Source of the DNA: a virus | Length of the DNA stretch: 64,000 nt | Virus record (IMG/VR): IMGVR_UViG_3300020438_005666 | Span: 1-64,000 of that record | Direction: 5' to 3' (one strand) | Shown here: positions 1 through 64,000 of the stretch, one piece after another | Position numbering within the stretch: position 1 is the first letter of the stretch | How the letters are laid out: the number at the start of each line of letters is the position of its first letter | Made by a program: the position numbers and the translations under genes | Notes under the pieces: generated by a model | Database searches by the model: none | What the model was told of the DNA's origin: nothing | What the model saw: the letters and a program-made list of their open reading frames with translations, nothing else

Positions 1-112
1 CAACTCCACCAGCACCACCAGCTCCACCAACTCCGCCAGCACCACCAACTCCGCCAGCACCACCAACTCCGCCAGCACCACCAACTCCACCAACTCCACC
101 CACACCTACTGT
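1..112 (+). repeat. Tandem 18-bp repeat coding for Pro-rich hexapeptides
   Basis: About five to six imperfect copies of an 18-base unit encode T-P-P-A-P-P blocks inside the giant adhesin frame. The unit length is a multiple of three, so copy-number change would keep the frame. The array runs off the left edge, so its full length is unknown. Confidence 0.85.
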
Positions 113-3100
113 TCATCAAATTGTTACTACAGCGACTCCTGATCCACAATTTCCATTCTCAATTACAACATCCCCTAGCATAGGAACTAATAAGCTTCTT
201 ACTTTGGGGTTATCCTTCTCTAATATTATTGACTTAAATGAATTATCACTATCATTATTAGATGTTAGTACTGTACCATCTACAGATTTTGCTACAGATT
301 ATGCTAACGATGCCATTATTGATTCTATAGACATTGACACACCAATATCATTTGATGGAGATGCAATTATAGACTTCTCAATAGATGATACAGAAAATAA
401 TATTACCAAAGCAGAGTTCAATAACTTAAAAGTATTTCGTATAAAAGAAGATACTTTAGAACTTACAGACGTAACAGTTAATAGTGGTTCATATATTCGT
501 GATTTTGAAACAAAAAAGATATCCGCACAAGTTGATGAATTTAGTTTATTTTATATAGTAAGTCAACGCATTTCTAGAGATACAACATTAAACAAAGGAT
601 CGGATGTATCTGCTAATTTTTCTTATTCTGATTATTTCATTGATTCTATTGACTTAAATTTTGATGAAATTACTAATTCTGGCGACTTAGAAATACAAAC
701 CGATTACGATTTGCCAGACATTGAACCAATCACAGAATACAATTTGATAGGCAGCGCCTCTGCTGTAAATCTTACAGCTACCGCAAATTTCTCAGGTAGC
801 GTAATAGTAACATTTAACTTAAAAAACAATATAACTAAATCAGAGTTTGATAGTCTTAAAATATTCCACAAAGATGAGTATGGTATTACAGATGCAACTA
901 TCGAACATGGAGATTACGTTCGTAACTTTGCAAATAAAACGATATCTGTTAATATTAGTAGTTTTAGTTCATTATACTTAGTTACCAACCCTACTGATCA
1001 AAGCACAGTTTCATTTAATCCTATTAAAGATGGACTTACGCTTTTTTATGATCCTGAGCTTTCGCAAAACCCACCTCCTGATTCTTTGCGAAACCGACCC
1101 CTTGAAAATTATACTACTACCACTCCGACCCCTACTTCATCATTTGAAGATTGTTTTGATCTTGTTGATACGACAGGAACTAAGACAAATTATTGTGTAG
1201 ACCTATCTGAGTATCAGATATACGATTGGAGTGGTAATGGATATCATGGTAAGTTTGATAGCACTTTTGCGACAGGTGATGACGATCCTCCTTGGACACT
1301 ACCCTCCTATGCTTCAGATAATAGTTATATTCAACTACCCGGATGGGGAGGTCATATCGATATACCACAGTCTTCTAGAGCTATTGATTTATCTATACTT
1401 CCAAGTGAGCAACCTGAGTATGCAGACAATCCGATTACGGATGTTAATATACACGGAGATATTTACCATCCAGCTGGTGGATGCACATTAAATTTTGTAG
1501 TTTATAGATTTTATGATGGTGGAATATTATTCGACACATCCAACTATGATAGCTCAATTGCTGTTCAAGAATATGAATCTAGATTCTTTGGTGACAAACG
1601 AGGTTATTTGATAGGATCAACCGATGACATAGCAAGAAAATTTAATCCCGATGGGTCAAGTAAAGATTATGACGACAGCTGTAGTTATAGAGATCCACAA
1701 TCGGGTCTGCTTTTTAGTCCAAATTATTTTCAAACAGCTTTCTACACAACGAATCTATATGATGGTAGTAGAGTAACTAATGAACCACAATTTGATATGG
1801 ATAGAGAAAAATGGTATAATATTACTATTGTTGTAAGCAAAGAAGGTATAGTTAAATATTATAAAAATTGTGAATTTATAGGTGAAGAAACATGGTATGG
1901 ATATTCAGAATGTAATATTAATGCAGCCGGTTCTGATGCTGTTGCTAATAAACTATTAGGTCATTTTTACTTTAGTCGGATAGGCACCAGCTTTCAGGGT
2001 AGGGTTGGTCCAATATTACTGTATGATAAAGCATTAAGTGATGCTGAAATTAAACACAACCATAATGAAATTGTGAAGACAGGACGATATCCAGATATTA
2101 ATTCTTGTGTCACACCAACAACCCCAACTACAACAACAACCCCCACTACAGTAACCCCAACTCCATATATTTTTCCTAGTATAGTAACAGATGATTTAGA
2201 ATGCTTTATAGATCCACTATCTTATGATCCTAACGCTAGTGCTTATGGTAATTATTTATTAGATCTAACACCCGGTAAAGCTGTTGGTGAGAGATATGAT
2301 GCACAGTTAATAAACTGGCCTATATTCTCTAATGATTTTAGTTACTTAACATTTAATGGATCTTCACAAAGTTTAGATTTTGATATTAATACTGTAACTG
2401 GAAATGATTTAACGCTTAGTAGAGCTGGTAGCACAATCAGTTTTGTTATTAGAAATTTTAACCCTAGTAATTTCATATATGGAAGATCTCATAATAAATC
2501 ATATATACAATTAGATAGTAATCAAGTTAAAGGTGAAACAGACGTTAATCTAAATACATTTAACGGGCCTACTACTTCTTTTAATAGTAATCAATGGTCT
2601 GTTTACACAATTGTATTTGATAATAATAAAGCTTATCATTATAAAGATTGTTTCCTTTTGGGAGAAACATCAGACTATGGAAGAGATGCTGCTATAGCTA
2701 CAACTAATGAACTTGAAGACAGCCTAACTATATCACATATAGGACGAGCAACTAACTATGCCGGAGCTTATGATGGTGAACTGGGTCCTTTCTTAGTATA
2801 TGACAAAGCATTAAATGTTAACGAAATACAGACTAATGTGAATGCGTTGTTAAGTCGATATCAATTAAGTTGTGCCACCACAGAACTTACTCCTGCTACA
2901 CCAACACCAGCAACAGAACCTCCATTTGAAAATTGTTCAGAAGATAGTCGTTACGTTAGACTATTTAAAGATCATGATAGTATTACTATTGCATGGGCTG
3001 TTGATTTATCAGTTATAACAGATTTTGGTCTTAATGCTTTATATGATGACGACCCTCCAGGGAAATGCGATGCTACTAGATATGGTATATCCATAGCAAC

Positions 3101-6100
3101 TAATCAAGCTTCTGATCACGTATATGGCATGGCACACATGGTTACAAAATGTATTGATTTATCTCCTGACGGCAATAGTTTTACAGGAAATGACACTACA
3201 GGCTGTTATGTTGATGCAGACAATTGGTCTGTTACCCATGGTTTTCAATCTTGGGATGATATTCCTATCTTGAAGGTGGACTCCTCAAATGTTCCTTCTA
3301 GATATAGAAAGTTTTTATCTGGATTTGGTTCAGATTTAGGTAATATACCTAATGATTGGAGATTTTTTATTGTAACTATTAATTTAGAAAGATTTTTTGG
3401 GACTATAGATAATCAACTTTCTCATGTCAATAATCTTTTGGTAGATAAAGATTGTGCTCACAGCAGTAATTCTAATTATTCTTATTCGGATAATGCAACA
3501 CCAACGCCAATATATACAACGCCTATAGATTGTTCATGCTGTACATTCCCAGGAGAAGATTTTTCAGGACGCAACTACATTGTCAAAATATTTAGTGATA
3601 AAGGCAATAGTAGTATCAAAAAAGATATTTATGAACAAACTATATATGATTCTGATGGACCCATTAATCAAGTAGATCCTTTAAGATTTTCTAATGATAA
3701 AAGCTATAATCCTTCAGGCACTATTAGAGACACCAAAGGATTAAGTAGTACTAAACAGTCTCCAACAGCACACATATTAGATAGTGTTAAATTTAAAGCA
3801 GAAACCTATAAAACTTCAGGTTCAGCGACTAATCAATTAAGAACAAAAATTATTTATCAAATTGCAGAACCCATTATTAATTTATCAAGTGTCATTTTGG
3901 AAAATCATTGGACTACAATACTTGGTGATTCTGGAGAATTTGCTGAATTACAATGGCAATCTAGTTTTGGTAGTGATTGGGAAAGTTCGGATGATTTACC
4001 AGGAAGTAATAACTTACTAAATTTTGATGTAGCTAGTTTGGTAGGTGAATATAGAAATGGACAAAATATTTATACTCAAACTATTACCTATATAGTAAAC
4101 GAGATGTTTATATTAGATCCAACTTACAACTTTAGGGCTGTGACAACATACAACGCTCCAAATCCTATAGGTCCTCAAAAAACATCATCAGCACAAATAT
4201 ATCCTGAAGTAATATATTTAGCAATACAAGAAATAGACGGATGTTGTAATGAAGTAAATTCTATTAAATATGTTCAATATATTGATAATGAATATGCTGC
4301 TAAGTATTGGACTGAAGAAATTTTTAGTACGCATAATACAACAGCTTACATAGACGATCCAAAATATTATATTTATATTAAACAGTTTCAAAACTATGGT
4401 GGTAGTTATGAAGATCAAAATTTTTGCGCTCGTGCTTGGTTAGTCGATGCTTCTGACTTACCAGCAGATGCTATAATTTATTATAAAGCTACCTTAGATA
4501 GTAGTTCGTCTCAAGACTCATATGTTAGTTGTGAGTTCTGTTTAACAGATCATATGTTACACTCTAGCACATGTCCGCCAACTCCTACAACAACTACCAC
4601 AACAATCTTAACTTCTACACCTACACCTACACCTACACCTACACCTACACCACTACTTTTTGCTGATACCACTACAAAAACGACAACCACCACGACAGTC
4701 ACGACAACCGCAACGACACCAACGCCAGGACCGAACCCTTGTTATCATAGAATGTATTTACAACCATGCGTGGAGCCTACACCTACCCCGAACCCAATAA
4801 CTTACTGGGTGGAAAACATCACCTTAAAAGATCCTAATGAAAATGCAACATCGCCAACACCGGTTACCGTTAATGCTTGTGAATATATTGCAATACTTTT
4901 ATATGATCCAACTACTCCATCAGCATCTTATTCAAATCTATATGACTATGTTGGTTTCTATGCAATAGACTCTAATTCATGTGTAGCTATGTATAGAAAT
5001 GATGTCATCTCTAAAAACCAATTAGACACCCTCGATCCTAGCACTAATGTAATTATTGAAAACTTAATAGTAGAAGCTCAACATTATGATGAAGGGGTAT
5101 GTTTACAAAAACATTGCCCTCAAACAACAACAACAACAACAACAACATTTCCAGTAATTGAAACCACAACCACAACAACTACTCCAACAACTACAACTAC
5201 AACTGCCACAACAACACCAACTACAAAAACCCCAACAACCCCAACAACCCCCACAACAGGAACTCAAGAGACAGCTAGGATAACTACAGAAACAACAGCA
5301 ACCGTTGGCGATATTGCCATAACCACGCCTATTATATTTCCGACATTTACAGCAACACCATTGCTATGTTGCGCAACCATTATTACTCCCGAAGCTATTG
5401 ATGAAGAACCTATTCCCCCCAATTATTTTGCTGGCTGTATAGAACAACCATCAGATGCTAATCAAACCGACTTAGAATCTGTTTTTGTTGATGACTATAC
5501 TCATTGTCAAATTTCTGACAGCATAGGTCTCGAAAATCAAAGTTACTGCTCAGAATTTGAGGCAATTAGACAATGCGAAGCTGATTATTATATAGATATA
5601 TGCGGAGGGGCTATAGAGGAACAGCATTATGGAAATAATGTTGGATATTACGCCAGATGTATTGATGATGAAACAGGAGCAACTGATCAATGTTGGCCAT
5701 TATCTAGAATGTACTGTCCGCCATGCGATCAATGTGACGGTAATGGAGACCCTTGGGCCTTCCTCGGTTGTATAACTGATACAGACAGAAATAGAGGAAG
5801 AATAGGTACAGGACAAGATGGTACATGTCCATTTTTTGGTAGCTTAGATGGTAATACACAATGTTCTGTATTTGAGCTGATAGGATCTTGTTTAAAAGAT
5901 AAATGCGAAAATGACGAGGGTTGTGACGATTGTAGCTTTAATCCTGCAGGCTTCTATGCTTTATGCAAAAGGGGTACTGTTGATACCTGTGTTGCTTTAG
6001 GTAGTTACAGCTGTTGTACTACCTTAGACACAAAAACAGGCTGTGGAGACGGAGAAAGCTTTGAACCCGGACATGTAATATTACCACTATCTTCGGAGGG

Positions 6101-6497
6101 TGCTCAGAATCCATCTGCTATAAAACTGAAAATACCCCTAACAGCAGCATCTTCAGCTAATAAAAACTCTTATACCTATAGTGGCGGCCGTATCAGAGTT
6201 CCTTCTTCCACCAACAATCTCTTGTCCTCCAATTCAGACATTACTGTGCTTAGTGTAAATGGAACATCTCCATTTAGAACAGGTTTCCAAATAGATAAAT
6301 TAATAGTAGAATTAGATAATCTCACAGGACTCTTAACCTGTACATTTGATGCTGCATTATTTTATTGTGGTCCTAACTATGATACAAATTCTAATGATTT
6401 ATATCTTTGCCCTCCAGAAACATTTAAAGCCGATATTGATGGTGGTGGTAAATGTATTAATTGTGGTGATATTGATACTGTTGTTATAGGAGGGTAG
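1..6497 (+). CDS. Giant modular adhesin/fibre-like protein, 5' end outside window
   Basis: The frame is open from base 3 with no stop, so the gene begins upstream; at least 2164 residues are visible. A Pro/Ala/Thr repeat (bases 1-112) is followed by two copies of a roughly 65-residue beta-type module (about 365-560 and 790-990), then two LamG/concanavalin-like modules (about 1150-2095 and 2190-2870), each ending in a YDKAL motif typical of LamG proteins. Further modules of unknown fold follow, separated by Thr/Pro linkers at about 1111-1145, 2107-2170, 2887-2925, 4573-4735 and 5122-5265. The end (5360-6060) is Cys-rich and may be disulfide or metal stabilised. No signal peptide or membrane anchor is visible in the part present. 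Best guess is a phage tail fibre or virion surface adhesin that binds glycans; a host-type adhesin is less likely given the dense phage neighbours. Confidence 0.75.
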   Translation, partial: TPPAPPAPPTPPAPPTPPAPPTPPAPPTPPTPPTPTVHQIVTTATPDPQFPFSITTSPSIGTNKLLTLGLSFSNIIDLNELSLSLLDVSTVPSTDFATDYANDAIIDSIDIDTPISFDGDAIIDFSIDDTENNITKAEFNNLKVFRIKEDTLELTDVTVNSGSYIRDFETKKISAQVDEFSLFYIVSQRISRDTTLNKGSDVSANFSYSDYFIDSIDLNFDEITNSGDLEIQTDYDLPDIEPITEYNLIGSASAVNLTATANFSGSVIVTFNLKNNITKSEFDSLKIFHKDEYGITDATIEHGDYVRNFANKTISVNISSFSSLYLVTNPTDQSTVSFNPIKDGLTLFYDPELSQNPPPDSLRNRPLENYTTTTPTPTSSFEDCFDLVDTTGTKTNYCVDLSEYQIYDWSGNGYHGKFDSTFATGDDDPPWTLPSYASDNSYIQLPGWGGHIDIPQSSRAIDLSILPSEQPEYADNPITDVNIHGDIYHPAGGCTLNFVVYRFYDGGILFDTSNYDSSIAVQEYESRFFGDKRGYLIGSTDDIARKFNPDGSSKDYDDSCSYRDPQSGLLFSPNYFQTAFYTTNLYDGSRVTNEPQFDMDREKWYNITIVVSKEGIVKYYKNCEFIGEETWYGYSECNINAAGSDAVANKLLGHFYFSRIGTSFQGRVGPILLYDKALSDAEIKHNHNEIVKTGRYPDINSCVTPTTPTTTTTPTTVTPTPYIFPSIVTDDLECFIDPLSYDPNASAYGNYLLDLTPGKAVGERYDAQLINWPIFSNDFSYLTFNGSSQSLDFDINTVTGNDLTLSRAGSTISFVIRNFNPSNFIYGRSHNKSYIQLDSNQVKGETDVNLNTFNGPTTSFNSNQWSVYTIVFDNNKAYHYKDCFLLGETSDYGRDAAIATTNELEDSLTISHIGRATNYAGAYDGELGPFLVYDKALNVNEIQTNVNALLSRYQLSCATTELTPATPTPATEPPFENCSEDSRYVRLFKDHDSITIAWAVDLSVITDFGLNALYDDDPPGKCDATRYGISIATNQASDHVYGMAHMVTKCIDLSPDGNSFTGNDTTGCYVDADNWSVTHGFQSWDDIPILKVDSSNVPSRYRKFLSGFGSDLGNIPNDWRFFIVTINLERFFGTIDNQLSHVNNLLVDKDCAHSSNSNYSYSDNATPTPIYTTPIDCSCCTFPGEDFSGRNYIVKIFSDKGNSSIKKDIYEQTIYDSDGPINQVDPLRFSNDKSYNPSGTIRDTKGLSSTKQSPTAHILDSVKFKAETYKTSGSATNQLRTKIIYQIAEPIINLSSVILENHWTTILGDSGEFAELQWQSSFGSDWESSDDLPGSNNLLNFDVASLVGEYRNGQNIYTQTITYIVNEMFILDPTYNFRAVTTYNAPNPIGPQKTSSAQIYPEVIYLAIQEIDGCCNEVNSIKYVQYIDNEYAAKYWTEEIFSTHNTTAYIDDPKYYIYIKQFQNYGGSYEDQNFCARAWLVDASDLPADAIIYYKATLDSSSSQDSYVSCEFCLTDHMLHSSTCPPTPTTTTTTILTSTPTPTPTPTPTPLLFADTTTKTTTTTTVTTTATTPTPGPNPCYHRMYLQPCVEPTPTPNPITYWVENITLKDPNENATSPTPVTVNACEYIAILLYDPTTPSASYSNLYDYVGFYAIDSNSCVAMYRNDVISKNQLDTLDPSTNVIIENLIVEAQHYDEGVCLQKHCPQTTTTTTTTFPVIETTTTTTTPTTTTTTATTTPTTKTPTTPTTPTTGTQETARITTETTATVGDIAITTPIIFPTFTATPLLCCATIITPEAIDEEPIPPNYFAGCIEQPSDANQTDLESVFVDDYTHCQISDSIGLENQSYCSEFEAIRQCEADYYIDICGGAIEEQHYGNNVGYYARCIDDETGATDQCWPLSRMYCPPCDQCDGNGDPWAFLGCITDTDRNRGRIGTGQDGTCPFFGSLDGNTQCSVFELIGSCLKDKCENDEGCDDCSFNPAGFYALCKRGTVDTCVALGSYSCCTTLDTKTGCGDGESFEPGHVILPLSSEGAQNPSAIKLKIPLTAASSANKNSYTYSGGRIRVPSSTNNLLSSNSDITVLSVNGTSPFRTGFQIDKLIVELDNLTGLLTCTFDAALFYCGPNYDTNSNDLYLCPPETFKADIDGGGKCINCGDIDTVVIGG
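4615..4650 (+). repeat. Hexanucleotide repeat (CTACAC)6
   Basis: Six perfect copies of CTACAC encode alternating Thr-Pro in a linker of the giant adhesin. It keeps the reading frame if units are gained or lost. Confidence 0.85.
5122..5262 (+). repeat. ACA-rich low-complexity Thr linker
   Basis: A run of AAC/ACA triplets and related codons encodes a nearly pure Thr/Pro stretch that separates a globular module from the Cys-rich C-terminal part of the giant adhesin. This composition resembles mucin-like, O-glycosylated linkers. Confidence 0.75.
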
Positions 6498-6509
6498 GGA
6501 CTTAAAACT

Positions 6510-7601
6510 ATGCGATACGATTACTTAATAGTTGGGTCTGGCTTATTCGGCTCTACTTTTGCAAATTTAGCCAATGCAGATAATAAAAGATGTTTAATTA
6601 TAGAAAAAAGAGAACATCCTTTTGGTAATTGTTACACAAAAAAACAACATGAAATAGATGTTCATCAATATGGTCCACATATTTTTCACACTAATTCTAA
6701 TAAAATATGGAAATACGTAAATCAATTTAGTGAATTTAATAGTTATATAAACAGTCCTAAAGTTAATTATGGGGATACTCTATATTCTTTTCCTATAAAC
6801 CTAATGACATTACAACAGCTATGGGGAGTTAACACGCCCAAAGAAGCTTCGGATAAATTAGAAAAAGAAAAACTTAATATTACTAAACCTACAAATTTAG
6901 AAGAGTGGATTCTGTCTCAAGTAGGAGAAGAAATATATTATACATTTATATATGGATACACAAAGAAGCAATGGGGTACTGAGCCTAAAAATTTACCAAC
7001 ATTTATTATCAGAAGATTGCCTATAAGATTGAATTTTAATGATAATTATTATTTTGATAAATATCAAGGTATTCCAGAAAATGGTTATTCAAGCATGATG
7101 TCTAATATGATAGAAAAAACAGAAGTTGTATTGAATACAGATTATTTTGCTAAAAGAGATTATTGGGATAGTTTAGCTAAAAAGATTGTATACACAGGTG
7201 CGATAGATGATTTTTTCAATCAAAAATATGGCACTTTAGATTATAGAAGTTTGAAATTTCAGCATGAAGTATTAACCGACACTCTTGATTATCAAGGTAA
7301 CGCTATTATTAATTATACAGATTATGACGTTCCGTACACAAGAATTATAGAGCATAAACATTTTAATTTTGGTAAACAAAAAGATACTGTAATCACCAAA
7401 GAGTATCCTCAAGACTTTAATAAAAAAACCGAAAAATACTATCCTATAAATAATAAAGTGAACAACGACCTGTATGACAAGTATAAAAATGAAACTAAAA
7501 ACTTATCATCCAAATATCTATTTGGTGGTAGATTAGCAGAATATAAATATTATGATATGCATCAAATTATAGGCTCTGCGATGAGTAAATATGAAACATA
7601 A
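6510..7601 (+). CDS. glf: UDP-galactopyranose mutase
   Basis: This enzyme interconverts UDP-galactopyranose and UDP-galactofuranose using reduced FAD, supplying Galf for surface glycans. The 363-residue length matches the bacterial family (about 367). Residues 9-14 (GSGLFG) are the FAD-binding glycine motif, followed by the acidic end of the second strand (IIEKR). GPHIFH at 55-60 is a family signature, and FxYGYTKKQWG near 147-157 is the conserved active-site region. The gene follows the giant adhesin by 12 bp and overlaps the next glycosyltransferase, so they are likely cotranscribed. A phage copy suggests the phage makes or changes a Galf-containing glycan. The family call is very secure; the acceptor is unknown. 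Confidence 0.95.
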   Translation: MRYDYLIVGSGLFGSTFANLANADNKRCLIIEKREHPFGNCYTKKQHEIDVHQYGPHIFHTNSNKIWKYVNQFSEFNSYINSPKVNYGDTLYSFPINLMTLQQLWGVNTPKEASDKLEKEKLNITKPTNLEEWILSQVGEEIYYTFIYGYTKKQWGTEPKNLPTFIIRRLPIRLNFNDNYYFDKYQGIPENGYSSMMSNMIEKTEVVLNTDYFAKRDYWDSLAKKIVYTGAIDDFFNQKYGTLDYRSLKFQHEVLTDTLDYQGNAIINYTDYDVPYTRIIEHKHFNFGKQKDTVITKEYPQDFNKKTEKYYPINNKVNNDLYDKYKNETKNLSSKYLFGGRLAEYKYYDMHQIIGSAMSKYET

Positions 7602-8526
7602 ATGCATTCTTTTACTTTCTCTATACTCATTAAATAGATTAGAAGAAATATCTAAATTATTAAATCATATAAAATATTTAGATGTTGATTTATCTATAGG
7701 AGAACATAATAGAAATAGTACATCTTTACTAAATTTTATTAATCAATATTCTAATAGAATTAAAAATATAAATTTTCATCCAAACTATGGAGTAGATATA
7801 GCTCCTTTTATACATCAAATTTCTAAAATAAACCATGAAGATTATCCATATTTTATTAAATTACACTCTAAAGAATCTAAATGGGGAGGTAGCTTCCATG
7901 TTGATTGGGGGAGTGTGCTGATTGACACTTATATCGGCAGTCTCTTTAATTTTGATAATAATTTAAAAATTTTAAAAAATAAACATATTGGAATGATTTC
8001 TCACAGCTTTTTAAAACTAAAAAATAAAGAAGGTAATAATTCTAATAAAATAAACTATTTATGTAGTTTACTAAATATAGATTATGATAAAACAAAAAAA
8101 GGTTTATTCAGCGCTGGGTCTATGTTTATGTCAAAAACAAAAATATTTCAAAAATATTTTAATGATAAAATAGATACTCTAGATATACTACTCAGCAATG
8201 AGATTGGAAAAGTACATGATGGTAATTCTAATACAGGTACCTATTGTCATTCTCTTGAAAGAATTTTCGGATATCTAATACAAAATGAAAATCTAAAAAT
8301 ACATGGCAATATTTGCAAAACTATACCTATTTTTAATGAACAATATAAAAGATTACATCTAGTAATTATGTATAATAATTTTTGTTATTTAAAAGAAGAT
8401 TTAAACATATACGGAAATCTTATAGATAATCAACAAAATAATTTAAAAATTCAATGGTTGCATCTTGAGGATAAACCATTAATAGAATATATAATTATGA
8501 ATAATAAGCTTATGAGAAAGACATAA
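7591..8526 (+). CDS. RgpF-like (rhamnan synthesis F type) glycosyltransferase
   Basis: The protein has 311 residues. NYGVDIAPF at 65-73 and FIKLHSKES at 88-96 are the two hallmark motifs of the RgpF/rhamnan-synthesis-F family, in which N-RG-D-AP-L and K-HTKKS equivalents occur. Proteins of this family build rhamnose-containing cell-wall polysaccharides. The start overlaps the end of glf by 11 bp. A second member with the same two motifs lies at 29047-30732. Substrate and acceptor cannot be told from sequence. AT content is very high (many Asn, Ile, Lys), as in its neighbours. Confidence 0.75.
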   Translation: MKHKCILLLSLYSLNRLEEISKLLNHIKYLDVDLSIGEHNRNSTSLLNFINQYSNRIKNINFHPNYGVDIAPFIHQISKINHEDYPYFIKLHSKESKWGGSFHVDWGSVLIDTYIGSLFNFDNNLKILKNKHIGMISHSFLKLKNKEGNNSNKINYLCSLLNIDYDKTKKGLFSAGSMFMSKTKIFQKYFNDKIDTLDILLSNEIGKVHDGNSNTGTYCHSLERIFGYLIQNENLKIHGNICKTIPIFNEQYKRLHLVIMYNNFCYLKEDLNIYGNLIDNQQNNLKIQWLHLEDKPLIEYIIMNNKLMRKT

Positions 8527-8781
8527 ATGATAAAATGGATTAAAAAAGTTTTAAGGTTTTTCTACGCTTTTTTCTGGCACTGTATAGAGGGATTTCCTAC
8601 ATGTAATACAGAAGAAATTTTAGAAAGGTATAACACTTGCACTAATTGTGAAGAATTTAATAAAAAGAAATCTATATGTAATATTTGCGGTTGCAATTTA
8701 AGTAATCGTAAAGAATTTATGAATAAATTAGCCTGGGCAGATCAAGAATGCCCTTTAAAAAAATGGCTAGCTAAAGAATAA
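8527..8781 (+). CDS. Small zinc-ribbon protein
   Basis: An 84-residue protein with a hydrophobic, aromatic N-terminus (residues 8-20) and two cysteine pairs, C38/C41 and C51/C54, plus C56 and C75. This spacing fits a zinc ribbon. The start directly abuts the stop of the RgpF-like gene. Short Cys-rich proteins like this often sit beside glycosyltransferase genes in phage genomes, but I do not know the function. It is the last gene before a strong promoter at 8786. Confidence 0.6.
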   Translation: MIKWIKKVLRFFYAFFWHCIEGFPTCNTEEILERYNTCTNCEEFNKKKSICNICGCNLSNRKEFMNKLAWADQECPLKKWLAKE

Positions 8782-8785
8782 TCAT

Positions 8786-8814
8786 TTGACTCATTGCTCT
8801 CTATCTGTTATTAT
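8786..8814 (+). promoter_or_regulatory. Sigma-70 type promoter TTGACT-17-TATTAT
   Basis: The -35 box TTGACT (8786-8791) and -10 box TATTAT (8809-8814) are separated by an ideal 17 bases. It lies in the 62-bp gap ahead of the macro-domain gene, whose start has a GGAG ribosome site. The predicted start point is near 8821. Confidence 0.7.
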
Positions 8815-8831
8815 AAAGAAAACAACAGATA
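8802..8831. repeat. Inverted repeat TATCTGTT-N14-AACAGATA overlapping promoter
   Basis: Two perfect 8-base arms (8802-8809 and 8824-8831) flank the -10 box and predicted start point. It could be an operator in DNA. In RNA reading through from upstream it could form a hairpin just before the GGAG site at 8833-8836. Confidence 0.55.
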
Positions 8832-8843
8832 TGGAGTTGACAT

Positions 8844-9398
8844 ATGTCTGCAATTAAAGATAAAGTACATCACAATATATCGATTATTAACAAAAAATAT
8901 GACTTAATAAGTGATGCTAAAGAAACTCTGTTAAACTCCAACAATTCAGTGTTAGTGTTAAATATATGCAACAATATGAATACTTATGGAGCTGGTTTTA
9001 ATAAAGTTATTTCGCAACATTTTCCTATAGCAAAAGAGAATTATCATTTAATTGGTTCAACAAAATTAAGAACATCGCTAGGGCATACTCAGTTTGTCAA
9101 AGTCGCTATAGACAAAAAATACAAAAATGAAATTATTGTAGCTAATATGATATGCCAAACAGGTATAATGTCATCTACAAATCCTAGACCTATTAATTAT
9201 TGTTTTTTGGGATTATGCTTGGCTAAAGTACAAAGTTATGTTAAGCAATATATGTCAGAGAATGATTTATCAATCAAAATTATGTCTCCTAAATTTCATG
9301 GAAACGTGACCGGTGCTAATTGGTCTTTTGTATACGAATTAATAATGGATACTATCAGAAAACCCCAACATACATATATTTATGAATCTTATAATTGA
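8844..9398 (+). CDS. Macro-domain (ADP-ribose-binding) protein
   Basis: The protein has 184 residues, essentially one macro domain. Residues 41-61 (I-C-N-N-M-N-T-Y-GAGF ... FP) match the family signature in which Asn residues and the GAGF loop bind the ADP-ribose distal ribose and diphosphate; Y67 follows as usual. A further loop near residues 151-157 (G-N-V-T-GANW) resembles the second phosphate loop. Such proteins bind or hydrolyse ADP-ribose derivatives such as ADP-ribose-1''-phosphate or mono-ADP-ribose on proteins. It is the first gene after its own promoter at 8786, and a deoxyribosyltransferase-like gene follows two genes later. A role in NAD or ADP-ribose metabolism, possibly against host defence, is inference. 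Confidence 0.7.
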   Translation: MSAIKDKVHHNISIINKKYDLISDAKETLLNSNNSVLVLNICNNMNTYGAGFNKVISQHFPIAKENYHLIGSTKLRTSLGHTQFVKVAIDKKYKNEIIVANMICQTGIMSSTNPRPINYCFLGLCLAKVQSYVKQYMSENDLSIKIMSPKFHGNVTGANWSFVYELIMDTIRKPQHTYIYESYN

Positions 9399-9771
9399 AA
9401 AAATTGAATGGCTTAAAAATAGATTTTTATTTAAATATAAAGAGACAGAATCTTCTCAAAGCATATCGAATGTTAAAGAAATAATAAATATTTTTAATGA
9501 TATTAAAGATATGAATATAGAAGAAGTCAAATTAGACAATATACTCTCTAAATATTATTTTGGTTTTACAGATACTCAAGAGGATGTAATCACTAAAGAA
9601 ACTGATTTTAATTATGGTTATACAAAAGAAGAAAAAGATAAGATTAGACTAGACATTCATAATATATATCAAGATATTTTATGCTCTATTGTTCAAATAC
9701 AGCAAACCCCTAAAGAAAAAATAACTACTCTAAAAGATATAGATTTTACTATAGAGATCCCTAATGAATGA
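9382..9771 (+). CDS. Hypothetical protein, acidic and helical
   Basis: The product has 129 residues, is rich in Lys, Glu, Asp and Ile, and shows no membrane segment or recognisable motif. The start overlaps the macro-domain gene by 17 bases and the end overlaps the next gene by 8 bases, so the three are surely translated from one mRNA. I do not recognise the family. Confidence 0.6.
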   Translation: MNLIIEKIEWLKNRFLFKYKETESSQSISNVKEIINIFNDIKDMNIEEVKLDNILSKYYFGFTDTQEDVITKETDFNYGYTKEEKDKIRLDIHNIYQDILCSIVQIQQTPKEKITTLKDIDFTIEIPNE

Positions 9772-10282
9772 AACCATATCTATGAAAAATCTTTTTAGAA
9801 TAGAAAGCTTTATGGAGGCTTGTATATCTAATCATTCTTATGCGGCTTTAAGCAATAGTATGGAATATATTGCAAACAGAACTCACAGCCTCAATTCTAT
9901 ACTAGAGCACTCTAAATTTATTATAGGAATTAATGATTTTTGCTACTTTACCACTGCAAATATTAGATCTTTTATAGCAGATAAAATACAGGCAGGCATT
10001 AAGTTAATTTTACCAGCATATTTAGATTTGCCTTTGCAGTTAATTCCCTTCTGTATATCTTCTGATGATTGGTCTAAAAATTTTATAGCTAATTATATAT
10101 CTTCTTCATATAATAATGTTTCTAAATATATTGCAGATATAGGACACAATGATATGATATATATAAGCAAAGAGTGGTCTTCTGATGATCAGAACTGCAT
10201 AGTCTCTAATTGCATTAATTATAACATAGAAAACATTTTTAGTATTATCGTTAATCAAAATCACAAATTTGGAATTATTTAA
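9764..10282 (+). CDS. Hypothetical protein
   Basis: The 172-residue product has no motif I can name. The middle part (about residues 60-105) holds a hydrophobic stretch with IKLILPAYLDLPLQLIPF, which looks like a buried strand-loop-helix rather than a membrane span. The gene is locked between its neighbours by an 8-base overlap upstream and a TAATG junction downstream. It belongs to the macro-domain transcript. Confidence 0.6.
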   Translation: MNETISMKNLFRIESFMEACISNHSYAALSNSMEYIANRTHSLNSILEHSKFIIGINDFCYFTTANIRSFIADKIQAGIKLILPAYLDLPLQLIPFCISSDDWSKNFIANYISSSYNNVSKYIADIGHNDMIYISKEWSSDDQNCIVSNCINYNIENIFSIIVNQNHKFGII

Positions 10283-10389
10283 TGTTATCAATTATTCAAA
10301 TATTTTTATTGTTATATGTTATATATATAGGTATTCAAGACGGAATTCATAAAAATAAATCAAGAGCTTACTATGAATCAATCGAATAG
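10282..10389 (+). CDS. Possible 35-residue single-span membrane peptide
   Basis: The ATG overlaps the previous stop (TAATG). The frame encodes MLSIIQIFLLLYVIYIGIQD plus a short basic tail, that is one membrane helix at residues 3-19. It ends inside the next gene (start 10373). Without it the region would be a 90-bp gap, unusual in this tightly packed block. No separate ribosome site is seen, so coupled translation would be needed. Confidence 0.45.
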   Translation: MLSIIQIFLLLYVIYIGIQDGIHKNKSRAYYESIE

Positions 10390-10912
10390 ATTACTTAATC
10401 AAAGATGTTATTTAGCAGGAGCAATGGATCGCGTTATAGACAGAGGCAGGGGATGGAGACAAGAGATAACTCCATTCTTAGAATCTTTAGGTATAGTAGT
10501 ATTTAATCCTATCACTAAACCTACAGCAATTGGTCTTGAGGATGATGATACACACTTAGTAAAAACAAAACTCAAAAAGAAAAAAAGATACGAAGAGCTA
10601 AGCTCTATGATGAAAGTTATTAGATCGGTAGATTTAAGACTTGTTGATATTAGTGATTTTTTAATAGTTAATTTAGACTTAGGAATACATCCTTGTGGTA
10701 CTTATGAAGAAATTTTTTGGGCTAATAGGCAAAAAAAGCCTATTATAATTCATATGGCACAAGGTAAAGAACATACTCCTGATTGGCTGTTCGGAACTGT
10801 ACCACACCAAATGATATATTCAGATTGGAATGATATTTATGGATATTTAGAACACATTAATAGCTCTGAGAACATTAACACTTACAATAGATGGTATTTT
10901 TTTAAGGTTTAG
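10373..10912 (+). CDS. Nucleoside 2-deoxyribosyltransferase-like protein
   Basis: The protein has 179 residues. YLAGAMDR at 13-20 with WR at 28-29 and VFNP at 43-46 match the nucleotide-binding start of the deoxyribosyltransferase-like fold, and GTYEE at 109-113 followed by A-N-R-Q-K-KPI matches the catalytic Glu region. Enzymes of this family cleave or exchange the N-glycosidic bond of nucleosides or nucleotides; phage members are thought to act in nucleotide salvage or base modification. The fold is related to TIR NADase domains. It lies between a macro-domain cassette and GMP reductase. Substrate not predictable. Confidence 0.7.
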   Translation: MNQSNRLLNQRCYLAGAMDRVIDRGRGWRQEITPFLESLGIVVFNPITKPTAIGLEDDDTHLVKTKLKKKKRYEELSSMMKVIRSVDLRLVDISDFLIVNLDLGIHPCGTYEEIFWANRQKKPIIIHMAQGKEHTPDWLFGTVPHQMIYSDWNDIYGYLEHINSSENINTYNRWYFFKV

Positions 10913-10914
10913 AA

Positions 10915-11748
10915 ATGAATATAATCCGTGATATAAATGAGATATTCCCGGTAGATGTAGAATTCTTAGATATATATCAAGAATTATTGCAGTCCGGACA
11001 AGCTTTTGCTAAAAAGCAAAACATATCTATACTTGCTTTAGCTAGAAACATACAAGATAAAACTAAATATAGTTTACGCAAATTAAGATTACTTAAAGAA
11101 AAATTTAATGAAGAATCGCATATTTATATTTATGAGAATGATTCCTTAGACCAAACTCCGCAAGTTATTAATGAGATAATTGATAGACCAGGTTATGAAA
11201 ATTTCAGTATTTTATCAGAAAAAATTGGTACCCCAAGTATGCCTTTGTCTACAAGTCAAATTAGAACAACTAATATGGCTAACGCTAGGAATAAATGTTA
11301 TTCTATGGTTACTAATAAGCATGCTACAGATTTTTTCTTAGTTATAGATATTGATTTTCTAGATTTCAGTATAGAAGGTATTATGAATTCTTTTGGATGG
11401 TTGTCAACCAATAATAATATTGGCGCTATCTGTGGAAACTCTTACATTAATGTGAGCAATAAGCAATATGATCGCTATCACAATTATGATTCTTTCGCTT
11501 TTAGACAAAATTATTGGCTCCCACAAGACAATTCATACTGGTTTCCGTTTTGGCAATTACCTATAGGCTCTTGCCCTATCTCTACTTTCAGCGGCTTTGG
11601 CGGCTCATGTATATATAGGTCTAAATTTTATGAGCCTTTATATTCTGGTGAAGACTGTGAACATGTAACACTTCATAAAGCACTAAAACAAAAACATAAT
11701 GACTTTAAACTTTTTTATAATCCTAGCCAAATAATGTTGGTTGATTAA
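10915..11748 (+). CDS. GT-A type glycosyltransferase
   Basis: A 277-residue product with YENDSLDQT at 73-81, an N-terminal strand-loop motif seen in CMT1/GT69-like mannosyltransferases, MANARNKCY at 121-129, and a DxD-type metal site DIDFLD at 145-150. The C-terminal part contains G-F-GG-S-C-I-Y and EDCEH, fitting an acceptor-side acidic residue. It shares an A of TAATG with the following GMP reductase gene, so translation is coupled. Sugar and acceptor unknown. Fold call is fairly sure; the subfamily less so. Confidence 0.65.
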   Translation: MNIIRDINEIFPVDVEFLDIYQELLQSGQAFAKKQNISILALARNIQDKTKYSLRKLRLLKEKFNEESHIYIYENDSLDQTPQVINEIIDRPGYENFSILSEKIGTPSMPLSTSQIRTTNMANARNKCYSMVTNKHATDFFLVIDIDFLDFSIEGIMNSFGWLSTNNNIGAICGNSYINVSNKQYDRYHNYDSFAFRQNYWLPQDNSYWFPFWQLPIGSCPISTFSGFGGSCIYRSKFYEPLYSGEDCEHVTLHKALKQKHNDFKLFYNPSQIMLVD

Positions 11749-12890
11749 TGAAAATTATAGATGATATCAAATTAGATTTTAACGATGTTCTAATTAGACC
11801 AAGAAGATCAAACTTAAGTAGCAGGTCTGAAGTTGATACGATTAGAGAATTTAGCTTTCCTCATGCGAGCAGAAAACTTTCTTGCTCTCCAATCATGGCT
11901 GCTAATATGGATACTACTGGATCATTCGAAATGGCCAAATGCTTATCTAAATTCCAAGCGATCACCTGCCTGCATAAGCATTATACAGCTAACCAGTTAA
12001 TTAATTTTTTTGAAAATAATCAAAATATTTTGCATTTAGTTTTTTGTTCCATTGGCACCTCACAAAAAGATATAGATAAAATAAAATATGTTTATAATCA
12101 ATTAAAAGAAAATAATAAAAATATACCCAATATTTGTATAGATATTGCTAATGGTTATAGCGAAAATTTTGTCAATAAGGCATATACTATACGTAAAATG
12201 TACCCAGAAATAATTATTATTGCAGGGAATGTTGTAACTCCAGAGATGACAGAAGAACTTATATTGCGTGGTGGTGTAGATATAGTTAAGATAGGAATTG
12301 GTTCAGGTAGTGTTTGTACCACAAGACTTAAAACAGGAATAGGATATCCTCAACTTTCTGCAATTATGGAATGTGGAGATGCTGCTCATGGTTTAGGAGG
12401 TCATATATGTAGTGACGGAGGATGTGTAATACCAGCTGATATTTGTAAAGCTTTTGGGGGGAATGCGGATTTTGTAATGCTGGGAGGTATGTTGGCTGGA
12501 ACAGATTGTTGTGATGGCGAATGGGAATATGAATGGAGATGTAAAACTTTAGGCGAGGATGAAACCTGTAATAAAGAATGGTGGCAGCCTTTTGATCCTC
12601 AGTATCCAACAGAAAAAAGGAAAGTATATTTAAAATTTTATGGAATGAGCAGCAAAGAAGCTATGTCTAAACATGATGGAGGAGTAGCAAATTATCGAAC
12701 TAGCGAAGGAAGATGCGTAAGAATACCTTATAAAGGAACTACCCAAAATATTATGCAAGATATATTAGGCGGTATTAGAAGTGCTTGTACCTATATTGGA
12801 GCCAAATCAATTAAAGATTTTAGTAAAAAAACTATTTTTATTAGAGTGAATAATACACATAACAGGATCTATGAAAAATATGATAAATAA
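11748..12890 (+). CDS. guaC: GMP reductase
   Basis: GMP reductase converts GMP and NADPH to IMP and ammonia. The 380-residue product matches GuaC (347 in E. coli) rather than IMP dehydrogenase: there is no CBS insertion, the catalytic Cys is C190 in GIGSGSVCTTR (183-193), and YPQLSA (200-205), HICSDGGC (219-226) and FYGMSS with the mobile flap are in GuaC order. The C-terminal NRIYEKY also matches. The extra length is mostly an insertion after residue 251 rich in Cys, Trp and Glu. A phage copy could shift purines from G toward A pools in an AT-rich genome, or feed base modification; both are inference. Confidence 0.9.
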   Translation: MKIIDDIKLDFNDVLIRPRRSNLSSRSEVDTIREFSFPHASRKLSCSPIMAANMDTTGSFEMAKCLSKFQAITCLHKHYTANQLINFFENNQNILHLVFCSIGTSQKDIDKIKYVYNQLKENNKNIPNICIDIANGYSENFVNKAYTIRKMYPEIIIIAGNVVTPEMTEELILRGGVDIVKIGIGSGSVCTTRLKTGIGYPQLSAIMECGDAAHGLGGHICSDGGCVIPADICKAFGGNADFVMLGGMLAGTDCCDGEWEYEWRCKTLGEDETCNKEWWQPFDPQYPTEKRKVYLKFYGMSSKEAMSKHDGGVANYRTSEGRCVRIPYKGTTQNIMQDILGGIRSACTYIGAKSIKDFSKKTIFIRVNNTHNRIYEKYDK

Positions 12891-13965
12891 AAAATTAAAT
12901 TTTTACGGACCAATAAACACTTTAGGATATGGTATTAGTTCTTATAACTTATGGAAAAATTTAAGAGAAAGCGTATCTACCACTTTATTTCCTATAAACG
13001 AAGTAACCATAGAAAAACATTGGAATCAAAAGGGTTTAGTAGATGATATTAAAAATCAACTTGATTATGATATTACATCACCTTGCTTAAAAGTATGGCA
13101 CGCTAATGACATGATTATTAAGCCATACAATAAAAATCTATACGCTGGTTATACGTTTTTCGAAATAGATAAAATTACACAACAAGAAAGATTGGGTTAT
13201 GATATACTAGATATTATTTATGTACCATCTAAATGGGCAAAAAATATATTGATAGATAATGGTATTGATCATAATAAAATTATTGTTGCTCCTGCTGGTG
13301 TGGATATTGAAGTTTTTGACTATAGTTCATATAATGATTTATTAGAAGATAAAGAAGAAGGCACTTATATATTTCTAAATATAGGTAAATGGGAGATTAG
13401 AAAAGGACACGACTTACTGGTACATATGTTCAATCAAGCTTTTACCGAAAAAGATAATGTTGAATTATGGATGTTAAATTCTAATCCATTTTTATCAAGT
13501 AAAGAAAATCAACAGTGGAATAATTTATATAAAAATAGTAAGCTGGGAGATAAAATTAAAATTTTACCTAGACTACCTACTCAAAAAGATATTGCTAAAG
13601 TTATCAAACTGTCTGATTGTGGTATCTATCCCAGTAGAGCAGAAGGCTGGAACAACGAGGTTATAGAAACTATGGCTATGGATAGACCTGTCATTACGAC
13701 TAACTATTCAGCGCATACAGAGTACTGCGATAAATCTAATAGTTTTCTCGTAGAAGCTAAAAATTTAGAATCAGCTGACGATGGTAAATTTTTCGATTGT
13801 ACTGGTCAATGGGCTTCTCTAGATGGCCTTTTAGACAATTTCATAGACTATATGAAATATGTATATTCGAATAAAATTAATACAAATAAAGCTGGCTTGA
13901 AAACAGCCTCAAAATTCAATTGGACCAAAACTACTGATAAAATTATAGAGACATTATATGGATGA
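12871..13965 (+). CDS. GT4-family (GT-B) glycosyltransferase
   Basis: The 364-residue protein begins with a GT-B style strand and GYGISSYN loop, has the inter-domain signature NIGKWEIRKGHD where GT4 enzymes bind the donor phosphate (about residues 170-182), and ends with the E-x7-E type motif E-G-W-N-N-E-V-I-E near 258-266. GT4 enzymes transfer sugars from nucleotide donors with retention. It overlaps guaC by 20 bases and the next gene by 8. An alternative ATG lies nine bases inside. Acceptor unknown. Confidence 0.8.
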   Translation: MKNMINKKLNFYGPINTLGYGISSYNLWKNLRESVSTTLFPINEVTIEKHWNQKGLVDDIKNQLDYDITSPCLKVWHANDMIIKPYNKNLYAGYTFFEIDKITQQERLGYDILDIIYVPSKWAKNILIDNGIDHNKIIVAPAGVDIEVFDYSSYNDLLEDKEEGTYIFLNIGKWEIRKGHDLLVHMFNQAFTEKDNVELWMLNSNPFLSSKENQQWNNLYKNSKLGDKIKILPRLPTQKDIAKVIKLSDCGIYPSRAEGWNNEVIETMAMDRPVITTNYSAHTEYCDKSNSFLVEAKNLESADDGKFFDCTGQWASLDGLLDNFIDYMKYVYSNKINTNKAGLKTASKFNWTKTTDKIIETLYG

Positions 13966-14959
13966 TCTTGCTATAATATTTATATATACTAATAAATGTC
14001 CACTTACTGATATAAATTATCAGTCCATACAAAAATATAGCGATGGAGCTAAGGTATACGCTATACATCAAAATGATTTTGCAAATAATTTTTATGATTT
14101 TTTAGATTATAGGCATATTAGCCAATGGAGTGGTCGAGATGTTTGGTATTGGGGTTCTGATAATATTTTTTTATATTGGTTTTTATCTAATCCTGATAAA
14201 AGAGCAAAACAATATTTAATACTAGAATACGACTGCTATGTTACAAACAGTATTAAAGAGACTTTACATATTGATAATAATGTCATACAAAATCATGATG
14301 GTATAATATCTGCAAATACTATCTTTGCTTCGAACCATGAAGAATCATATTGGTGGTTTGAAGCTCAGAGATATCAGCCATTAATAGATAAACATTATGG
14401 GTGGAACAATTTTGTTGCCTGCTCTCCTTTGTGTGGCACAATGATTTCAGACAATGCTGTTCATAGAGTCGTAGAAGAATGTAAAAAAATACCTTTAGTT
14501 AATAAAATATATGTAGAGACTAAATTTGCTACAATTTTAAAGTATTTAGATTTTCAAGTTGATAGTTTTGATACTGGAGATGTAAAAATAGAAAAATATA
14601 TAACTTACGATGCTCGTGATTGCCTATCTCATATAATAGATCTGGCACAAAAACAGGAATCATTAAAAGGTATTTTCCACCCCATTAAAGACATTAGAAT
14701 ACTAGAGAGATATTTTATGAATAAAATTAAAAAACAAGATATTAATCATGCTTTATTTGGTCAATTAAATGATGTTACCTCAAGTTTAAATTTTTTAAAG
14801 CAACATACAGATTTAAAACATTTTGTAGTTGATAATAGTTTATTCGGAGATCCTAGTCCTGGCTTCCCTAAAAGACTTTACCTTACATATAAAAAAAATG
14901 GTCAAATTTACAACAAAATAATTAATGAAGATGAAATGCTAGTTCTTGAGGGCCTGTAG
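13958..14959 (+). CDS. Putative GT-A type glycosyltransferase
   Basis: The product has 333 residues. LILEYDCYV at 87-95 looks like the metal-binding strand of GT-A enzymes with an E-x-D in place of D-x-D. Upstream residues YRHISQWSGRDVWYWGSDN (51-69) and downstream CSPLCGTM resemble other uncharacterised phage glycosyltransferases. It overlaps the GT4 gene by 8 bases. It ends 52 bp before the next start, ahead of a putative phage promoter. The assignment rests on fold-like features and context only. Confidence 0.5.
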   Translation: MDDLAIIFIYTNKCPLTDINYQSIQKYSDGAKVYAIHQNDFANNFYDFLDYRHISQWSGRDVWYWGSDNIFLYWFLSNPDKRAKQYLILEYDCYVTNSIKETLHIDNNVIQNHDGIISANTIFASNHEESYWWFEAQRYQPLIDKHYGWNNFVACSPLCGTMISDNAVHRVVEECKKIPLVNKIYVETKFATILKYLDFQVDSFDTGDVKIEKYITYDARDCLSHIIDLAQKQESLKGIFHPIKDIRILERYFMNKIKKQDINHALFGQLNDVTSSLNFLKQHTDLKHFVVDNSLFGDPSPGFPKRLYLTYKKNGQIYNKIINEDEMLVLEGL

Positions 14960-14965
14960 CCCATT

Positions 14966-14976
14966 TGGTGTATAAT
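14966..14976 (+). promoter_or_regulatory. Putative phage promoter, motif TGGTG-TATAAT
   Basis: TGGTGTATAAT lies in the 52-bp gap before the gene at 15012, 36 bases from its start codon. The same motif occurs at three other intergenic sites (24065, 25239, 34960). There is no convincing -35 box at 17 bases spacing. Confidence 0.55.
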
Positions 14977-15011
14977 CTATATATACATTATTGTAAGTCC
15001 AAGGAGTTACC

Positions 15012-15755
15012 ATGCCTTTACCAAAAAGAGAACAAGACGAAGATAGGCAAAAATTTATTGCTAGATGTATGTCTGATCCCAAGTCTCAAAAAGAATTTCC
15101 AGACAATAAACAAAGATTAGGCATGTGCATGTCTAATGGATCTATAAATAATATTTTATCATGTGCTCAAGAATATTATTATTTTGATATGTATGGTTAT
15201 ACTGAGATTGTAAATGAACACAATTATATAGAACCAAATATTGAAGATTATATTCATTGTGAAGAGACAGAAGAAGTAATAGACTTATCTATAGCAAAAC
15301 CCGGCTTATGGGAAAATATCAGAAAGAAAAAAGAAAGAGAAGGAAAAAAATATAGACCAGCCAAACCTGGAGATCCAGATAGGCCAAGTCCAGAAGAAAT
15401 TAAAAAAGCCCAATCTAGGATATACAAATATAAAGATCCTAAAACCGGAGAAATATATGTATACGACAGGCCCGGAAGTTATAAAAAAAATGGTAGATAT
15501 CTCATTAGAGCAGCAGAGTATAAAGGTAGAAAAGTAAAACTGAATAAACCATTCAGAACTTCAGATGGTCCTAAAAAATTTGCTGTATATACTAAAAACG
15601 AAAAAGGCAATGTTGTTATAGTCAGGTTTGGTGATCCAAATATGAAAATTAAAAAACACATACCAGAAAGAAGAAAAAGTTTTAGAGCTAGACATAATTG
15701 CGATAATCCTGGACCAAAATGGAAGGCAAGGTACTGGTCTTGTAAGGCTTGGTAA
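15012..15755 (+). CDS. Phage virion-associated protein with conserved C-terminal RFGDPNM/HNC motif
   Basis: The 247-residue product has a strong AAGGAG ribosome site. Residues 15-40 (FIARCMSD ... FPDNKQRLGMC) resemble a segment seen at the end of phage prohead proteases and capsid-related proteins. The last 45 residues (V-RFGDPNM, RRKSFRARHNCDNPGPK, YWSCKAW) are a motif common in phage structural gene regions. The middle is basic and Pro-rich. I infer a capsid-assembly or virion role from these motifs only. It starts a block transcribed from the putative promoter at 14966. Confidence 0.6.
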   Translation: MPLPKREQDEDRQKFIARCMSDPKSQKEFPDNKQRLGMCMSNGSINNILSCAQEYYYFDMYGYTEIVNEHNYIEPNIEDYIHCEETEEVIDLSIAKPGLWENIRKKKEREGKKYRPAKPGDPDRPSPEEIKKAQSRIYKYKDPKTGEIYVYDRPGSYKKNGRYLIRAAEYKGRKVKLNKPFRTSDGPKKFAVYTKNEKGNVVIVRFGDPNMKIKKHIPERRKSFRARHNCDNPGPKWKARYWSCKAW

Positions 15756-15756
15756 T

Positions 15757-16446
15757 ATGCGTATTATATCTGATATACAAAAAAATCTACAACTGGATAA
15801 TATTACATACAGAGATCCATTTGACTATGATAAATCTCCTTATGCTAAAATTAAATTTCCAGAATTAGGAAGTATAGATTTATTTAAAATAGTAGATAAA
15901 CCCTATGCTAATTCTAGTAAGAATACGCTAGCTGAATTAGAATCAATCTCTACATCAACTCATAACAGATCCCAAGCTGATTTACATTTAATTTATACAG
16001 TAGATACCGATCCTTTAATACTTTTTAGAGAACTCTCTGAGGATCTATCTATTAATTTTTCAGAAAATCTTTTTCATAATATATATAGATTTTCAGTATT
16101 ACATATAATTAATCATTTAAAGCTTTTTTATAATAGAGCTAGACCTTTTCAATTAGCAGAAAAATTAGATATTGATATTGATCGAATTATTACTAAAACA
16201 CATCATACAGCCTCATACCCCAGTGGACATACGATGTATGCTGCTCTAGCAGCTGAAATTTTAATTAGCGATTACCCTGAACATAAAAATAAATTCGATG
16301 GCGTAACAAAGCAAGTAGGGCTTGCTAGAGTGCTTCAAGGAGTGCATTACCCATCAGATAATCGAGCATCTGTTGAAATTATGAAAACTATATTTCCCAA
16401 TTTAAAAAAATATTATACTACAGAGGAGCAGCGTCATGAGTTATGA
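15757..16446 (+). CDS. PAP2-family phosphatase
   Basis: All three phosphatase motifs of the PAP2/haloperoxidase superfamily are visible in this 229-residue protein: K122-x6-R129-P130, PSGH at 155-158, and R191-x5-H197-x3-D201. H158 and H197 are the expected catalytic histidines. There are no clear membrane helices, so it is likely soluble, like class A acid phosphatases and like related phage proteins. Substrate may be nucleotides or undecaprenyl/phosphosugar type compounds; unknown. One base separates it from the upstream gene and its end overlaps the next start. Confidence 0.85.
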   Translation: MRIISDIQKNLQLDNITYRDPFDYDKSPYAKIKFPELGSIDLFKIVDKPYANSSKNTLAELESISTSTHNRSQADLHLIYTVDTDPLILFRELSEDLSINFSENLFHNIYRFSVLHIINHLKLFYNRARPFQLAEKLDIDIDRIITKTHHTASYPSGHTMYAALAAEILISDYPEHKNKFDGVTKQVGLARVLQGVHYPSDNRASVEIMKTIFPNLKKYYTTEEQRHEL

Positions 16447-16837
16447 AAATATATTAAATAATTTAGAAAAACAATTAAAAGATAAGTCTTTGGGTACTGA
16501 TGATATCAAAGAGTATAAAGAAGATTTTTTAGAAATGAATATTGGATCATTAACATCTATCATGAAACATGCGGAATCAATATTAGCCTCACTGGAAGAT
16601 GAATCTGTAAAAAACAACTTGACAGAAAGTTGGTTACAAGGTAAAATTGCTGTAACAGAAGACTATATGAAAACTATACATGATTTTGTAAAGTATTCTC
16701 CTGCTGATGACGATAAGGTTAGTGCGGGTTGTGGTTGTGGTGGTGGTAAACGTAAAAAACGAAAACCTCCAGTACACAAGCAGAGCAATCCCAAACCAGA
16801 AGAAAAACAGAAAAACACAGATAAACAAAACGACTAA
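16436..16837 (+). CDS. Hypothetical helical protein with Gly-Cys loop and basic tail
   Basis: Of 133 residues, about 1-92 look fully helical, followed by C-G-C-GGG and a very basic Lys/Arg/Pro/Gln tail (103-133). The gene overlaps the PAP2 phosphatase gene by 11 bases. The tail could bind nucleic acid. Family not recognised. A 55-bp AT-rich gap separates it from the sigma factor gene. Confidence 0.55.
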   Translation: MSYENILNNLEKQLKDKSLGTDDIKEYKEDFLEMNIGSLTSIMKHAESILASLEDESVKNNLTESWLQGKIAVTEDYMKTIHDFVKYSPADDDKVSAGCGCGGGKRKKRKPPVHKQSNPKPEEKQKNTDKQND

Positions 16838-16892
16838 TTTTTGTTTTGCTTATAAAATTAAACTAGGATTTTTTATTAAAGGATAATATATT

Positions 16893-17552
16893 ATGATAGA
16901 TATAGTAGGCGTTGGTAAACAGAAAACATTTTATGGCTCTAAAGATACTATCACATTTGAATCTTTAGGTTTTTATATTAACTTGGCTCAAAAAAGTATT
17001 TCTAAATTTGCAGATCAAATATGTCAAGGTTCTGCCAAAAGGATGCTACAAAGCGAGGATGCTATTTCTAATATCGCAAATGGAATTATGATGGCTGATT
17101 GGAGATGGGACGCTAATCGTAAAGGTAAAGATTCTGGTAAAGCCAAAACTAAATACTCTTATAGAAATCAGTGTGCTATTTGGTCTATCAAAAGTTATAT
17201 TACTAGACAGTATAGTAAAAAAAATCAGATTAGAAATCAAAGCTTATCTTTAGATCAAGAGTATAATGAAGATTTAAATTTACAAAATATTATTAGTAAA
17301 AATAATAGTCATGATATTGTAGATACAATAATACAAGATGAAGCAAAACATATCCTCAGGGAAGACATTGACAATCTCTTGAATAGTGGAATAATATCAG
17401 ATAGGCAGTCTACGTTTATTAGAATGTACTTTTTTGAAGATATGACACTAGAAAATATTGGCAAAGCACATAACATCACTAGAGAAGCTGTTAGACAAAA
17501 TCTAAATAAAGCCTATAATATAATAAGAAAGGTCATATCGTATAATGTTTAG
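16893..17552 (+). CDS. Phage RNA polymerase sigma factor (sigma-70 superfamily)
   Basis: The 219-residue protein has a region-2-like segment at about 62-105 (MADWRWD ... YSYRNQCAIWSIKSYI), rich in aromatic and basic residues as in promoter-melting helices, and a clear region 4 at about 170-212 with the helix-turn-helix ITREAVRQNLNKA. It is shorter than primary sigma factors and lacks region 1. Phages use such factors to redirect host RNA polymerase to middle or late genes. A candidate target is the TGGTG-TATAMT motif found at four sites in this window. Ribosome site is AAAGGA. Family is secure, the target promoter class is inference. Confidence 0.75.
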   Translation: MIDIVGVGKQKTFYGSKDTITFESLGFYINLAQKSISKFADQICQGSAKRMLQSEDAISNIANGIMMADWRWDANRKGKDSGKAKTKYSYRNQCAIWSIKSYITRQYSKKNQIRNQSLSLDQEYNEDLNLQNIISKNNSHDIVDTIIQDEAKHILREDIDNLLNSGIISDRQSTFIRMYFFEDMTLENIGKAHNITREAVRQNLNKAYNIIRKVISYNV

Positions 17553-17940
17553 GGCAGTACCGGCTTTGATAACTACAGATTTTTACAAAGAGGAGAAGTA
17601 CATTCTTTCTCTTCAAGAATCTAGTATTAAATTACCTTACTGGGAAATAGAAGACTATCGGAATTTACAAAATACCATTAAGGATAAAATTATTGCAGAT
17701 GTATTTACTGACAAGCAAATGGCAAATGGCTATATTAGTCCTAAATTTATGAGTATAAATGATGAAATTATCTGTAAATTATTCCCTGACACTAAAGATA
17801 ATCTCTATTTTTTATATGGATGCGTATGCCCAAAGTTAGAAATCAATAATCAATTTTTCTGGAAAACCTTTGACATATACGACACAAGTATATCTTTAGA
17901 ATTAAAATTAATAAATGATGTCATTTCTACAACTATTTAA
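17545..17940 (+). CDS. Hypothetical protein
   Basis: The product has 131 residues with no recognisable motif. It overlaps the sigma factor gene by 8 bases and the following gene by 26 bases. Sequence character is globular with mixed charge. It likely belongs with the virion/protease block, but I cannot assign a role. Confidence 0.55.
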   Translation: MFRAVPALITTDFYKEEKYILSLQESSIKLPYWEIEDYRNLQNTIKDKIIADVFTDKQMANGYISPKFMSINDEIICKLFPDTKDNLYFLYGCVCPKLEINNQFFWKTFDIYDTSISLELKLINDVISTTI

Positions 17941-18280
17941 TAAGAAGAAAGATGATCAATCAGCAAAAGATCAAGATGGTTGCTCTGTTCTGATTAGTAT
18001 AAGTACGAATAATGAATATTCTTTCGAAATTAAATGGGATCATAATCTTGAAAAATGCCCTGATCAATTAGCAAATCTCATTATAGGTTTACATTACGGA
18101 TTGTTCGCAGACGAGGTTATCAGTATTTTGAAAGATCATGAAGGAAAAGATTTAGATCAACATATTATTAATAATGCATTAGATTTATTAGATAAAAAAA
18201 ATAATGTATTAAAAGAGGTGGCTATAGAACAAATATCTGAAGAACCATTAATTAAACCAACGCATGTCTTTAAACTATGA
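17915..18280 (+). CDS. Hypothetical acidic protein
   Basis: The 121-residue product has a short hydrophobic start, then an acidic body with helical stretches (95-115). A second in-frame ATG is adjacent at 17918. The stop overlaps the next ATG (ATGA). No family recognised. Its tight overlap on both sides supports expression as part of the sigma factor-ClpP block. Confidence 0.55.
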   Translation: MMSFLQLFNKKKDDQSAKDQDGCSVLISISTNNEYSFEIKWDHNLEKCPDQLANLIIGLHYGLFADEVISILKDHEGKDLDQHIINNALDLLDKKNNVLKEVAIEQISEEPLIKPTHVFKL

Positions 18281-18711
18281 ATAATAAACAAATATTATGG
18301 GAAAAATGGGTTAATCCATTTGAACCTTTAGACAAAGATCCTGAATTTTTAGACGATATCAGTATTGAGGATTTTTCAGAGTATGCTGAATGGGAAGATT
18401 ATGAGCAGCAAAAAGAAATAAACGAAAAGAATAAAGAAGAAGATGTTTCAAAAATGAATACTAAGGCTATAATAACCCCTATGGGTGTTATACCATTTAA
18501 TGAAGGGACAGCGTGTACTAAAACTTTTAAATTTTGGATTGGTCATACTAATTTTAGCATATCTTCAAAAATTCAACATATAATAGAAAAAACAGAAGGG
18601 GTAGAAACATTAGATATTTTTACAAGATATCGATTTAGAATCGGTATAGGCAAGGCTTTTCAGGATAGGTCTGTTATGGAAAACATACAGAATAAAGTAT
18701 ACGAAAAATAA
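18277..18711 (+). CDS. Conserved-looking phage protein of unknown function
   Basis: A 144-residue product with an acidic N-terminal half (1-65) and a compact C-terminal half (about 70-144) containing TKTFKFWIGHTNFSIS and FTRYRFRIGIGKAF, which look strongly conserved and beta-rich. It sits one base before the ClpP-like protease and overlaps the preceding gene by four bases. I cannot name the function; proximity suggests a partner or substrate of the protease. Confidence 0.6.
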   Translation: MNNKQILWEKWVNPFEPLDKDPEFLDDISIEDFSEYAEWEDYEQQKEINEKNKEEDVSKMNTKAIITPMGVIPFNEGTACTKTFKFWIGHTNFSISSKIQHIIEKTEGVETLDIFTRYRFRIGIGKAFQDRSVMENIQNKVYEK

Positions 18712-18712
18712 A

Positions 18713-19381
18713 ATGAGAAATTTAAATTCAGATATAGAATATTTACATAATCATAATATAGATCCAAGAAGTAGGGAAATATATCTACATTCTGCTACTT
18801 ATGGAGATGATGATAATGGTGTAGACTTTAGATCTGCTGTCTCATTGCATAAAAATTTAAGATATTTAAATCAACTATCTTTTGATCCAATAATAATACA
18901 TATGCATATACCAGGTGGAGAGTGGTGTGATTGTATGAGTATGTATGATGCTATTAGACTAAGTCCTTCACCAATTGCTATTATAGTTTATTCTAGAGCA
19001 GAATCTTCAGGAAGTATCATTTTACAGGCTGCTGATTTAAGGATTATGATGCCAAGTTCATACACATTAATACATTATGGAAGTTCTTTTGTGGATGGAG
19101 ATCATAAGGTAGCAGTATCTAATTTAGAATGGAGTCAAAAGGAGGCTGCTAAAATGGTAGATATTTTTACAGACAAACTGATGGACTCCCCTTTGGTTAA
19201 AGAAAAAAAATGGAGAAGAGTCAATGCTAAGAAACATATATTATCTCAATTAGATAATAAAGCCGATTGGATATTATATCCTGATCAGTGTGTGCAATAT
19301 GGTTTTACTGATGGTATTTTAGGTTCTGCAGAATTTCAGTATGTGGAAGACGTAAGAAAGTATTTACAAAAAAATTATTAA
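18713..19381 (+). CDS. ClpP-like serine protease
   Basis: ClpP proteases use a Ser-His-Asp triad. In this 222-residue protein the triad aligns as S98 in AESSG (ClpP A-A-S-M-G), H121 in LIHYG and D185 in ADWILY, followed by the usual YG-TDGIL. IPGGEWCDCMSMYDAI (66-81) matches the substrate-strand G-GG-V-AG-AIYD region. An acidic loop GDDDNG follows the N-terminus. Phage ClpP-like enzymes often serve as prohead maturation proteases; a Clp-type role is the alternative. The gene lies in a virion/sigma factor block, supporting the former. Family call is strong. Confidence 0.8.
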   Translation: MRNLNSDIEYLHNHNIDPRSREIYLHSATYGDDDNGVDFRSAVSLHKNLRYLNQLSFDPIIIHMHIPGGEWCDCMSMYDAIRLSPSPIAIIVYSRAESSGSIILQAADLRIMMPSSYTLIHYGSSFVDGDHKVAVSNLEWSQKEAAKMVDIFTDKLMDSPLVKEKKWRRVNAKKHILSQLDNKADWILYPDQCVQYGFTDGILGSAEFQYVEDVRKYLQKNY

Positions 19382-19384
19382 TCA

Positions 19385-20041
19385 ATGTTTATAGAATATT
19401 TTATAGATCATCTTCAAACAGATCAAGAAGTTAAAGATACTTTTAAAAAGTTAAAAGAACAGTACGAAAAATATATAGATTATATACTAATACATTCACA
19501 TCTAACTAGAATCGCTGGTTATTATTTTAATAAATCTAAAACTAATATAGCTATAGACTATCCACTAGGACTAAATGATACAGAAATTCGTCTATCTATG
19601 ATAAGTAAGGTGGCCAATAATTGTACAAACTTATCTATACAGGCTCCGTCTGCTTTTTTAGTTAATAGAAAATATGATAAAATTAGGAGAGAGATCAGTC
19701 TAATAAAAGCTAAGTTTCCTGATCATAGTTTCAGATATATTATTGATTATCGTAAATATAACCATAATATATTAGCTAAGTTCACTAGTATTTTAATGGA
19801 AAACAATATAGATACTATTTATCCATCTACGGGATTTTTTATAGATAATATATATGATAATATCGTAGCATGTAAGTATTTAGAACAAAAATCAAAAATT
19901 AAAACAATTTTTAACGCTAATATCTGGACTAAAGAGCATATAGAGCTTATTATAAAATCTAATCCTATAGGAATTAATCTACAAAATATCCATTCGTTAT
20001 CTTTAATGAAAAAATATGCCCATAATGACTCAACAGAATAA
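19385..20041 (+). CDS. DeoC-like TIM-barrel protein, probable pseudo-aldolase
   Basis: This 218-residue protein aligns by eye with deoxyribose-phosphate aldolase: IAIDYPLG at 55-62 matches the V-I-GFPLG strand and DTIYPSTGFF at 143-152 matches the F-K-TSTGF strand that carries the Schiff-base Lys. Here the Lys position is Tyr146, and the upstream catalytic Asp region reads NLSIQAPS (82-89), so the aldolase residues appear lost. The barrel may have been re-used for binding, or the similarity may be only fold-level. It overlaps the next gene, a glycosyltransferase. Confidence 0.5.
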   Translation: MFIEYFIDHLQTDQEVKDTFKKLKEQYEKYIDYILIHSHLTRIAGYYFNKSKTNIAIDYPLGLNDTEIRLSMISKVANNCTNLSIQAPSAFLVNRKYDKIRREISLIKAKFPDHSFRYIIDYRKYNHNILAKFTSILMENNIDTIYPSTGFFIDNIYDNIVACKYLEQKSKIKTIFNANIWTKEHIELIIKSNPIGINLQNIHSLSLMKKYAHNDSTE

Positions 20042-21311
20042 TAAAATTTTTGTTAGCATAGCTTCATATCGAGACCCTGAGCTCTTACCGACATTAAGAG
20101 ATATGTTTTTAAAAGCTAAAAATCCAGAATTAATTATAGTGGGTCTCTGTTGGCAAAAAACAGAAGAAGAAAGTATTGAAGAATTTTTATATCATGAAAA
20201 TATTAAAATCTATGAATGCGATTGGAGAGATAGCAAAGGAGCTTGCTGGGCGAGACACACTATACAAAAACATCTATATACAGATGAGCAGTATTTTTTG
20301 CAGTTAGACTCCCATCATAGATTTTTACAAGATTGGGATGAGCATCTTAGGAATCTATATCATGAATCGGGATCCCCCAAACCTATTATAGGTGGTTATG
20401 GAACAACATATTGGCCAAATAAACCTAATCAAGAATTAAAAAATGAGCCTTACAGAATTATTACTTTTGATACTTTTACCGATGATGGTGATATAATATC
20501 TAGACCACAACTCATTAATAATCATAAATTTTTGAAATCTAAAGGTATTAATTTAATTAAAGCTAGATTGCTTTCTGGTCACTTCATCTTCACTTCTGGT
20601 CATTTTTGTAGAGAATGTATTTACGACCCCAATTTATATTTTCGTGGTGAAGAAGTAACTTTGAGCGCTAGAGCATATACTCATGGCTATGATATGTTTC
20701 ATCCAACATATTCTATTATATGGCATGAGTATTTAAGACAAAAAGAGCATAAACATTGGGAGGATCATGTAAAGTCCAATGATTTTGACATCGAAGCTGA
20801 AGCTAGAAATATTAGGTCTAAAGAAAGACAAAGAAAACTTTTTGGTATGGAAATTTCTAATATAGACTTTAGACATTATGGGTTTGGTAATAAGAGAAGT
20901 TTACACGAATACGAACTGTATTGTGGTCTAGATTTCCAAAACAGAAAAGTGCATAAGTATGCATCTCGTATCCATGATTCTACAGAAATACCAGAGCCAT
21001 ATATTATGTCAGAAGAAGAATGGTCTAATGGTATGTTAGGTACCCATAATTATAATGTAGAATGGAACAGAGACGACATTCCTGATAATGTTAAATTTGA
21101 TTTTTGGTTTTTTGGATTTGAAGACAAAGACAATAAACTACTATGGCGTAAAGATTTCAATCATGAGGAAGCTTATTACGAAGAATGCTTTAGTAAAAGA
21201 AGAAACTCACATCACGCTAAATTTTCATGTGAAGGAAATGTGCATCACTGCGTTATAATACCTCATATAGAGGGTGGGGATTGGTGTGAAAAAATCATTA
21301 TCAATGTTTAA
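20025..21311 (+). CDS. GlcNAc-transferase family (GT60/Skp1-type) glycosyltransferase
   Basis: The protein starts with VSIASYRDPELLPTL and VGLCWQ and has the metal-binding FLQLDSHHRF, which are the signatures of the UDP-GlcNAc:polypeptide GlcNAc-transferase family known from Skp1 glycosylation. W-GG-Y-T-YWP and GE-E-TLSARAYTHGYD further match. Length is 428 residues from the ATG at 20025, chosen over 20016; the C-terminal 100 residues form an extra domain. Known members glycosylate proteins, which makes this the best candidate for protein O-glycosylation in the locus. Acceptor is unknown. Confidence 0.75.
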   Translation: MTQQNNKIFVSIASYRDPELLPTLRDMFLKAKNPELIIVGLCWQKTEEESIEEFLYHENIKIYECDWRDSKGACWARHTIQKHLYTDEQYFLQLDSHHRFLQDWDEHLRNLYHESGSPKPIIGGYGTTYWPNKPNQELKNEPYRIITFDTFTDDGDIISRPQLINNHKFLKSKGINLIKARLLSGHFIFTSGHFCRECIYDPNLYFRGEEVTLSARAYTHGYDMFHPTYSIIWHEYLRQKEHKHWEDHVKSNDFDIEAEARNIRSKERQRKLFGMEISNIDFRHYGFGNKRSLHEYELYCGLDFQNRKVHKYASRIHDSTEIPEPYIMSEEEWSNGMLGTHNYNVEWNRDDIPDNVKFDFWFFGFEDKDNKLLWRKDFNHEEAYYEECFSKRRNSHHAKFSCEGNVHHCVIIPHIEGGDWCEKIIINV

Positions 21312-21337
21312 GTTTTATTTTTAAATAGGAAAATACA

Positions 21338-22378
21338 ATGCCGAGAGCAAAATCCAGTACTAAAACCAAATCCCCGACAAAAAAAGCACCAACAAAAAAA
21401 ACACCAACAAATAAAATATCAACTAAAAAGCCAATTCGAAAACCGACCAAAACGCAAATTAAAAAAGTGGCTAAAAAAGCTAAGAAAAAAATAATCCCCA
21501 CACCTAAGCCTGCTAATTCTGATAGTATTTTAAGAATCTTATGTTTTTCTAATTTCAATAAAGATCCAAAGTCTTTACTGACTTATCTTAATGAATTTAA
21601 TAGCCAAACATATCCTAATATAGATTTTATACTCAATATTCGCACTGAATCTAAATCAGAACATAGAATATATAGAGAAATTATATCTAATTATATTCCA
21701 AAAAACTCTATCAAAATTGTTTTTCAAAATAAATATAATGATCAAACGTCAGACGATCTATACTTGCTGGAACATGTAGCTAAGGAAAAATATAATACTT
21801 TCATATACTGTAATCCAGACTTTAATTACAACCCTAATCATATCCAAAACTTAGTCGATATATATAAAGACAAACCTTGTGACGTTCTGTGTGTATCTTG
21901 CGATAAAATAATCGATAGCGCTTTCAATATGGAAAAATCATATGAAAAGAAATATAACTTTATATATAATAATAAAGCAATGGATATAATTTTTTCTTCA
22001 CCTGTTAGATCTAAAAATGAATGGATGAACGTATGGGCTGAACATAAAATAAAAGTAAGAGAATTAGGACATATTAGCACTCTTTTTCTTATTGAAAAAG
22101 AAGAAACTCAGGATGTTAATATCAATACCGATGGCGCTTATTACAAAAGTATAGATAACGAAAATTTTGCCTTATGTGTTTTTGAGCACAATTACTGGTC
22201 ATCCTTTGTTTATCTTAACAAAAGAAATAACCGAATGTATAATATAGATAATGACGACCATGGAGCTTTTGAAATAAAGGATAATGATACTATAAATATT
22301 ACATGGGATACTTGGGGCGATGAAATTTTTTATAAAAAATACGATAACGATAATTATTTCTACAGTATTAATGAATAG
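21338..22378 (+). CDS. GT2-like glycosyltransferase with histone-H1-like basic N-terminal tail
   Basis: The 346-residue product opens with about 58 residues of almost only Lys, Thr, Pro and Ser, resembling an H1-type tail. From residue 65 a GT-A pattern begins (ILCFSNF, QTYPNIDFIL), with CNPDFNYNP around 152-160 in the place of the DxD strand. The last 55 residues (from about base 22181) form a small domain shared with the next gene. Ribosome site AGGAAA. The tail could bind DNA, RNA or acidic glycans. Glycosyltransferase call is moderate. Confidence 0.6.
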   Translation: MPRAKSSTKTKSPTKKAPTKKTPTNKISTKKPIRKPTKTQIKKVAKKAKKKIIPTPKPANSDSILRILCFSNFNKDPKSLLTYLNEFNSQTYPNIDFILNIRTESKSEHRIYREIISNYIPKNSIKIVFQNKYNDQTSDDLYLLEHVAKEKYNTFIYCNPDFNYNPNHIQNLVDIYKDKPCDVLCVSCDKIIDSAFNMEKSYEKKYNFIYNNKAMDIIFSSPVRSKNEWMNVWAEHKIKVRELGHISTLFLIEKEETQDVNINTDGAYYKSIDNENFALCVFEHNYWSSFVYLNKRNNRMYNIDNDDHGAFEIKDNDTINITWDTWGDEIFYKKYDNDNYFYSINE

Positions 22379-22380
22379 AT

Positions 22381-23310
22381 ATGCGCAGAAAAAATCCTAG
22401 TATTTTATGCTTCACAACATCCTATAAAAGACCTTATAATCTATATCATTGTACTAATAGTATCCTAAACCAATCGCATAGCTCTTTCGATTACGCTATT
22501 GGTCTATCTGTAGACACACCTAGAGAGCAGTATGAATATGAATATCTACTATCTGATTACTCAAAAGATAAAAGATTAAAAATACTTTTTCATCCTAATT
22601 TCTCTCAACATGAAAATTATCTTTACCCAATCAAAAAAGCAGATTATAAAAAATATGATATATTTATTAAAATAGATGATGATGATATATATAAAAAAAC
22701 ATATATAGAGAATATGTTAAATCATTATCAAAAATGTCAGGAGGATGTGCTGTCTGGCTATATTACATACCAGCTAAACAATAATAAATTATATAAGGGT
22801 AAATTTGATAACGTTGGAGGACATTGGCATGAGGATTTAAAAAGCAATGTTCAGTTTGGTATGCCTTTCACGTATATTTTTAATAGAAAAGCACTAAATG
22901 TTTTACTTAACACAACGTCCTCAGAATTGAGTAAAATACATATTTTTGAAGATGCTGGATGGAGAAAAAAGTGGAGAGACAATAATATCACATCCAAAGT
23001 TTTAGATAATATCGATTATGCCATATACAACATACACGGAAATAATATATCCTCCAAGCATTGCTTCATTCCTGATAGCGAAGGTAAGATGTATATTAGT
23101 CAAGATGAATTTGATATCGCATACTTTGTTCATTATGGCTGGGAGTCTTATTGTTTTATAGATACCAAACGACATAAAATATTTAATATAGAAAATAATC
23201 ACTATGGTAAATTTGATTTAAATAAAAAAATTATTACTATTAATTGGGAAAACTATGGAAAAGAAGCGTTTAAATTAGATAACAATAAAATATATAGATA
23301 TATTCAATGA
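22381..23310 (+). CDS. GT2-family glycosyltransferase
   Basis: The 309-residue product has a classic GT2 start (ILCFTTSYKRPYNL, then CTNSILNQSH) and a metal site IKIDDDDIY at about 98-106. The catalytic core ends near residue 225, after which comes a C-terminal domain like the one ending the previous gene (V-YGW-SYCFIDTKRHK-FNI-N--YGKF). It begins two bases after the previous stop and overlaps the next start by four bases. Donor and acceptor are unknown. Confidence 0.7.
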   Translation: MRRKNPSILCFTTSYKRPYNLYHCTNSILNQSHSSFDYAIGLSVDTPREQYEYEYLLSDYSKDKRLKILFHPNFSQHENYLYPIKKADYKKYDIFIKIDDDDIYKKTYIENMLNHYQKCQEDVLSGYITYQLNNNKLYKGKFDNVGGHWHEDLKSNVQFGMPFTYIFNRKALNVLLNTTSSELSKIHIFEDAGWRKKWRDNNITSKVLDNIDYAIYNIHGNNISSKHCFIPDSEGKMYISQDEFDIAYFVHYGWESYCFIDTKRHKIFNIENNHYGKFDLNKKIITINWENYGKEAFKLDNNKIYRYIQ

Positions 23311-24053
23311 TAGACCTATACTCGTATTTCGAACAAATATATTACATTAATCTAGACGAAGACAAAAATAAAAAAACTTACTTCGAACAAGAAATTAAAA
23401 AGTCTAAATTTTTAAGTAAAACTTGTAAAAGATATGAAGCAGTTATTGGTAAGTACTTAGATATTAGACTTATACCTGAATCTATAGTTACGACAAAAGC
23501 CAAAAATGATATTATTAAACAAAAACAACAACAGTACGGAGTATCTTTAACATACGGATCATTAGCTTGTGCATTATCTCATAATTTAATTTATAAAGAA
23601 TGTAGGGATGCTCATAAGCCCTTTCTTGTTTTAGAAGATGATATTATAATAAATGATAGATTCGATTACGACCTCAGCTCTGTATTAGGGCAAATAGAGG
23701 ACTCTCAAGGCTCATATGACATTATATATTTGGGATGTAACGAAATTCCTGGTTTTCAAAAAAAGATTATTAATAATATTATATCTAAACCTAGAGGATT
23801 AATTACAGGCACTTATGGGTATGTAGTCTCACAGACGGGTTCTAAAAAGCTTTTAGACTTAATTTTTCCGCTATATAAACAAATAGATAGTTGTATCTCG
23901 GATAATATAGACAAATTCAACCTTTTTTGCTCTACAAAAAAAATAGTTAATGTAAGGACTGATTTTGTCTCTAGAACACAGATGGACACCAGTTGTAAAA
24001 ATATGCACAATGTGCCAGAAGAATATTCTGACTGGTATAAACTTTTTGCTTAA
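23307..24053 (+). CDS. GT25-family (LPS biosynthesis type) glycosyltransferase
   Basis: The 248-residue protein matches GT25: YYINLDEDK-KK at the start, YEAV-G, GSLACALSHNLIYKEC, then FLVLEDDIIIN as metal-binding strand and DIIYLGCNE, TGTYGYVVS and a final D-C-SDNID region. GT25 enzymes add galactose or glucose to lipo-oligosaccharide or to collagen-type proteins. It is the last gene of the 20-24 kb glycosyltransferase run, ending 67 bp before a separately controlled gene. Confidence 0.8.
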   Translation: MIDLYSYFEQIYYINLDEDKNKKTYFEQEIKKSKFLSKTCKRYEAVIGKYLDIRLIPESIVTTKAKNDIIKQKQQQYGVSLTYGSLACALSHNLIYKECRDAHKPFLVLEDDIIINDRFDYDLSSVLGQIEDSQGSYDIIYLGCNEIPGFQKKIINNIISKPRGLITGTYGYVVSQTGSKKLLDLIFPLYKQIDSCISDNIDKFNLFCSTKKIVNVRTDFVSRTQMDTSCKNMHNVPEEYSDWYKLFA

Positions 24054-24064
24054 TACGCTATTAT

Positions 24065-24075
24065 TGGTGTACTAT
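24065..24075 (+). promoter_or_regulatory. Putative phage promoter, motif TGGTG-TACTAT
   Basis: TGGTGTACTAT lies 46 bases ahead of the start at 24121 in a 67-bp gap. It shares the TGGTG-TA--MT pattern with sites at 14966, 25239 and 34960. A TTGCTT at 24046-24051 (18-base spacing) could serve as a -35 box here. Confidence 0.55.
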
Positions 24076-24120
24076 TCATATAGTGATATATCATTTACAC
24101 ACGACCTAGAGGTTTTAATT

Positions 24121-24606
24121 ATGTCAATACATTATGTTTCGGGTTCTGCCCAAAATATTGGTGGAACAACAGCTACTTACACATCAGGTAAAACCGGTGG
24201 TAATAAAGTGAATCCCACCAATGAGATTTACAACGCTGGTAACTATCCTACAGATGATCTTGATAGTCAAAAATCATTAGCATCTGTTGATTTTGCTAAT
24301 TCTACATTTACAGCTATTAATCAAAGAAGTGCATCTGCTATTAGTGGATCTTTAAAAAATGCATCTATTTATCCCGAATATTTAGATTCTATTCATAAGA
24401 AAGAAAGTGCTAGAACAGCTAGATTAGCTACTGCTATGAGAGCTGGCAATTATAATGTTATTACTGGTAAATTCACATCAGTTACTGTAGCTAATGATTC
24501 TTTTGGCAATGATAATGCTGCTAGAGCATCATTTAACGTTCCAGGCAACTTGGTATACAGAATTGGTAATACAACAGTAACAAAAGCTTATGAAGCTAAA
24601 GGCTGA
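24121..24606 (+). CDS. Probable small virion protein, monocistronic
   Basis: Start placed at the ATG at 24121 (162 residues); upstream in-frame codons would lie inside the previous gene. The product is rich in Ser, Thr, Ala, Asn and Gly with little Lys, unlike its neighbours, and has no membrane segment. It has its own promoter candidate (24065) and a strong terminator (24621), so it is expressed as a single-gene unit. This pattern suits an abundant structural or decoration protein, which is inference. I do not recognise the family. Confidence 0.65.
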   Translation: MSIHYVSGSAQNIGGTTATYTSGKTGGNKVNPTNEIYNAGNYPTDDLDSQKSLASVDFANSTFTAINQRSASAISGSLKNASIYPEYLDSIHKKESARTARLATAMRAGNYNVITGKFTSVTVANDSFGNDNAARASFNVPGNLVYRIGNTTVTKAYEAKG

Positions 24607-24620
24607 TATTTGATTGATAT

Positions 24621-24648
24621 GAGGCGTTGCAATATACGCCTCTTTTTT
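24621..24648 (+). terminator. Rho-independent terminator
   Basis: Perfect 7-bp stem GAGGCGT/ACGCCTC with an 8-base loop and six T residues, 15 bases after the stop of the gene at 24121-24606. Confidence 0.9.
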
Positions 24649-24686
24649 ATTTACAGAAAACATTTATTTGTAAAGGCTTATTAAAT

Positions 24687-25019
24687 ATGGCAGACCCAAA
24701 TACACTTGGACATTTTTTTGAAAGTTTTACAACGCACATGGCGAGTGTCGTTCTGGCTCTTATAGGGTTTTGGACTGGATTTGTTAGAAATTTAGTCAAC
24801 AGAAAAGAAGTAGAACAAATGATTGCCTCTCAGTCTCAAAGTAGTCAATACTCTAAAGATAGGCAATTTATAATGGAAAGATTAAATTCTCATAAAGAAG
24901 ATACTAGCATATTATTTAGAGCTTTAGAAAAAAACACAGAAGTTATGACTGAATTAAAAATTCAAATAGCTACCCTTGGCAAAACTTTAGAAGCTTTAGA
25001 AAATAGCATAGAAAGGTAA
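24687..25019 (+). CDS. Single-span membrane protein with coiled coil
   Basis: Start placed at the ATG at 24687 (110 residues), after the terminator. Residues about 15-33 (HMASVVLALIGFWTGFV) form a membrane helix; residues 40-110 are a Gln/Glu/Lys/Leu-rich helical region likely to be a coiled coil. The layout resembles phage holin-like or spanin-like envelope proteins. It is the first of a run of small membrane proteins that ends near 29037. Confidence 0.55.
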   Translation: MADPNTLGHFFESFTTHMASVVLALIGFWTGFVRNLVNRKEVEQMIASQSQSSQYSKDRQFIMERLNSHKEDTSILFRALEKNTEVMTELKIQIATLGKTLEALENSIER

Positions 25020-25023
25020 TATT

Positions 25024-25218
25024 ATGGCAAATGATATCCAAAGAAGTATAGGTGGCGTGGCAAACATTAAAAATGGTACTATTGTAGTATCTACTAAACC
25101 TACAGGCCCAACAGCTAAAGATAAAATAGATACTTATGTTTCTAACAAACCTGAAATAGCTGATATAGAAGCTAAATATGATACTAGGTTCGACGACCCA
25201 ACATATTACTCAGCCTAA
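25024..25218 (+). CDS. Hypothetical small protein
   Basis: The 64-residue product has no membrane segment or known motif; it contains G-V-A-NI-NGTIVVSTKPTGPTA, a possible beta strand pair. It starts four bases after the previous stop. It is followed by a 51-bp gap carrying a promoter motif and an inverted repeat. Confidence 0.5.
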   Translation: MANDIQRSIGGVANIKNGTIVVSTKPTGPTAKDKIDTYVSNKPEIADIEAKYDTRFDDPTYYSA

Positions 25219-25233
25219 ATACCGCATAAGCTC

Positions 25234-25263
25234 TCCTCTGGTGTATACTTATATAACAGAGGA
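25234..25263. repeat. Inverted repeat TCCTCTG-N16-CAGAGGA around promoter and ribosome site
   Basis: Two perfect 7-base arms (25234-25240 and 25257-25263). The TGGTG-TATACT motif lies between them, and the right arm contains the AGAGGA ribosome site of the gene at 25270. RNA made from upstream would hide that site in a hairpin; RNA started at the local promoter would lack the left arm. Confidence 0.6.
25239..25249 (+). promoter_or_regulatory. Putative phage promoter, motif TGGTG-TATACT
   Basis: TGGTGTATACT sits 21 bases ahead of the ATG at 25270 and inside the inverted repeat 25234-25263. No -35 box is visible at normal spacing (25221-25226 reads ACCGCA). Confidence 0.55.
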
Positions 25264-25269
25264 TATCTT

Positions 25270-25752
25270 ATGAAAAAATCTTACCAAACAAGTGAATTCT
25301 GGTTTACATTAGTTAGCTTTCTTATTAGTGGATTATTCCTCATAGGAGTTATTACTGAACCGGATACAAAAGACGACCTTATCAATGCTGTTACACACGG
25401 CGTAGAAAGTATTATTCTAATAGGTGGTCAATTTATGGTTTTATCTCGATATCTTAAAAAACGAGAAAAAGAAAAAGTACAACACGAAAGAACTAAACAA
25501 AAAGAACAAGATAATTTAAGAAAAGAACTAGAGGATTATGTCGGAGTAGACAAAAAGATTGAAAAAGTTAATATAAATAAGGCGAGTCTTGGAGAACTTA
25601 TTCAATTACCACACATAGGTCCTGCTATAGCACAAAAAATTATAGATTATCGAAAAAATTATGGAGATTTCCAAACCTCTAGAGAAATTATATTAGTGAG
25701 CGGTATAGCGAATAATACCTACCAAGATATAGAAAGATATATAGAAATATGA
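25270..25752 (+). CDS. Membrane-anchored ComEA-type helix-hairpin-helix protein
   Basis: The 160-residue protein has two membrane helices (about 10-28 and 44-61), a charged coiled-coil linker (62-90) and a ComEA-type HhH domain (99-160) with VNINKAS, EL-QLPHIGPAIAQKI and YR--YG-F. ComEA domains bind double-stranded DNA in a sequence-independent way, for example in DNA uptake. A two-helix holin-like anchor joined to this domain is unusual in a phage. The AGAGGA ribosome site lies in an inverted repeat. The last four bases overlap the next start. Confidence 0.75.
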   Translation: MKKSYQTSEFWFTLVSFLISGLFLIGVITEPDTKDDLINAVTHGVESIILIGGQFMVLSRYLKKREKEKVQHERTKQKEQDNLRKELEDYVGVDKKIEKVNINKASLGELIQLPHIGPAIAQKIIDYRKNYGDFQTSREIILVSGIANNTYQDIERYIEI

Positions 25753-26177
25753 ATAGTAAAGAATTAATTAGTAGCGAATTTGATAAATTAACAGAACAAA
25801 TTAAATCAGGCTTAGATAATGTAAAAGTTTTTGCTGTCGCAGAAGCTTGGAAACTTTTGCAAGTAATGGCTGCTAGTCTAATTCAAATTGTAGAAAAAAT
25901 AGGAACAGACTTAAGCAGTCCAGAAAAAAAAGAATTATCTTTAAAGTTAATATCTGATTTTTATGATAAGGTTTTTGTAGCTGTTGACATACCTATTATA
26001 CCTAATATTATAGAACCATTATTACATAAATCTGTTAAAGCTTTTTTAATGATATTGGTAGGTTCTACTATAGATGCTTTGGTTACTACTTTTAGACAAA
26101 CAGGTATATTTATCAAAAAACAAATCAAAGGCGATGGAGATTATTCTTCTCAAATACTTAATATAAGATTACCATGA
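25749..26177 (+). CDS. Hypothetical membrane-associated protein
   Basis: Of 142 residues, the helical N-terminal part (1-75) has amphipathic character, and IPIIPNIIEPLL followed by KAFLMILVGSTIDALVTTF (about 86-120) gives one probable membrane helix. The C-terminus is short and basic. Translation is coupled to the HhH gene through an ATGA overlap. Family not recognised; a holin or holin-partner role is possible from context. Confidence 0.5.
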   Translation: MNSKELISSEFDKLTEQIKSGLDNVKVFAVAEAWKLLQVMAASLIQIVEKIGTDLSSPEKKELSLKLISDFYDKVFVAVDIPIIPNIIEPLLHKSVKAFLMILVGSTIDALVTTFRQTGIFIKKQIKGDGDYSSQILNIRLP

Positions 26178-26187
26178 AAGGATCATT

Positions 26188-26595
26188 ATGAATTATACTC
26201 AAACTTTTGAAGAATTTAGTGCGGGGTTAGCCCCTATGGATTTAGCTTTATATGCTGGTATTGGCATTATTATATGGGTTTTATTTAAAGATAAGCTTAG
26301 TCCTGTTCAAGAAATGCTATCAAATCTATTTAATACTGTTAAAAAACAAATTCCAAAAAGTATTAATGTGATAGTACCAGATATTCCAAAATCTTTTCCT
26401 TCCAAAACTATTGTAAAAACAGAGGAAACGGGAGATGTATTCTTTGATCTAGTTGTGTCATGGAAACAAACCAGAGATCTTGCTGTACAAAGTGGCTGTG
26501 ATAAAGCTGTTGAAGTAGCGGATCAAATGTTTCCATATTTAAGTCCAACTATTTGTGAAGATAAACCATTCTTTTCTGGAGATAATAATGAATAA
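26188..26595 (+). CDS. Single-span membrane protein, unknown function
   Basis: The 135-residue product has a membrane helix at about 14-31 (LAPMDLALYAGIGIIIWVLF) with the remainder soluble, containing Pro/Ile-rich strands and a final region with two Cys. A GAAAGGATC ribosome site precedes the ATG. The end overlaps the next gene by 8 bases. It belongs to the membrane block ahead of the papain-like peptidase. Confidence 0.55.
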   Translation: MNYTQTFEEFSAGLAPMDLALYAGIGIIIWVLFKDKLSPVQEMLSNLFNTVKKQIPKSINVIVPDIPKSFPSKTIVKTEETGDVFFDLVVSWKQTRDLAVQSGCDKAVEVADQMFPYLSPTICEDKPFFSGDNNE

Positions 26596-27094
26596 TAAAT
26601 GGCTTTTAGCACTAGCTGCCGTACTTGTATACATAGGTATTGCTAAACCAGACTTGTCTTCAATTAATCTACCATTAAGCAATAATAGCGTTTGCAATCT
26701 GGATACTTATGTCAAAGATGCCCCCTCTGATATTAATCTTTTGAATAATGCTCGTGAAGTTGTAGATATTTTAAAAGCATCAAGTGATTCAACTAGGAAA
26801 GCTGATTGCTCTAAACTATCCTCTCTATACGCCGATATGTCTTTATTAATAGAGTTAGATGGAGGAGATAAAGTTATTAAGGATACTGCGAATATTAGAG
26901 AAGCTAATAGTTTAGCTGGTAAAATGTTGAGATTAAATGTAAAAGATAAATATCCAGGATTAGCAGAAGCTGCCAAAAATTTAATAGTATCTCAAATAGG
27001 TGAAGACGATATCATATTAGACAATGATTTAAGATCTAAGGCCGTAAATTCTTTTCGAGCGTTAAGCTGGGCTTTTTATGAAGGTAGCAAATAA
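26588..27094 (+). CDS. Exported or membrane-anchored protein, unknown function
   Basis: Start placed at the ATG at 26588 (168 residues). The N-terminus MNNKWLLALAAVLVYIGIAK is a signal peptide or anchor. The mature part is helical with two Cys (about 36 and 69) that could form a disulfide outside the cytoplasm. It overlaps both its neighbours, sharing the last base with the papain-like peptidase start. Role unknown. Confidence 0.6.
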   Translation: MNNKWLLALAAVLVYIGIAKPDLSSINLPLSNNSVCNLDTYVKDAPSDINLLNNAREVVDILKASSDSTRKADCSKLSSLYADMSLLIELDGGDKVIKDTANIREANSLAGKMLRLNVKDKYPGLAEAAKNLIVSQIGEDDIILDNDLRSKAVNSFRALSWAFYEGSK

Positions 27095-28020
27095 TGCCAA
27101 GAATGACTCCTGAACAACTATATCAAGCTTATCGTAAAGGATTCTCTGGATCTATTTCAGAGCCTCATGTATTTGAAGAACTAATCTCAACTAGTAAATA
27201 TGCGTATTTCAAAGATGGTGCTAGGCGCATTAAAAATACAGGTAAAGGCAAACTATCCACACCGTTCATGTCTGTATTAAAATTCGATAAAAATGCATAT
27301 ATCGAAAGACAAACCACAGGAGATTGTGTCTCTCATGCAACTCGCAATGCTTGCGACGTAACTAGAGCAGTAGAAATAGACATTAAAGGAGATAGAGAAA
27401 GCTGGATTGCTAGAGGTGCTACAGAAGCTATTTATGGAGCTAGAGGTCACGGTGGACAAGGAATGAGCTGTAGTAGAGCGGCTACATTTGTAAGTCAAAC
27501 AGGTGGTGTTTTAGTCCGTAAAAATTACCCTGGCGTTGCTGACTTTTCTAAATATAATGGCTCTATAGGAGCAAGGTGGGGCTCTAGAGGCTTGCCAGAT
27601 AAGGTTATAGATAAAGCAGATGAACATCAAATTAAAACGGTGTCTCTAATTAGAACAGTGGCAGAAGCTAGAGATGCTCTAGCCAATGGGTATGGTTTAA
27701 GCGTCTGTAGTAATTATGGATTTTCTAATAAAAGAGATAGCAAGGGATTCGCTAGAAAAAGTGGGTCCTGGAATCACGCAATGTCCTGGACAGCCTGTGA
27801 TGATACTGGTAAAGAACCCGCTTTTCTTATACAAAACAGCTGGGGCAAATTTAATAGTGGAGGACACCCAGAATGGGGTCCAATCCCAGATGGATCTTTT
27901 TTAATACATGCAGATGTGGCAGAAGGTATGTTAAGGCAGAATGGAGCTTATGCCTTTAGTGACTTTAATGGATTCCCCCCTCAAAAACTCCCGGACTACG
28001 GCTTCGTAGATTACTTATGA
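27094..28020 (+). CDS. Papain-like (C1 family) cysteine peptidase
   Basis: The 308-residue protein shows the C1 layout: Q73 (oxyanion) and C78 in QTTGDCVSHA, H228 in SWNHAMSW and N248 in QNSWG. G-GGQGMSC in between matches the region before the substrate pocket. There is no signal peptide or propeptide of the usual length; residues 1-60 could act as a short pro-segment. It lies in the middle of small membrane proteins. Possible roles are lysis, virion maturation or degradation of host proteins during entry; none is shown by sequence. Catalytic residues are all present, so activity is likely. Confidence 0.8.
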   Translation: MPRMTPEQLYQAYRKGFSGSISEPHVFEELISTSKYAYFKDGARRIKNTGKGKLSTPFMSVLKFDKNAYIERQTTGDCVSHATRNACDVTRAVEIDIKGDRESWIARGATEAIYGARGHGGQGMSCSRAATFVSQTGGVLVRKNYPGVADFSKYNGSIGARWGSRGLPDKVIDKADEHQIKTVSLIRTVAEARDALANGYGLSVCSNYGFSNKRDSKGFARKSGSWNHAMSWTACDDTGKEPAFLIQNSWGKFNSGGHPEWGPIPDGSFLIHADVAEGMLRQNGAYAFSDFNGFPPQKLPDYGFVDYL

Positions 28021-28187
28021 AACTTTTAGACAAAATAGCACTCAACAGTCTTATTAAAACCATTACGAACTTCATTCTAGCAATACTTAAAATGTTTGTT
28101 CCTCAATCTAATTCTAACTCTGACAAAAAACGTAGAACTCCTATATTAGATTTGTTTAGAAAAAAAAGAAAAGATAAAAATGAATAA
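28017..28187 (+). CDS. Small amphipathic/membrane peptide with basic tail
   Basis: A 56-residue frame overlaps the peptidase stop (ATGA) and the next gene's start by 8 bases. Residues 8-29 are hydrophobic to amphipathic (IALNSLIKTITNFILAILKM); residues 37-56 are strongly basic. The perfect fit between neighbours on both sides supports a real gene. It resembles small phage membrane-active peptides in layout only. Confidence 0.55.
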   Translation: MKLLDKIALNSLIKTITNFILAILKMFVPQSNSNSDKKRRTPILDLFRKKRKDKNE

Positions 28188-28410
28188 AATATTAATAGCT
28201 AGCATCCTTTCTTTACCTATATTATTTGGATCATCTACTAATTATAGCACTAAATCTGTAGTTACTTTAATAGGTGCTAAGATAATTTCAGAAGATAGTG
28301 GTGTAATAGATAAATATAAGAGAAAAGATTGTCCTGTTTGTAAGGGCAAGGGGTGGTATATTAGTGGTGATGGCATCGCCAAAATCCAATGTCAATATTG
28401 CGAGCCTTAA
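28180..28410 (+). CDS. Exported small protein with DnaJ-type zinc motif
   Basis: The 76-residue product has a signal-peptide-like start (residues 3-18) and two cysteine pairs, C51-P-V-C54-KGKG and C71-Q-Y-C74. The C-x2-C-x-G-x-G pattern is that of the DnaJ zinc-binding repeat. The small size and hydrophobic start suggest a membrane-tethered zinc protein. Function unknown; it remains in the membrane block. Confidence 0.6.
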   Translation: MNKILIASILSLPILFGSSTNYSTKSVVTLIGAKIISEDSGVIDKYKRKDCPVCKGKGWYISGDGIAKIQCQYCEP

Positions 28411-28411
28411 T

Positions 28412-28786
28412 ATGAGTAATAACAAAGAAAAATTAGAATCTATAGCGACAGACGTACTCAGCTATCAAGAATTACCAAAAGATAAATTCGGTAGTGTGAT
28501 AATGATACTTATGATGGTAAGCATTATAGTGGGAGCTATTAGAGTTTTACAAGAATGTGATAAGGGTAGAAGTATAAAGAATCCTAATGAACACTACTTG
28601 AATAAAGTTCGTGAGATTAGTGATAGGAGATGGTGGTTTGCTCGCATGAGATTAAAAAAAATTATGCGTAAAGAATTAAGTAGAGAAGATTATAAAGAAT
28701 ATTCAGCTTCATTGTGCGATGCTATTTTTCTTAAAGGAGAGTCTATCACGGAAGAAGAAATTAAAACATTACTGGAGGCAAAATAA
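28412..28786 (+). CDS. Single-span membrane protein
   Basis: Start placed at the ATG at 28412 (124 residues), one base after the previous stop. A membrane helix is seen at about 31-50 (SVIMILMMVSIIVGAIRVL), followed by a basic, Trp/Arg-rich cytoplasm-type segment (70-100) and an acidic end. Family not recognised. Confidence 0.55.
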   Translation: MSNNKEKLESIATDVLSYQELPKDKFGSVIMILMMVSIIVGAIRVLQECDKGRSIKNPNEHYLNKVREISDRRWWFARMRLKKIMRKELSREDYKEYSASLCDAIFLKGESITEEEIKTLLEAK

Positions 28787-28788
28787 AA

Positions 28789-29037
28789 ATGTTTAGTATA
28801 TTAACATGGTCTGTGTATGGTATTTTCGTAGGTTCTATTGCTAAAGCAATTATACCTGGGGAAGAAAATTTTGGTTTTATTAGGACAATCGCTCTAGGTG
28901 TTGCTGGTTCCTATATGGGTGGAGCTATACTTTATTTGTTAGGATCATATTCCGCTGTTGAACCAGCTGGCATTTTTATGGGCATAGGAGGTTCTTGTGT
29001 AGCTTTATTGCTATATAATAAATTAGTTAATAAATAA
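28789..29037 (+). CDS. GlsB/YeaQ/YmgE-type small membrane protein
   Basis: The 82-residue product has three membrane helices and the family pattern: a first helix with G-FVGSIAKAIIPG, then a Gly-rich second helix (ALGVAGSYMGGAI) and a third (GIFMGIGGSCVALLLYN). Bacterial members are stress-induced membrane proteins of uncertain role. In a phage such a small multi-span protein could act as a holin-like pore, but this is inference. It ends the membrane block. Confidence 0.65.
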   Translation: MFSILTWSVYGIFVGSIAKAIIPGEENFGFIRTIALGVAGSYMGGAILYLLGSYSAVEPAGIFMGIGGSCVALLLYNKLVNK

Positions 29038-29046
29038 AAATATAAT

Positions 29047-30732
29047 ATGGATTCAGAGGATATACACAACACATTCCTTAATGTGTTTGATCAAGATTTT
29101 TATAATCAATACTATGGTTGTTCTTCTACGTCTCAAAATTTTTGGGAAGACAATAAGCTTGAAGGAAAGTTTATCAATAGATGTATAGTTAATGATAATT
29201 TTGACTATGGTCTATTTGTTAGTAAATTAAATTGGAATAATATTAGTATTGATACGGAATATAGGGCTATACAATACTTTCTATTGCGTAAAAACTCATA
29301 TCATCAATGGTTTAAAGATAAAAACACTTCTTGCGAGTTATTAAATCATTCAATAAATATTAATAATATGTGCTGTATATATGTAGCATATTTAAATAGT
29401 GAAGTAGACTTAGCTATAGCTATTAATTCTATTGATAATATTCTGAGCGATACAGAGAATATTAAAATTATCACTTTAGGTCATATCAATTTTTGCAAGA
29501 TTATAAATGAAAAATATAAAGATAAAATAACGACCCTAACAAAACCATATGATCTAATAAGATATATAAAAAAATATAATTACTGCTTATATATAAATAA
29601 TAATAATTGTATATGCTCATCATTACAGAATTTTATAAAACAAGGAATGCATTCTAATGCTGATGTTTTTAGTATTCATGATAAATATAATATAACTTAT
29701 AATAATAAATACTATTATGGTATTAATACCGATTGTATGATAATGAAAAGACGTACAGCATTTAAAATATTAAAATGTATAATTAAGAACACTAGTCGTA
29801 CAAGCTTTTATATTAACAAATTATTATTTGAGAATAATATAACTTATAGCTGTTTATTATATATTAATCTATATAAAGAAATATTTTGGCAAAATTTATT
29901 TTCTTTTGATATATTAGATTATAGACATATTATTAAAAAACACGAATTTCCACTAATATCCAAAAAGCTATACAAAATATCAAGACTGAATGTTCAACAT
30001 TGTGTTTTAAAACCAGAAATTGTTAATTGTACTGGTCGTAGCATTATTGATAAATTCTTACAGTACAAAAATGATAAGCATACTGGAGTAGCCTGCCATA
30101 TACATATCGGAAACCTCAATGGTGTTTACATAAATGATATTAAAAAATATATAGATAAAATTCAGAAATTAGGAATAGATTTATTTGTAACTTCTATAGA
30201 TATTATACCTAATATAGATTCATATGTTATACCAAATATTGGAGCAGACATAGGCCCATTTTTATATATATTAGATAAATATATATTAGATAACAATAAA
30301 TATAATTATATTTTAAAATTTCATTCAAAATCACATCATGGATTTAGACATATGTGTTTTGATTCAATATTAAATCAGTTAGATTATTCTCTTTATCTTT
30401 TAGAAAACCAACGTCACTCAGCTATAGCAGGATTAATCGACCACAATGTACCAATGGATGATATTAATAAATCAAAAATGAATGAATTTTGTAATCGTTA
30501 TAATATTAATACTAATTATAATTTTAATTTTTTTGCTGGTACAATGTTTATCTATAAGCTTAGTGTTATTAAATCTTTTATTAAAAAATATAAAATTAAT
30601 CTATCCGAAGAACATCTAAGTCTAGAATATGGCTACACCAAAAATCACCGAGCCACCAAAACGCATACTTGGGAAAGAATTTTATCAGGATTAATACCTC
30701 ATAAGTTGACATGCGATAAAATTTATATATAA
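29047..30732 (+). CDS. RgpF-like glycosyltransferase with N-terminal repeat domain
   Basis: The C-terminal half of this 561-residue product carries PNIGADIGPFL and YILKFHSKSH, the same paired motifs as in the RgpF-like gene at 7591. The final region also matches (FAGTMFIYK, THTWERILSGL). The N-terminal part contains FD--FY--YYG and FDYGLFVSKLNW, like short D-W-x-FY modules found in front of other glycosyltransferases. AT content is extreme, with many Asn and Ile. It is the only gene between the membrane block and the GDP-fucose genes, and it probably acts in the same glycan pathway. Confidence 0.65.
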   Translation: MDSEDIHNTFLNVFDQDFYNQYYGCSSTSQNFWEDNKLEGKFINRCIVNDNFDYGLFVSKLNWNNISIDTEYRAIQYFLLRKNSYHQWFKDKNTSCELLNHSININNMCCIYVAYLNSEVDLAIAINSIDNILSDTENIKIITLGHINFCKIINEKYKDKITTLTKPYDLIRYIKKYNYCLYINNNNCICSSLQNFIKQGMHSNADVFSIHDKYNITYNNKYYYGINTDCMIMKRRTAFKILKCIIKNTSRTSFYINKLLFENNITYSCLLYINLYKEIFWQNLFSFDILDYRHIIKKHEFPLISKKLYKISRLNVQHCVLKPEIVNCTGRSIIDKFLQYKNDKHTGVACHIHIGNLNGVYINDIKKYIDKIQKLGIDLFVTSIDIIPNIDSYVIPNIGADIGPFLYILDKYILDNNKYNYILKFHSKSHHGFRHMCFDSILNQLDYSLYLLENQRHSAIAGLIDHNVPMDDINKSKMNEFCNRYNINTNYNFNFFAGTMFIYKLSVIKSFIKKYKINLSEEHLSLEYGYTKNHRATKTHTWERILSGLIPHKLTCDKIYI

Positions 30733-30736
30733 GACA

Positions 30737-30765
30737 TTGCTTATTATTAAGCTAAGAACTATTAT
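30737..30765 (+). promoter_or_regulatory. Sigma-70 type promoter TTGCTT-17-TATTAT
   Basis: A -35-like TTGCTT (30737-30742) and a -10-like TATTAT (30760-30765) with 17-base spacing lie in the 73-bp gap before the GDP-fucose synthase gene at 30806. Confidence 0.5.
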
Positions 30766-30805
30766 AAAACCGTAGCAAAAACTTTTACGATATGGCTTAA
30801 ATATT

Positions 30806-31750
30806 ATGGATACAAAATGTAAAATATATGTCGCTGGACATAAGGGTATGGTAGGTTCAGCTATCTGTAGAAAATTATCTCAAGAAGGCTATCAAAATAT
30901 AATTGTCAGAACCAAACAGGAGTTAGATCTAACTGATCAGTGTCAGGTTAGAGAGTTTTTCCAAAAAAATAATCCGGAATATGTATTTTTAGCTGCTGCT
31001 AAAGTAGGAGGTATTACACATAATAAAAAACACCCAGCAAATTTTATAAGAGACAATCTTCTGATTCAAACAAACGTAATAGACACAGCTTGTAGTACTG
31101 GTGTTATTAAATTATGCTTTCTTGGGTCTGCATGTATTTATCCCAAACTAGCTTCAGTACCAATTAAAGAATCAGACTTACTTACGGGAGAGCTTGAGGA
31201 AACAAATATAGCATATGCTATAGCTAAAATAGCGGGTTATACAATGTGTCATAAGTACACTGAGCAATATGGTTTTAATACTATATCCCTGATGCCTTCA
31301 AATTTATATGGGCACTATGACAACTTTAAATTAGATGAATGTCATGTTATTCCAGCATTAATTCGTAAATTTATAGATGCTAGAAATTATAAAATGCCTA
31401 CCGTTGAATGTTATGGGGATGGAAGTCCTACTAGAGAATTTCTTCATGTAGACGATTTAGCAGATGCTGCCCTCTATCTAATGCATCACTATAATAATCC
31501 TAATATTATTAATGTGGGTAGCGGTATAGAGACTAGTATAAAAACATTATCAGAAAATATTAAACAATCAGTTGGGTATGAAGGAGACATTACATGGAAC
31601 ACAAAATATCCCAACGGTACTCCCAAACGATATTTAGATGTGTCAAAAATTAACAGCTTAGGGTGGAAAGCTAAAATAGATTTATTGACAGGTTTACAGG
31701 ACACGGTTAATTGGTTTGAAAAAACGGCTAAAGCGGATAAGAGAGTATAG
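30806..31750 (+). CDS. fcl: GDP-L-fucose synthase
   Basis: The enzyme epimerises and reduces GDP-4-keto-6-deoxy-mannose to GDP-L-fucose with NADPH. In 314 residues it has the NAD(P) motif GHKGMVG at 11-17, AAAKVGGI, catalytic Ser108 in GSACIYP, and Y137-x3-K141 in YAIAK. PSNLYGHYDNF and GDGSPTREFLHVDD are family signatures. The dehydratase that makes its substrate follows directly. The pair gives a complete route from GDP-mannose to GDP-fucose. Confidence 0.93.
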   Translation: MDTKCKIYVAGHKGMVGSAICRKLSQEGYQNIIVRTKQELDLTDQCQVREFFQKNNPEYVFLAAAKVGGITHNKKHPANFIRDNLLIQTNVIDTACSTGVIKLCFLGSACIYPKLASVPIKESDLLTGELEETNIAYAIAKIAGYTMCHKYTEQYGFNTISLMPSNLYGHYDNFKLDECHVIPALIRKFIDARNYKMPTVECYGDGSPTREFLHVDDLADAALYLMHHYNNPNIINVGSGIETSIKTLSENIKQSVGYEGDITWNTKYPNGTPKRYLDVSKINSLGWKAKIDLLTGLQDTVNWFEKTAKADKRV

Positions 31751-31754
31751 GTAT

Positions 31755-32723
31755 ATGTCAAAAAGAGCGCTTGTAATTGGAGCTAATGGTCAAGATGCAT
31801 CATATTTAATTGAATACCTATATAGTTTAAATTATGAGTTATATGGTACAATAAGACGGAATTCTGTACCCGAATCTCAAACAACCAGAATAAATAAAAT
31901 TTACCAAGATAATAATATAAATCTTATATATGCAGATCTTTTAGATAGATCTTCTATAGATAGAGCTATTAAGATATCTCAACCAAATGAAATATATCAT
32001 TTAGCTGCACAAAGTCATGTAAGAATATCTTTTGATTTACCTAAATATACCACAGATGTTAATTGTGGTGGTACAATTAATGTTTTAGAATCAGCAAAAG
32101 AAAATGCTCCAAACGCTAAGATTTATAACGCTGCATCTTCAGAAATGTTTGGTAATTCAATAGATAGCGATGGTTATCAAAGAATTACAACGCCAATGCA
32201 ACCTGTGAGTCCATATGGATGTTCAAAACTTTTTGCATACAATATTTGTAAAAATTATAGAAATGCATATAATATGTATATATGCTCTGGCATTTTATTT
32301 AATCATGAATCTCCAAGAAGAGGTGTAAATTTTGTGACTAACAAAATAGTAACAGGTGCTGTAAATATCAAAAAAGGATTATCTGAATCTTTAACTCTAG
32401 GCAATTTGCAAGCCAAAAGAGATTGGGGACACGCTAAAGATTATGTAAAAGCTATGTATCTGATGCTACAACAGGAGGCTCCTAAAGACTACGTTATAGC
32501 TACGGGGAGGTCCTGTTCTGTACAATTTATATTAGAATATGTATTTGAAAAATTATCATTAGACCCAAACAAATATATTAAAAAAGATGTTAGATATGAA
32601 AGGCCAGAAGAATTAAATTATCTCAGAGGTTTTGCTGAACCAGCTAAAACAGAACTGGGTTGGACTCAAGAATATAATCTGCAAACACTCATTAACGAAA
32701 TGATAGAACATGCAAGTCAGTAA
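31755..32723 (+). CDS. gmd: GDP-mannose 4,6-dehydratase
   Basis: The enzyme converts GDP-mannose to GDP-4-keto-6-deoxy-mannose. Start placed at the ATG at 31755 (322 residues). The nucleotide-binding start is VIGANGQDASYL (7-18), close to the usual GxTGQDGSYL. YHLAAQSHV (81-89), the catalytic SSEMFG (128-133) and Y154-x3-K158 are present, with NHESPRRG-NFVT and LGNL-AKRDWGHAKDYV following, all Gmd signatures. It overlaps the next gene by 14 bases. Confidence 0.93.
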   Translation: MSKRALVIGANGQDASYLIEYLYSLNYELYGTIRRNSVPESQTTRINKIYQDNNINLIYADLLDRSSIDRAIKISQPNEIYHLAAQSHVRISFDLPKYTTDVNCGGTINVLESAKENAPNAKIYNAASSEMFGNSIDSDGYQRITTPMQPVSPYGCSKLFAYNICKNYRNAYNMYICSGILFNHESPRRGVNFVTNKIVTGAVNIKKGLSESLTLGNLQAKRDWGHAKDYVKAMYLMLQQEAPKDYVIATGRSCSVQFILEYVFEKLSLDPNKYIKKDVRYERPEELNYLRGFAEPAKTELGWTQEYNLQTLINEMIEHASQ

Positions 32724-34446
32724 TTCTAATGTACCTAAAGATTTTGATTGGAGTTTCTATCTTTCTAGCCATCCAGACTTAATGCAAGCTGGCTTAAAAA
32801 CAGAACAAGCCGCTATTAATCATTATGTCTCGTATGGAAAAAATGAAAATCGTCAATATAAACCGATTTATAGAGATATGATTAATAATACAATATCTCA
32901 TAATCAGCTTGTTTCGATACAAAATGATGAACAAAGGATCGTTTTATTCACTCCTTGGTATAATCCAGAGGATAATACAACTACGCTGAATAATATTCGA
33001 TGTCTGGAAAATAATATTCAAAATCAATATATAGAAACTATATGTTTAATGATGGAGAGTAAAGACACAATAATACCGTCCCATCTTATGGGTCACCCCA
33101 AGTTAAAAACGGCTTATATAGATAAAAGATTAAGCTATGCAGATTGGGTGGTTTATTCTCAAAAACACTACAGTGAATATATTAAAATATTATCTAATAC
33201 TGATATATATTTTGATGAAACTTTAGAGCATGTATTTACTAAATATTTTACCCCAAAAACATTTTATACTATAACTCGTAAAGATCTTGACAGTAATGGG
33301 AATATCGTAAACAGTCATGATACGTACGAAGATTATAACAACCCAACAAACCCTATATATTCGCAAGATTGTTGGATTTTTAAAGACAAAATAGATGTCA
33401 TAGATCCTAAATATATCAATTTTGAATTAGGTATTGGTAACTGTGATAGATTATTTAAAAACTATCTTGAGAAAGAATGTGGATTAAATTTCATTAATTT
33501 GTATAAAAATATTAACGCTATACATTTAGATAAAAGACAGATCAAGTCAAGACAGCAATACCCCCTTTCAAAAGATATGATTGATTATAAACTATTGAAT
33601 ATTCAAGATTATCTCTCTACAAATGATATAAAACCATATGACAATAAGTTAGAAGATATAACCCTATTATTAACTGGTAAAGAAATTGAAAATGGTCGAT
33701 TCGATATCTTTATACATAGACTGACTGACTCACTAAATAATCAGGACAAAGAATATGCTAAATTATTAGACTTTAATATTGCTACGCAATATCAGATTTC
33801 AGATAAACAAATCTCGATACTGGAGCAATACTTTAATAAAATAAATATTTTATCTCTAAATATACCCCCAGAATATGACCATTATAAAACAGAGAGCCCG
33901 TCTACTGAATATGGCAGAATGTCTGGTCCAAATTGGTGCTTTTTTGAAACAATGCATAAATTATGTAATTATAATACTACACTAATGTTAGAATGTGATG
34001 TTCTTTTTGGACAAAAATGGTTGACTAATGTATATAACTATTGTTTATTTTCTGGTAATTTTTGGGTTTCTGGTTCTAAAAACTATAAAAATAATTTATA
34101 TAATATGCATCATTTATCTAATCAACATATAAATGGCGGAGTTTGTTTATATGCTACGGGGAATAATAATTTACAACAATGGTTACACTTTTGTAAGCAG
34201 TTGTTACCCACCTATGTAAAGCATAGATTATCAGCTATGCCATACGATTATTTATTATATAGTGTTTTGCTAGATTTTTATAATAATGATCTTGACAATT
34301 CTAAAATATGGAATTTTATACAACATAATTACATCTCAAATAAATTAATTTATAATCTTACCTCTCCCGATACAGAAAAAATTCACTTGGAAGAATTTAA
34401 AAAATATTTTAAATACTGTATTATACATAGCAAGCTCTTAGAGTAG
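32710..34446 (+). CDS. Large putative glycosyltransferase with N-terminal D-W-FYL module
   Basis: The 578-residue product starts with a 40-residue module (FDWSFYLSSHPDLMQAGLKT, then HYVSYGKNENR) that often precedes glycosyltransferases in phages and giant viruses. The middle (75-300) has IVLFTPWYNP and looks like a GT-A core; a second unit around 400-520 has LMLECDVLFGQKW with E428/D430 as a possible metal site. The gene is coupled to gmd by a 14-base overlap and ends just before a strong promoter. Two catalytic domains in one chain are possible. Acceptor unknown. Confidence 0.55.
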   Translation: MQVSNSNVPKDFDWSFYLSSHPDLMQAGLKTEQAAINHYVSYGKNENRQYKPIYRDMINNTISHNQLVSIQNDEQRIVLFTPWYNPEDNTTTLNNIRCLENNIQNQYIETICLMMESKDTIIPSHLMGHPKLKTAYIDKRLSYADWVVYSQKHYSEYIKILSNTDIYFDETLEHVFTKYFTPKTFYTITRKDLDSNGNIVNSHDTYEDYNNPTNPIYSQDCWIFKDKIDVIDPKYINFELGIGNCDRLFKNYLEKECGLNFINLYKNINAIHLDKRQIKSRQQYPLSKDMIDYKLLNIQDYLSTNDIKPYDNKLEDITLLLTGKEIENGRFDIFIHRLTDSLNNQDKEYAKLLDFNIATQYQISDKQISILEQYFNKINILSLNIPPEYDHYKTESPSTEYGRMSGPNWCFFETMHKLCNYNTTLMLECDVLFGQKWLTNVYNYCLFSGNFWVSGSKNYKNNLYNMHHLSNQHINGGVCLYATGNNNLQQWLHFCKQLLPTYVKHRLSAMPYDYLLYSVLLDFYNNDLDNSKIWNFIQHNYISNKLIYNLTSPDTEKIHLEEFKKYFKYCIIHSKLLE

Positions 34447-34448
34447 AG

Positions 34449-34477
34449 TTGACACATAAACGAGTCACTTATATAAT
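34449..34477 (+). promoter_or_regulatory. Perfect consensus sigma-70 promoter TTGACA-17-TATAAT
   Basis: TTGACA (34449-34454) and TATAAT (34472-34477) with 17-base spacing match the bacterial consensus exactly. The start point expected about 7 bases downstream falls on the ATG at 34484, which would give a leaderless mRNA. Confidence 0.85.
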
Positions 34478-34483
34478 AAATAC

Positions 34484-34945
34484 ATGAGACCTAGCTGGAC
34501 AAATTATTTTTTAGGATTAGCAACAGTTGTTGCTCAACGAAGCCATGATATTCATACCCAACATGGCTGTATCATTACAGATCAAGACAATTTAATTTTA
34601 GGTACGGGATATAATGGATTTCCAAGAGGTATGGATGATAACATACTACCAACATCTCGCCCAGAAAAATATCACTGGATGATTCATGCTGAAAGAAATG
34701 CACTATCTAATTGCACACACAAACCTACAGATGGAATAGCTTATGTAACAGGACAGTGTTGTAATGATTGTATAATGTCTTTATGGCAAGCTGGTATTGC
34801 AAAAGTAATTATGTCTAACGCTCATGGAACAAAACTATTTGACGAAAATCAGAAAAAACTTTTTGATATATTCGTACACCAAACGGGTATAAAAATTATT
34901 CGAGTAGATGCGGATTTATCTTGGATCAAAAATTTTCAAATATGA
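34484..34945 (+). CDS. dCMP deaminase (zinc cytidine-deaminase superfamily)
   Basis: dCMP deaminase makes dUMP for thymidylate synthesis. The 153-residue protein starts with MRPSWTNYFLGLA, as family members do, which fixes the start. Zinc and catalytic residues are H68-A-E70 and C93-x2-C96; the usual Pro before the first Cys is replaced by Cys (C92). GTGYNGFPRG at 40-49 is the conserved substrate loop. A consensus promoter ends six bases before the ATG and there is no ribosome site, so the mRNA is probably leaderless. It opens the DNA synthesis module. Confidence 0.9.
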   Translation: MRPSWTNYFLGLATVVAQRSHDIHTQHGCIITDQDNLILGTGYNGFPRGMDDNILPTSRPEKYHWMIHAERNALSNCTHKPTDGIAYVTGQCCNDCIMSLWQAGIAKVIMSNAHGTKLFDENQKKLFDIFVHQTGIKIIRVDADLSWIKNFQI

Positions 34946-34959
34946 TTCGTTAAGTTGTG

Positions 34960-34970
34960 TGGTGTATACT
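34960..34970 (+). promoter_or_regulatory. Putative phage promoter, motif TGGTG-TATACT
   Basis: TGGTGTATACT lies at the start of the 139-bp gap between dCMP deaminase and the ribonucleotide reductase, 115 bases before the latter's ATG. Imperfect arms GTTAA/TTGT (34949-34958) and ACAA/TTAAC (34983-34995) flank it. The remaining leader (34996-35084) holds AACCCT/AGGGTT complementary hexamers and an AAGGAG ribosome site; no known riboswitch is recognised. Confidence 0.5.
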
Positions 34971-35084
34971 AAAATATTAATAACAATTCTTTAACCAAAA
35001 CCCTTGATTTATGTCTACTATGAGTTATCATATTATTAGGACTAATTTCAATTCTTTTAGGGTTCAGATTTCTAAGGAGATAGC

Positions 35085-37283
35085 ATGTCGGCACTGAATG
35101 AGCTTCAAAATTATACATTTGTTAGTAAGTATGCTCGTTGGATAGAAAGTGAAAATCGTAGAGAAACCTGGAAGGAAGCGGTAGACCGTGTTAAAAACAT
35201 GATGCATACCCAATATCACGACAAAGGCATCTCTGATCAAATAGACTGGGCCTACGACTTAATGTTTAAAAAAAGAGTACTAGGTAGTCAAAGAGCGCTA
35301 CAGTTTGGCGGAGAGCCAATTTTAAAGCGTCACGCTAAGATCTACAACTGTACCAGCTCATATTGTGATAGACTTAGATTTTTTCAAGAATGTTTTTGGT
35401 TATTGTTGTGTGGTAGTGGAACTGGATTTAGTGTCCAGAAACATCATGTAGCAAAACTACCAAATCTTGTGTTAGAAAAAAAAGACAAAAGAAAAGGTGT
35501 AAAATATAAAATAGAAGATAGTATTGAAGGCTGGGCAGATGCTTTGGGTGTTTTGTTAAGTTCATATTTTAACAAACCTAGTGAATCAAAGTTCTCAGAG
35601 TATAAAGATAAATATATTGTTTTTGATTATTCAAACATTAGAGAAAAGGGCGCAGTATTATCTTCAGGAGTTGGTAAAGCCCCAGGTTTTGAACCACTCC
35701 AAAAAGGTTTAGAAAAAATTAGAGAATTATTGGAGAATTGCGTTGAAAACAAACAAAAAAAATTACGACCTATCGATGCTTATGATATTATTATGCACAG
35801 CAGCGATGCTGTACTATCTGGTGGTGTTCGTAGAAGTGCGTCGTTAGCATTATTTAGCGCAAATGATGAAGACATGGCGAAAGCAAAAACAGGTAACTGG
35901 TATATAGATAACCCTCAGAGAGCTAGAAGTAATAACTCTGCGTTACTATTGAAGGATGATACTACATACGAACAATTCAAAACTCTTATGGGCTCAGTTA
36001 AAGAATATGGAGAACCCGGATTTATCTGGAGTGATTCTACAGAAATGACTTTTAATCCATGTGTAGAAGTAGGTATGTGGCCTGTAGATGAAAAAACTGG
36101 CAAGTCTGGATGGCAAGGTTGCAATCTTTCTACAATTAACTGCTCATCTGTTATAGACGAAGAGGATTTTTACGAAAGATGTAAAGCTGCTGCGATTATC
36201 GGTACTTTACAGGCGGGTTTTACTGATCTAGAATATCTAGGAGGTATCACTAACTCTATCTTCGAAAGAGAAGCTTTACTTGGTGTTTCTTTAACAGGAA
36301 TTATGGAAAAACATGACCTAGTATTAACAGAAAAAGTACTGAAAAAAGGTGCTAAAATTGCTGTAGACACTAATAAAGAATTAGCTAAAATTATTGATAT
36401 TAATCAAGCAGCAAGAGTTACATGTCTAAAGCCAGAAGGTACGAGCAGTAGCATGCTTGGTACAAGTTCAGGTATTCATCCACATCATGCTAAACGATAT
36501 ATCCGTCATGTACAAGCAAATATTTTAGAGGCTCCGTATCAACACTTTAAAAGTTATAATCCATTAGCTTGTGAAAAATCTTCATGGTCTGCTAACGACA
36601 CAGATGAAGTTGTAAAATTCCCTATTGAAGTTCCAGATGGCTCTAAATTAAAAAATCAATTACCTGCGGTAGAAATGTTAGGGGTAGTAAAAGATGCTCA
36701 GAAAAATTGGGTACATTCTGGTAAAAACAGATCTCTATGTACTCAAGATTTTCTTAGTCATAACGTCAGCAATACGGTAACTGTTCAACCAGACGAGTGG
36801 GAAGATGTTACTAAGTTTATTTACAACAACAGAAAGTTTTTTGCTGGCATTAGCCTGATCCCACAAAGTGGAGATAAAGACTATCCACAAGCTCCATTTA
36901 CCACAGTTTACACTAGTAGAGAAATTGTTAAAGAATATGGAGATGCTGGGTTGTGGTGTTCAGGACTCATAGAATTAGGTCTCAATGCATTTAATAATAA
37001 TCTATGGGCTGCTTGTGACTATATGACATTAAATCAAGACACAGAAAAAGATGGAGATGATAAAAAATTATTTTCTATTAAAATGAGGAGGTTTGCAAAA
37101 AAATACTTTAATGAAGATATCAAAAGACTTACCTATTGTATGAAAGATGTATATAATTGGAAAATTTATACAGATCTTTTCAATAGTTTTAGTAAGGTAG
37201 ATTATACACAACTACTAGAAACAGAGGATAATACTACAGGAATAGAGGAAATTAGTTGTGCCGGTGGAGCATGTCTGATTTGA
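35085..37283 (+). CDS. nrdJ: Adenosylcobalamin-dependent ribonucleoside-triphosphate reductase (class II)
   Basis: The enzyme reduces ribonucleotides to deoxyribonucleotides using vitamin B12, needing no oxygen and no second subunit. The 732-residue length fits the monomeric triphosphate type (about 740). Seen motifs are YNCTSSYCD with the first redox Cys, GSGTGFSVQ, NPCVE and GCNLSTINCSS around the radical-site Cys, CLKPEGTSSSMLG, and the C-terminal redox pair C725/C730 in CAGGAC. A strong AAGGAG site precedes it. The phage must rely on host cobalamin, since no B12 synthesis gene is here. Confidence 0.92.
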   Translation: MSALNELQNYTFVSKYARWIESENRRETWKEAVDRVKNMMHTQYHDKGISDQIDWAYDLMFKKRVLGSQRALQFGGEPILKRHAKIYNCTSSYCDRLRFFQECFWLLLCGSGTGFSVQKHHVAKLPNLVLEKKDKRKGVKYKIEDSIEGWADALGVLLSSYFNKPSESKFSEYKDKYIVFDYSNIREKGAVLSSGVGKAPGFEPLQKGLEKIRELLENCVENKQKKLRPIDAYDIIMHSSDAVLSGGVRRSASLALFSANDEDMAKAKTGNWYIDNPQRARSNNSALLLKDDTTYEQFKTLMGSVKEYGEPGFIWSDSTEMTFNPCVEVGMWPVDEKTGKSGWQGCNLSTINCSSVIDEEDFYERCKAAAIIGTLQAGFTDLEYLGGITNSIFEREALLGVSLTGIMEKHDLVLTEKVLKKGAKIAVDTNKELAKIIDINQAARVTCLKPEGTSSSMLGTSSGIHPHHAKRYIRHVQANILEAPYQHFKSYNPLACEKSSWSANDTDEVVKFPIEVPDGSKLKNQLPAVEMLGVVKDAQKNWVHSGKNRSLCTQDFLSHNVSNTVTVQPDEWEDVTKFIYNNRKFFAGISLIPQSGDKDYPQAPFTTVYTSREIVKEYGDAGLWCSGLIELGLNAFNNNLWAACDYMTLNQDTEKDGDDKKLFSIKMRRFAKKYFNEDIKRLTYCMKDVYNWKIYTDLFNSFSKVDYTQLLETEDNTTGIEEISCAGGACLI

Positions 37284-37307
37284 ACTTTACCCTGAAAGGT
37301 TATTATT

Positions 37308-38033
37308 TTGACAAAAAGAAAAACTAGAACAAGAAGAAAAAGTATAGATGCTACAAATAACATTATGCCACCCGAAAATGTTCTTGGGTTTAAAAATACT
37401 TTAAAGCCAAGGACTCCTAACCAAAAGCAATATATACGTACTGTTGCAGAAAATACTGTGACCTTTTGTCAAGGAGTCGCTGGTAGCGGGAAAACCCATA
37501 TCGCTATAGGTATGGCTTTAGAATATTTAATTTCTAATAAAGTAGAAAAGATAGTAATTACTAGACCTGTAGTAGAAGCTGGTGAAAGATTAGGTTTTTT
37601 ACCGGGAACTGCAGAAGAAAAACTACATCCTTATTTACTACCTATTTTTGATGAAATTAATTATTTCTTGGAAATGCATAGTTATGCAAAGCTTAAAACT
37701 GGAAGACAAATAGATGTTGTTCCTCTAGGTCTTATGAGAGGAAGAAGTTTCCATAATTCTTTTATCATAGCTGACGAATGCCAAAATGCTTCATATGACC
37801 AACTTAAAATGCTATTAACCAGGATAGGTATGGATAGCAAAATGGTTTTAACTGGGGATATAGCACAATCTGATTTACAGTTTCAACAAAGAGGAGGTTT
37901 TTACAACCTATCTCAAATCTTAGCCGATGTTGATGGTGTAGGTACAATGTCTCTAGAATGTAGTGACATTTTACGAAATCCTATAATAGGTAATATTATA
38001 GATAAAATTAATAAAAATGAAAATAAAGCATAA
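37308..38033 (+). CDS. phoH: PhoH-family ATPase
   Basis: The 241-residue protein has Walker A GVAGSGKT at 56-63, TRPVVEAGE, LGFLPGT-EEK, and Walker B FIIADECQNA, all PhoH signatures. PhoH proteins are RNA-helicase-like ATPases common in phages and of uncertain role. The start is TTG at 37308, supported by a GAAAGG ribosome site about nine bases upstream; the next ATG (residue 20) would remove a basic tail but no motif. It overlaps the HNH gene by 17 bases. Confidence 0.88.
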   Translation: MTKRKTRTRRKSIDATNNIMPPENVLGFKNTLKPRTPNQKQYIRTVAENTVTFCQGVAGSGKTHIAIGMALEYLISNKVEKIVITRPVVEAGERLGFLPGTAEEKLHPYLLPIFDEINYFLEMHSYAKLKTGRQIDVVPLGLMRGRSFHNSFIIADECQNASYDQLKMLLTRIGMDSKMVLTGDIAQSDLQFQQRGGFYNLSQILADVDGVGTMSLECSDILRNPIIGNIIDKINKNENKA

Positions 38034-38610
38034 GCCTTGTTTAGTTTTAAATTTAGATTATAGTCCAGTTTCAATCATAGATTGGAGAGTGGCTATTAAC
38101 TGGTATTTTAAAACTTTTCAACAAAAAAATCCTGCGATTGATATTGTTCAGTATTATCAGAATGATAAAATCGTAGGATGTGCTAAACTTTATTCAATAC
38201 CTAGTATAATAAAATTAAACTCATATATTAAAGCATATAAAAACAGTGTAAAATTTACTAGAAAAAATTTATTTTTAAGAGATAATAATACATGTCAGTA
38301 TTGTGGTAAAAAATCTTTATCCCAGAATCTAACATATGATCATGTGATACCAAAATCTAAATGGAATAGTTATAAATCCGCAACCTCTTGGGAAAATATA
38401 GTTACAGCATGTAATATTTGCAATAGAAAAAAGGGTAATAAAACTCCTGAGCAAGCAAATATGAAACTATTATCTAAACCTGTAAAGCCAGCTTTTAATT
38501 ATAGGTTCTTGCCTTGGTACCAATCAATGACTAATATAGGATATATATCTGAATGGTCGGACTTCTTACCTTTGGAATGTAAAAATGAAAATAGACAAAG
38601 AACAGTTTAA
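38017..38610 (+). CDS. HNH endonuclease
   Basis: The 197-residue protein has the zinc-stapled HNH motif: C93-x2-C96, D108-H109 in LTYDHVIPKS, N127 and C132-x2-C135. The N-terminal 80 residues (LVLNLDYSPVSIIDWRVAI) match the common free-standing HNH type annotated in bacteria and phages. It nicks or cuts DNA; roles include homing or genome processing. Located between phoH and a small unknown, with overlaps on both sides and no split host gene nearby. Confidence 0.85.
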   Translation: MKIKHKPCLVLNLDYSPVSIIDWRVAINWYFKTFQQKNPAIDIVQYYQNDKIVGCAKLYSIPSIIKLNSYIKAYKNSVKFTRKNLFLRDNNTCQYCGKKSLSQNLTYDHVIPKSKWNSYKSATSWENIVTACNICNRKKGNKTPEQANMKLLSKPVKPAFNYRFLPWYQSMTNIGYISEWSDFLPLECKNENRQRTV

Positions 38611-39001
38611 TATAGTACATCATAAAATAGGAACAAAAGAGGACAAGCTATACACATCATTAGCTAAGGCAAAGGAGTTCGATAGCGATGGCTATCCTAT
38701 AACTGATGATGTTGAACAGGCTTACGCCAGAGCAACTTGTAATAAAAAAACTAAACATATTACAGACCGTAAAAAGAATTATAGCTATTATATAAAATGT
38801 AATCCTAATCAAGAAGCTTTTGATCCAAGACAGCTACACACCCCCTTAAAAGACAAAGCTCTTAATAATTTTATTGATAGTGTGTGTAAAGATGAGTGGC
38901 GATTTAAGGAAGTGGATCACAATATTTTTAATAAATATCTATCCTTTTTAAAAAACGAAAGTGTAGTATTACTTAAAGATATTAATAGGAGTTTAAAGTA
39001 A
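38585..39001 (+). CDS. Hypothetical protein
   Basis: The 138-residue product has no motif that I know. Residues 21-55 include T-SLAKAKEFD and a charged region; the C-terminal third looks helical. It overlaps the HNH gene by 26 bases and ends one base before the TTG of the next gene. Location suggests a DNA metabolism role. Confidence 0.55.
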   Translation: MKIDKEQFNIVHHKIGTKEDKLYTSLAKAKEFDSDGYPITDDVEQAYARATCNKKTKHITDRKKNYSYYIKCNPNQEAFDPRQLHTPLKDKALNNFIDSVCKDEWRFKEVDHNIFNKYLSFLKNESVVLLKDINRSLK

Positions 39002-39002
39002 G

Positions 39003-39344
39003 TTGCCGTCATATACCTATATTTGTGATAAGTGTAAAATAAAAAAAGAATTATTTTTTACTCTTGCAAATTATAAAGAAACTATTAAATGTACTTGCAA
39101 AGCTACTATGAGAAGATCATACCAAGATGACTTTACTAATCTTTCAGGCTCTGTTATTAAGGCTGATGATGAATTAAAGACCATAGGAGATTTAGCAAAT
39201 AGAAATAGGGATAGAATGACTGATGATCATAAATCAGCTTTATACGAAAAAAACAATTCATATAAAGATGAGGTGGATAAGAAACCTATGCCAACTGGTA
39301 TGTCTAGAATAAAAAAACCTAAACAAAAATTTAAGTGGAGATAA
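39003..39344 (+). CDS. FmdB-type zinc-ribbon protein
   Basis: The product has 113 residues. MPSYTYICDKCK at the start and KCTCKATMRRSY at 28-40 form the FmdB-like zinc ribbon (C8/C11 and C30/C32). The start is TTG, supported by an AGGAG site ten bases upstream and by the conserved family opening. The rest is basic and charged with no domain. FmdB proteins are poorly understood; in phages a nucleic-acid-binding or transcription role is plausible. Confidence 0.7.
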   Translation: MPSYTYICDKCKIKKELFFTLANYKETIKCTCKATMRRSYQDDFTNLSGSVIKADDELKTIGDLANRNRDRMTDDHKSALYEKNNSYKDEVDKKPMPTGMSRIKKPKQKFKWR

Positions 39345-39346
39345 AA

Positions 39347-39661
39347 ATGAGAAGAAATAAAAAACAAGAATATGCAATCCTTTGGCTACACTCACAGAAC
39401 ACAAAACCTTCAGAAATAGCAGATGAATTAAATATACCTATTGACAAAGTGGAATCTGCCATTAGAATTAATTCAGAACCCGTACAAACAAAAAAGAGTA
39501 GTAAATCTAAAGATTTAATGATTAATAAAACATCTAGCAAAGGTAGTAAGAGCGTTGCCATTATGACTGGTGAGGCTTCTGCTCTAAATGACGAGCTAAA
39601 GAAAAAACAGCATACTAAAGTTAAAGATACTCAAGAATATATACATAAACCAAACGAATAA
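39347..39661 (+). CDS. Small helix-turn-helix protein
   Basis: Start placed at the ATG at 39347 (104 residues), with GGAG six bases upstream; an in-frame GTG at 39335 lies inside that site. Residues about 3-42 (EYAILWLHSQNTKPSEIADE, then IPIDKVESAI) read as a helix-turn-helix. The rest is Lys/Ser-rich and likely disordered. Could be a transcription or packaging-type DNA-binding protein. Confidence 0.55.
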   Translation: MRRNKKQEYAILWLHSQNTKPSEIADELNIPIDKVESAIRINSEPVQTKKSSKSKDLMINKTSSKGSKSVAIMTGEASALNDELKKKQHTKVKDTQEYIHKPNE

Positions 39662-39672
39662 GTCACCACAAC

Positions 39673-40101
39673 ATGTCTAAAAATACATTTCCATCCAAGT
39701 ACTCTAATGGTAAGTTTGTGTCCGCAGCTCAGTTTATCACAGAAATGATCTGTGAGAATAAAGCATTTAAGGATAAAAAAGATTTACACTATAGATTTTG
39801 GACAAACAGAGAATGGTCTAATTTTTATAGAAGTCAAATAGCTACTGCACATAAATTACTTAAAGATTTTGACGCAAAAGCTATTATTAAAGCTCTGAAA
39901 CATGATAGGGCTCGTAAAATTTATTCTTTGCGAGCTCCGCATTTAAGACCTATCATAGAAGAACAGCAGTATATTTTAGGTCAGCAAGTACATAAGGATG
40001 TAGACTACAGCGAAACGCGCAAGATACAAAACAATGAATTTAGGAAAGAGAAAGATACAAATAGTAAATCTATAATATCTAAACTTAGAGAGATAGAATA
40101 A
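39673..40101 (+). CDS. Hypothetical basic protein
   Basis: The 142-residue product is rich in Lys, Arg and aromatic residues (LHYRFWTNREWSNFYRSQ at about 38-55), consistent with nucleic acid binding. It directly precedes recA by one base. No family recognised. Conserved position in the recombination-replication block suggests a supporting role. Confidence 0.55.
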   Translation: MSKNTFPSKYSNGKFVSAAQFITEMICENKAFKDKKDLHYRFWTNREWSNFYRSQIATAHKLLKDFDAKAIIKALKHDRARKIYSLRAPHLRPIIEEQQYILGQQVHKDVDYSETRKIQNNEFRKEKDTNSKSIISKLREIE

Positions 40102-40102
40102 A

Positions 40103-41110
40103 ATGACACTTAAAGATGATGTAAAGAAAAATTTTGGCAATGAAGTTATACAAAGTGCTAGCGCCTTAATGGATAGAGAATCTGTTGTCATCCCTCTAAG
40201 TCCAGCTTTAGATATGGTACTGGGTGGTGGAATTCCAGAAGGTAGCTTTTGTGTCTTAACTGGACAACCTAAGTGTGGGAAAACAACGACCTCCTTGGAT
40301 TTTGCAGCAACAGCACAGAAAAGCGAATATCAAGGATCTTTAAAAAAACCAAGGCATGTGTATTACCTAAATATAGAAGGTAGACTAAAAAAAAGAGATC
40401 TACAGGGTATCAAAGACTTGGATATGGATAGGTTTGATATTATAGGTTCTCAAGAAGGCAAAATCTTACATGGCGAGGAATATCTTCAAATAGCTGAAAG
40501 AATTATTAATGAGGAACCTGGATCAATTTTAATTATCGATTCATATTCTGCGATATGCACAGCCGCAGAAATCACTAGCGATATGGATAAAATGCAAAGG
40601 GCTGATGGTGCAAAGTTATTAGCAAAATTTTGCCGTAAAGTTGCTAATGTAATTCCTGTAAATAAAAATGTAGTTATAGGTATTACGCATCTTATGGGTA
40701 ACCCCACTGGCTACGGAGCTGAATTTAAAGAAAAAAGCGGTCAAGCTATAGCTTATCAAACAGATATAAAAATGAGAGCTAAAACATTTAAACCTTGGAC
40801 GCTAACGGATAATACTCAAATAGGACAAACGGTAGAATGGCAAGTTCTTTGCTCTGCCTTAAGCCCTCCCGGAGGTACTACAACATCATATATTAGATAC
40901 GGGGATGGTATAGATAAGATTACAGAAATCATGATGCTTGCTATTGATATCGGAATAATTGCCAAAGGTGGTGCTTGGTATAGTTTTGATATAGACGGAG
41001 AGAAGAAAAAATTTCAAGGAACTGAAAAACTTCGTAAGTTTTTTGTTGACAATCCAGATGCATATGATACAATACTAGAAACAACTAAAGAAACTATGGG
41101 TATAAAATGA
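40103..41110 (+). CDS. recA: RecA/UvsX-type recombinase
   Basis: The 335-residue protein has Walker A GQPKCGKT at 54-61, Walker B SILIIDSYSAI near 141-151 and the loop/glutamate region GITHLMGNPTG, in the order of RecA family recombinases. The N-terminus is short, as in phage forms. It would coat single-stranded DNA and drive strand exchange for recombination-dependent replication. It overlaps the next gene by four bases and sits next to helicase, primase and SSB genes. RecA family is secure; RadA/Sak4-type is less likely given the length. Confidence 0.85.
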   Translation: MTLKDDVKKNFGNEVIQSASALMDRESVVIPLSPALDMVLGGGIPEGSFCVLTGQPKCGKTTTSLDFAATAQKSEYQGSLKKPRHVYYLNIEGRLKKRDLQGIKDLDMDRFDIIGSQEGKILHGEEYLQIAERIINEEPGSILIIDSYSAICTAAEITSDMDKMQRADGAKLLAKFCRKVANVIPVNKNVVIGITHLMGNPTGYGAEFKEKSGQAIAYQTDIKMRAKTFKPWTLTDNTQIGQTVEWQVLCSALSPPGGTTTSYIRYGDGIDKITEIMMLAIDIGIIAKGGAWYSFDIDGEKKKFQGTEKLRKFFVDNPDAYDTILETTKETMGIK

Positions 41111-41511
41111 ATACTGTTGGTCTTGATGGATATGAATGTAAGATATCATTATCCACTTTGACTGCTAAAAGTAGTTTAAATAATAAATCTGCTTTTCATT
41201 TAACAGCTCGGAAAATATTAAAAGAGATATACCCAACATTACAAATATTAGAAGAAATTCCTATACGAATACGTAAATCTGAAACATTATATATGGATTT
41301 TTTTATTCCTTTAACTAAAAAATGTATAGAAGTTCATGGAGAACAACATTATGAATTTACTCCATTTTATCATAGAACTAAATTAGATTTTTTTAAACAG
41401 CAAAAAAGAGATAGGGAAAAACAAGAGTGGTGTCACATTAATAATTTAGCTTATGTTGAGCTACCATATAATAAAGAAGCAGAGTGGTTGGAGATTATTA
41501 CAAATGCATAA
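41107..41511 (+). CDS. Vsr/DUF559-like PD-(D/E)xK endonuclease
   Basis: The 134-residue product contains a compact nuclease core: MDFFIPLTKKCIEVHGEQHY (about 78-98), with D and E-x-H as metal ligands, then D-FKQQKRDREKQEWC and LAYVELPYN, the typical end of Vsr-like folds. It is likely a DNA nicking or resolving nuclease. Coupled to recA by a 4-base overlap. A Holliday-junction or repair role is possible given recA. Confidence 0.65.
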   Translation: MNTVGLDGYECKISLSTLTAKSSLNNKSAFHLTARKILKEIYPTLQILEEIPIRIRKSETLYMDFFIPLTKKCIEVHGEQHYEFTPFYHRTKLDFFKQQKRDREKQEWCHINNLAYVELPYNKEAEWLEIITNA

Positions 41512-41998
41512 AACAAGCAAAGAAGAATTAGAATATTGGGATAAGATTTTAGATGAATATGAGCAATCTGTTGGAATGCCCTCCCATCAAAGCAATACAG
41601 AGACATCAGATGAAATACATCAATATTTAACTATGTCTAGAGATGTAATAGAAAGACTTACTCCAGAAGATTGTGCTCAAATTTGTTACAGATTAGGGCA
41701 GATGTCTTTTCACATTCAAAGAACTTTAAATAGAGAAATAGCAAGACATAATTGGGCAGAAGACACAACTAAAATGGTTATTGCTGATGAATTAAATAAC
41801 TATAAAGGTTATGGTTATATAGAAAAATTTTATCAAGCAGTTAAAAATAATGATAAGGCCAGTACTCTTTATAAAATACAAAAATATGCAAAGCAAAGGA
41901 TGGATAGGTTGTCGTATTTATCCAATGGTTTAAAAAATTTATCAGATATACTAATATCAATTCAAAAAAACAAGGTGTACAATGTCAAACAATCCTGA
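41504..41998 (+). CDS. Hypothetical helical protein
   Basis: Start placed at the ATG at 41504 (164 residues), overlapping the nuclease stop by 8 bases. The product is almost all helical and charged (for example RLGQMSFHIQRTLNREIARHN at about 66-86) with no known motif. Its place between recA-linked nuclease and DnaB suggests a replication accessory such as a loader, but nothing in the sequence proves it. Confidence 0.55.
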   Translation: MHKTSKEELEYWDKILDEYEQSVGMPSHQSNTETSDEIHQYLTMSRDVIERLTPEDCAQICYRLGQMSFHIQRTLNREIARHNWAEDTTKMVIADELNNYKGYGYIEKFYQAVKNNDKASTLYKIQKYAKQRMDRLSYLSNGLKNLSDILISIQKNKVYNVKQS

Positions 41999-42413
41999 AG
42001 ATATCCTAAAAGATCCTGATCAAATTAAACAATTAATTGGTATTTTAAGTAGCCTATTACCCAAAGAAGAAGATGAAGAACCTAAAACACAACCAAGCAG
42101 CAAAAAAAGAGTAGTAAAAAAGAAAACGACAAAAGCAACTTCTAGCCGTAAAAATGTCGCAAGTGCTGCAAAAAAAACTACAAGCACAAGAGTCAATAAG
42201 TTTGTGGATATGCCAGAAAGTCAAATGTTTAAGGAAAGTTCAAAGGTTTCCAAAAAATTATATCAGCAACCACCCATGAAAAGAAGACCTAAGCAAAGAA
42301 AAATTTCAGTCACTTGTAGAATTTGTGGTAAAAAAGAAGAAATTCCTTCAAGCCTATTGCATGGTGATGTCGATAGATATAAATGTAACAAATGTTGTTC
42401 TAACTCAGGTTAA
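41982..42413 (+). CDS. Zinc-ribbon protein with basic linker
   Basis: The 143-residue product has an acidic N-terminus, a long Lys/Ser/Thr-rich basic middle (40-108) and a C-terminal zinc ribbon with CRIC at 112-115 and CNKC at 135-138. The design fits a nucleic-acid-binding accessory factor. It is followed 15 bp later by the replicative helicase gene. Confidence 0.6.
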   Translation: MSNNPEDILKDPDQIKQLIGILSSLLPKEEDEEPKTQPSSKKRVVKKKTTKATSSRKNVASAAKKTTSTRVNKFVDMPESQMFKESSKVSKKLYQQPPMKRRPKQRKISVTCRICGKKEEIPSSLLHGDVDRYKCNKCCSNSG

Positions 42414-42427
42414 ACTTTGGTAATCAA

Positions 42428-43891
42428 ATGAAAGACAGTATATTATCAGACCCATCCGCAGAAAGAGCTGTTCTAGCTGGTCTGTGTAGATATGGCGAAA
42501 ACGCTTACTTAGATATCGCTGATATTCTATCTAGCAATGCCTTTACTATAGATAGTAATCAAATAATTTATAATTGCATTAAGCATATTTATGAACAAAA
42601 TAATACTTCTAGTATAGATTTAGCTTCTATATATTCCGCTGCTCAAGAATTAGGCTGTTCGGAATTTATATCTTCCAAAGAAGAAGCACTACACATTAAA
42701 GCAATCCTAATGTTTCCCGTAGAAGAAAGCAATCTTCGAAAATTTGCTGTAAAAATTAAAAAACTTGAAGTTGCAAAAACTATAGCAGAACAATTAAAAT
42801 TGGCACAAACAGATGTAGAAAATATATCTGGCACAGAGTCTATTAATGATATACTTAATATAGCAGAAAGTAAAGTTCTGGATTTGGGTCAATTATTAGG
42901 CGATGGGAATAATGAACCTGATGCTATAGGTAAAAACATAGAAGATTATATTAAAAATCTAGAAGAAAATCCGATTGATCAAGTTGGTCTTTCTACTGGA
43001 TTCCCTATATATGACAAAGCAATAGGTGGAGGTTTGCGTAGAAGTACTGTTAATGTTATAGCAGCAAGACCAAAAACTGGCAAGACACTACTGGCTGATA
43101 ATATGGGTTTTGCTTTAGCTAGCCAAGGTATACCTGTTTTAAATATGGATACAGAAATGACAACTGAGGACCATATAAATAGAATTTTAGCTATGATGAC
43201 AGAAATAGATATATCTAATATAGAAACTGGCGGTTTTAGAAATTCTAGTGATTTAAAAGCAAAGATCTATGAAGCTACAGAAAAACTAAAGAATACCAGA
43301 CTGTATTACAAACCTATAGCGGGTAAGCCTTTCGAAGAACAAGTTTCTATTATGCGAAGGTGGTTAATAAAAGAGGTTGGACTTAATGATGACGGCACAG
43401 CTAAGGACTGTGTGATTTTCTATGATTATCTGAAACTTATGGATAGTCAGGGCATTAGTCAAGATATGAAAGAATATCAAGTTTTAGGTTTTATGATGAC
43501 CCAACTACATAATTTTGCAACTAAGTATAAAATACCTATAGTGGCCTTTGTTCAATTAAATAGGGATGGTATAACAAAAGAAAGTACTGATACAGCTTCT
43601 GGTTCTGATAGAATTATTTGGCTATGTAGTAATTTTAGTATTTTTAAAAGAAAGAGTGATGAAGAAATTGCAGAAGACGGTCCTACCGGAGGTAATAGAA
43701 AATTATTACCAGTTGTGAGCAGACATGGTGCTGGTCTAGATGATAATGATTATATCAATTGTCATATGAAGGGCTGGTGTGCTCAAATTACAGAAGGCAG
43801 AACAAAATTAGAATTAGCAAATAACCCAGATAAAGATTTTGAGATTAATAATAATGAAATTGATGAAAAAGAAGACATACCGTTCATATAG
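42428..43891 (+). CDS. dnaB: DnaB-type replicative DNA helicase
   Basis: The 487-residue protein has the DnaB two-domain layout: an N-terminal helical domain (1-115, starting SDPSAERAVLAGL), a linker, and a RecA-like motor with GLSTGFPIYDKAIGGGLRR, Walker A ARPKTGKT (213-220), NMDTEM and CVIFYDYLKLMD as Walker B and a Q-N-DG motif 4 region. It unwinds the fork 5'-3' and partners with the primase encoded next. It overlaps the primase start by 38 bases, so the two are coupled. Confidence 0.93.
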   Translation: MKDSILSDPSAERAVLAGLCRYGENAYLDIADILSSNAFTIDSNQIIYNCIKHIYEQNNTSSIDLASIYSAAQELGCSEFISSKEEALHIKAILMFPVEESNLRKFAVKIKKLEVAKTIAEQLKLAQTDVENISGTESINDILNIAESKVLDLGQLLGDGNNEPDAIGKNIEDYIKNLEENPIDQVGLSTGFPIYDKAIGGGLRRSTVNVIAARPKTGKTLLADNMGFALASQGIPVLNMDTEMTTEDHINRILAMMTEIDISNIETGGFRNSSDLKAKIYEATEKLKNTRLYYKPIAGKPFEEQVSIMRRWLIKEVGLNDDGTAKDCVIFYDYLKLMDSQGISQDMKEYQVLGFMMTQLHNFATKYKIPIVAFVQLNRDGITKESTDTASGSDRIIWLCSNFSIFKRKSDEEIAEDGPTGGNRKLLPVVSRHGAGLDDNDYINCHMKGWCAQITEGRTKLELANNPDKDFEINNNEIDEKEDIPFI

Positions 43892-45026
43892 TCAGACAGA
43901 AATAAAGAATATCTGCGATGACCTTTGTAGTAATATAGAAGAGTTTTGTGACTCATTAGACTTAGACTGTGTTCATAATGGTAAAATGATCACAATGAGC
44001 TGTCCTATTCATGGTGGAGATAATCCTTCTGCCCTAAATTTATATCATGGTGTTGATGGAAACTATGATTATAGTGTTGGTAATTGGGTATGTCGTACAC
44101 ATCACTGCGAAAAGATTTTTCAGCCTTCTATTATAGGTTTTATGAGAGGCATTTTATCTGTTAGTAAAATGAATTGGCAAAAAGCAGGTGATGAAATGTA
44201 TCCATTTTCTAAAACTGTAGAGCTTGCCTTAAAAATTCTTAAAAAAGATTTCAAAGACATCAATGTTTCTAATATAAATAAAGAAAAGAATAATTTTTCA
44301 CGACATATTCATACAATATCAACACCTGATATTAAACACGCCCCTAGTATTACTAGAGTGACTATTCGTAACACTCTTAATATACCATCTCAATATTACC
44401 TAGATAGAGGATTTAGTTCCAAAATATTAGACAAATATGATGTAGGACTATGTTCTAACCCTAAAAAAGAGATGTTTAATAGGGTTGTTGTCCCAATATA
44501 CAATCAAGATTATACAAATATGGTTGGCTGTACAGGTAGAAGTATCTATAATAAATGTGATAAGTGTGGTTACTTTCATAACCCAAAATCAGATTGTGTT
44601 ACTGGTAAATACGCTTGGAAATATTCTAAATGGAAACATAATAAAGATTTTAAATCAAAAGACCATCTATATAATCTATGGTTTGCTAAAAAACATATAA
44701 TAGAAAGTGGCGTAGCTATTATAGTAGAAAGTCCTGGTAATGTTTGGAAATTAGAGCAGGCCGGTATTCATAATTCTGTTGCTATTTTTGGAACATCTAT
44801 GAGCGATAGGCAGAAAATGCTTTTAGATTGTTCTGGTGCTATGTCTATTATTATAGCATTAGATCCAGACGAAGCGGGCCTAGAAGGTGGTAAAAAAATT
44901 ACTGAAAAATGCTCTAGAACATATAATACTAAAACTATTGATTGCTTAGAAACAGATATTGGGGAAATGAAAGTGAAAGATATTCAAAATATTATAAAAC
45001 CAGAAATAGGAAAACTCCATGTGTAA
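43854..45026 (+). CDS. dnaG: DnaG-type DNA primase
   Basis: The 390-residue product (ATG at 43854; a second ATG at 43863 is possible) has a CHC2-type zinc finger with C50, H53, C80 and C85, the RNA-polymerase domain strand FNRVVVPIYN and GCTGRSI, and a Toprim domain with IIVESPGNVWKL and IIIALDPDEAGLEGGKK. It makes RNA primers at the fork. An extra zinc-like insertion, CDKCGYFHNPKSDC, lies just after the GRSI motif. It lacks the DnaG C-terminal helicase-binding domain. Overlaps both DnaB and the dNMP kinase genes. Confidence 0.88.
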   Translation: MKLMKKKTYRSYSQTEIKNICDDLCSNIEEFCDSLDLDCVHNGKMITMSCPIHGGDNPSALNLYHGVDGNYDYSVGNWVCRTHHCEKIFQPSIIGFMRGILSVSKMNWQKAGDEMYPFSKTVELALKILKKDFKDINVSNINKEKNNFSRHIHTISTPDIKHAPSITRVTIRNTLNIPSQYYLDRGFSSKILDKYDVGLCSNPKKEMFNRVVVPIYNQDYTNMVGCTGRSIYNKCDKCGYFHNPKSDCVTGKYAWKYSKWKHNKDFKSKDHLYNLWFAKKHIIESGVAIIVESPGNVWKLEQAGIHNSVAIFGTSMSDRQKMLLDCSGAMSIIIALDPDEAGLEGGKKITEKCSRTYNTKTIDCLETDIGEMKVKDIQNIIKPEIGKLHV

Positions 45027-45651
45027 AATTATAGCTATGGCTGGTAGAAAACAATCTGGGAAAACTACCTCTTGTGAATATATTGGTAAAGAATTTGAAA
45101 AACAATACTGGGAAAAAAATGGGTATATTTTAGATGCAAGTGAAAACCGAGTCCCCTTTAAAATATATAATTTTGCAGACCCATTAAAAAAACTATGTAT
45201 AGATATATTCGGTCTAACAGATAGGCAATGTTATGGAACAGATGCAAATAAAAACGAAATAGTGGATTGTAAATGGCCGGGACTTGACGCTAAAATGACG
45301 GCTAGAGAAGTATTGCAGTATATCGGTACAGACGTCTTTAGGAGAATGCAGCACAATGTGTGGGCAGATGCTACTATTAGAAAAATCAAAAAAGAAAATT
45401 TCCCCCTAGCATTAGTCGCGGATTGTCGTTTTCCTAACGAGGTTGAAGCTGTTCAGAATGCTCAAGGTGTAGTTATCAAACTCAACCGGAATTTATATCA
45501 TTCTGAACACGAAAGCGAAATAGCGTTAGATGTGGATAAATATGATCAGTCAAACTTTGATTTTAGCATAAATAATCAAGAGCTACCAATTGTAGAAACA
45601 CATCAATTAATTAAAAACTACCTAGAGAAACAAAGGATAATACCATTATAA
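45019..45651 (+). CDS. Deoxynucleoside monophosphate kinase
   Basis: The 210-residue protein resembles T4 gp1-type dNMP kinases: Walker A GRKQSGKT at 9-16, FADPLKKLCIDIFGL at about 53-67, REVLQYIGTDVFR and the lid-side ALVADCRFPNEV. It phosphorylates dNMPs to dNDPs for DNA synthesis, alongside the reductase and dCMP deaminase here. The stop may overlap the non-AUG start of the next gene. Confidence 0.85.
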   Translation: MCKIIAMAGRKQSGKTTSCEYIGKEFEKQYWEKNGYILDASENRVPFKIYNFADPLKKLCIDIFGLTDRQCYGTDANKNEIVDCKWPGLDAKMTAREVLQYIGTDVFRRMQHNVWADATIRKIKKENFPLALVADCRFPNEVEAVQNAQGVVIKLNRNLYHSEHESEIALDVDKYDQSNFDFSINNQELPIVETHQLIKNYLEKQRIIPL

Positions 45652-46709
45652 TTACATACTTTAGAAGTTCTTCTTATGGTACGCATAATATGTGCGAGCA
45701 ACAATATTTTATTGAATATGTTCTTGGTAGAAGAGGTTCCTCTAATAAAAAAGCAGACAAGGGCACAATTGTCCATAAGGTATTAGAAATATTAGCCCTT
45801 ATGAAAAAAGGTATACAAGATAAGGAAGTATCTATTGATGATGAAATTATAGGAGCTATAGATTTAAATACTTGCGATATGTTTGATAATAAATATGTCT
45901 TATATTTATGTAATGCTGTATACGATTATTATACCTCTAGATTTACTAACCATCAATGGTTTCAAAAAGATCGTACAGATTGTATAGAATGGGTAAGGAA
46001 AACATTAACAGGTAATAATAGATTATTTGATCCTAGATTAAGAGATGTTTTTAGGTCTGAACAACATTTCGACCTATCTATAGATAAACCTTGGGCTAAA
46101 TATAAATATGATACAGTTGAGGGTGAATTAGAAGGCCATCTATCTATTAAAGGCACCGTAGACTTGATAACTAAGGTGTCTGATGATACCTTAGAAATTA
46201 TTGACTGGAAAACTGGTAAAAGATTAAACTGGGCTACTGGAGAAGAAAAAACTCAAGAAAAGTTAGAACAAGATCCTCAGTTAAGGATATATCATTATGC
46301 TATACATAGATTATTTCCAGAATTTAAACATATTATTATGACAATTAATTTTATGAATGATGGTGGTCCTTTCTCAATATGCTTTGATAATGATGACAAC
46401 GCAGTTGTTGCCGAATATATGATTAGAGAAAAATTCAATAGAATAAAAAATAGTAAGAGTCCTCATTTAAAGAAAACATGGAAATGTACTAAATTATGTC
46501 ATTTTGGAAAGAACAATTTTTTGCAAGACGAGACAGTATCTCCTATGATAGAATATAGAGATCGTCAAGTTACACATAAGGATGAGTTGATGACACAATG
46601 CGAACAGATTAAACACGACAATGATGTGAATGGTATGGATTATGTAGTAGAAAAATACACTGCCCCAGGACATTCTGTAGACACATACAAAGCCCCAGGA
46701 GAGGTTTAA
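45651..46709 (+). CDS. RecB/Cas4-like PD-(D/E)xK exonuclease, probable non-AUG start
   Basis: The core has GTVDLITKVSDD-LEIIDWKTGKR, the D-...-E-x-K metal site, and C-terminal Cys residues (C-TK-LC near 262-267 counted from the first ATG) suggestive of an iron-sulfur type cap. From the first ATG (45690) there are 339 residues, but the in-frame stretch just upstream reads ITYFRSSSYGTHN, exactly the family's usual opening (R-SS-Y-----CE--Y-IEYVLG). No ATG, GTG or TTG precedes it; ATT at 45645 or 45651 or ATA at 45648 with AAAGGA upstream are the only options. Shown from 45651. Confidence 0.75.
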   Translation: MTYFRSSSYGTHNMCEQQYFIEYVLGRRGSSNKKADKGTIVHKVLEILALMKKGIQDKEVSIDDEIIGAIDLNTCDMFDNKYVLYLCNAVYDYYTSRFTNHQWFQKDRTDCIEWVRKTLTGNNRLFDPRLRDVFRSEQHFDLSIDKPWAKYKYDTVEGELEGHLSIKGTVDLITKVSDDTLEIIDWKTGKRLNWATGEEKTQEKLEQDPQLRIYHYAIHRLFPEFKHIIMTINFMNDGGPFSICFDNDDNAVVAEYMIREKFNRIKNSKSPHLKKTWKCTKLCHFGKNNFLQDETVSPMIEYRDRQVTHKDELMTQCEQIKHDNDVNGMDYVVEKYTAPGHSVDTYKAPGEV

Positions 46710-46712
46710 TTA

Positions 46713-48587
46713 ATGTACACACCATTACATGTACATACGCATTATAGCTTATTGGATGGTATATCTAAACCTGAGCAAATTGCTAAAAGATGCGCTAGTC
46801 TTAATATCAAGTCCTGCGCTATTACTGATCACGGCACTATATCTGGTAATATAGATTTTTATAGAACTATGAAGCAAAATAATATTAAGCCTATATTAGG
46901 TTGCGAATTATATATTAGTGCTGACGCTACCATTAAGGATAAAACTAATAGATCTTTGTCACACTTAGTAGTTCTTGCTAAAAATTATGATGGCTGGCAA
47001 GATCTTATTAAGATAGTCTCTGTATCTAATAGCGAAGAATATTTTTACTATAAACCTAGAATTGATTTAAATATATTAAAAAAGTATATAAATAATCAAG
47101 ACCTTATTTGTATTTCGGGACATCCCGGTTCTACGCTAGCTAATGAGATATATAGTTTTGATAAGGCAGCCATGATTGACGATTGGGAAAATAAAGCTTT
47201 GCAACATATATCTAATCTACAAGATGTGTTTGGTAAAGATAATTTTTTTATTGAAATACAATTAATGGACGCAGGCAATGAGCATCAACAGATTATAGGA
47301 AAGTCATTAAGAGATCTTTCTAAGTCAAAGCATATTCCTAGAGTTGCCACTATAGACGCACACTATTGCGATATTCTAGACGCTGTAGATCAAAGAGTGT
47401 TACTATGTAGTTCTCTAAAGACGACACTCCCCGATGTATCAAATAAAATTTTAAATAATCAAGAAGTGGCATTGTCTACCTTTTTTACTTCTGATAAATA
47501 TTACATATTATCACCAGAAGAAATGGATGAATTACATGATTCAGAAGAACTTGAAAATACTATAAAAATAGATAATATGTGTGAGGATTATGATATTTTA
47601 AAATCTCCACAATTACCAGATTTTGAATGCCCAGATAAACAAACGCCTATAGACTATATTAGAGAGTTATGTAGGGGTGGCTGGCGGTCCAAAATACAAA
47701 ACAAAGTACCAAAAGAAAAGCATGAAATATATGTAGAAAGAATCAAACAAGAACTTGATGTTTTAGCGAAAGCAAATTTGTCTAGTTATTTTTTGATTGT
47801 AAAAGATATCGTTGATTATGTTAAATCAATTGATTGTTTGCCAGGACCGGGTAGAGGCAGTGCTGCTGGTTGTCTAGTGTCGTACCTTATAGGTATTACA
47901 GCTATAGACCCTATTGAATATGATTTAATTTTTGAAAGATTTTATAATACAGGGAGAAACACCGATAAACATATATCAATGCCTGATATTGATGTGGACG
48001 TACCTATAGAGCATAGAGAAGCTATTATTAATTATATTAAAGATAAGTATGGATATGATAAAGTTTCTCAAATGATTACTTTTAATACTCTAAAAGGCAG
48101 GGGAGCTTTGAAGGAAGTTTTAAGGGTTTACGGCAACATATCTTTCCAAGAAATGAATAAAATAACAAAAAATATTCCAGATGAAGCAAAAATAGCTGAC
48201 GAATTGCAACAAATGAAAGATGGGAATGGTGGGGCATCCATAATTAGATGGGCTCTAGAAAATAACGGAGACAAACTAAAAGAATGGTGCCATTTAAATG
48301 ATGATGGTGAGCTACAAGGCCCATTAGCAAAAAGATTTGAGCAAGCTATTCGGTTAGAGGGCTCTAAATATAATCAATCAAAACATGCTGCTGGTATAGC
48401 TATAGCCAATAACTCTTTGAACTCTATATGTCCAATGATATGGGATAAAAAAACAAATCAAAATATAGCAGGGTTTGAAATGTCCGACTTAGAATCAATT
48501 GGTGTTATAAAATTCGATATTTTAGGCATAGCCCTATTGGATAAGATCATGTTAGCTAAAAATTTACTGAATATAAAGGCTTTATAA
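46713..48587 (+). CDS. dnaE: DNA polymerase III alpha subunit, N-terminal part (PHP, palm)
   Basis: The 624-residue product covers the PHP domain (1-270) and the palm/thumb of DnaE. PHP metal residues look intact: HVHTH at 6-10, ITDHGTISG and GCELY, unlike the degenerate E. coli PHP. The catalytic Asp residues are D425 and D427 in PDIDVD and D602 in KFDILG, so the whole triad is in this half. The chain stops 22 residues after D602, before the fingers. The rest is encoded at 49451-51061; the two halves total 1160 residues, as in a full DnaE. TAATG couples it to the next small ORF. Confidence 0.92.
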   Translation: MYTPLHVHTHYSLLDGISKPEQIAKRCASLNIKSCAITDHGTISGNIDFYRTMKQNNIKPILGCELYISADATIKDKTNRSLSHLVVLAKNYDGWQDLIKIVSVSNSEEYFYYKPRIDLNILKKYINNQDLICISGHPGSTLANEIYSFDKAAMIDDWENKALQHISNLQDVFGKDNFFIEIQLMDAGNEHQQIIGKSLRDLSKSKHIPRVATIDAHYCDILDAVDQRVLLCSSLKTTLPDVSNKILNNQEVALSTFFTSDKYYILSPEEMDELHDSEELENTIKIDNMCEDYDILKSPQLPDFECPDKQTPIDYIRELCRGGWRSKIQNKVPKEKHEIYVERIKQELDVLAKANLSSYFLIVKDIVDYVKSIDCLPGPGRGSAAGCLVSYLIGITAIDPIEYDLIFERFYNTGRNTDKHISMPDIDVDVPIEHREAIINYIKDKYGYDKVSQMITFNTLKGRGALKEVLRVYGNISFQEMNKITKNIPDEAKIADELQQMKDGNGGASIIRWALENNGDKLKEWCHLNDDGELQGPLAKRFEQAIRLEGSKYNQSKHAAGIAIANNSLNSICPMIWDKKTNQNIAGFEMSDLESIGVIKFDILGIALLDKIMLAKNLLNIKAL

Positions 48588-48763
48588 TGGAATTCCAGAA
48601 TGTAAAAGTGGGTCAAAGATTTATTTACAATAAATTAGAATATTTAAAAATTACTGAAATAAAAAAGAACTGTTGCCAAATTGAATGTAATGCGTTAAAA
48701 TTACAGGATAACAACAAAATACTTTTTGAATACAAAGCAAAGGTGGAGGTAATAAATGATTAG
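48587..48763 (+). CDS. 58-residue protein between the polymerase halves
   Basis: The ATG overlaps the polymerase stop (TAATG) and the stop overlaps the exonuclease start (ATGATTAG). The product begins MEFQNVKVGQRFIYNKLEYL and looks like a small beta-barrel with two Cys; similar G-x-RF-Y-G-EY starts occur in short phage proteins. No function known. The exact fit between coupled genes supports translation. Confidence 0.6.
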   Translation: MEFQNVKVGQRFIYNKLEYLKITEIKKNCCQIECNALKLQDNNKILFEYKAKVEVIND

Positions 48764-49454
48764 GAATAAAATTTGTGTTTTTGATTTTGAAACAGATGGG
48801 ATAAACCCTTCTGTTTGTAGTCCGGTTCAGTTATCTGCGGTAATTGTTGATCCTATAAAGCTAGATATTGTTAAAAATTCACAGTTTAATGTGATGCTTA
48901 AACCTGAAAAATTGGAAGATGAGTCTTGCGATAATCCTTATACCGACTCGGATATTTTAGAATGGCACGGTAAGGTGAAAGCTATCTCGGCTCAACAGGT
49001 ATTATCTGATTGGAAGCAATACCCTAATCAGAAACATGCTTGGTCTCAATTCGTATCGTATTTAGATAAATATCACTCAAAAGCTAATGGGGGTAAAAAA
49101 TCTCAATTTACAGCACCTATTGCTTGTGGGTATAATATATTAAGATTTGATATGCCAATTGTAGATAGATTAAGTGTAAAATATGATAATGTTAATAAAG
49201 AAAAAAGTACGTGTTTATTTCACCCTAGAGACAAGATAGATTTAATGCATGTTATGTTCTTGTGGATGAGTTATGTTTCCGAAGTTAGATCTTTATCTTT
49301 AGATAATATGAGAGATTATCTAGGATTAAGCAAAGATAATGCTCATGATGCAATTAAAGATGTTGAGGATTGTGCAAAAATATTAATTAGATTCTTAAGA
49401 CTGCATAAAAATTTAAGCAGTAAGATACAATTTAAAGGCGCTTTTAGTTCATGA
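48756..49454 (+). CDS. dnaQ: DnaQ-like 3'-5' proofreading exonuclease
   Basis: The 232-residue protein carries the DEDDh motifs: D10 and E12 in VFDFETDG, D132 in GYNILRFDMP, and H197-x4-D202 in AHDAIKDVED. It would remove mismatched 3' ends. It sits between the two polymerase gene halves, overlapping the downstream half by four bases (ATGA), so the three proteins are made together, consistent with a polymerase-proofreading complex. No clamp-binding motif or extra domain is seen. Confidence 0.88.
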   Translation: MIRNKICVFDFETDGINPSVCSPVQLSAVIVDPIKLDIVKNSQFNVMLKPEKLEDESCDNPYTDSDILEWHGKVKAISAQQVLSDWKQYPNQKHAWSQFVSYLDKYHSKANGGKKSQFTAPIACGYNILRFDMPIVDRLSVKYDNVNKEKSTCLFHPRDKIDLMHVMFLWMSYVSEVRSLSLDNMRDYLGLSKDNAHDAIKDVEDCAKILIRFLRLHKNLSSKIQFKGAFSS

Positions 49455-51061
49455 AAACGATAACATTTGCAGATTGTGCTTGCGAGTTTCCTGTCGGAAA
49501 AGACGGAAGCGTTGACTTAGATATTAGTTTAGAAAATATTTGCCTAAGCTGTAATAGAACATGGAATTTAATATCTGAAGGGAATACTAAGGGTTGCTTT
49601 CAGTTAGAATCTAGACTAGGTCAGATGATGTCTAAGAAATTAAAACCTAACAATATAGAGCAGCTTTCTGCCTTGATAAGTATCATGAGGCCGGGATGTC
49701 TAGAAGCTTATCGTGATGGTAAGTCTGTTAGCAATCATTATATAGATAAAAAAAATCAAGAAGAAGAAGTAGACTTTTTCCATGAGTCATTAGAACCTAT
49801 ATTGAAAACCACCTATGGAGAAATGGTTTATCAAGAACAAGCTATGCAAATATGTCAGTGTGTTGCTAATTTCGATCTCACCGAAGCTGATAAATTAAGA
49901 AAAGCTATCGGTAAGAAACAACCAGAAGAAATGAAAAAGATTAAAAAGATTTTTATCAAAAAAACAGCATCCGCTAAAATATTATCAAAAGAAGAAGCTG
50001 AGCAGGTGTTTGGATGGATTGAAAAAAGTCAAAGATATAGTTTTAATAAAAGTCATGCTGTTAGTTATGCTTATAATGCATACTTGTCTGCTTATATAAA
50101 AGCTCATTTTCCTAAACATTTTTTTGCAGCATATATGAAATTTGCTAAAGATAAAATAGATCCCTTAAAAGAAATTCAAGAATTAGTCAATAATGCTAAC
50201 CAAATGGGTATAGATGTTTATAAACCTAGCATTCGAAAACCATCAAAAGAATTTTTTATAGATCAAGACGATAATAATATCTATTTTGGTCTTACTGATA
50301 TTAAAGGTGTTGGTGATTCAGTTTATGAAAAAATTACAGAAATATTAAATAATATTAATTTAAAAAATATGGGATTCGGTAAGTTATATTGCGAATTTTT
50401 ACAACATATCAACTCTACAGCAGCAAAAGCTATTATATCTGTTGGAGCTATAGATACTTTGTCTATATCTAGAAATAAAATGTTATTTTACTACGAAAAC
50501 TTAAATAGTCTTACCGACAGAGAGCTGTCTGTACTAAATAAAATTTTTGATAAAGAAATTGATATAGATAAAGCATTGGCTATCTTAATAGATAATACAG
50601 AAAAAAAGCTGATAGCTAAGAGAAAGAATGTAGTATTATCTATCATCAATAGTATAAATAAGCCGCCTTACAACTTAGAAGATAGTCCAGAATGGTTAGC
50701 TAGTAATGAAAGATTCTATTTAGGTATATCTCTAACCTGTCATAAAATTGATGGTTGTGATATATATACGGCTAATGCAGAATGTAAAGATCTATTAAAA
50801 AACAACTGCCCTAAACAGCCTATTTTAGGAGCAGAAATTGTAGATATAAATGTTATCAAAACCAAAAGGGGTTTAAATCCAGGTCAGGAAATGGCTTTTG
50901 TTAAAGCTGAAGACTCTACTGGAGTTTCTGATCTTGTTGTGTTTCCAGAAGAATATACAAAATATAAAGATTTATTAATGGAAGGTAATACTTTAATATT
51001 AAAATTAGATAGGTCCAAGGATAAGGATTCTTTTATAGTGAAGAAATGCTGGCAAGTATAG
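49451..51061 (+). CDS. dnaE: DNA polymerase III alpha subunit, C-terminal part (fingers, HhH, OB)
   Basis: The 536-residue product begins with about 30 new residues and then continues DnaE exactly where the first part ends: NTKGCFQLESR (45-55), ISIMRPGCLEAY, ESLEPILKTTYGEMVYQEQ-M, LRKAIGKK, and SFNKSHAVSYAY (197-208). The tail has a helix-hairpin-helix region (FGLTDIKGVGDSVYEKI) and an OB domain (GAEIVDINVIKTKRG ... V-FPE-Y). No intein residues occur at the break. It cannot polymerise alone since the catalytic Asp residues are in the other half. Confidence 0.92.
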   Translation: MKTITFADCACEFPVGKDGSVDLDISLENICLSCNRTWNLISEGNTKGCFQLESRLGQMMSKKLKPNNIEQLSALISIMRPGCLEAYRDGKSVSNHYIDKKNQEEEVDFFHESLEPILKTTYGEMVYQEQAMQICQCVANFDLTEADKLRKAIGKKQPEEMKKIKKIFIKKTASAKILSKEEAEQVFGWIEKSQRYSFNKSHAVSYAYNAYLSAYIKAHFPKHFFAAYMKFAKDKIDPLKEIQELVNNANQMGIDVYKPSIRKPSKEFFIDQDDNNIYFGLTDIKGVGDSVYEKITEILNNINLKNMGFGKLYCEFLQHINSTAAKAIISVGAIDTLSISRNKMLFYYENLNSLTDRELSVLNKIFDKEIDIDKALAILIDNTEKKLIAKRKNVVLSIINSINKPPYNLEDSPEWLASNERFYLGISLTCHKIDGCDIYTANAECKDLLKNNCPKQPILGAEIVDINVIKTKRGLNPGQEMAFVKAEDSTGVSDLVVFPEEYTKYKDLLMEGNTLILKLDRSKDKDSFIVKKCWQV

Positions 51062-51063
51062 GC

Positions 51064-51091
51064 TTGACTCAACCTTAGAAAAGCTTATAAT
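51064..51091 (+). promoter_or_regulatory. Sigma-70 type promoter TTGACT-16-TATAAT
   Basis: TTGACT (51064-51069) and TATAAT (51086-51091) with 16-base spacing lie just after the polymerase stop and 55 bases ahead of the SSB start. With the terminator at 51572 this makes ssb a single-gene unit. Confidence 0.75.
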
Positions 51092-51145
51092 AACATATGT
51101 TGTCAATTGAGACTTTTACATTGTTTTATAAAAATAGGAGTTGTT

Positions 51146-51553
51146 ATGAATTTAGTAATTTTGAGAGGTAACATAGCTAGAGACCCTGAACTTAGATATG
51201 TTAATACTTCTGGCAGGGAAACTGCTGTGATTAATTTTACCGTAGCGGTTTCACGAGAATTTACTAAGAATAATGGAGAGCAGGATAAGGTTACGACCTT
51301 TGTTAATTGCGAAGCTTGGGACACTGGCGCTGAAGCTATTGGCAATTCTTTCCGAAAGGGAGATTTAGTCATGATCGAAGGATCATTAAGAAATGATTCC
51401 TGGGAAAAAGATGGTATCAAAAGATCCACAATGAAAGTTAGGGTAAATAATTTTGCTAGAATTCAGAAGATTTCTAAGTCTTCTGGCGCTAACAAAAAAG
51501 ATAGTCAGGAGACTAGTCAGGACAGTAGTGGAGAACCTGCCGTAGCTTTCTAA
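51146..51553 (+). CDS. ssb: Single-stranded DNA-binding protein
   Basis: Start placed at the ATG at 51146 (135 residues) with AGGAG upstream. The OB-fold start MNLVILRGNIARDPELRYVN, then INFTVAVSR and FVNCEAWDTGAEAIGNSFRKGDLVMIEGSL, is a textbook bacterial-type SSB. The tail is Ser/Gln/Asp-rich and ends AVAF, a weak version of the acidic partner-binding tip. It has its own promoter and terminator, fitting high-level production. Confidence 0.95.
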   Translation: MNLVILRGNIARDPELRYVNTSGRETAVINFTVAVSREFTKNNGEQDKVTTFVNCEAWDTGAEAIGNSFRKGDLVMIEGSLRNDSWEKDGIKRSTMKVRVNNFARIQKISKSSGANKKDSQETSQDSSGEPAVAF

Positions 51554-51571
51554 TATAGGTTGCTGTGGTGA

Positions 51572-51612
51572 GTGCGGAAGTCTTGTTGTGGGGGCTTCCG
51601 CACATTTTTTTT
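51572..51612 (+). terminator. Rho-independent terminator
   Basis: Perfect 9-bp stem GTGCGGAAG/CTTCCGCAC with a 14-base loop and eight T residues, 18 bases after the ssb stop. The next gene starts 18 bases later. Confidence 0.92.
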
Positions 51613-51630
51613 ATAGAGACTAATTTATTT

Positions 51631-53250
51631 ATGCCTAATAATAAAAAACTCAAAGTATTATTCTGTACTGAATCTGGCCATATTAATTCTGGATATGGTA
51701 ACTACACAAGGTCTTTACTTTCTAGGCTTTATGATTCTAATAAATATAAAATAGCCGAGCTATCTTGCTACAGAAGTTGCGACATTCCTAAAGAAGAAAA
51801 ATGGAAAATATATCCTAATGCAGTTACTAAAACAGATGAAAGACATGAATCCTATCAAGCTAATTTTACTAACCAATTTGGTCAATGGCGTTTTGATATA
51901 GTTTTAGCTGATTTTAAACCTGATGTAGTCGTAGACTTTAGAGATATCTTTATGTCTATATATCAAGAAGCTTCTGTTTTTAGAAATAAATTTCACTGGA
52001 TTTTAGCCCCAACTATAGATTCTTTACCTCTCAAGCAAGAGTGGCTATCTGCCATGCAGCATTGCGACACATTACTAACACATACAGACTGGGCTAAAAA
52101 AGAACTTTCTCAACAATATGATTTAGATATTAAGGGTGTGGTTAAAGATTCTGTAGATACAAATATTTTTAAACCAAAAAACCAAACCTCTTGCAGACAA
52201 CAACTATCTATAGAGCTTGATACTTTTGTGGTTGGTAGCGTAATGAGAAATGCGAAAAGAAAATTAATACCCAATACTTTAAAACTTATATCGAAACTAC
52301 AAAAACAAAATCCTAATAAAAAAATATTGTTATATCTACACACAAGCTATCCAGAAGGTAAGGGGTGGGATATTCCAGAATTATTATTAAGATATAAAGT
52401 TTTTAATAATGTATTATTCTCTTATAAATGTAAGAGCTGTTCTAAATGGTCTCCTATGTTATGGCATGGAGAGGTATGTGTATGTCCTTATTGTAAACAA
52501 AAAAAGCTTACCATATGTAATGTAAATAATGGATTGTTAGATTCAGATATGCATAAGATTTATAATGCTATGGATATTTATTTACAATATTCTATATGTG
52601 AAGGTTTTGGTATACCCCCACTAGAAGCAGCATCTTGCGGTACACCCTTTATTTCTGTAAAACATGGAGCTATGTTAGACTTAATAAACGATCTTGATGG
52701 TTTTGGAGTAGATATTAAATGTGACTTTACTGAACAAGAAAGTGGTGCGGATAGAGTATATCCTGACGACAAACATTGTCTGGATATCTTACAGAATTAT
52801 ATTGACATGGATTTAATACAAAGGCGAGAATTAAAAACAAAAATTAGAAAAAATGTTATTGAAAAACACTCTTGGGATATTACAGCAAATAATTTTCAAA
52901 ATATCTTTGATAGTATTCCCAAAAGTAAAATAAAATGGACACCTATTAGTAAAGAATATTTTGACTCTTTAAATAAGGACATGCCAGACCTTGCTTCTAA
53001 TAGAGACTTTGTTTATTATGTAATAGATAATGTTTTAGAAGAGCCCCACCTTAAGAAACAATTTTTTATTCAACAAATTATACGCTCTTTAAATACTGGC
53101 TATATAATGAATGATAGTGAGGTTGTTAAGTTCGGTAGACAACAGGCCGTAAATATTCTACAAATGTGGTTTAATAATAAAATAAATTTAAATAAAGTGC
53201 TAGAGGATATTTCGATATTAACAAACAGAGATTTCTTGGATTATCGTTAA
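51631..53250 (+). CDS. GT4-family glycosyltransferase with zinc-ribbon insertion
   Basis: Start placed at the ATG at 51631, after the terminator (539 residues). The N-terminal half has GHINSGYGNYTRSLL and the C-terminal half the GT4 donor motif YSICEGFGIPPLEAASCGTPFI. Between them, at about 267-295, two C-x2-C pairs (CKSC and CPYC) form an apparent zinc ribbon inside the GT-B fold, which is not typical. After residue 440 comes a further 100-residue helical region. Donor and acceptor unknown. Confidence 0.75.
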   Translation: MPNNKKLKVLFCTESGHINSGYGNYTRSLLSRLYDSNKYKIAELSCYRSCDIPKEEKWKIYPNAVTKTDERHESYQANFTNQFGQWRFDIVLADFKPDVVVDFRDIFMSIYQEASVFRNKFHWILAPTIDSLPLKQEWLSAMQHCDTLLTHTDWAKKELSQQYDLDIKGVVKDSVDTNIFKPKNQTSCRQQLSIELDTFVVGSVMRNAKRKLIPNTLKLISKLQKQNPNKKILLYLHTSYPEGKGWDIPELLLRYKVFNNVLFSYKCKSCSKWSPMLWHGEVCVCPYCKQKKLTICNVNNGLLDSDMHKIYNAMDIYLQYSICEGFGIPPLEAASCGTPFISVKHGAMLDLINDLDGFGVDIKCDFTEQESGADRVYPDDKHCLDILQNYIDMDLIQRRELKTKIRKNVIEKHSWDITANNFQNIFDSIPKSKIKWTPISKEYFDSLNKDMPDLASNRDFVYYVIDNVLEEPHLKKQFFIQQIIRSLNTGYIMNDSEVVKFGRQQAVNILQMWFNNKINLNKVLEDISILTNRDFLDYR

Positions 53251-53251
53251 C

Positions 53252-54358
53252 ATGAAAAACATACTGTACATAGGTCCGTATAAAGAGAACACTGGTCTAG
53301 GTAGATCCGCCAGAAGATATGTTGATGCTTTAGGTTATAATTTTGATATTAACCTATCTATTCGTCCTATCTATTTTACTCCCTACTTGGACTATGGTAA
53401 TGAAGCAGGTAAAGATTATAATGAATTTGAAGAAAATAGCAGTAAATCTTATGATATGGTTATCCAACATGGATATCCTAATTGTTTTGAGTACCGTTAC
53501 GATTTTGGAGAAAATGTAGCAATAGCGGAAATAGATACATATGGAATAGGTCATACAGGATGGGTGGAAAGATTAAATATGATGGATAAAGTTATTACTC
53601 CGTCTGTATGGTCTAGATCGTCTATGATAGATGCTGGTTGTGAAACTAAAATTAATATTTTACCAGAACCATTTGATTTAAGTAAATTCGATCAAGATTA
53701 CGACCCTATATTTAATGATAAAAATAATGACTTTGTTTTTTATTATATTGCTAAACATCAAGATAAAAATAATTTAAAAGCTTTGCTAGCAGCATTTTTT
53801 TTGGAGTTCAAAAAACACGATGATGTTAAATTAGTTATTAAAACAGATATTGATGGATTTGATAATCAAGAAGCAGAACATATAGTAGCTTATGATATAC
53901 AGCAAGTAGAAAAAGCATTAAGGATTCAGGAAAAAAATATACAAATACCAAAAATTATAATTGGATATTATGAACAAGAATATATAATGAGATTACATAA
54001 CCAATGTGACTGTTATGTAGATGTGTGTAAAGCAGAAGCTTTTGGTGCTTCAGCTATTGAGTCAATGTTATTTAAAAATCTAACGATAGTTAACAAAGAT
54101 ACTGGTCCAAATACATACATTAATAATAAAAATGGGTTTGTAATAGACAGCCTATTAACTAATGTGTACAGTAAAGACTTTTATATAGAAAATACTTTTA
54201 CTGTATATGAAAAATGGAGAGAACCATTTTTAAATTCTATACAACAGCAAATGAGACTGGCGTACGAAACAAAAAATACAGAAAAAAGCAATAAGATTAA
54301 TAATTTTGATAGAGAAATGTTTTCTGAAAAAGCTTTTGTGGAAGGCTTACTAAAATGA
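53252..54358 (+). CDS. GT4-family glycosyltransferase
   Basis: The 368-residue product starts NILYIGPYKENTGLGRSARRYV, a GT-B opening, has VITPSVWSRSSMIDAG and the donor-side motif KAEAFGASAIESMLF (E-x7-E). It begins one base after the previous GT4 stop and overlaps the next gene by four bases. Length is shorter than the usual GT4 (about 380-400) but both domains seem present. Sugar specificity unknown. Confidence 0.75.
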   Translation: MKNILYIGPYKENTGLGRSARRYVDALGYNFDINLSIRPIYFTPYLDYGNEAGKDYNEFEENSSKSYDMVIQHGYPNCFEYRYDFGENVAIAEIDTYGIGHTGWVERLNMMDKVITPSVWSRSSMIDAGCETKINILPEPFDLSKFDQDYDPIFNDKNNDFVFYYIAKHQDKNNLKALLAAFFLEFKKHDDVKLVIKTDIDGFDNQEAEHIVAYDIQQVEKALRIQEKNIQIPKIIIGYYEQEYIMRLHNQCDCYVDVCKAEAFGASAIESMLFKNLTIVNKDTGPNTYINNKNGFVIDSLLTNVYSKDFYIENTFTVYEKWREPFLNSIQQQMRLAYETKNTEKSNKINNFDREMFSEKAFVEGLLK

Positions 54359-54813
54359 ATTCAATAAGTGGTATATTATCCAGAGAACATCTGGACAAGA
54401 ATAATCATATTAATATTATATGGACAGAAATAGACCAATCGATCTTTAAGCAAAATATTAAAAAGCTTGGACATAATTTATTAAATTTTGATCAACTATA
54501 TTTTGGTAAAGACTCTCCACATTTGATTATATGTAATAATAAAATTTTATTTCATGAAAAATGTAAAAATATTTCTATACAATTTCATATACCTATACTT
54601 TTAATTGAACATGATATAAAACCTAAAAATATCACAGAAACACAAGCATACTCACTTCCTTGTACATATAAAGTGGCATTAAATGAAAAAATTGCTACCT
54701 CGTGGTCTGAACCCTATCATAAAATATTAGAAAAAGACCAAGGTAATAATATTGATATATGGTCAGAAATAATCTTTAAAACTTATAAGAAACTTTTTCA
54801 ATACTATGAATAA
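54355..54813 (+). CDS. Hypothetical protein in glycan block
   Basis: The 152-residue product contains strands HINIIWTEI and HLIICNNKILF and resembles the N-terminal strand-helix pattern of a GT-B half, but no motif is decisive. It overlaps the GT4 gene by four bases and the next gene by eight. It could be an enzyme fragment or a partner of the glycosyltransferases. Confidence 0.5.
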   Translation: MNSISGILSREHLDKNNHINIIWTEIDQSIFKQNIKKLGHNLLNFDQLYFGKDSPHLIICNNKILFHEKCKNISIQFHIPILLIEHDIKPKNITETQAYSLPCTYKVALNEKIATSWSEPYHKILEKDQGNNIDIWSEIIFKTYKKLFQYYE

Positions 54814-55231
54814 TAAAAAATCTATTTTTTTTCACGTAACTGAACAAGAATTGCAGCCGTCGAATAGTTCGTATGAAAATATCGACAATCTTAATAATTA
54901 TGAATCAGAATCATTAGAATCGGTAATATTGCAAGATACCTGTGATTATTTTATAGCAGAAGACGTTCCTGTTCTATTGAGTAAAATATGCTCAAAAATT
55001 AAAAAAAGCGGTGTTTTATATATACAAAGCTTAGATCTAAAACAGCTTTGTATTGCGGTAACTTTTGATATGATGCCAACAGAAACTATTAAGAAAGTTA
55101 TATATCCAGATAAAAAATCTATCCATAACATGGGAGACATTTTGCAATATCTTAAAGATCAGGGTATGAAAATTACTATAAAAAAATATATTAATATATT
55201 TGAATATTATATAGAAGCTATAAAGCAATGA
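54806..55231 (+). CDS. Methyltransferase-like C-terminal half, truncated
   Basis: The 141-residue product reads like the second half of a class I SAM methyltransferase: ESVILQDTCDYF in place of the D-V---LEH strand, then LLSKICSKIKKSGVLYIQSLD as the L--GG-L strand. The SAM-binding glycine loop expected upstream is missing, and there is no room for it before the start. Either a remnant or a non-catalytic partner. Coupled by overlaps to both neighbours. Confidence 0.45.
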   Translation: MNNKKSIFFHVTEQELQPSNSSYENIDNLNNYESESLESVILQDTCDYFIAEDVPVLLSKICSKIKKSGVLYIQSLDLKQLCIAVTFDMMPTETIKKVIYPDKKSIHNMGDILQYLKDQGMKITIKKYINIFEYYIEAIKQ

Positions 55232-55902
55232 ATCAAAATACTAATTTTATCATTTCTATCGGTTCTGTATCAGAACATAGTCTATATATGCAAAAAATAT
55301 ATAAACAAAAATATTTAGATTTTCAAATCAAAAATATATTAAACTCCTATAAAAGATCTAAAATTATTGTAGTAGGATCTTGGGAATATTTAGATAGTAT
55401 TATTAGCTCTAGGGTTAAATATCTTAATTATAATTCTAATCAAACATCAAATATAGGAACGGCTATTAAAAAAGCTATTCAAATGGTCAACTCTTCTTCT
55501 TTAGCTATAATGAATGTAGAAATGTTTTTTGATACGGAAATACTGGGTAAAACTAAGATTAAGAATAACTCTATAATAGTTAATAATAATAGTAATTTTA
55601 AATCTAAAATAGGCTGCACAATAAACAATGATAGGGTTAAATTTGTTTTTTATGATTTAGAAAATAAAGCTTGTGAATTCATATACATAAATCAAAAAAG
55701 TTTTGATAAGTGTAAGAATATTGTTCAGAATTATGTATCCAATAATATGTATTTATTTGAAATTATAAACACATTAATAGAACACGACATAGAAATTAAA
55801 CCATATAAAATTAATAAAAATATATGTCACTTATATGAAATAAAAGATCTTAGTAAAATAAGAAACTGTATCAAAAGGACTAGACTCAATGTTCCTCTAT
55901 AA
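55228..55902 (+). CDS. Putative nucleotidyltransferase-fold protein
   Basis: The 224-residue product has KIIVVGSWEYLDSII, NQTSNIGTAIKKAIQMV and LAIMNVEMFFDTEI, which follow the strand order of sugar-phosphate nucleotidyltransferases (the N-GTA-S and GD-------I parts). The usual GxGTRx9K start motif is absent, so catalysis is uncertain. Given gmd/fcl and many glycosyltransferases, a role in sugar nucleotide handling is possible. Overlaps both neighbours. Confidence 0.45.
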   Translation: MNQNTNFIISIGSVSEHSLYMQKIYKQKYLDFQIKNILNSYKRSKIIVVGSWEYLDSIISSRVKYLNYNSNQTSNIGTAIKKAIQMVNSSSLAIMNVEMFFDTEILGKTKIKNNSIIVNNNSNFKSKIGCTINNDRVKFVFYDLENKACEFIYINQKSFDKCKNIVQNYVSNNMYLFEIINTLIEHDIEIKPYKINKNICHLYEIKDLSKIRNCIKRTRLNVPL

Positions 55903-56236
55903 AGAATCTATTAATCCAGAAGATCAAGATATAATAAATACCTATAAAGGAATAGAAAATGGCCAAGCTTGCATAATTGCTGATCATTTTAATTATATTG
56001 ATATGAATATTAGTTGTTTCCATTCTTTTTTTATAGGACAAATGGTTAACGAATATATTTTAGTAATAAATCATAAAGATTTTAAAACATTAGTAGATCT
56101 TGATTATAATAAACAATATATCGTATTACTTGATAAGCAAAATATAGACAATCATGTAAATTATATAAATTCTCAAGAAACATTAATAGACATAAAGTAT
56201 CAAATAGGGGAAATATTAAATAATGAAAAATTATAA
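55889..56236 (+). CDS. Hypothetical protein
   Basis: The 115-residue product has no motif I can identify; it is mixed alpha/beta and rich in Asn and Ile. It overlaps the preceding gene by 14 bases and the nuclease gene by 14 bases. No function can be proposed beyond its place in the glycan block. Confidence 0.5.
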   Translation: MFLYKESINPEDQDIINTYKGIENGQACIIADHFNYIDMNISCFHSFFIGQMVNEYILVINHKDFKTLVDLDYNKQYIVLLDKQNIDNHVNYINSQETLIDIKYQIGEILNNEKL

Positions 56237-57014
56237 TTCACTTAACGAAACGGCAAAACAAAAATTAATACAAGATATTTATGTCGGAGAAGATCAAAGC
56301 TTTCAGTATATAGCAAAAGAGTATAATACTTATCCTAATAAAATTTTAAGAGATGCTAAAAAGTTTAAAATACCGATTCGTGACAAATCACAAGCTCAAA
56401 AAAATGCTCTTAAAAATGGTTCACACCGACATCCTACCAAGGGAAGGTCTAGAACTCAAGAAGAAAAGGATAAAATAGGTCTAGGAGTTTTACATTCTTG
56501 GTCAAAAGCAGATCAGAAGACAATAGATAAAAAGAAGAAGCAGTCAAAAAAATTATGGGATAAAAAAACAGATCAACAAAAAAATGAAATGCTACAAAAA
56601 GCTAATTATGCTGTGAGAGAAAGTAGTAAAAAGGGTTCTAAGATGGAACATTTTATACTCAACTTTTTAGTAAATAATAGCATTAAAGTAGATTTCCATA
56701 AAGAACAATTCTTAGTTAATACAAAGTTGCAGATTGATTTATTCCTACCTACTATGAATATAGCTATCGAAGTAGATGGTCCTTCACATTTTGAGTCTGT
56801 GTGGGGCGAAGAGGTTTTACAAAGAAACATAACCTATGATGCTAAGAAGACTGGTCTAATTATAGGTAAAGGATATAAGCTGATTAGAGTAAAGCAAAAG
56901 AAAGATTTCTCTAAGACAAGAGCTAAGATTGTTTGTGATAAGCTATTACAAACTATTTATAACATCAACGATACCGTAAGTAAAGTTATAGAAATAGAGG
57001 ATAACAATGCCTAG
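56223..57014 (+). CDS. Vsr-like endonuclease with NUMOD-type N-terminus, possible homing endonuclease
   Basis: The 263-residue product has an N-terminal helix-turn-helix (QYIAKEYNTYPNKILRDAKK), then H-R-HPTKGRSRTQEEKDKIGLG, resembling NUMOD3 DNA-binding repeats, and a C-terminal PD-(D/E)xK core: EHFILNFL, LQIDLFLPTMNIAIEVDGPSHF and YDAKKTGLI. This layout is that of EDxHD/Vsr-fold free-standing homing endonucleases known from phages. No intron or inteins are visible beside it. It overlaps both neighbours by 8-14 bases, so it is part of the operon and not a recent clean insertion. Confidence 0.7.
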   Translation: MKNYNSLNETAKQKLIQDIYVGEDQSFQYIAKEYNTYPNKILRDAKKFKIPIRDKSQAQKNALKNGSHRHPTKGRSRTQEEKDKIGLGVLHSWSKADQKTIDKKKKQSKKLWDKKTDQQKNEMLQKANYAVRESSKKGSKMEHFILNFLVNNSIKVDFHKEQFLVNTKLQIDLFLPTMNIAIEVDGPSHFESVWGEEVLQRNITYDAKKTGLIIGKGYKLIRVKQKKDFSKTRAKIVCDKLLQTIYNINDTVSKVIEIEDNNA

Positions 57015-57729
57015 AGCTAAAAAAACAGAAACCAAAACAGAAACCAAAACTACACAAGATAAATGTTCTATTTGGGATATTGAATGGACAGATCATGTTC
57101 TATCTTTATTATCAGAAGATGAAAAAATTCAAGGAAATCCTACAACAGATGGTTTGAGGCGAGTGTTTGAAAAAGCTATGAACTGCACAATAATAGAGTC
57201 TACGTCCGATGTTGTTCAATCTCCACAACCAAGCAATGAAAAAAGAGCCACTGTTATTCACTCCTTAAGTTATTATATAAATGATAGCTCTTTAGATGAT
57301 GCCTTAAAGATTCGAACCGTAAATGGAGCTGCGGATGTATACTGGGGTAATTGCGATAAAGTATTCCGTAACCATCCTGTGGCAGTCGCAGAAACTAGAG
57401 CTGAGGGTAGATCTTTAAGAAGAGCTTTAAGGCTAAGAAAAGTACTAGCTGCTGAAGAAGTTGTAGAATCAACAGAAGACGATATTGGAGCAGATAATGT
57501 CACAAAAATAACTAACAATCAAATTAATTTTATAGATGTAATAGCTAAAAGATTAGATATTGATGTTTTAGCTATTATTAAAAATCTTGGAATAAATCAG
57601 GATAATGTTAAAAATATCTTGCATGAAGATGCTTTAAGGGTTATAAGAGAGTTATCATCATATCAACAAAAGGTGGATGATATACCAGAAAATATAAAGG
57701 GTTACGTTAACAACTGGAGTTTATTATGA
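57007..57729 (+). CDS. Phage protein, possibly single-strand annealing/recombination type
   Basis: The 240-residue product has a Thr/Lys start, a globular core (15-155) and a helical C-terminal part. The core has the segment NHPVAVAETRAEGRSLRRALRL (about 122-143), similar in style to the GA---A-GRALR motif of Rad52-like annealing proteins, which is the reason for the tentative call. The next gene encodes a zinc ribbon. Without a profile search this remains a guess; it is certainly a real gene, being coupled by overlaps on both sides. Confidence 0.5.
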   Translation: MPRAKKTETKTETKTTQDKCSIWDIEWTDHVLSLLSEDEKIQGNPTTDGLRRVFEKAMNCTIIESTSDVVQSPQPSNEKRATVIHSLSYYINDSSLDDALKIRTVNGAADVYWGNCDKVFRNHPVAVAETRAEGRSLRRALRLRKVLAAEEVVESTEDDIGADNVTKITNNQINFIDVIAKRLDIDVLAIIKNLGINQDNVKNILHEDALRVIRELSSYQQKVDDIPENIKGYVNNWSLL

Positions 57730-58046
57730 AAGCAAAGTACAAAGTAGGGGATAAGCTTGAATTTGAATTAGATGGAGCTGGTCAAAAAGAGCTTTTCAAA
57801 GAAATAGCAAATATACAAGAAATTTTTGGAGAAGCTAAGTGTGGCGTATGTGGGTCTGAAAACATTAAGTTTGTGGTTAGAGTTGTCGAGGACAACGAAT
57901 ATTATGAATTACGCTGTATGGACTGTGGAGCAATTCTTTCCTTTGGTCAACATAAAAAAGGTGGAACTCTCTTTCCAAAAAGAAAAGATGCTGAAGGTAA
58001 TTACATGAAGAATAATGGCTGGTATAAATGGCAGCCTAAAACATAA
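57726..58046 (+). CDS. Zinc-ribbon protein
   Basis: The 106-residue product has C39-x2-C42 and C69-x2-C72 (CGVC and CMDC), a standard zinc ribbon, flanked by KYKVGDKLEFEL at the start and a Lys/Trp-rich end. Coupled to the previous gene by ATGA overlap. It is the last plus-strand gene before the terminator at 58076. Likely nucleic-acid-binding. Confidence 0.65.
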   Translation: MKAKYKVGDKLEFELDGAGQKELFKEIANIQEIFGEAKCGVCGSENIKFVVRVVEDNEYYELRCMDCGAILSFGQHKKGGTLFPKRKDAEGNYMKNNGWYKWQPKT

Positions 58047-58075
58047 TATTATTATAAGCAAATGATAATATATTT

Positions 58076-58108
58076 AAAGACAGCAGTTAATTCTGTTGTC
58101 TTTTTTTT
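58076..58108 (+). terminator. Rho-independent terminator between convergent genes
   Basis: An 11-bp stem (58076-58086 with 58093-58103, one G-T pair) with a 6-base loop is followed by a T run to 58108. It ends the long plus-strand gene series and overlaps the 3' end of the minus-strand sulfotransferase gene. Confidence 0.85.
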
Positions 58109-58674
58109 ATAGTTTCATATAAACATATATCTTCTTCATATATAGACTCTGTCATTTTCCTTGTTTTTTTATCATAATACAGATTAAATCTATTATGATT
58201 ACTTTTAAGTATTATTGGTATATTTCCTTCTAATTCTTTATTATGAAATATTTTATACATTTCTTTAGTTTCTTTTTCTAAATTATCATATAAGCATATA
58301 CGATCAAAAAACTTTATATCACCAATCCTATTTACCATAGGTATAAAATGAATGTAAGAATAATGCTCTGTATCTAAATATAAAGCCTCTACAAATTCAT
58401 TAAAAGAAATATTGCGCAAATGATATTTTATACAAGCTTGATTGTCATATTTGTTTTTTCCTCCTACTTTTAAATAAAAGAAGGCGCTAACCAATCTATC
58501 TAAAGGATTTCTAATTATAGTAAAGGTATAAGCGTTCAGTTTTTCTTGTAAAAATTCGTGCTTCTTCTTTGTTACGGGTATAACATCAGCAAACATATGC
58601 CTCCACATACTGCCCCCAGTTTTAGGTATATGAAGAAAAAAATATTCCTTATTTTGATAAAAGAAAGTTTCCAT
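58087..58674 (-). CDS. Sulfotransferase family protein (carbohydrate type)
   Basis: Sulfotransferases move sulfate from PAPS to sugar or other hydroxyl groups. The 195-residue product has the PAPS phosphosulfate loop FLHIPKTGGSMWRHMF (about 13-28) and the 3'-phosphate strand TIIRNPLDRLVSAFFYL (52-68), as in the Sulfotransfer_2 family. It is shorter than eukaryotic members (about 300) but keeps both motifs. Its stop lies inside the loop of a terminator hairpin serving the opposite strand. With the glycosyltransferases it suggests sulfated glycans. Acceptor unknown. Confidence 0.8.
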   Translation of the reverse strand: METFFYQNKEYFFLHIPKTGGSMWRHMFADVIPVTKKKHEFLQEKLNAYTFTIIRNPLDRLVSAFFYLKVGGKNKYDNQACIKYHLRNISFNEFVEALYLDTEHYSYIHFIPMVNRIGDIKFFDRICLYDNLEKETKEMYKIFHNKELEGNIPIILKSNHNRFNLYYDKKTRKMTESIYEEDICLYETIKKRQQN

Positions 58675-58683
58675 TTTTAAAAC

Positions 58684-61600
58684 TTAATTTTGATTTTCAT
58701 AAAAATTTGGAGGTGGAGTAAAACATTCTACTATATCCTCCCACAGTAAACAATCTGGACCATTAGTTTCTGCTTTATGAACTAGTGCTTGATGTTTACC
58801 TTCTTTATAATTTTTTAATGTTTGTAAACATTCAAGGTTACACCAACATGATGTAGGAGTGGGTGTTGCAACTGAAACAGGTTCTGTCGCAAGTGTGGTA
58901 GTAGGACAGCAAGCTTCGTTAGGGTCTTGATAAGCTCTACTACTTTCTAGAACAATATATCTATTATCATCATAGTAAGCATACACTGTATCACATTTAC
59001 AAAGCTCTATTCCTAAATAATCATATATTTTTATCTTAGCTTTATTAATAGACTGTTTAATATTTCTACCTTCAGCATCCCATATATCATAATATTCATA
59101 GAAAGCTACCTCTCCACCAGTAGGATTAATTAATTCAGCTTCAACAGTACCATATTTCTGTAAATTACCTAGTAATCTAGCCACTACTATTTTATTAGCT
59201 GGGGGAGCTACCCAAACACCTCTTTCTCTATCCCATCGTAAATCAATGGGTCCAGCAGGCCACGTTTTGGGGTTTTCTAGCCAATCTTTTAAGAATTGGT
59301 CTTTGAGTCCTTTTCTTCTAAACATGCCTTTCTCTGTGTCTTCTGCAGAATCGACAGCATTAGGTATAGGTTTTCCGGAAGTGTCATATCCCCAACCTTG
59401 CAAACTTAATGGGCCTTTCAATATGTTATACCTAAAATTCTCTTCTGCTTGTCTGGCTTCCTCATCACTATCCTGATTACTATATTTAAAATCTTCAAAA
59501 TCATTACCATAACTAATTAAGTGACAAATAAAACCTTTAGTACTGCCGTTAATTCTATCTCCCCAATCATTTAACATAGTTTCAGAAGTTACAGCGTTTA
59601 AATACTGTTGGTTCACTGGTAGGTCATATGTTAAAGCAGAATCTAAAAGGAAAGGAGGTATTTCACTCCTTGGTCTAGACGATGGAGGTCTACCTGGCTG
59701 AGTATCTACTGGCTTATCACTAAATTCCATCTGCGAACACTCATAATCTTGATACATAGTCAATCTAGGTAGATGCGCCCTATCATCTCCTTCTTGATTA
59801 GTACTGATGGGCGTAAAAATTAAATCAAGTGTTGATATCGCTACACGATGAAATGTATTTTTTCTAATATGTTCCCAAGTGTAGCCCTTCTCTAGTTCTG
59901 TTTTTGGTCTGTTCTGTAGAATGTTACCAGTAGAAGCATTTGATGGGGGTGGTAATGGAGGAGGCGGTGGTGGAGTTGGCCCACAAGCATGACACCCTCT
60001 AGCTAACCCTGCTGTGCCGTCAGAACAATCAGTTCCTCCACTAGCATTGGTTGCTTTATCTCTCATAAAAAACGAACCAATAAGTAATAATCCAGGACTT
60101 CTGCCACTACCCGGAGTATTATCTCCACCATCTTCTTGACTAATGCCATCCTGATTAACTTTAGGAATATCAAAAAATCTTTTTTTAGACAGTTCCTGGT
60201 CTGTAGAATTTATTAACTTTTGTAAATCTATAGCCTGATCTTTGAAAAACTTATTAATGTAAGACATTGATTGATAGCTCTTAGACCATAAATCAGCTAA
60301 AGCTCTTCCGGGCTCTCCAAACTTAGGTGTGTATGTTTGAAAATTATAAGTAGTTGTATAACCACTTTCCCCTATATTAATATTAATGTCTGTTAATGTA
60401 GCTGCATTAGTACCTACCATAAAACCAAGATTATAAGAAGGTAAAGAAGGTACTGTGATAGAGCCAGATTCTTGTTTTTGTAAACCCCTTGGGCCATCTT
60501 GAGCAATAAGAGCACCATACTGATTCATTCTATCATAACCATCATCAAATCCATCGCTAAATTTCCATGGGCACAACTCCTGATTATTATCTACCATAGT
60601 TCCACCTACAGGATTTGATACATAACTCCATGGTCCGTATACAAACAAATTGCTTTTCATAGGTAATATAAAATGACTAGGAACAACAGCCGGTCTATTA
60701 CTTTTTAGAATATTAAAAGCACTTCTATTAGTTGGGGCACCATCTTGAGTGTCATCAGGATCATCACAAAAAGTATCTCCTAAAGCTGTAGATAATTCAG
60801 GGTGTTGATCTCCAAATAATGCCATTAATGCTACAGCACCCTGACTCATTAAATTAACTTCACATAATTCTCCATCAGCCTGTAATTTAAGTTTTGGGGG
60901 ACCATTAACTTCAACTTTAACATACTGATCACCATCTATCTGATAAATAGATTCATCTATAGAACAACTTAAAAAAAGTTGATCATTCTTCTGAACAAAT
61001 GATCCATCATCAATACTAGAAAGATCTATACTCCAGTTTAGATTTGCAAATCCCGACTTTATTATATTTTCTTTTTCGTCAAATCTACAAAATGAACCAA
61101 CTCTATTATCAGAACCGTGAAATAAAAGAGTTTCTTGACCAATCTGTAGTCCTAATATATTATTTACATTTGGGTTTGGCCAAGCCCCAGCTGTAGAAGG
61201 CGAATCGCTAGTATAATATAGTCCTCCAGGCTCTGCTTTTAAGTCGAAAGCAGGAGCATTCCCGAATTTATCTTTAATGCAAACCCCACTATTAGCATCC
61301 CCTATTTGTATTAGATATGTTTTACCGTAATAGTTATCATGAACATTTTTAATCCACTTGAACGCCTGTTCTAATTTTGGCATTGTAACTGCAACATCAT
61401 CTTTAACCAATTGATTAATATGTGCATTGATAGAGGTGGGATTTTTATTATCTATAATATCTTGAAAAAATTTACCAGTGATCTCTCTAAGTTCGGCCAA
61501 ATCTAAACCTAAAGCATCAAAAACCTGTGGCCCATAGAGATTATTATTATTTGTCTCAGAAATATACATGCACCATGTTTGAAAAGTAGCTGTAGATAAT

Positions 61601-61767
61601 AGTTCTTTTTCAGTTAATTCAAACTCCGTAAAGCCCATACCAAGAGCGGTAGATATCATGGTACAATCAAAATCTGCGATAAATACACTCTCTGGTTCTG
61701 ATAGGTAAGCCTCAAAACCATTACCTGTTAATCTTTCTCCAAAAAACATTTTTACATTACAAGCCAT
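58684..61767 (-). CDS. Large virion/baseplate-type protein
   Basis: The 1027-residue product has no signal peptide and starts MACNVKMFFGERLTGNGFEA. It appears modular: an N-terminal helical region (about 50-165), a beta-rich part with many Gly and Cys (170-560), a poly-Pro spacer (CGPTPPPPPPLPPPSN near 591-606), and a C-terminal beta region ending in Thr/Pro and Cys-rich segments (VATPTPTSCWC) like those in the giant adhesin. Likely a tail or baseplate protein; I cannot name the family. It lies 9 bp from the sulfotransferase gene. Confidence 0.6.
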   Translation of the reverse strand: MACNVKMFFGERLTGNGFEAYLSEPESVFIADFDCTMISTALGMGFTEFELTEKELLSTATFQTWCMYISETNNNNLYGPQVFDALGLDLAELREITGKFFQDIIDNKNPTSINAHINQLVKDDVAVTMPKLEQAFKWIKNVHDNYYGKTYLIQIGDANSGVCIKDKFGNAPAFDLKAEPGGLYYTSDSPSTAGAWPNPNVNNILGLQIGQETLLFHGSDNRVGSFCRFDEKENIIKSGFANLNWSIDLSSIDDGSFVQKNDQLFLSCSIDESIYQIDGDQYVKVEVNGPPKLKLQADGELCEVNLMSQGAVALMALFGDQHPELSTALGDTFCDDPDDTQDGAPTNRSAFNILKSNRPAVVPSHFILPMKSNLFVYGPWSYVSNPVGGTMVDNNQELCPWKFSDGFDDGYDRMNQYGALIAQDGPRGLQKQESGSITVPSLPSYNLGFMVGTNAATLTDININIGESGYTTTYNFQTYTPKFGEPGRALADLWSKSYQSMSYINKFFKDQAIDLQKLINSTDQELSKKRFFDIPKVNQDGISQEDGGDNTPGSGRSPGLLLIGSFFMRDKATNASGGTDCSDGTAGLARGCHACGPTPPPPPPLPPPSNASTGNILQNRPKTELEKGYTWEHIRKNTFHRVAISTLDLIFTPISTNQEGDDRAHLPRLTMYQDYECSQMEFSDKPVDTQPGRPPSSRPRSEIPPFLLDSALTYDLPVNQQYLNAVTSETMLNDWGDRINGSTKGFICHLISYGNDFEDFKYSNQDSDEEARQAEENFRYNILKGPLSLQGWGYDTSGKPIPNAVDSAEDTEKGMFRRKGLKDQFLKDWLENPKTWPAGPIDLRWDRERGVWVAPPANKIVVARLLGNLQKYGTVEAELINPTGGEVAFYEYYDIWDAEGRNIKQSINKAKIKIYDYLGIELCKCDTVYAYYDDNRYIVLESSRAYQDPNEACCPTTTLATEPVSVATPTPTSCWCNLECLQTLKNYKEGKHQALVHKAETNGPDCLLWEDIVECFTPPPNFYENQN

Positions 61768-61780
61768 AATAATCCTTCGC

Positions 61781-62716
61781 TTATATAATTTTGGGTTGAG
61801 GTGTTATAATATCGTTATTATTTTGAATAAACCCAGCACTGGTTACTACTCCGTCGTCAGGTACAGGAGGTCTAATATCTGTACCAGGATTACCAGTACA
61901 AACCCCATCTTTGTCTACTTGTGTTAAATAATGTACCTTATTTCCTAAAACAAATTTCTTACTAGGTTCATACGATGTTTCTTCTCCATATCTATGGTCT
62001 ATAGTCCCTTGACCACCACAGGAACTAGCAGCTATAGTATTTAATAATGTTCTTAACGCACCACTAGGTGGCGCAACTTTTTTATTTATAGGAACTACCT
62101 CAAAATTTCCGCCAACAATCTGTACAAAAAAATCAAAACCAGCTTCTTTGCAGGCTTGATCTATAATATTTAAAACATTAGAGCTTGTATCGTTAATTCG
62201 TAAGTAAAATGGGCAAATAGCTATGACCTGAGAAAGATCAAGACTTAACGTTGCTCCACAAACTGGCAGCAAGACAGACTGTTGATGCAGTGCTCTTAAT
62301 ACATATAACATGGGTATACCTGATTCATCTTTAAACGAAGCCATAAAATCTCCGCAATCAAAATTACAAACAGATGGTTCCAACAGAGCTAAAACATTAA
62401 TTAGATTGGGTGTATCGAGACTACAATAATAGTCGTTCATAATAACAGAGACATTATTAAGGCTTTGTCTACCATCGGTTAATCTAACATCCCATACTAA
62501 TCCTGAGGAAGATTGTTGGTAAGTATGGTCTGCTAAAACACCACTAAAATTAAAACCTCCCACATTAATAGTATATACACAACCCAAAGAGCCGTTATAT
62601 GTTCCGCATTCTTGTTGCTCTATTAATTTTAATGATACACTCGATTCGCTAGAACCGAATCCTAAATTACATGTTAAACTAGCAATTTCACAATTAAAAG
62701 CTTTAGCTGAAGCCAT
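61781..62716 (-). CDS. Tail/baseplate hub-like protein
   Basis: The 311-residue product contains a pattern seen in phage tail hub proteins: V-G-FNFSGVLAD, then LVWDVRLTDGRQSLNNVSVIMNDYY (about 70-98) and SNVLNIIDQACKEAGFDFFV (about 178-198), with I-VVPINKK after it. Many Cys residues are present, unusual for a cytoplasmic protein. It overlaps the gene to its right by 14 bases. Hub-like role is moderately supported by pattern, not by a search. Confidence 0.5.
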   Translation of the reverse strand: MASAKAFNCEIASLTCNLGFGSSESSVSLKLIEQQECGTYNGSLGCVYTINVGGFNFSGVLADHTYQQSSSGLVWDVRLTDGRQSLNNVSVIMNDYYCSLDTPNLINVLALLEPSVCNFDCGDFMASFKDESGIPMLYVLRALHQQSVLLPVCGATLSLDLSQVIAICPFYLRINDTSSNVLNIIDQACKEAGFDFFVQIVGGNFEVVPINKKVAPPSGALRTLLNTIAASSCGGQGTIDHRYGEETSYEPSKKFVLGNKVHYLTQVDKDGVCTGNPGTDIRPPVPDDGVVTSAGFIQNNNDIITPQPKII

Positions 62717-64000
62717 AATCTTCCTTCTCTAATAAAACTGTTACTAAATCCTTAGAACTATTAACAAAAAAATCTTTAGTCTGTGTCTTATAACCATCAT
62801 GAAAAGCTGTTATAGTATATTTTCCATAATCTAAATCCACAACGCTATAACCACAACCATCTACCTTATTTCCGTCCGCATCAACAATCTCAAAATAAGC
62901 TTCAGATGGAGATATATTTATTAATACCCCATTTTCGAATTCTGGAGATGTAAATAATAATTTACTAGGAGTTGAGTCATATTTATTTAAAAGGGTATGA
63001 GAAATATTATATTTATTCGATATTTCTAGCTGAGCATGAGCCTGTTCTTCTTGAAAAGACTGCATAATTTTAACAGGGTAATGTAGGTCGTCTATTATTG
63101 TCCTATTATATTCTGTTGCAGTATTAAATTTATCAAAAACTTTAATTTTGTAATCACCATAAGATAAATTGCTTATATTTACATAATGATTTTTTATATG
63201 ATGGTATGACGCATTATGATGGCTATCTACTAATTCCACTTGTAAAGAATCGGTATGTCCACCATTCACATATAAAGATATTTCGCCTAATTTGTTATTA
63301 GATTTAGTAGTTAAGCATTGTATTTTTAAATCATTTTTTTGATTCAGTAAATTCAAAACTTGATCTGAATTATTAGGTAAAAAATTAATAATAGTTGATA
63401 TATTAGGAGATAGATATAAACCACTCATAGTATATGCATATTTAATTTTTGTTTTTAAAATTTTATCATTATTATTACTAGATAAGTTAACCACATCGTT
63501 TTCATGAAATAGATACTCATAATTCTGATCTAAAATAATAGAACCCATTAATAGTTTATTCTGATTATTAAGTTCAGGATTGTGATGTAAGGTAATTTCT
63601 TCATCACCTATAGAAAGTTTAGATGTGGCCTGTTGAATAGCTAATAATCCAGGACTAATATAAAAATACATATATTCTATATTATTTATAGTTACTATAT
63701 CAAAATCTAAAACAATATTCTGTGTTATTTTTTGATTTTTATGATTTAATACTAGCTTATTACTTTTAAGTTTTTTATGAAAATCTTTGATTTTATCTTT
63801 TTTTACAGGAAAGAGCAGAAGATTATAGATCTTTTGAGCATCCTCTTCTGGAAAATAAGAATTACTATGATAGTCAGCACTTGTTTTTAAATTAACCATT
63901 ATATTAGAAGGTTCTGATATAAAAAACTCTTTTGTTGTTTTGCATTTATTACTATCTTCAACAGTAATAAGATAATGATTAGAATCTAATGTATCGGTAA
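62703..64000 (-). CDS. Virion-type protein with SprB-like repeat, 5' end outside window
   Basis: The visible 398-residue frame from the first ATG (63897-63899) continues without a stop to the window edge on the minus strand, so the gene begins beyond 64000. The upstream stretch reads SNHYLITVEDSNKCKTTKEF and FISEP, matching the SprB/PKD-like repeat pattern (Y-V-V-D-NGC--T-----I-EP). Residues further on (NISNLSYGDYKIKVFDKFN and VDLDYGKYTITAFHDGY) are similar beta sandwiches. The product is probably a tail fibre or adhesin-type virion protein. Confidence 0.6.
   Translation of the reverse strand, partial: TDTLDSNHYLITVEDSNKCKTTKEFFISEPSNIMVNLKTSADYHSNSYFPEEDAQKIYNLLLFPVKKDKIKDFHKKLKSNKLVLNHKNQKITQNIVLDFDIVTINNIEYMYFYISPGLLAIQQATSKLSIGDEEITLHHNPELNNQNKLLMGSIILDQNYEYLFHENDVVNLSSNNNDKILKTKIKYAYTMSGLYLSPNISTIINFLPNNSDQVLNLLNQKNDLKIQCLTTKSNNKLGEISLYVNGGHTDSLQVELVDSHHNASYHHIKNHYVNISNLSYGDYKIKVFDKFNTATEYNRTIIDDLHYPVKIMQSFQEEQAHAQLEISNKYNISHTLLNKYDSTPSKLLFTSPEFENGVLINISPSEAYFEIVDADGNKVDGCGYSVVDLDYGKYTITAFHDGYKTQTKDFFVNSSKDLVTVLLEKEDYGFS

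Follow-up and report, generated by a model that had tools for sequence, protein, structure and literature searches.

A DnaE polymerase made as two proteins has precedents in the split DnaE of cyanobacteria, the PHP|polymerase division of actinophages and the minimal split Pol III of jumbo phages. In the group 2.2 jumbo phages, the catalytic part of the Pol III alpha subunit is distributed over two proteins from which, in the view of Iyer et al. 2021 (PMC7824862), a single enzyme would be rebuilt; this version is minimal, other Pol III domains are absent, the genes are distant from each other and a family B polymerase is present. In the actinophages AnnaSerena (56/57), Sienna (64/66) and Papyrus (72/74), DnaE is likewise found in two neighbouring genes, with an ORF between the pieces in Sienna and Papyrus; the cut separates PHP from the polymerase core, so that the catalytic core stays one chain. 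The fused phage DnaEs (phrog_405; Geobacillus phage GBK1, Moorella phage MTATph1 and fecal phage contigs) consist of a single chain.

The locus considered here lies in a window of 64,000 nucleotides (positions 1 to 64,000 of the IMG/VR virus record IMGVR_UViG_3300020438_005666), in which positions 46713-51061 hold four intact ORFs on the plus strand: DnaE-N (624 aa, PHP and palm; 46713..48587), a small protein designated S (58 aa; 48587..48763), a DnaQ-like DEDDh 3'-5' exonuclease designated X (232 aa; 48756..49454) and DnaE-C (536 aa, fingers, HhH and OB fold; 49451..51061). This order had been claimed in an earlier note made from the sequence alone and was borne out, all four ORFs being present and uninterrupted. 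The note had also linked all genes by TAATG/ATGA overlaps, which was correct for N/S (TAATG, 1 nt) and X/C (ATGA, 4 nt); the overlap of S and X is 8 nt. The overlapping genes suggest coupled synthesis of the proteins. Upstream replication genes, assigned by PHROGs, together span 42428..46709 (+) and encode a DnaB-like helicase (42428-43891; Pfam DnaB_C, 1.2e-25), a primase (43839-45026), a dNMP kinase (45019-45651) and an exonuclease (45690-46709); a single-strand DNA-binding protein (51146..51553, +; phrog_44, 8.1e-36) is encoded downstream of DnaE-C, so the polymerase genes of the window are flanked by helicase, primase and SSB genes. With a probability of about 85%, the two DnaE genes are read as encoding the replicative C-family Pol III alpha of a large clade of uncultivated phages, in the form of two polypeptides that would assemble non-covalently. 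Such an enzyme would differ from that of the actinophages in that the catalytic core itself is divided, and from the jumbo-phage version in having PHP and the full domain set, encoded by neighbouring genes of one operon with no DNA_pol_B match.

All parts that mark a DnaE (PHP, the DxD palm with the third Asp, fingers, HhH and OB) are present, spread over the two proteins, with the same domains in the same order as in fused phage DnaE. Both halves align to fused phage DnaE, so that the full-length homologues proposed as a check were found for each, at identities of at most 36.7% for N and 29.6% for C among the 60 best rows. The halves tile one phage DnaE profile, phrog_405 (1190 positions), without loss of the core: DnaE-N matches positions 44-616 and DnaE-C positions 615-1064. 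DnaE-N is further matched by Pfam PHP (9.5e-43) and DNA_pol3_alpha (3.4e-71), and its profile aligns in two stretches within residues 8 to 626 of the T. aquaticus structure 2hpi. Its polymerase aspartates, placed by the catalytic positions of E. coli alpha, are D425, D427 and D602 (all three kept in 21/21 N rows), and the chain stops 22 residues past D602. DnaE-C is matched by DNA_pol3_finger (9.7e-44) and HHH_6 (5.8e-09); the Pfam OB match (3.3e-4) is under the cut-off, and the OB part is visible in the model alignment. The finger residues Y196, N199, K200 and H202 are kept in 19/19 C rows. The model of DnaE-C (pLDDT 84.5) was superimposed on residues 572-1073 of E. coli alpha 5fku (Z 19.0, rmsd 8.9, 453 aligned) and on 5lew (Z 19.0, rmsd 3.1, 318 aligned). 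DnaE-C ends at the equivalent of about residue 1073 in E. coli alpha and lacks the tau-binding C-terminal domain known from DnaE1 of the E. coli type; this domain is not universal in phage DnaEs, since GBK1 likewise stops after the OB part. The sum of 1160 residues (624+536) given in the earlier note is correct, but its likeness to the length of intact DnaE is partly coincidence, because E. coli alpha beyond about residue 1073 is not covered. No obvious internal beta-clamp-binding motif was seen by eye in the alignment, and DNA_pol3_beta_3, the sole clamp domain searched, gave no match in the window's own record or in 20 relatives.

The break region (48510..49615, +) runs from KFDILG and the rest of the N tail through S and X to GCFQLESR in the head of C. 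As had been claimed, the break follows the third catalytic Asp (D602, KFDILG) and precedes GCFQLESR. The cut lies in the linker that leads from the palm helix behind D602 to the fingers, a place where the chain can be interrupted with every core element left whole. DnaE-N would supply PHP and palm with all three catalytic aspartates, DnaE-C the fingers, HhH and OB parts, and the structures established for Pol III suggest that neither half would polymerise DNA by itself, because the active site would be complete only once the fingers meet the palm. We infer that the halves reassemble non-covalently.

The arrangement was surveyed in 111 distinct loci, obtained by merging near-identical sequences on N and leaving out N matches that stopped before residue 600 or had less than 50% identity; the relatives examined were the best 80 of 183, and 80 of at least 544. 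N, X and C follow in this order, with N and C in separate ORFs, in 100 loci, and the halves are fused in none, which answers the proposed check of conserved gene order. The remaining 11 are cut short by the end of the contig, nine of them ahead of C and two ahead of X; six of the nine end in X or one base past its matched part, and L089, L096 and L183 (L numbers denote loci) end inside an insert resembling that between X and C of L088. The chance that the split is a sequencing or assembly artefact is negligible: frame breaks do occur in N or C at L009 and a few other loci, but between the halves lie 864 bases (end of the N stop to the start of C) with two conserved genes, the arrangement recurs in 100 distinct loci, and three of the sampled contigs come from a genome collection. 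No error was found that would join the halves in one frame. At L009, where S, X and C are 100% identical to those of the window, N is broken into several frames, probably by sequencing errors.

A rival reading is that the halves are rejoined covalently, by protein trans-splicing, RNA splicing or recoding. In cyanobacteria the dnaE gene is likewise in two pieces; the window carries no intein halves at the break, in agreement with the earlier claim that this is not the cyanobacterial kind of site. Phage genes in pieces with split inteins are reportedly described in a paper on 'fractured genes', and two-ORF inteins are similarly found inside N or C of a few relatives, but not at the N/C break: at GPGRG|S in N in four of the 111 loci (L057, L063, L068, L080) and at FNK|S in C of L054. 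An in-frame intein with an HNH part is present at RPG|C in C of L063, L075 and L098, and a sister locus, L266, has inteins at GRG and FNK. These elements speak for covalent rejoining. At the N/C break itself, N tails end 19-30 residues past the third Asp (108 rows), C heads extend 12-53 residues ahead of GNTKG (100 rows; estimates, the start being taken as the last start codon before the match), and C ORFs are only 530-563 aa from stop to stop in 20 large relatives. Usual intein halves exceed these chain ends, and a split intein at the break was rejected on the tail and head lengths. An intron between the halves was rejected on the basis of 0 Rfam matches at gathering scores in the whole window. 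Each half is complete with its own start and stop, the N frame meets several stops directly past the N stop, and S and X sit between the halves with starts of their own, all of which makes covalent rejoining extremely improbable. Breaks within the core are not always marked by inteins, as seen at L199, where an insert of 1.1 kb with a LAGLIDADG-like ORF interrupts N immediately ahead of the PDIDVD motif; in this insert no intein halves were seen and no Rfam match was obtained.

Another rival would make DnaE-C a remnant, or a protein with a role of its own that stays apart from N; in keeping with this, each family locus that includes C encodes it separately. Between close pairs, NG86 dN/dS ranged from 0.009 to 0.085 in N, X and C, and from 0.067 to 0.103 in S (the N row of L042/L043 was dropped on account of a frame problem). 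Synonymous sites were saturated in many comparisons with the four nearest relatives and L027; where a ratio was computable, N, X and C lay at 0.048-0.116, and S gave 0.367 against L031. Judged by these ratios, all four genes are under purifying selection. Pairwise distances over 80 loci were correlated between N and C (r 0.926), N and X (0.900) and C and X (0.892), with 0/1000 permutations as high; on these distances, both halves are conserved and co-inherited. N lacks fingers, and exactly one finger domain per record, within the ORF of 530-563 aa, was found in 20/20 large relatives. DNA_pol_A and DNA_pol_B gave no match in the window's own record or in 20 large relatives, records that are possibly fragments; DNA_pol_B_2 gave none in 21 records, the controls likewise being without a match. 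The lack of A and B polymerase matches and the single finger domain per large record argue against C as a dispensable remnant, as do the selection, the conserved finger residues and the co-variation with N, and such a reading is very unlikely.

X (RNase_T, 3.1e-08) matches phrog_192, 'DNA polymerase exonuclease subunit' (3.8e-18), and its DEDDh residues (D10, E12, D132, H197 and D202) are kept in 20/20 X rows; X is most likely epsilon, the proofreading subunit. A tblastn search of X (P0003, E <= 1e-5) against 50,697 phage records gave no match, and of 14 records searched for RNase_T (L266, phiT1 and fused relatives) three have a match. In DnaE-N, the nine PHP ligand positions, placed by the ligand list of M. 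tuberculosis DnaE1, are kept in 21/21 N rows, except H6 and H8, which are kept in 20/21 (one row starts later); the PHP metal residues are intact, as had been claimed. Since PHP and DEDDh residues are both intact, the pair of DnaE-N and X may possess two exonuclease sites.

S carries a Cys-Cys pair (C29, C30) that is invariant among S rows, and its model (pLDDT 96.9) is a small beta barrel resembling SH3, KOW and EF-P domain I folds. The fold matches are weak (best PDB match E 0.18; Z at most 5.3), a weak VIA match being YorP (2heq, Z 3.9). The window's own S has no Pfam or PHROG family; 15 of 60 S members match phrog_2183 (unknown function; best E 1.7e-06). The S profile gave no match among PDB sequences up to E 10, nor did tblastn of the S of L090 (E <= 0.1) among the 50,697 phage records. 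In 104 of 109 rows (row L001 being the window's own copy), N is followed directly by the S ORF and this by X. Among 22 records, the S profile has a single match in 20, two matches in one and none in one. S, modelled as an SH3-like barrel and encoded in the same operon, probably either serves as an accessory subunit or contacts nucleic acid. That it shares a metal site with the cysteines of DnaE-C (C9-x-C11 near the start, C34 further on) was considered and is weakened: the C half of the L003 contig (L027) keeps C9, C11 and C34 without S, and in L075 and L098 the ORF of C begins only downstream of the CxC part.

Whether the four proteins form one obligate complex, with S and/or X bridging the halves, bears on the suggestion in the earlier note that the halves reassemble around the exonuclease or the small protein. 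The conserved interposed gene order, the near-universal single S match and the invariant Cys-Cys pair speak for it, as do the small SH3-fold gene beside the polymerase of group 1 jumbo phages, described in the relevant section of PMC7824862, and the gene for YorP, which in an SPbeta-like phage follows yorL at a distance of 1.28 kb. Against it, no S is in place between N and X in L003/L004 (nor did the S profile match anywhere in their records, of 53 kb and 13.7 kb respectively), while L027 keeps its cysteines; extra DNA separates X and C in L079 and L088; and two further splits have neither S nor X between the halves. One is L266, cut at the same site with a different ORF between the halves, whose 49.8-kb record gave no S or RNase_T match; a search for further relatives returned only L266. 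The other is Rossellomorea phage phiT1 (PV767480, gp20-gp19-gp18), which is like the window in its cut at the palm/fingers linker, the small ORF between the halves and a TAATG overlap, but unlike it has no DnaQ between them: gp19 (49 aa), without the S motif by eye, stands there alone, and the record gave no S or RNase_T match. The split therefore does not depend on an interposed X or S, and reassembly around either protein is unsupported as a general need; in the window's clade one of them may still act as a scaffold, but an obligate bridged complex is less likely than not. Relatives of phiT1 gp20 were searched in viral_contigs and none was confirmed. An independent origin of the phiT1 split was considered, since the nearest rows to phiT1 in the trees are fused DnaEs, yet AU tests do not reject a clade that unites the split family with phiT1 (N, p 0.281; C, p 0.411; p 0.496 with L266 included); a test with L266 outside the group (p 0.0103) was set aside, as it left L266 on the other side.

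No description of the four-gene arrangement was found in the literature searched, which covered openly available papers, among them passages of PMC3919608, PMC12926913, PMC7824862 and PMC2147016. A more speculative and rather unlikely extension of the two-polypeptide reading is that the core, divided between palm and fingers throughout the clade, is re-formed for each replisome, with S and DnaQ docking at the cut ends, assembly and exchange of the fingers acting as a control point, and two proofreading sites in the complex. At this locus a conserved, naturally occurring cut divides the catalytic core of a replicative polymerase and persists although no splicing element is recognisable, in contrast with the other breaks in the same proteins, which mostly bear inteins. 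Gene-by-gene annotation would score this one replicase as two polymerase genes. The cut offers a ready-made split polymerase for studying active-site assembly and PHP and DnaQ proofreading together, and it suggests that Pol III can have its palm and its fingers on different subunits.

The four-gene polymerase cluster (46713-51061; full record, 109,556 bases) consists of consecutive ORFs for DnaE-N (N, 624 aa), a small protein (S, 58 aa), a DnaQ-like exonuclease (X, 232 aa) and DnaE-C (C, 536 aa), in the order read by the earlier note. Genes for a DnaB-like helicase, a primase, a dNMP kinase and an exonuclease are located upstream and an SSB gene downstream; a UvsX-like recombinase is encoded at 40103-41110, upstream of the helicase-primase-polymerase cluster. 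The genes had been described as all linked by TAATG or ATGA, which applies to N/S (1 base, TAATG) and X/C (4 bases, ATGA), but S and X overlap by 8 bases. The X/C overlap, with start codons estimated, is 4 bases in 39 and 8 bases in 33 of the 100 family rows with both ends.

Pfam assigns PHP and DNA_pol3_alpha domains to N; in C it detects the finger domain and HHH_6, and OB weakly. N matches phrog_405, the single-chain phage DnaE, over positions 44-616 and C over the complementary 615-1064 (of 1190). The N profile aligned within residues 8-626 of T. aquaticus Pol III alpha and the C profile at residues 642-953; against the E. coli protein, the C profile covered residues 585-900, plus a weak extra stretch (949-1055). 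On E. coli alpha, the C model predicted by AlphaFold (pLDDT 84.5) covered residues 572-1073 (Z 19.0, rmsd 8.9, 453 aligned); the E. coli portion past about 1073 has no counterpart in C. A single polymerase is divided between N and C. As the finger segment directly continues the palm helix in the fused relatives displayed, the cut is placed in the palm/fingers linker with no part of the core lost, in agreement with the break after the palm and before the fingers proposed initially. Near the new N-terminus of C, C9-x-C11 and C34 are nearly invariant (window 49475-49552); CxC is absent from the displayed fused segments, from the sister locus L266 and from Rossellomorea phage phiT1, and in loci L075 and L098 the C ORF begins downstream of the CxC part.

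Searches of viral_contigs with N and C as queries returned 8 and 13 relatives, respectively; the search with X gave 183 (80 kept), and that with an N profile at least 544 (80 kept). Distinct loci (111) were defined, among the matches listed, by an N identity of at least 50% and a match extending beyond residue 600. N, X and C were present in order as separate ORFs in 100 of these and fused N-C in none, and the two-gene arrangement is therefore real, not the sequencing error that the earlier note had allowed for, and more widespread than a single-sequence reading could reveal. C was missing from nine loci and X from two. Both contigs without X stop within 250 bases of N, and six of the nine without C end in X or one base past its matched part; the others (L089, L096, L183) extend 1.05-2.54 kb further and, since this stretch resembles the insert between X and C of L088, end inside an insert. 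L079 (6675-7698), L088 (6687-9311) and L067 (3384-5947) carry extra DNA, located either on the S/X or on the X/C side, so the genes are not always closely spaced. Three genome-collection contigs with N, X and C are labelled Chitinophagia, Alphaproteobacteria and Flavobacteriales; N is interrupted in one, L199. L009 (5998-7892) matches the window at 100% identity in S, X and C, but its N is broken into several frames, probably through sequencing errors in that contig. Bacillus phage vB_BpsS-140 (L103, 2105-5719) contains a DnaE region without an annotated gene, the frame being broken inside the N part.

Values of dN/dS (NG86) for close pairs, the L042/L043 N row being left out, were 0.013-0.057 (N), 0.014-0.085 (X), 0.009-0.040 (C) and 0.067-0.103 (S). 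Between the window and five relatives, synonymous sites were mostly saturated; the ratios that could be calculated lay at 0.048-0.116 for N, X and C, with 0.367 for S (window against L031). Judged by selection, all four genes are functional. Pairwise distances over 80 loci were correlated (N-C, r 0.926; N-X, 0.900; C-X, 0.892), and none of 1000 permutations reached the observed correlations. At nine PHP positions, which we take to be the metal ligands by assignment from M. tuberculosis DnaE1, H6 and H8 were retained in 20 of 21 rows, the remaining row having a gap, and the others in all 21; the metal residues are intact, as first noted. Polymerase D425, D427 and D602 (21/21 rows), the DEDDh residues of X (20/20) and finger residues Y196, N199, K200 and H202 (19/19) are likewise kept. 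The complex may thus use two proofreading sites, PHP and DEDDh, as the earlier note suggested. The possibility that C is a separate polymerase remnant is countered by its low dN/dS, the N-C correlation, the finger residues and the single finger domain in each of 20 large relatives.

N extends 19-30 residues past the Asp of KFD in 108 of 109 rows, the exception being L063, where the motif reads KLD; C has 12-53 residues ahead of GNTKG in 100 rows. At these lengths, the chain ends at the break are too short for usual intein halves, and a split intein of the cyanobacterial type, already discounted earlier, is not found there. Large inserts inside N or C were detected in 8 of 111 loci. An insert between GPGRG and S in N (L057, L063, L068, L080; L070 does not differ from L068 in the stretch compared) has its intein parts in two separate ORFs; a further ORF lies between the parts in L057 also. 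In-frame inteins between RPG and C, with an HNH part (HNH match specified for L075), occur in C of L063 (3634-6021), L075 (6674-8959) and L098 (6674-8941), and the insert between FNK and S in C of L054 has intein parts in two ORFs with a DUF559-like ORF between. In L199 (3216-4321), 1.1 kb containing a LAGLIDADG-like ORF interrupts N immediately ahead of PDIDVD; neither intein parts nor an Rfam match were seen there, and the window, too, gave no Rfam match. Most breaks within core motifs thus carry inteins and the palm/fingers break does not, L199 being an unexplained exception; this contrast suggests indirectly that the halves do not have to be joined covalently.

In 104 of 109 rows, the window copy included, S is the ORF immediately separating N from X; in L067, L091 and L097, S is accompanied by extra inserted DNA. 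L003 and L004 have no S between N and X (7860-7920), and the S profile matched nowhere in their records (53 kb and 13.7 kb); the X start immediately follows the N stop codon in the same frame, so that read-through would give an N-X fusion. C29-C30 of S is invariant in 60 of 60 aligned members. Its model (pLDDT 96.9) is a small barrel that weakly resembles EF-P domain I, ribosomal protein L2, KOW and Tudor domains, SPbeta YorP (2heq; Z 3.9) and many small phage proteins (best E 8.8e-05). In an SPbeta-like phage, yorP follows at a distance of 1.28 kb the gene yorL, which is annotated as a putative DNA polymerase, and a small SH3-fold gene adjoins the polymerase in group 1 jumbo phages (Iyer et al., PMC7824862); by analogy, both hint that an S-like small barrel may be a recurrent polymerase accessory.

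The split family forms one group in trees (SH-aLRT 98 for the N core, 100 for full N, 100 for C), with L266 as its sister (SH-aLRT 96; 45-46% identity to the window in matched parts). L266 (4956-10894) is cut at the same palm/fingers site, with inteins at GRG and FNK, the N one LAGLIDADG; the halves are separated by an ORF (about 225 aa) to which Pfam gave no match, and RNase_T and S gave none across the 49.8-kb record. As this sister is split at the same site without either, the split likely arose first and S and X later, an order resting on this one contig. In phiT1 (L116, 3986-7268), the DnaE cut falls at that site too, with a 49-aa ORF between the two parts, each of which is annotated as DNA polymerase III subunit alpha. 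Its nearest tree rows are fused DnaEs, and a second origin is likely; one clade of phiT1 with the split family was not rejected by AU tests.

Split Pol III alpha as such is already known. In group 2.2 jumbo phages, a minimal form is encoded by two genes far apart, and a family B enzyme is present as well (PMC7824862), whereas here the genes are adjacent and DNA_pol_B has no match. Cyanobacterial DnaE is split by an intein (PMC3919608), unlike the short ends found here. DnaE of actinophages (L214, L215, L216) is split between PHP and polymerase core, with an ORF between in two of three, and in KLEB27-3 and MMB025 the gene is cut at other places with endonuclease genes between. No description of this N-S-X-C arrangement was found in the literature searched.

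DNA_pol_A, DNA_pol_B and DNA_pol3_beta_3 gave no match in the window's own record or in 20 chosen large relatives (113-238 kb), all of which may be fragments; the clamp was sought by the last domain only, and a divergent clamp is compatible with the result. The DNA_pol_B_2 search was silent, as were its controls. Each large relative has exactly one finger domain, and the ORF that holds it measures 530-563 aa. The most likely mechanism is that two chains assemble non-covalently into a Pol III alpha, X being the predicted proofreader, and this enzyme seems to be the only replicase.
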